From positions 1 to 12,700 of the forward strand of contig JADLDX010000107.1 of assembly GCA_020846515.1 (NCBI GenBank): DNA of 12,700 nucleotides, in the 5' to 3' direction. Source of the stretch: Pirellulaceae bacterium. Lineage in GTDB: Bacteria > Planctomycetota > Planctomycetia > Pirellulales > Pirellulaceae. The notes beneath the pieces are model-generated. The model worked only from the letters and a program-made list of their open reading frames with translations, had not been told where the DNA came from and did no database searches. Made by a program: the position numbers and the translations under genes. Shown here piece after piece: positions 1 to 12,700 of the stretch. The number at the start of each line of letters is the position of its first letter. Position 1 is the stretch's first letter.

Positions 1-27
1 CAGCGGATCCGAGATGGCGCTGTCCAA

Positions 28-1323
28 CTACCGAACCCACTGCATCACCAAACGGGCTGGCCAATCGATTTGGGGTACTTTGCCATTGGCGATTTCTTGT
101 TGTTCGCGCTCTAGTTCAGCTCGAATATGGCTGGGCGCGACCGATACAGCGGTGGCTATCTCACGTTTGGCGAATTGAAAGTCCTTGGCGGTCATGTGCA
201 CGATGGCCAGCGCTTCGTGATAGTGCCAATCATCGGGAGATTTGTTCAGTTGGGCTCGACGCAAGAGTTGCAACCCTTCGCGCGCCCGGCCGGAGCGTTC
301 GTAGGTGATGGCCAAGGCTTCGAGGATCGCCACTTCGACATTGCCGGGATTGAGTTGGCGAGCGCGAGAAGCATGTGACTTGGCCGTCGCCCATTTCTGT
401 TGGGAGAGCGCTAGCCAACCAGCCACCAGGTAGGCTTCGGCTGTACCAGCCTGGCGGGCTTGGGCCATCGCTTTGTCCAGCAGGCGCTCCGCATCAGCCA
501 CGTTGCCGCCTACCAAGGCGATTTGAGCAGCAATGGTATTGGCAATCGATTGCATGGCCGGAAAATTATTGTCCAGCAGTTCCAGGACTTGAGTGCATTC
601 ATCGAAACGTCCGGTGGCTCGGAGAGCGTAGGCGCGCACCAAGGCGGCACCGGCGTGCATGGGATCGTCTTGGGACCAACGTGCTGTCAGCGCTTCGGCA
701 TCGGTCAGTTCTTGCAGCGAGCGTCGGCCCATAACGTCGCTGAGCTGGCGAAACTCGAGGAAGTTTCCGTCGGCATTTTCAGATAATTGTTGCAGCGCGA
801 CGCGGCTGCTTTCCAAGGTTGCATAAGTTTGATTCGCATCGCGCTGAGCACCGGCGACCGTCAGAAATATCTGTTGGCGAATGAGCGTGTTGTCCTGAAA
901 GGCATACCACAGGAGCAACTCAGGCACCAAGATGATCTCGCCTGATTGTCCACGATAGCTGCGAAAGGTCTGCAACAGTTGCGGTGTGGCGATCACCTCT
1001 GGGGTGGCATCTAGCACGCCGGCGGCAATCATCTGCGTCCGCATGGCGGCGAGCAGTTCTTGTTCGAGGTCAGGATTCTGGGCCATGAGCGACGCAGCAC
1101 GGTCGCGCATGCGCTGCCGCGCTTCTTGCAGACTCTGCAAACGCGACACATACCGCTTAGCGCGGGCCGCGTCCATTTGGTCGGCTGCGGGAACCGCCTG
1201 AGCCCAACATAAGCCAGATGCCCAGAAATTCGGTGCCCAGAGGTTCGGTGGCCAATAGGAGATTGGTAACTGTGCAGTTACGGTCAGCACAGCGGCAAGG
1301 ATAAATGTAGATTTCATAGCCAT
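28..1323 (-). CDS. Exported TPR-repeat protein, function unknown
   Basis: The ATG at 1323 (second ATG at 1317) is preferred over an upstream in-frame ATG at 1398, because the product then begins with a signal-peptide-like segment (MAMKSTFILAAVLTVTA) and starts 23 bp after the stop of the preceding gene instead of overlapping it. The mature N-terminus has an odd Trp/Asn/Pro stretch (WPPNLWAPNFWASGLCWA). The middle is helical, and the C-terminal half reads as degenerate tetratricopeptide helices (for example the segments around ALVRAYALRATGRFDE and AYLVAGWLALSQQKWATA). TPR domains mediate protein-protein contact; no enzyme motif is visible. It is probably co-transcribed with the coiled-coil gene upstream, and the two may act together in the cell envelope. 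About 431 residues. Coding status is well supported; the specific role is unknown. Confidence 0.8.
   Translation of the reverse strand: MAMKSTFILAAVLTVTAQLPISYWPPNLWAPNFWASGLCWAQAVPAADQMDAARAKRYVSRLQSLQEARQRMRDRAASLMAQNPDLEQELLAAMRTQMIAAGVLDATPEVIATPQLLQTFRSYRGQSGEIILVPELLLWYAFQDNTLIRQQIFLTVAGAQRDANQTYATLESSRVALQQLSENADGNFLEFRQLSDVMGRRSLQELTDAEALTARWSQDDPMHAGAALVRAYALRATGRFDECTQVLELLDNNFPAMQSIANTIAAQIALVGGNVADAERLLDKAMAQARQAGTAEAYLVAGWLALSQQKWATAKSHASRARQLNPGNVEVAILEALAITYERSGRAREGLQLLRRAQLNKSPDDWHYHEALAIVHMTAKDFQFAKREIATAVSVAPSHIRAELEREQQEIANGKVPQIDWPARLVMQWVR
1220..1249 (-). repeat. 15-bp imperfect tandem repeat in coding sequence
   Basis: Two adjacent 15-bp copies (gcccagaaattcggt and gcccagaggttcggt on the plus strand, two differences) encode the back-to-back peptides N-F-W-A-S and N-L-W-A-P near the signal peptide of the exported TPR protein. 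The length is a multiple of three, so the frame is kept. It looks like a small in-frame duplication just after the hydrophobic export segment. Confidence 0.55.
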
Positions 1324-1346
1324 GGGTTCGACTGAGCTTCCCGCCG

Positions 1347-2894
1347 TTAAGGGGCTGTTCGCGCATGAGTCTGCAATAGCACCCGCTCTTGCAACCATTG
1401 GACTAATTCAAAATTGGGAGGTCGGAACGCCAAATGCAATTGGCCCGTGCGCCAAGCAGTGAGAGCGATATCTTGCATCTGCAATTCGAACTCTTCTTGC
1501 TCTTGCTCGGTACGTTTCAATCGCAATTCTTTGGCGGAGTCTTTCTTCTCGGCATCAATCTCTTTATTGGCGGCGATCAACTGGGAGCGTTTGGCTTCGG
1601 CTTCTGCCTTGTCTTCATTCAGCTCGTTGCGCCGACGTTGGTCAGTATCGGTCCAGCTTGCCAAAGATTGGGAGTAGGTGCTTTCGTACCGACGATAGTC
1701 TTGCTGCGCGCGGTCGTAGTCGTCCATGATGCGATCGTAAATGCGATCGCGTTCGCGATCGATCTCATATTGGGGCCGACGCACGGTACGAGTGACTGGC
1801 GTACGTATTTGCTGGCCATTCTGAAAGATGTACTCAAACTCCGTACGCGTTTCGAACTCATCGACCAGTAGTGATCGGCGGGACGGTGGCGGTGGCGGTG
1901 CGGGACGTTTGGGGCCAGGATGACCCGGCGTGGCTTGCCGTAGCTTGGCGTTAATGGCCGCAATATCTTTCGCTAGATTGCGCACGTCGAGCGTATTTTG
2001 GTCGATCTGCTCGCGTGTATTGCGCACGACTTCGTTAGTCAGTTGTTTCTGCGACTGTAGTTGTTCCAGGCGTTCCTTCATGGCGCTGGTTCGGGCAGCA
2101 TGCGTGCTGGCAAAACTCTCCAGCCCTTGCTGTTCGATGAGTTGAAAGTTGGCCAGTAAGGCCGCGGCACGTTCACTCGCTTGTTCGTACGCTGATTGGT
2201 AGCCCGTGGCCACGCCATGCAACTTCGAGATCTGCATTTGCTCTCTACCGATGGCCATAACTCGCGCATCGATCGGTGATTGAGCTCGATCGTTGTCCAG
2301 CATGCCACCGGCGACGCCAATCGTATGGGCAGCCGCGCGCAGATCGAGTGAATCAGATGTTTCAACCACGACCAGTCGCACTAAATCCTTGTAGGCGTTT
2401 TCGGCAGTGGCCGCGTCACCGTCGTTCAGCGCAGCGATGAACGTCGCCCGTAGAAGCGTGCCGCGCACTTTTTCCAATTGCGCGGGCGAGTATTGACTAT
2501 GGATCAACTTTAGCGTTTGGGACGCTTTAGCCGATTCGCCCTGCCGCAACTGACAGATGGCCAAGGCGGTCGTGGCGGTTGGCACAAATGCGGCGGGCAC
2601 GCGTTTGGCCTGCAGCGCTTGGTCCAGCAGGCTGGCGGCGGCGACGACATCAGCCGGAGATGGCGAGTCGATCAGACGCAAACCATCCTGCCACGTAGTT
2701 TTTGAGGTCTGGGCAAAAAGTGGCGACGTGAAACAGAAAATGGTTCCACCCATGCACATCGCGGTCAGCGCAATCATGCGACGCGACAAGTGCCACGCTG
2801 AGAATTGGAGCAGAAACGCAGCTAGCCAACAGGTTGCCGTCGCGCAAGCTGTGCTGCCAAGGTTGAGGCAATTTATTTGACGAGCAGAGATCAT
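1347..2894 (-). CDS. Exported coiled-coil protein with central polyproline linker, function unknown
   Basis: 515 residues from the first ATG. An alternative start is Met40 (ATG at 2777), which would give a clean signal peptide (IALTAMCMGGTIFCFTSPLFAQ region). With the longer start there are two hydrophobic stretches (about 16-35 and 41-60). No clear Shine-Dalgarno precedes either. Residues about 65-255 are helical and TPR-like. Residues about 262-320 form a charged heptad-like coiled coil, 324-337 is a proline linker (PAPPPPP), and about 373-475 is a second long coiled coil very rich in Arg, Asp, Glu and Gln. No catalytic motif is seen. It is the first gene of a two-gene minus-strand unit with the TPR gene 23 bp downstream, which suggests a periplasmic or envelope scaffold pair. 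Function not recognised. Confidence 0.8.
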   Translation of the reverse strand: MISARQINCLNLGSTACATATCWLAAFLLQFSAWHLSRRMIALTAMCMGGTIFCFTSPLFAQTSKTTWQDGLRLIDSPSPADVVAAASLLDQALQAKRVPAAFVPTATTALAICQLRQGESAKASQTLKLIHSQYSPAQLEKVRGTLLRATFIAALNDGDAATAENAYKDLVRLVVVETSDSLDLRAAAHTIGVAGGMLDNDRAQSPIDARVMAIGREQMQISKLHGVATGYQSAYEQASERAAALLANFQLIEQQGLESFASTHAARTSAMKERLEQLQSQKQLTNEVVRNTREQIDQNTLDVRNLAKDIAAINAKLRQATPGHPGPKRPAPPPPPSRRSLLVDEFETRTEFEYIFQNGQQIRTPVTRTVRRPQYEIDRERDRIYDRIMDDYDRAQQDYRRYESTYSQSLASWTDTDQRRRNELNEDKAEAEAKRSQLIAANKEIDAEKKDSAKELRLKRTEQEQEEFELQMQDIALTAWRTGQLHLAFRPPNFELVQWLQERVLLQTHARTAP

Positions 2895-2990
2895 GGGATT
2901 ATTACCGCAAAGCGCGGCCAGCGGTACGGAGCAAGCCTGAAACTATCTTTGATGATAGTGTTGAGAATTCCGGAACGCCAGCGCATAGCC

Positions 2991-3073
2991 GTATCCACCG
3001 TCGCCAGACGGTGTTCTTCGTAGCTACCATCGCCAGATGGTGGACTTGGTAGCCACCGTCGCCAGACTGTGGA
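2991..3073 (+). repeat. Three tandem class-1 REP-like hairpins, 29-bp period
   Basis: Units begin at 2991, 3020 and 3049, exactly 29 bp apart. The idealised unit is GTAG, then CCACCGTC, loop GCCA, GACGGTGG, A; the first unit has GTAT for GTAG. Unit 2 changes the stem to ACCATC/GATGGT, so both arms change together and pairing is kept. Unit 3 has one mismatch (GACTGTGG). The 5' GTAG followed by a short palindrome matches what is known of REP sequences mobilised by RAYT (TnpA-REP) transposases. No such transposase gene lies in this window. The same family recurs at 7554-7656. Confidence 0.8.
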
Positions 3074-3448
3074 AAGCCGGAGGCGAAATCCACCGCTTAG
3101 CAGCGTAGCAGCAGCGGTGACTACCCAAAACTGCCGACAAGAAACAACTTGCCTATTCTGCCAAATGACACTGTCCAAGTGCGAATTAGCCTACGAAGGG
3201 GCAGCGAACGGAAGGTACAAACACGGGCACACTCAGTCACGAACGACACCATATTCGTTAGGAATCTTCGCTGGCCAGAAGTTTAATTTTTTTTCCTTTC
3301 ACCGCTCAGCGGTCGCAATCCTTGCTCGCGGTTGCGTCGCAGCGGCTTTTCGCTGCCTTATTGCTGACTGGACGAGACGGGAAACATTGTGCATCGAGTT
3401 GTGGGGTACGGTAGAGAGTTCGATAGTCCGCGCTCGAACGTCACCGGA

Positions 3449-3477
3449 GAGTCGGTGGGGCACCCGGTGTGCGACTC
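3449..3477 (+). other. Hairpin in the leader of the polysaccharide co-polymerase gene
   Basis: GAGTCG (3449-3454) pairs with CGACTC (3472-3477). The enclosed sequence contains a second small hairpin (GGTG-GGG-CACC). It lies 20-60 nt upstream of the possible start codons and may be part of the 5' untranslated leader. No riboswitch family was recognised. Confidence 0.3.
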
Positions 3478-3497
3478 GGCTCTGAGCCTGATTTATT

Positions 3498-6368
3498 GTG
3501 TTTCCGCGAAGAATGCGGTGGGGAGTGGTTGCTTCCGTGAATAATCCTGCAGCTGAAATTACCAATACCAAGTTCGTCGAACTGCTGAAGACCTATTGGG
3601 CCTGGCGCAGACTGTGGATTGCGACCACCGTGGTCTTTGGTGGATTTGGTTTGATTTATGTTCTGTTTCTTAAAGCGGACATGTGGACTGCGGCTCAAGG
3701 GCTGATCGTGCGCGACGAAGCCAACGGAGCGGTGATGCGGTTAGGGCGGTTTCAAAGTCAGACGGAAATGAAGGCCGCACAAGAGACCATTCTCGAGATG
3801 GCTCGCAATACTCAGGTCCTGCGCGAGGCTTTGTTGGAAGTCGGACCAAGCAAGAGTTGGATGAGTTTTGCCAAGATCTCGGAGAACTGGCCATCGCAAA
3901 GCGAAATAGCTGACCTGGCTGATGATGCGATTGGTGTGCGCGCGCCCAAAGGGGCTGAGTTCGGTACGACCGAAGTTATCTACTTGGATATCAAGCAACC
4001 GACCCGTGAACGCGCGATTGAATTGAATCGTGCGGTCTGCGAAGCGCTCGACAATCGATTACGACAAGTTCGCTTAGCCAGGGCTGACGGCGTGATCAAT
4101 GAACTGGTCCGCGCCACGACGATGGCCGGCGAAGAACTCAAGAAAGCCACCACTCAGTTACAGGTAATTGAACGCGAGGCCGGCGCAGATCTCTCCGATT
4201 TACGAGGTCTCTCAGAGGCCAACGGCAACGGCAGTACCTCGCGACAGCTATGGGAAACCGTCAAGACCGAATTGCGTCAACTGCAGAATCAGCATGCACT
4301 GTTGATGACGGACTACGCCACGCTGCGCGAAACGCAGACGGATCCCGAACGCTTGCTCAGCGCGCCGCCGAGCATTCTATCGGCGCACCCAGGGTTGCGA
4401 AAGCTTCGGGAAGGTTTAGCCGATGCGCAATTGAATTCGTCTCAGTTGCGAGGTCGCTTTACCGGCTCCCATCCACTGGTCTATGTGGCGACTACCGCCG
4501 AGAAAGAGATCAAGATTCAGTTGCAAGCCGAACTGGCACTGGCTCTCACGACCACCGGTAAGGATGTCGAGAACAGTCAAAATCGCATTGATAACCTAAA
4601 GAAACAACAACAACAGTTGGAAGAACGCTTGGAACGCTTGGCCCGGATTCGAGCCGATCATGAAAACCTGAACCAGGAAGTTCGCTCGCGCACTCACATT
4701 CTCCAAGAAGCCGATCGACAACTGGCCGATGCTCGCGCATCACGCGATGCAGCCTTGTCGACCAGCCTATTAACGCGCATCGACGAGCCTGTGTTGGGGG
4801 AACGACCGGTTGGTCCTGGACGAACGACCATTCTGGCGGGCATGACACTGGCCGGACTGTTCTTCGGATTGGGCATCGTGTTCTTGTTAACGCCTCTGGA
4901 TGGTCAATCGCCGCAGAACGAACGTTGGAACGAACGCCTCGGACGTCGGCTGTCGGATCGCTTTCCTTGGTTAGCCGATCAGGGGCCGGGTGGAGCGCCA
5001 CGCCGCCGTCGCAACGATATTGATCGTCGGCAGGCCGATCGCGCAGCTGCAGATCCATCGTCGGGCGCTGGTTATTCGCGCCGTACCGACACACGGTCCA
5101 CACCTGCGGCAACGACACAAGTCCAACTTCCGCAAATCGAGTCAGAAGATCCCAGCGTGGCCGGCCGCTTGGATGCCTTGCTGTTATCCGAGTTGGCCTC
5201 CTTGGCACCTACTGTAGCCACTCGAACTACGATATCTACCGGTTCTACAGTGTCCACTGGATCTATAGCGCCTACTAATTCTGTCGTGCCTACGACGTCT
5301 GCAGCAACTCCAGAAACTCCAAACACAGAAACATCAGTACCCGAAGCTGTAGAACTCGAAGTTACGACGGGGCAGCCCGAAGCGGCATTGTCGGTCAAGA
5401 AGATGCTGTACAAGCAAGTTGCCAAACGTCGCGATGATACGTTGGCCATGTCTGCTGCTGAACTCGAGAGTGCGTTGCAGAACAACAGTCGCGAGTCCAC
5501 GAAGCAGAGTTCGAAAAAGATGCGTGGTTCAGCTTCGACGGTCCAACCTCAAACTGCTGCTCAGCCCGACGCGACGGCGGATAGCAGTCAAAGCTTTTCG
5601 ACATCAAACGTCGTCAGCACCACGCACACTAGTGTGACACCAACCAGCACAGCACCAACCAGCACCTCTTCGGCAACTCGGGCATCTGAGCCGGCGGGTA
5701 CTGCCGACACGACCTATCGCAAACCCACAGATACCAAACCCACAGATACCAAACCGACAGATACCAAGCCAACAGTTCCTACTGCCACGCGTCCACGACT
5801 GGCCACTCGATCCTCAAGTGCCCCAGACAACCAACCACCATCGATGGCCCCAGCCAACCCAACTGTCACACCACCAGCCAACCCGACTACTAATCCCGTT
5901 GCAAGCCAGACCATCAAGGCGTCAGCCCTACCGGTTAAAACGCTGGCCGATAAACCGGGGGCGACAATCGGCGCGCAACCAGTAGCCATGCCCGTGCCAG
6001 CTACGCAAGTTCAAGCCACGCAATCGCCACTTGCTATGCCACCCGCTATGCCACGCGAGTCTGCGAGGGTAGCTACCGAGGCATCGGATGCCAAACCGGT
6101 CAAGCCAGGATTGAATATGTTTCGTCCTAACCAAGCGGTGGAACAGAACACCGCCACCAATCGTCAGGCCCCTCAGCCAGTCCGCGAGGTCGTTGTCAAG
6201 TCGGGCAATGCAGCGGCGGCGGGCTCGAAAGCCTCAGCCATCCATCCTAACCTGGCCGCGCTGAGTGAAATGAGCAATTCTTTTGATACACCGGTGGAAG
6301 GTGGTCTGGCTGGCATAGGTCTGCCCACTCAGAAACTGCCCGACAGTTTTGCCTCGCGGCAGTCGTAA
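3498..6368 (+). CDS. Wzz/GumC-like polysaccharide co-polymerase with long disordered C-terminal tail
   Basis: The ORF opens with GTG at 3498. Alternative starts are ATG at 3513 and GTG at 3537; the last has GGGAG 11 nt upstream. An in-frame TGA at 3489 limits the choice. Residues about 40-58 form a first membrane helix, followed by WTAAQGLIV, like the N-terminal part of chain-length determinants. Long periplasmic coiled coils occupy about 205-425. A proline motif (DEPVLGERPVGPG) leads into a second helix at about 443-465. This arrangement is typical of polysaccharide co-polymerases that control exopolysaccharide or O-antigen chain length. The family usually ends soon after the second helix or carries a BY-kinase; here about 490 Thr/Pro/Ser/Ala-rich residues follow, with no kinase Walker motif. 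No glycosyltransferase or export genes are adjacent. Family call good; tail function unknown. Confidence 0.8.
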   Translation: MFPRRMRWGVVASVNNPAAEITNTKFVELLKTYWAWRRLWIATTVVFGGFGLIYVLFLKADMWTAAQGLIVRDEANGAVMRLGRFQSQTEMKAAQETILEMARNTQVLREALLEVGPSKSWMSFAKISENWPSQSEIADLADDAIGVRAPKGAEFGTTEVIYLDIKQPTRERAIELNRAVCEALDNRLRQVRLARADGVINELVRATTMAGEELKKATTQLQVIEREAGADLSDLRGLSEANGNGSTSRQLWETVKTELRQLQNQHALLMTDYATLRETQTDPERLLSAPPSILSAHPGLRKLREGLADAQLNSSQLRGRFTGSHPLVYVATTAEKEIKIQLQAELALALTTTGKDVENSQNRIDNLKKQQQQLEERLERLARIRADHENLNQEVRSRTHILQEADRQLADARASRDAALSTSLLTRIDEPVLGERPVGPGRTTILAGMTLAGLFFGLGIVFLLTPLDGQSPQNERWNERLGRRLSDRFPWLADQGPGGAPRRRRNDIDRRQADRAAADPSSGAGYSRRTDTRSTPAATTQVQLPQIESEDPSVAGRLDALLLSELASLAPTVATRTTISTGSTVSTGSIAPTNSVVPTTSAATPETPNTETSVPEAVELEVTTGQPEAALSVKKMLYKQVAKRRDDTLAMSAAELESALQNNSRESTKQSSKKMRGSASTVQPQTAAQPDATADSSQSFSTSNVVSTTHTSVTPTSTAPTSTSSATRASEPAGTADTTYRKPTDTKPTDTKPTDTKPTVPTATRPRLATRSSSAPDNQPPSMAPANPTVTPPANPTTNPVASQTIKASALPVKTLADKPGATIGAQPVAMPVPATQVQATQSPLAMPPAMPRESARVATEASDAKPVKPGLNMFRPNQAVEQNTATNRQAPQPVREVVVKSGNAAAAGSKASAIHPNLAALSEMSNSFDTPVEGGLAGIGLPTQKLPDSFASRQS
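5721..5775 (+). repeat. 15-bp tandem repeat encoding Pro-Thr-Asp-Thr-Lys
   Basis: Three near-identical 15-bp copies (cccacagataccaaa, the same again, then ccgacagataccaag) plus a partial fourth encode repeated P-T-D-T-K within the disordered tail of the polysaccharide co-polymerase. The frame is preserved, so copy number could vary between strains. Confidence 0.85.
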
Positions 6369-6369
6369 T

Positions 6370-6401
6370 GTAACCGAGTCGCTCCGCGACTCGGTTCTCC
6401 C
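6370..6401 (+). repeat. Class-2 REP-like hairpin directly after a stop codon
   Basis: A perfect 11-bp-arm hairpin (AACCGAGTCGC, loop TCC, GCGACTCGGTT) at 6372-6396 is headed by GTAA and tailed by CTCCC. It starts one nucleotide after the TAA of the upstream gene. It shares the TCGC-TCC-GCGA core and the TCCC tail with units at 11484-11555. It could also act as a weak terminator for the upstream gene, but no T-run follows. Confidence 0.65.
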
Positions 6402-6407
6402 GATACT

Positions 6408-6439
6408 CATGAAATACTTTATCCATAAAGTATTTCATG
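6408..6439. repeat. Perfect AT-rich palindrome between convergent genes
   Basis: Fifteen-base arms (CATGAAATACTTTAT and ATAAAGTATTTCATG) are exact reverse complements around a central CC. It sits in the 105-bp gap between two convergent stop codons (6368 and 6474). The symmetrical position suggests a bidirectional transcription stop or transcript-stabilising stem, but neither side has a U-tract. A protein-binding palindrome or mobile-element remnant is also possible. Confidence 0.7.
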
Positions 6440-6473
6440 TCGGCCTCTGCTAGCTCAAGTATTCGGGTTGCAG

Positions 6474-7499
6474 TTACGGTTGCTGTTGCGAAGCGCAGTG
6501 AAACGCGCCTAGTCCCCAGATCAGGTCGTAGGCGTCCAGCGGCACGATGCGTCGATCCGGCATCAACTGCTCCAGCAACCGCAGGGCAGCTCGATCCGTC
6601 GCATCGGAGCGAAAGGTGGGGACGATCACAATCTCATTGGCAATCAGAAAATTGCAATAGCTCTCGGGTACTCGGCGGCCATCGAGCACACGTGGCAGTG
6701 GAGTCGGCAGCGGAACAACATTCAAGGCATGGCCATGCGCAGAGGTTGCGCGTTTGAGCGAATTGAGGTTCTCGGCCAGCCCCGCATGATTGCTATCGCT
6801 GGCAATACTGCTGACCGCTACTACCACGGTATCTTCCGAAACAAATCGCGCCAGTTGATCGATGTGTCCATCGGTGTCATCGCCTTCGATACCGCCGCCA
6901 TCGACCCAAATGATTTTCGACACGCCCAGCTGCAGGCAGAGTTCTTGTTCCACTTCTTCACGCGATCGATTGGGATTGCGCGTGCTGCTCATCAAGACAC
7001 TGCTGGTCGTCAGCAGTGTGCCTTGGCCATCGGTCTCCAGTCCACCACCTTCGCAGACTAGCCATGATTCGTGTCGTGGACAGCCGACGATCTGGCAGAT
7101 GGCTTCCGCTGCGGCTGCGTCCTGATCGAAGGGTGGATACTTGCCGCCCCACGCGTTGAAGTGCCAGTCGACGCCCACCAGCGCGTTATCGCTTAGTCGT
7201 CTGACGAATGTCGGGCCGAAGTCGCGAATCCACACGTCGTTGGTTACGACCGGGTGAATAGTCACGTTAGGCATATCGCCCAGCATCTCTGCAGCCGAAG
7301 GTGCAATACCAACCGGACCGGCCAGCACCTCGACACGCTGAACTTTGCTGAGCTCTTCGATGAAGCGAACCATGGCCAGTGGCACGGGCTGGAAATGTCC
7401 AGGCCAGGTTTTGTGGTTATGCGGCCAAGAGATCCAAGTGGCCGTTTGCGGTTCCCATTCGGCCGGCCAGCGAACCGAAGGAGCGATCGAGTTGGACAT
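6474..7499 (-). CDS. aguA: Agmatine deiminase (agmatine iminohydrolase)
   Basis: Hydrolyses agmatine to N-carbamoylputrescine and ammonia in the cytoplasm. The 341 residues match the family length and carry its signatures in order: WPAEWEPQ near the start, NDVWIRDFGPTF at 87-98, WHFNAWGGKY at 112-121, EGGG at 150-153, GDDTDGHID at 206-214, PESYCNFL at 278-285, and the catalytic cysteine C335 in GLGAFHCASQQQP at the very C-terminus. The usual GGGNIHC around the cysteine is GLGAFHC here, a tolerated-looking variant of the peptidyl-arginine/agmatine deiminase superfamily. The N-carbamoylputrescine amidase gene lies upstream on the same strand, which makes agmatine the likely substrate. The start ATG at 7499 has no clear Shine-Dalgarno. 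The two genes are 156 bp apart, and that gap is largely filled by REP-like units. Confidence 0.92.
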   Translation of the reverse strand: MSNSIAPSVRWPAEWEPQTATWISWPHNHKTWPGHFQPVPLAMVRFIEELSKVQRVEVLAGPVGIAPSAAEMLGDMPNVTIHPVVTNDVWIRDFGPTFVRRLSDNALVGVDWHFNAWGGKYPPFDQDAAAAEAICQIVGCPRHESWLVCEGGGLETDGQGTLLTTSSVLMSSTRNPNRSREEVEQELCLQLGVSKIIWVDGGGIEGDDTDGHIDQLARFVSEDTVVVAVSSIASDSNHAGLAENLNSLKRATSAHGHALNVVPLPTPLPRVLDGRRVPESYCNFLIANEIVIVPTFRSDATDRAALRLLEQLMPDRRIVPLDAYDLIWGLGAFHCASQQQP

Positions 7500-7553
7500 G
7501 AAAGTCGTCGTGGCGAGTAAGTGTTCGGGGCGTATGATGCAGTGGGCAGTAAC

Positions 7554-7656
7554 GTAGCCACCGCTGCCAAGCGGTGGATTTTGCTTTAGGTAGCCACTGC
7601 TGCCAAGCGGTGGATTTTGCCTTCAGCCGAGTCCACCGTCTGGCGACGGTGGCTAC
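7554..7656. repeat. Three class-1 REP-like hairpins in BIME-like arrangement
   Basis: Two direct units start at 7554 and 7590 (36-bp period: GTAG, CCACCGCT, loop GCCA, AGCGGTGG, A, then an ATTTTGC-type spacer). They are followed by one inverted unit at 7632-7656 with stem CCACCGTC/GACGGTGG. The last base of the inverted unit is shared with the aguB stop codon, so the palindrome abuts the end of the gene. The second unit has a C-to-T change giving a U-G pair. Between the two stem types the two innermost base pairs are both swapped. The cluster lies between aguB and aguA and could form a large foldback in a shared transcript. Confidence 0.8.
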
Positions 7657-8579
7657 TAGGGAACATCGATATATCGCTGCGTGATCTCGTGGTAGGCATC
7701 GATTCGGCGGTCGCGTAGGAATGGCCAATGGGTGCGCACGGAGTCAATGCGTGACAAGTCGCACGGAACGATCACTAGTTCCTCGCTCTCATGGCTGGCG
7801 CGATGCAGGATGTTACCGCTAGGATCGGCCACAAAGGAAGCGCCCCAGAACTGGAGGCCGCCTTCGGTGCCCACGCGATTGGTGGCGGCTACGAATACAC
7901 CGTTGGCGATCGCATGCGCCCGCATGGCCGTTTCCCAAGCACTATGTTGAGCAGCACCCAGCTCCGCGCGCTCGGCCGGATGCCAACCAATGGCGGTAGG
8001 ATAGAGCAGTATCTCTGCACCCCGTAGCGCAAATAGGCGAGCTGCCTCTGGATACCATTGATCCCAGCAGACCCCCACACCCAACTTGCCATACTTCGTC
8101 TTGGCGATCGTGAAGCCAAGGTCGCCGGGCGTGAAGTAAAACTTTTCATAATAGAGTGGGTCATCAGGAATGTGCATCTTGCGATAACGACCGACCATAC
8201 TACCATCAACATCGAATGTGACAGCCGTATTGTGATACAGGCCTTGTGTGCGTCGTTCGAAGATCGAGCAGGTGACAACCACCCTATGTCGCGCTGCCGC
8301 TTCGGACAATCGCTGGCTGGTTGGCCCCGGAATCTCTTCCGCCCAATCAAAGCGTGCATAGTCTTCGCTCTGACATGGATAATGAGTATTGAACACTTCC
8401 TGCAAGCAAACGATCTGTCCACCGCGTTGGGCCGCTTTGGCTATGCCATCGATGGCCTTGTCCAAGTTGGTCTGCTTGTCCTCTGTACAGCTCATCTGAA
8501 CCAAGGCCAACTGAACGCTGCGCGATGAACCAGGCCATGAACTAGACGAAGAACCAGGTGATGATGCGTGAGACGACAT
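7656..8579 (-). CDS. aguB: N-carbamoylputrescine amidase (nitrilase superfamily)
   Basis: Hydrolyses N-carbamoylputrescine to putrescine, CO2 and ammonia, the step after agmatine deiminase. The nitrilase catalytic triad is visible: E61 in LQEVF, K134 in RKMHIPDD, and C171 in GVCWDQWYPE. The H-I-P-D-D-P-LYYEKFYFTPGD stretch and CWDQW are typical of the plant/Pseudomonas AguB branch. At 307 residues it is slightly long because of a Ser-rich N-terminal extension of about 20 residues (MSSHASSPGSSSSSWPGS) before the first beta strand VQLALVQM. The only in-frame ATG upstream of that strand is at 8579, so this start is well supported. It overlaps the first ATG of the divergent bioD frame. aguA follows downstream on the same strand, giving an agmatine-to-putrescine pair. 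Confidence 0.92.
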   Translation of the reverse strand: MSSHASSPGSSSSSWPGSSRSVQLALVQMSCTEDKQTNLDKAIDGIAKAAQRGGQIVCLQEVFNTHYPCQSEDYARFDWAEEIPGPTSQRLSEAAARHRVVVTCSIFERRTQGLYHNTAVTFDVDGSMVGRYRKMHIPDDPLYYEKFYFTPGDLGFTIAKTKYGKLGVGVCWDQWYPEAARLFALRGAEILLYPTAIGWHPAERAELGAAQHSAWETAMRAHAIANGVFVAATNRVGTEGGLQFWGASFVADPSGNILHRASHESEELVIVPCDLSRIDSVRTHWPFLRDRRIDAYHEITQRYIDVP

Positions 8580-9471
8580 GAAATTTCTCGATGATTGGAT
8601 GTCAACAGCGCCAGGTCAACTCCAGCGACTGGGCGGATGCGAATATGGTGATGCTAACAGTCTTGGTAAAGCGGGCAAGCGGGCTGGATCAGACTCGGGC
8701 ATTATCGCCTCAGAGGGTACCACACTTGCCAACAGCAGTGCAGGTGTCCACGGGCCAACGTCGACGCGTGGCCTGTTCGTGATCGGAACCGATACCGACG
8801 TGGGTAAGACTTTCGTATCTGTGTTGCTGATCAGACATTTGGTATCGCAGGGGTGGCGGGTTGGGGCGTATAAACCGGTGGCCAGCGGCGTTAGAGCCGG
8901 CACGCCGGGCGATGCCGAGCGATTGCTGGCCGCCACTGGACAGGCTTGGCCGCTGGACAGAGTCTGTCCCCAGAGCTTTGCGGACGCTTTGGCACCGCCC
9001 ATCGCGGCCGCTCACCAGGGACAGCAGGTTGACGACGAACTTTTGCGCGCCGGCGCCCACTGGTGGCTTGGGCGCTGCGACGCTTTGGTGGTGGAAGGTG
9101 CCGGAGGGGCGCTATCGCCGCTGAGCCATCGCTGGACGGTGCTGGATCTGGCCCAAGAGCTGGCCCTGCCCGTTGTCTTGGTGGCTCAGCACCGGTTGGG
9201 CATGATGAACCATGTTTTGCTGACACTCGAAGCGCTCCAGCGGCGGCAACTGCCAGTGTTGGCCCTGGTGATCAACCAGTTATCGAACGGGGCATCGACT
9301 GGGTCGACAAGCGGGGTATCAACCGGGCTTGATACGGACGCTCGGGCCAGTGATGCTGAAGCCGAATTGCGGCTGGAGGAGTCTCTGGCCTGCCTTTTGC
9401 CCTTTTGTGGCAAAATAAGCTGCTGGGTGCTCCAGCCACACGGTTCGACTTTGTTTCAGGTGGGGCAATAG
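8578..9471 (+). CDS. bioD: Dethiobiotin synthase, start uncertain
   Basis: ATP-dependent ring closure of 7,8-diaminopelargonate with CO2 to dethiobiotin, the penultimate biotin step. The P-loop GTDTDVGKT is at residues 70-78, YKPVASG at 98-104 (K99), DAE at 112-114, and VVEGAGG at 171-177; family core from LFVIGTD to the end is about 232 residues, as expected. From the first ATG (8578) there are about 65 extra Gly/Ser-rich residues with no family counterpart. The next ATG is at 8599. No ATG, GTG or TTG occurs near codon 66, where family members normally begin; only CTG (8773) or ACG codons are there. The first 190 bp may therefore be a divergent promoter region, not coding. A low-complexity STGSTSGVSTG insert lies near the C-terminus. 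No other biotin genes are adjacent. Confidence 0.88.
   Translation: MKFLDDWMSTAPGQLQRLGGCEYGDANSLGKAGKRAGSDSGIIASEGTTLANSSAGVHGPTSTRGLFVIGTDTDVGKTFVSVLLIRHLVSQGWRVGAYKPVASGVRAGTPGDAERLLAATGQAWPLDRVCPQSFADALAPPIAAAHQGQQVDDELLRAGAHWWLGRCDALVVEGAGGALSPLSHRWTVLDLAQELALPVVLVAQHRLGMMNHVLLTLEALQRRQLPVLALVINQLSNGASTGSTSGVSTGLDTDARASDAEAELRLEESLACLLPFCGKISCWVLQPHGSTLFQVGQ
8591..8619 (-). promoter_or_regulatory. Tentative promoter of aguB
   Basis: On the minus strand TTGACC (8619-8614), a 17-bp spacer and AATCAT (8596-8591) resemble a sigma70-type promoter. The predicted transcription start is about 5 nt before the aguB ATG, which would make the mRNA nearly leaderless. It lies inside the apparent N-terminal extension of the divergent bioD frame. 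Pattern match only. Confidence 0.25.
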
Positions 9472-9508
9472 GCTAGGATAAGCAGTGGAATGCTGTCGTT
9501 TTGTCGCC

Positions 9509-9530
9509 CCTGGCGGAAGGCAAAGCCAGG
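9509..9530. other. Small hairpin downstream of bioD
   Basis: CCTGGC and GCCAGG form a 6-bp stem about 35-60 nt after the bioD stop. There is no T-tract after it, so terminator activity is doubtful. It may be another dispersed palindrome. Confidence 0.3.
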
Positions 9531-9538
9531 CATTCGAG

Positions 9539-9566
9539 CCATGACATTCAAACCATGACATTCAAA
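9539..9566 (+). repeat. 14-bp perfect tandem duplication
   Basis: The 14-base unit ccatgacattcaaa occurs twice back to back, 36 bp before the start codon of the exported TPR gene. It may lie in its promoter or leader; each copy holds an out-of-frame ATG. Confidence 0.8.
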
Positions 9567-9601
9567 CACGATCCATATCACAACTGAGGGAGTAGATAAC
9601 G

Positions 9602-11395
9602 ATGGTCAACCGTACGTGGAGTGGTCGCCTGACATTGGGCCTGGTTGCGTTAGGCCTGGTGATGAACTTGGCCGCCTCATCGGCCTGGGCCGATGGCAAG
9701 GGGCAAGCCAAGTTGGACGAGGCTACTTCGCTCAAGTTGGATGCCAACACTCCAGCCAAGCTGGCCAAGGTCATCGAACTTTGCGAAGAGGCGATTGCCG
9801 ATGGGTTGGACGACGATAACAAGTCGATTGCCAAGCAATTTCTGGCCGCATCCGCATTGCAACGCGCTAAGTTGATGGTGCAACAATTGCCGCGCGTGGC
9901 CAACAACGCCAATCAACTGCGCCGTTTGAAGACTGAACTGGAAAACGATGTTAAGAAAGCGATCGAAAACGATCCCGCTTTCCCAGAGGCTCATATGTTG
10001 GCCGCCCAGATTAACATGTTACCGCAGGCCGACGAAGTGGCCGCATTGGGCCATGTCAACAAAGCTATTGAACTGCTCAAGGACAGCCCAGTTGATCAAT
10101 CCGCAGCCTACATGCTGCGCGCTCGCCTGCAAAAGGATGATACCGATGCGCAGTTGAACGATTTGCGTCTGGCCACCGAAGCAGATCCCACCAACATGGG
10201 CGCCTGGCAACTGCGCATTGCCATGCAACTCGGATTGGGCAAGTTAGACGAAGCTTATGCCGACATTCAGAAACTACTTGAGAATGACTCGAGCAACGAG
10301 TTCGCCGTGCAAGCGGCCGTGGAAACCTTGCTGAAACTCAAGAAATACAACGACCTGATTAGTTTGCTGGACAAGCAAATCGAGAATCAGCCGAAAGAGG
10401 GCAAGTTCTATCGCATGCGGGCCACGGTACGCATCGTGCAATCGGCTGAGAAAAACGACAAAGAGGTGCTCAAGACAGCCCGTCCTGACCTGGATAAAGC
10501 TATCGAATTGAACTCGCGCGATGCGCAGGCACTGGTCCTACGCAGCCAGGTTTTATTTGACATGGGCGAAATCGATCAAGCGCGACGCGATATTGCCGAC
10601 GCGCTGCTGATCAACCCGAGCGCTATTGACGGAATCTTTATGCGCGCAGCCATTGCGGCACGCGAAGGCCGTTACCCGGACGCGATTAGCGATATGGAGA
10701 TCCTGGTGCGTGCGGCACCAGATCGTGAGAGCTATGTCCGGCAGTTGGCTGGCTATTATCAACTGGACGGCCGTCCACGGTTGGCTATTCGCTTGATGGA
10801 TGAATTGATCAAGCGTAACAAAGAGGGCTGGCGCAATCTGCGGCAACGCGGTGACGCCTTGCTGAGCGTAGGTGATCACGCCGAGGCGATTCGCGATTAC
10901 GAGCAAGCTTTGGCGATCATCGATAAGGCATCCAAGAAAGCCGTCAAAAAAGATGGTGCAGAGAAAACCGACCCGCCAGCCGACGCGAATGCGGAAACAG
11001 ACGCCGAGGAAGCTGACGATTCCCTGGTGGCTGCCGAAGAGCACGCGGGTCTGCTGAACAACCTGGCTTGGGTTTTGGCCACATCTCCCAAAGATGATGT
11101 GCGCGATGGCAAGCGAGCTCTTGAGCTGTCGCTCAAGTCTTGTGAGCTGACCGAATACAAAGCGGCTCACATTCTGAGCACATTGGCGGCCAGCTATGCA
11201 GAGAGTGGCGATTTCGAGAAAGCCCGTGAATGGTCCACCAAGGCGGTTGAGCTTGGTGCCCAAGAAGAGAACGAGCAACTCGACCAGCTCAAGAAAGAGC
11301 TGGAAGGGTACAAAGAAAATAAACCTTGGCGCGAAGAGCAGAAGACCGAAGAGAACAAAAAGCCACGCGTCAAAGGCGAGACCATCGAGACCTAA
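9602..11395 (+). CDS. Exported TPR-repeat protein
   Basis: 597 residues. The start ATG at 9602 is backed by GAGGGAG at 9586-9592, 9 nt upstream, the best ribosome site in the window. A signal peptide (VNRTWSG then a hydrophobic core, ending AWA-DG near residue 31) predicts export. Many TPR helices run from about residue 50 to 450 (examples: AWQLRIAMQLGLGKLDEAYAD; LRQRGDALLSVGDHAEAIRDY). An acidic, Ala/Asp/Glu-rich linker (about 455-480) follows, then a final block LLNNLAWVLATSPKDDVRDG with LSTLAASYAESGDFEKA, which I associate with planctomycete TPR proteins. The C-terminus is a Lys/Glu-rich tail. No catalytic domain is visible; the role is probably envelope protein assembly or scaffolding. 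It appears monocistronic, with a terminator overlapping the stop codon. Confidence 0.85.
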   Translation: MVNRTWSGRLTLGLVALGLVMNLAASSAWADGKGQAKLDEATSLKLDANTPAKLAKVIELCEEAIADGLDDDNKSIAKQFLAASALQRAKLMVQQLPRVANNANQLRRLKTELENDVKKAIENDPAFPEAHMLAAQINMLPQADEVAALGHVNKAIELLKDSPVDQSAAYMLRARLQKDDTDAQLNDLRLATEADPTNMGAWQLRIAMQLGLGKLDEAYADIQKLLENDSSNEFAVQAAVETLLKLKKYNDLISLLDKQIENQPKEGKFYRMRATVRIVQSAEKNDKEVLKTARPDLDKAIELNSRDAQALVLRSQVLFDMGEIDQARRDIADALLINPSAIDGIFMRAAIAAREGRYPDAISDMEILVRAAPDRESYVRQLAGYYQLDGRPRLAIRLMDELIKRNKEGWRNLRQRGDALLSVGDHAEAIRDYEQALAIIDKASKKAVKKDGAEKTDPPADANAETDAEEADDSLVAAEEHAGLLNNLAWVLATSPKDDVRDGKRALELSLKSCELTEYKAAHILSTLAASYAESGDFEKAREWSTKAVELGAQEENEQLDQLKKELEGYKENKPWREEQKTEENKKPRVKGETIET

Positions 11396-11418
11396 AAAAG
11401 GGGTCAGGTCTATTTTTT
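11388..11418 (+). terminator. Intrinsic terminator overlapping the TPR gene stop codon
   Basis: AGACCT (11388-11393) pairs with AGGTCT (11406-11411), followed after one A by six T (11413-11418). The left arm includes the last sense codon and the first base of the TAA stop. The six A in the loop can also pair with the six T. The loop is large (12 nt), so strength is uncertain. Confidence 0.5.
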
Positions 11419-11422
11419 CTTC

Positions 11423-11453
11423 GTAGCCCCGGCACTCCGTGACGGTGTACTCC
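11423..11453 (+). repeat. Class-2 REP-like unit (degenerate)
   Basis: A GTAG head, arms around CAC-TCC-GTG with one G/A mismatch and outer CCG/CGG pairs, and a CTCCC tail. It lies just after the terminator of the TPR gene and shares head, loop and tail with the other class-2 units. Confidence 0.5.
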
Positions 11454-11483
11454 CATTCTTGTTTTAGCGCAGTGTGAATAAAG

Positions 11484-11555
11484 GTGATGACGATTCGCGG
11501 AGCGATTCGTCTACAGCGAGAAATGGGATGACGAGTCGCGGAGCGATTCGTCTAC
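11484..11555 (-). repeat. Two class-2 REP-like units, direct repeat with 41-bp period
   Basis: Read on the minus strand, units at 11555-11525 and 11514-11484 each run GTAG, ACGAATCGC, loop TCC, GCGA-TCGTC arm, then ATC-rich tail. Each stem has a single non-Watson-Crick position (C in one, A in the other). The GTAG head and TCC loop match the 6370 and 11423 units. Confidence 0.75.
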
Positions 11556-11565
11556 AAAACCGCTA

Positions 11566-11776
11566 AGACCAAGGCACGTCCGTGTGCCTTGGATTGGTCT
11601 CAGCAGACCGCTGGCCGACGTATGAAGAAGTCGGCTAGTGGACTCCCCGTCCGCCATCCATGCGGGCAAGGTGGGTGAAATCCTCGCACACACGCTTTCA
11701 GGGAACCAACTCTGAAATCGCGCGTGCGTTTGTGGCTCATCAGCCCGTGGCCGGAGGCTGAATGTGGATCTCACCC
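11566..11776. ncRNA. Candidate structured RNA, five helices with a three-way junction
   Basis: Helices read on the plus strand: S1 11566-11600 (AGACC-AAGGCAC with GTGCCTT, 5-nt bulge, GGTCT); S2 11608-11641 (12 bp, CCGCTGGCCGAC with GTCGGCTAGTGG, two G-U pairs, 10-nt loop); a 6-bp helix 11649-11667; then a closing helix 11673-11683 with 11766-11776 (10 of 11 paired) enclosing S3 11685-11728 (outer 10-bp and inner 6-bp segments) and S4 11738-11764 (8 bp, one bulge). Junction strands are 1, 9 and 1 nt. Strand is unresolved: S2 and the 6-bp helix keep wobbles only on plus, S3 and the closing helix only on minus. On minus, S1 followed by TTAGCGGTTTT would be terminator-like, 3' of mraZ. No Rfam family was recognised. 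Confidence 0.5.
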
Positions 11777-11855
11777 CTTTGTATGCTGTTCGGTTTACGT
11801 GGCTAACTCTCTCAACGCAACCAGATCTCTCAACGCCATCAGCTTTCGCCGCGCG

Positions 11856-12323
11856 TTAACTCTTCGGTGAACCAGTTGGGCTTTGCGGGCCCAACGCGTT
11901 TTCTGCCAGTCGGTCATATTGTGGTTGGTTATCACCCAAATATGCCGACCAGGCTGCTGCATCCCACAGCTCCATGTGATCTCTCACTCCCAGCAATACG
12001 ACTTCTGAAGTCAGCTTAGCCAAGGCCGCCAACTCGGGCGGTATGCGCAGCCTGCCTTGCTTGTCCACCTCAGCCATTTGGGCTTGAGCATAGAACAGGC
12101 GACTGAAGGAGCGCAACTCTTGAGCAGCCGGACTGGCCGCAGCCAATCGCTGACCTAATCCATCGAATACTTCGTGCGTGTAAATCGCCAAGGAACCATC
12201 GGTACCGGGGGCCAAGTAGAGCACCGTTTGTTCAGTAAAACCCAGGGCATCTCGCAATTGCTTAGGGATCGCCAGCCGCGACTTGTCGTCTAAAGTTCGG
12301 CGGTAACTTCCCGTCAGCAACAT
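11856..12323 (-). CDS. mraZ: Transcriptional regulator MraZ
   Basis: DNA-binding regulator that in other bacteria controls the division and cell-wall (dcw) cluster and its own gene. The 155 residues match the family length. Two SpoVT/AbrB-like halves are visible, each with the conserved DXXXR motif: D12-DKS-R16 (followed by LAIP) and D87-KQG-R91 (followed by LRIP). The MELWD stretch near 117-121 is also typical. The family assembles into a ring. The start ATG at 12323 has no Shine-Dalgarno but follows a good promoter and three GTGG boxes. Unlike the usual order, no rsmH, ftsL or ftsI follows: the next 460 bp are non-coding and the next gene is convergent. Planctomycetes of this type lack FtsZ and have scattered dcw genes, which fits an orphan mraZ. 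Confidence 0.95.
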   Translation of the reverse strand: MLLTGSYRRTLDDKSRLAIPKQLRDALGFTEQTVLYLAPGTDGSLAIYTHEVFDGLGQRLAAASPAAQELRSFSRLFYAQAQMAEVDKQGRLRIPPELAALAKLTSEVVLLGVRDHMELWDAAAWSAYLGDNQPQYDRLAENALGPQSPTGSPKS

Positions 12324-12328
12324 AAATT

Positions 12329-12354
12329 ACCCACAGCGTACCACTCGGTCCCAC
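12329..12354 (-). promoter_or_regulatory. MraZ operator: three GTGG boxes at 10-bp spacing
   Basis: On the minus strand the boxes GTGGGA (12354-12349), GTGGTA (12344-12339) and GTGGGT (12334-12329) are exactly 10 bp apart, separated by 4-nt spacers. In E. coli, MraZ binds TGGGN repeats separated by 5 nt, also a 10-bp period. The array lies 5 nt upstream of the mraZ ATG and just downstream of the predicted transcription start, which suggests autorepression. Confidence 0.75.
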
Positions 12355-12363
12355 AGAGCCCCA

Positions 12364-12391
12364 AAGATATCCAACTCTGCGGGGTAGTCAA
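12364..12391 (-). promoter_or_regulatory. mraZ promoter, sigma70 type
   Basis: TTGACT (12391-12386, 5 of 6 consensus), 16-bp spacer, TATCTT (12369-12364, 4 of 6). The predicted start near 12357 gives a leader of about 34 nt that contains all three GTGG boxes. Confidence 0.55.
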
Positions 12392-12700
12392 CCTTTTTCA
12401 CCCCCAGTTTTCCCTGCGCGCCTCCACCTGGCGAACGTAGGTCGATACCCGATAGTCACTTGGGGCGACAGAAGTTTTTTTGCCGGGGTTTCGGTCAGTC
12501 GCCGGGTGGGGGAAGGCGTGGAAAGATAGGGGGGCTGGGAGCAGTCTCTCTTGACGCTCTGGGCAGTGGGCAGGACGCGATCAATCGGCAACACCTCCAC
12601 ACAGGAACCAAGTAAACTCCGGCTAAAGGCACTCAAAAGTCGCAATACCAGGCAAATACGGTGTCTCGGCCAAGCCTGTAGTCTTCCGCGGGGTGCACGC
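12392..12700. other. Non-coding region upstream of mraZ, nothing recognised
   Basis: No convincing coding region, RNA gene or repeat family is seen. There is a T7 run near 12475-12481 and a G-rich stretch near 12506-12540 with several runs of three or more G. A short minus-strand frame (12388-12645) has no family resemblance and would overlap the mraZ promoter. Confidence 0.5.

Follow-up and report, generated by a model that had tools for sequence, protein, structure and literature searches.

The locus

The window analysed here, a 12,700-nt stretch of a contig from a Pirellulaceae bacterium, carries mraZ on the minus strand (12323-11856) and, just downstream in sense orientation, a compact structured RNA of 211 nt (11776 to 11566). 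GTGGG-type boxes lie just upstream of the mraZ start, at 12330-12363 on the minus strand (two 14-nt copies 20 nt apart, with a third between them by eye). We take these boxes to resemble MraZ operator repeats, and they are preceded by a promoter-like TTGACT-16-TATCTT at 12391-12364. A search of the window for promoter-like sites gave this one upstream of mraZ (0.3 expected by chance) and none between mraZ and the RNA. Because such a site lies only upstream of mraZ, the RNA is likely to be co-transcribed with that gene in the window.

Beside the RNA is a REP-like repeat at 11413-11561, with two 36-nt copies 41 nt apart (11480-11515 and 11521-11556). When a 465-nt query was searched against its own genome, 75 matches were obtained, and the 74 besides the query itself all fell in the 11413-11561 part (best 40 of 314 candidates). 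The element has no second copy in this genome, where the next-best match has an E-value of 0.21. The RNA and the REP-like repeats are followed by a convergent gene of 597 aa that is TPR-like by reading and is not rsmH (the same gene as mraW); rsmH was not found in this assembly, which is 81% complete.

Fold and sense strand

The initial annotation had proposed a compact structured RNA at 11566-11776, and the computed folds bear this out, with stabilities of −100.2 kcal/mol on the minus strand (z −5.38) and −96.5 kcal/mol on the plus strand (z −4.03), and no shuffle out of 200 reaching the stability of either strand. Homologues were found, and the conserved RNA spans the same 211 nt. The sense strand is the minus strand, that of mraZ, because two P2 pairs that are U-G in 43 of 43 stand-alone relatives would be A-C on the opposite strand, and because model R1, built from five same-genus cores with the window excluded, matches the minus strand of the window with 46.6 bits and has no plus-strand match at E ≤ 1. 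Weak opposite-strand matches to R1 are present in some relatives.

The RNA folds into a three-way-junction core (P1, P2 and P3) followed by hairpins P4, P5 and P6, all read on the minus strand. The closing helix P1 joins 11766-11776 to 11673-11683 with 11 of 11 positions paired, one of them as G-U, and that position would therefore be a mismatch on the plus strand; P1 also covaries in relatives. The P2 hairpin (11741-11760) is the most conserved part, with the loop CGGCCAC (11747-11753). It is followed by the junction segment GCCACAAA (11729-11736), in which GCCACA is invariant in seven aligned same-genus sequences, and by P3 (11685-11728), which varies in length among relatives. The loops of P4 (11645-11667) and P6 (11569-11592) are CsrA-site-like: P4 presents CAUGGAUG (11655-11662), P6 presents ACGGAC inside ACACGGACGU (11576-11585), and the two carry the shared motif as AUGGA and ACGGA. 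P5 occupies 11614-11635, and a small hairpin, GGUCU-GCUG-AGACC (11596-11609), competes with the outer GACC...GGUC pairing of P6. An outer helix of the wider family, P0, has no evident counterpart in the window.

The closing helix that had been described from the letters is the fully paired P1, and the three hairpins probably correspond to P3, P5 and P6; P2 and P4 were missed. The junction linkers had been given as 1 nt, which is correct for two of them, but the third is longer (1, 9 and 1 nt in the minus-strand fold of the window).

Homologues and extent of the family

A blastn search of 60 genomes, the window's own included, gave a match at E ≤ 0.1 in 13. Six genomes of the same genus (G002, G004, G006, G008, G009 and G010) carry the core beside mraZ, rsmH or both, with the motif CAGC...CGGCCAC...GCUG...GCCACA; in the other matched genomes, G025 foremost, this motif is absent at the matched place. 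With R1, whose E-values are rough, as are those of the models R2 and R3 described below, 65 of the 241 family genomes matched at E ≤ 0.1, many of them through the P2 hairpin alone. The strongest of these matches, in the window's genus and in genus g47, adjoin mraZ or rsmH, the latter located with an RsmH query taken from L048. The weaker ones, in other genera, hold P2 within a longer fold in which P0 is followed by P1, P2, P3 and P4. Both arms of P0 were present in 50 of 50 stand-alone sequences searched (one a duplicate), with up to two mismatches allowed. The carriers in the family include Rhodopirellula baltica (G229) and Rubripirellula, with Roseimaritima and Stieleria also among the matches listed.

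A 20-base pattern for P2, CAGNYTGCGGCCACNNGCTG, matched 66 of the 241 family genomes, exactly once in each, and the reversed-pattern control had matches in 2 genomes. One of the 66, G080, is probably a chance match, with the rest of the fold absent by eye. The window itself fails the pattern because C replaces G in its P2.

Model R2 was made from an alignment (A4) of the stand-alone group only, and matched 44 of 396 genomes of the order at E ≤ 0.01. It recognises g76 and g81, the bridging genera, at E 7e-13 to 1.5e-9 per genome and 8e-15 to 1e-11 in loci, as well as four genomes of f17, which is a different family (E 2e-7 to 1e-3). Model R3, made from an alignment (A5) with no member of the window's genus, identified that genus in 11 of 11 loci, each time at the correct site; E-values were 3e-6 to 1.3e-3 for nine loci, 0.007 for one and 0.025 for the window. 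These matches suggest a link between this version of the RNA and the wide family that is well supported for the genus, but weak for the window alone, because R2 sees only P2 in the window (E 0.16) and the genome-wide searches with R2 and R3, under stricter filters, missed its genome. Phylum-wide, R3 matched 1 of 392 genomes, a result that sets no bound on distribution because only the best 8 candidates per genome were scored and the window's own genome was missed.

Four of the 15 same-genus genomes, G001, G003, G005 and G014, had no RNA match with R1 and no mraZ match either, a pattern that points to joint loss or to assemblies that are incomplete. Of these, G003 and G005 possess rsmH, and with filters off R1 and R3 gave nothing at E ≤ 0.1 in six rsmH loci, those of G003 and G005 included. 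G002 and G009 retain only the core, before rsmH, with P4-P6 absent. This reduced form, 81-82 nt long, is seen in two same-genus loci, L046:1487-1567 and L047:1465-1546. A U-run and then rsmH come immediately after it in L046, which gives the impression that the core has taken over the role of a terminator.

Covariation

Evidence that the fold is conserved came from two alignments. A4 holds 43 of the 49 distinct stand-alone sequences, six g80 sequences with a long P3 having been left out. RNAalifold, run on A4 with no structure supplied, recovered P0, P1, P2 and P4 plus one stray pair. In A4, 13 of 37 pairs are changed on both sides and 98.9% of cells pair, and no shuffle out of 500 equals the alignment on any measure; in a slid-partner control, 26-44% of cells pair. 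The 20 columns around the P2 loop are invariant in 43 of 43 sequences. A5 comprises 33 sequences aligned to R2 and hence leaning towards the R2 structure; both partners have changed in 30 of its 37 pairs and 95.0% of cells are paired, with 0 of 500 shuffles as good. The initial annotation had named helix-breaking homologues beforehand as what would speak against the RNA; that test was run and did not go against the RNA. Among the classes it had suggested, a new planctomycete non-coding RNA is supported by the homologues with compensatory changes. The conserved structured RNA family is almost certainly real.

Genomic position

The RNA lies between mraZ and rsmH in four f17 loci, and likewise in loci of the window's genus and of g47. 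In g4 it follows mraZ, and two loci each of g7 and g15 have it directly ahead of rsmH. The MraZ protein of the window matched 18 of 30 genomes at E ≤ 1e-6, with strong matches (E ≤ 2e-44) in 11 of 23 other-family genomes, representing ten families. The short motif GGCCAC occurs within about 250 nt after mraZ in 10 of those 11 loci, and with filters off R3 hits the region behind mraZ in 8 of the 11 (E ≤ 0.02). The place between mraZ and rsmH is common and probably ancestral. A GUCCGUCCG-like stretch recurs 5′ of the RNA in several mraZ-linked loci (L200-L219).

In several genera the RNA lies apart from both mraZ and rsmH, between other genes, with P0-P4 intact. In g82, for example, the stand-alone RNA is flanked upstream by a divergent gene resembling a rhamnulokinase and downstream by a convergent one of NUDIX type. 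In g86, a convergent rsmH is next to the RNA or one gene away in 12 of 13 loci. The names of these neighbours come from reading the sequences, with no family search. In two genomes (G011 and G012), rsmH sits on one contig and mraZ with the RNA on another, so the separation may be real there. Since the RNA stands alone between other genes in several genera, it probably acts in trans rather than purely in cis.

The P6 loop and CsrA

RsmY and RsmZ have GGA-bearing hairpin loops, and such loops recur at P6. Hairpins were picked by eye at 35 loci, namely 25 that are mraZ/rsmH-linked or bridging and 10 from the set of 11 additional mraZ loci (the contig ends early in the remaining one); G002, G009 and the stand-alone group are outside the count. 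The P6 loop contains GGA in 34 of these 35 hairpins, which are homologous and not independent, and A-N-G-G-A in 32, where N is C in 12, U in 12, G in 4 and A in 4. In the alignment of the 32 ANGGA-type hairpins (30 distinct), where A and GGA are invariant by selection, all seven stem pairs change on both sides somewhere; 1 of 500 shuffles reaches all seven, and 0 of 500 match on the other four measures. As background, 31 of 2100 hairpins with loops of 5-6 nt begin with ANGGA (78 loci, both strands, the RNA included). Counted over 25 RNAs there are 56 ANGGA motifs, so that each RNA has about two; letter shuffles predict a count of 18.3. The RNA therefore has the ANGGA in hairpin loops that is characteristic of CsrA-binding (Csr/Rsm) small RNAs, and does not have their many sites per RNA.

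The stand-alone group differs in its loops. No P6 was seen there by eye, and P4 has GGA in 19 of 43 sequences and lacks it in 24; in g76 and g81, none of five P4 loops has GGA. In the stand-alone group GGA overall is rarer than in shuffles (73 vs 102.6), but ANGGA is commoner (42 vs 16.3). U-runs follow P6 in several loci, and follow the core in G002; P6 of the window has no strong U-run, and no terminator-like site was found there. CsrA (PF02599) was found in 18 of 18 genomes tested, with 4-16 matches each, which seems to us many. Because it is present in all 18, its co-occurrence with the RNA discriminates nothing.

The available text of PMC7652899 gives a SELEX consensus for CsrA of RUACARGGAUGU, mostly in hexaloops closed by AC and GU, and an ANGGAN loop in RsmE structures. 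Compared with that description, ACACGGACGU in P6 of the window has the form of a reported CsrA/RsmE loop. The same text puts about 18 CsrA subunits on each CsrB and notes that long stems may disfavour CsrA binding. On these sequence comparisons, the chance that the RNA binds CsrA falls a little short of even.

Comparison with known RNA classes

At E ≤ 5 Rfam matched the window three times, never on the element, and gave no credible match on the RNA in the window plus 18 relative loci. In that set the models for RNase P, tmRNA, SRP and riboswitches were all silent at E ≤ 5, as were HEARO and the mraW motif RF01746, in agreement with the initial annotation, which had been unable to place the element in any of the first four. 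Only one match overlapped the RNA region, that of a microRNA model in L050, where it falls on the opposite strand and at chance level (E 2.8). The idea of an omega-RNA, HEARO or IS200/605-type element finds no support: no such Rfam match appears at E ≤ 5, the P2 pattern occurs once per genome, and the position in gene order is recurrent.

6S RNA is a bacterial RNA of similar length, encoded as a rule by one gene and marked by a large central bubble. The planctomycete RNA has a different fold, and the 6S model RF00013 matched 0 of 18 genomes; since the same search was positive in only 6 of 14 controls, its silence is weak evidence either way. Absence of 6S from Pirellula staleyi and R. baltica is reported in the available text of PMC5673643, citing Wehner 2014. 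CsrB, RsmY and RsmZ of Gammaproteobacteria share with the RNA the GGA in hairpin loops, in an ANGGAN hexaloop often closed by AC/GU as far as PMC7652899 was available. In contrast to them, the planctomycete RNA belongs to another phylum, has a large conserved multi-junction fold without an Rfam match, carries about two sites instead of many, and often lies by mraZ. The mraW motif RF01746 of Actinomycetales resembles it in being named for mraW (PMC2864571, in part), but is from a different lineage and its Rfam model is silent here at E ≤ 5. The Rhodopirellula-1 candidate RNA of 2010 is listed in a table line of PMC2864571 for Planctomycetes; unlike the present RNA it is also listed for Proteobacteria, and it has no RF number. 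Identity with it is possible on that line, the only basis of comparison. No earlier report of this RNA, and little on RNA regulators of planctomycetes, was found in the open PMC literature. The family is very probably undescribed, a judgement held below certainty by the possible identity with Rhodopirellula-1.

Possible function

The best reading, to which we give slightly under half of our confidence, is an apparently undescribed RNA family of Pirellulales, the order of the window's organism, that acts on CsrA. The RNA would be transcribed with mraZ in the window, probably, and as a separate gene elsewhere. The P1-P2-P3 core would serve as a stability and identity element through its CGGCCAC loop, while P4 and P6 would show ANGGAN loops to CsrA dimers, so that CsrA is sequestered or redirected. 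P6 may also be the transcript end in many lineages, and the RNA would work in trans. In this reading the homology, structure, strand, position, single occurrence of the P2 pattern, loop constancy and presence of CsrA are demonstrated, whereas transcription, termination, action in trans, CsrA binding and sequestration are inferred. Several observations count against action on CsrA. P4-P6 have been lost in G002 and G009, no P6 is visible in the stand-alone group, 24 of 43 P4 loops of that group lack GGA, about two sites per RNA are few for a sponge, and the P6 stems are long.

Much of the positional evidence would also be expected of a cis element, either an rsmH leader or attenuator or an mraZ 3′ UTR with a terminator, in which folding and termination at P6 (at P1 in G002) tune read-through into rsmH. 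Loci of g47, f17 and the window's genus have the RNA between the two genes, and those of g7 and g15 have it immediately ahead of rsmH; GGCCAC (10 of 11) and R3 matches (8 of 11) follow mraZ in loci from ten other families; and U-runs occur after P6 in several loci or, in G002, after the core. However, several genera have the RNA apart from mraZ and rsmH, or tail to tail with rsmH, with P0-P4 intact; it stays with mraZ in G011 and G012 though rsmH is on another contig; and P6 of the window lacks a strong U-run or terminator-like site. The initial annotation's suggestion of a 3′ UTR element of mraZ thus fits the arrangement in the window, but not the genera where the RNA is away from mraZ, and we regard a cis element as fairly unlikely. 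A stand-alone housekeeping RNA, whose protein partner recognises the CGGCCAC hairpin and which might do, for instance, the job of 6S RNA with the ANGGA loops as secondary features, would explain why P2 is the most constant part, why G002 and G009 have kept nothing but the core, and why the pattern occurs once per genome. While the silent 6S search in 18 of 18 genomes and the reported absence from P. staleyi and R. baltica leave room for such a job, two three-way junctions without a large central bubble are unlike 6S, some of the control genomes may themselves lack 6S, and the constancy of the P6 loop is left without explanation; this proposal is unlikely.

GGA is the core of Shine-Dalgarno sites, and to our knowledge an A two bases before GGA is no requirement of such sites. 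The ANGGA loops could share GGA with that core by mimicking Shine-Dalgarno sequences and titrating ribosomes, or could merely stabilise a terminator hairpin, but an A at that position followed by a free N fits the CsrA loop described in the available text of PMC7652899, and either explanation is very improbable. REP-like repeats adjoin the RNA, as they might if it were a remnant of a mobile element (HEARO, IS200/605 or REP) or a chance structure. The repeat matches end outside the element, however, there is one match per genome at a recurrent position with no credible Rfam match, and the compensatory changes strongly disfavour this reading, which is barely credible.

An RNA with covariation support, shared by many families of a single order and present in R. 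baltica, marks a clear annotation gap. If the RNA binds CsrA, the several CsrA proteins of these bacteria gain a candidate regulator, and RNA control of CsrA would extend beyond Gammaproteobacteria, where such control is described in the available text of PMC7652899. A further and rather doubtful proposal is an RNA that antagonises CsrA throughout this order, outside Gammaproteobacteria, and that, lying between mraZ and rsmH, would wire CsrA control into a remnant division-gene cluster, with the CGGCCAC-hairpin core as a new protein-binding fold. These bacteria are reported to divide without FtsZ in the available text of PMC12283558. A second, diverged MraZ-like protein (26-30% identity) is present in nine other-family genomes with a strong mraZ match (L228-L236).
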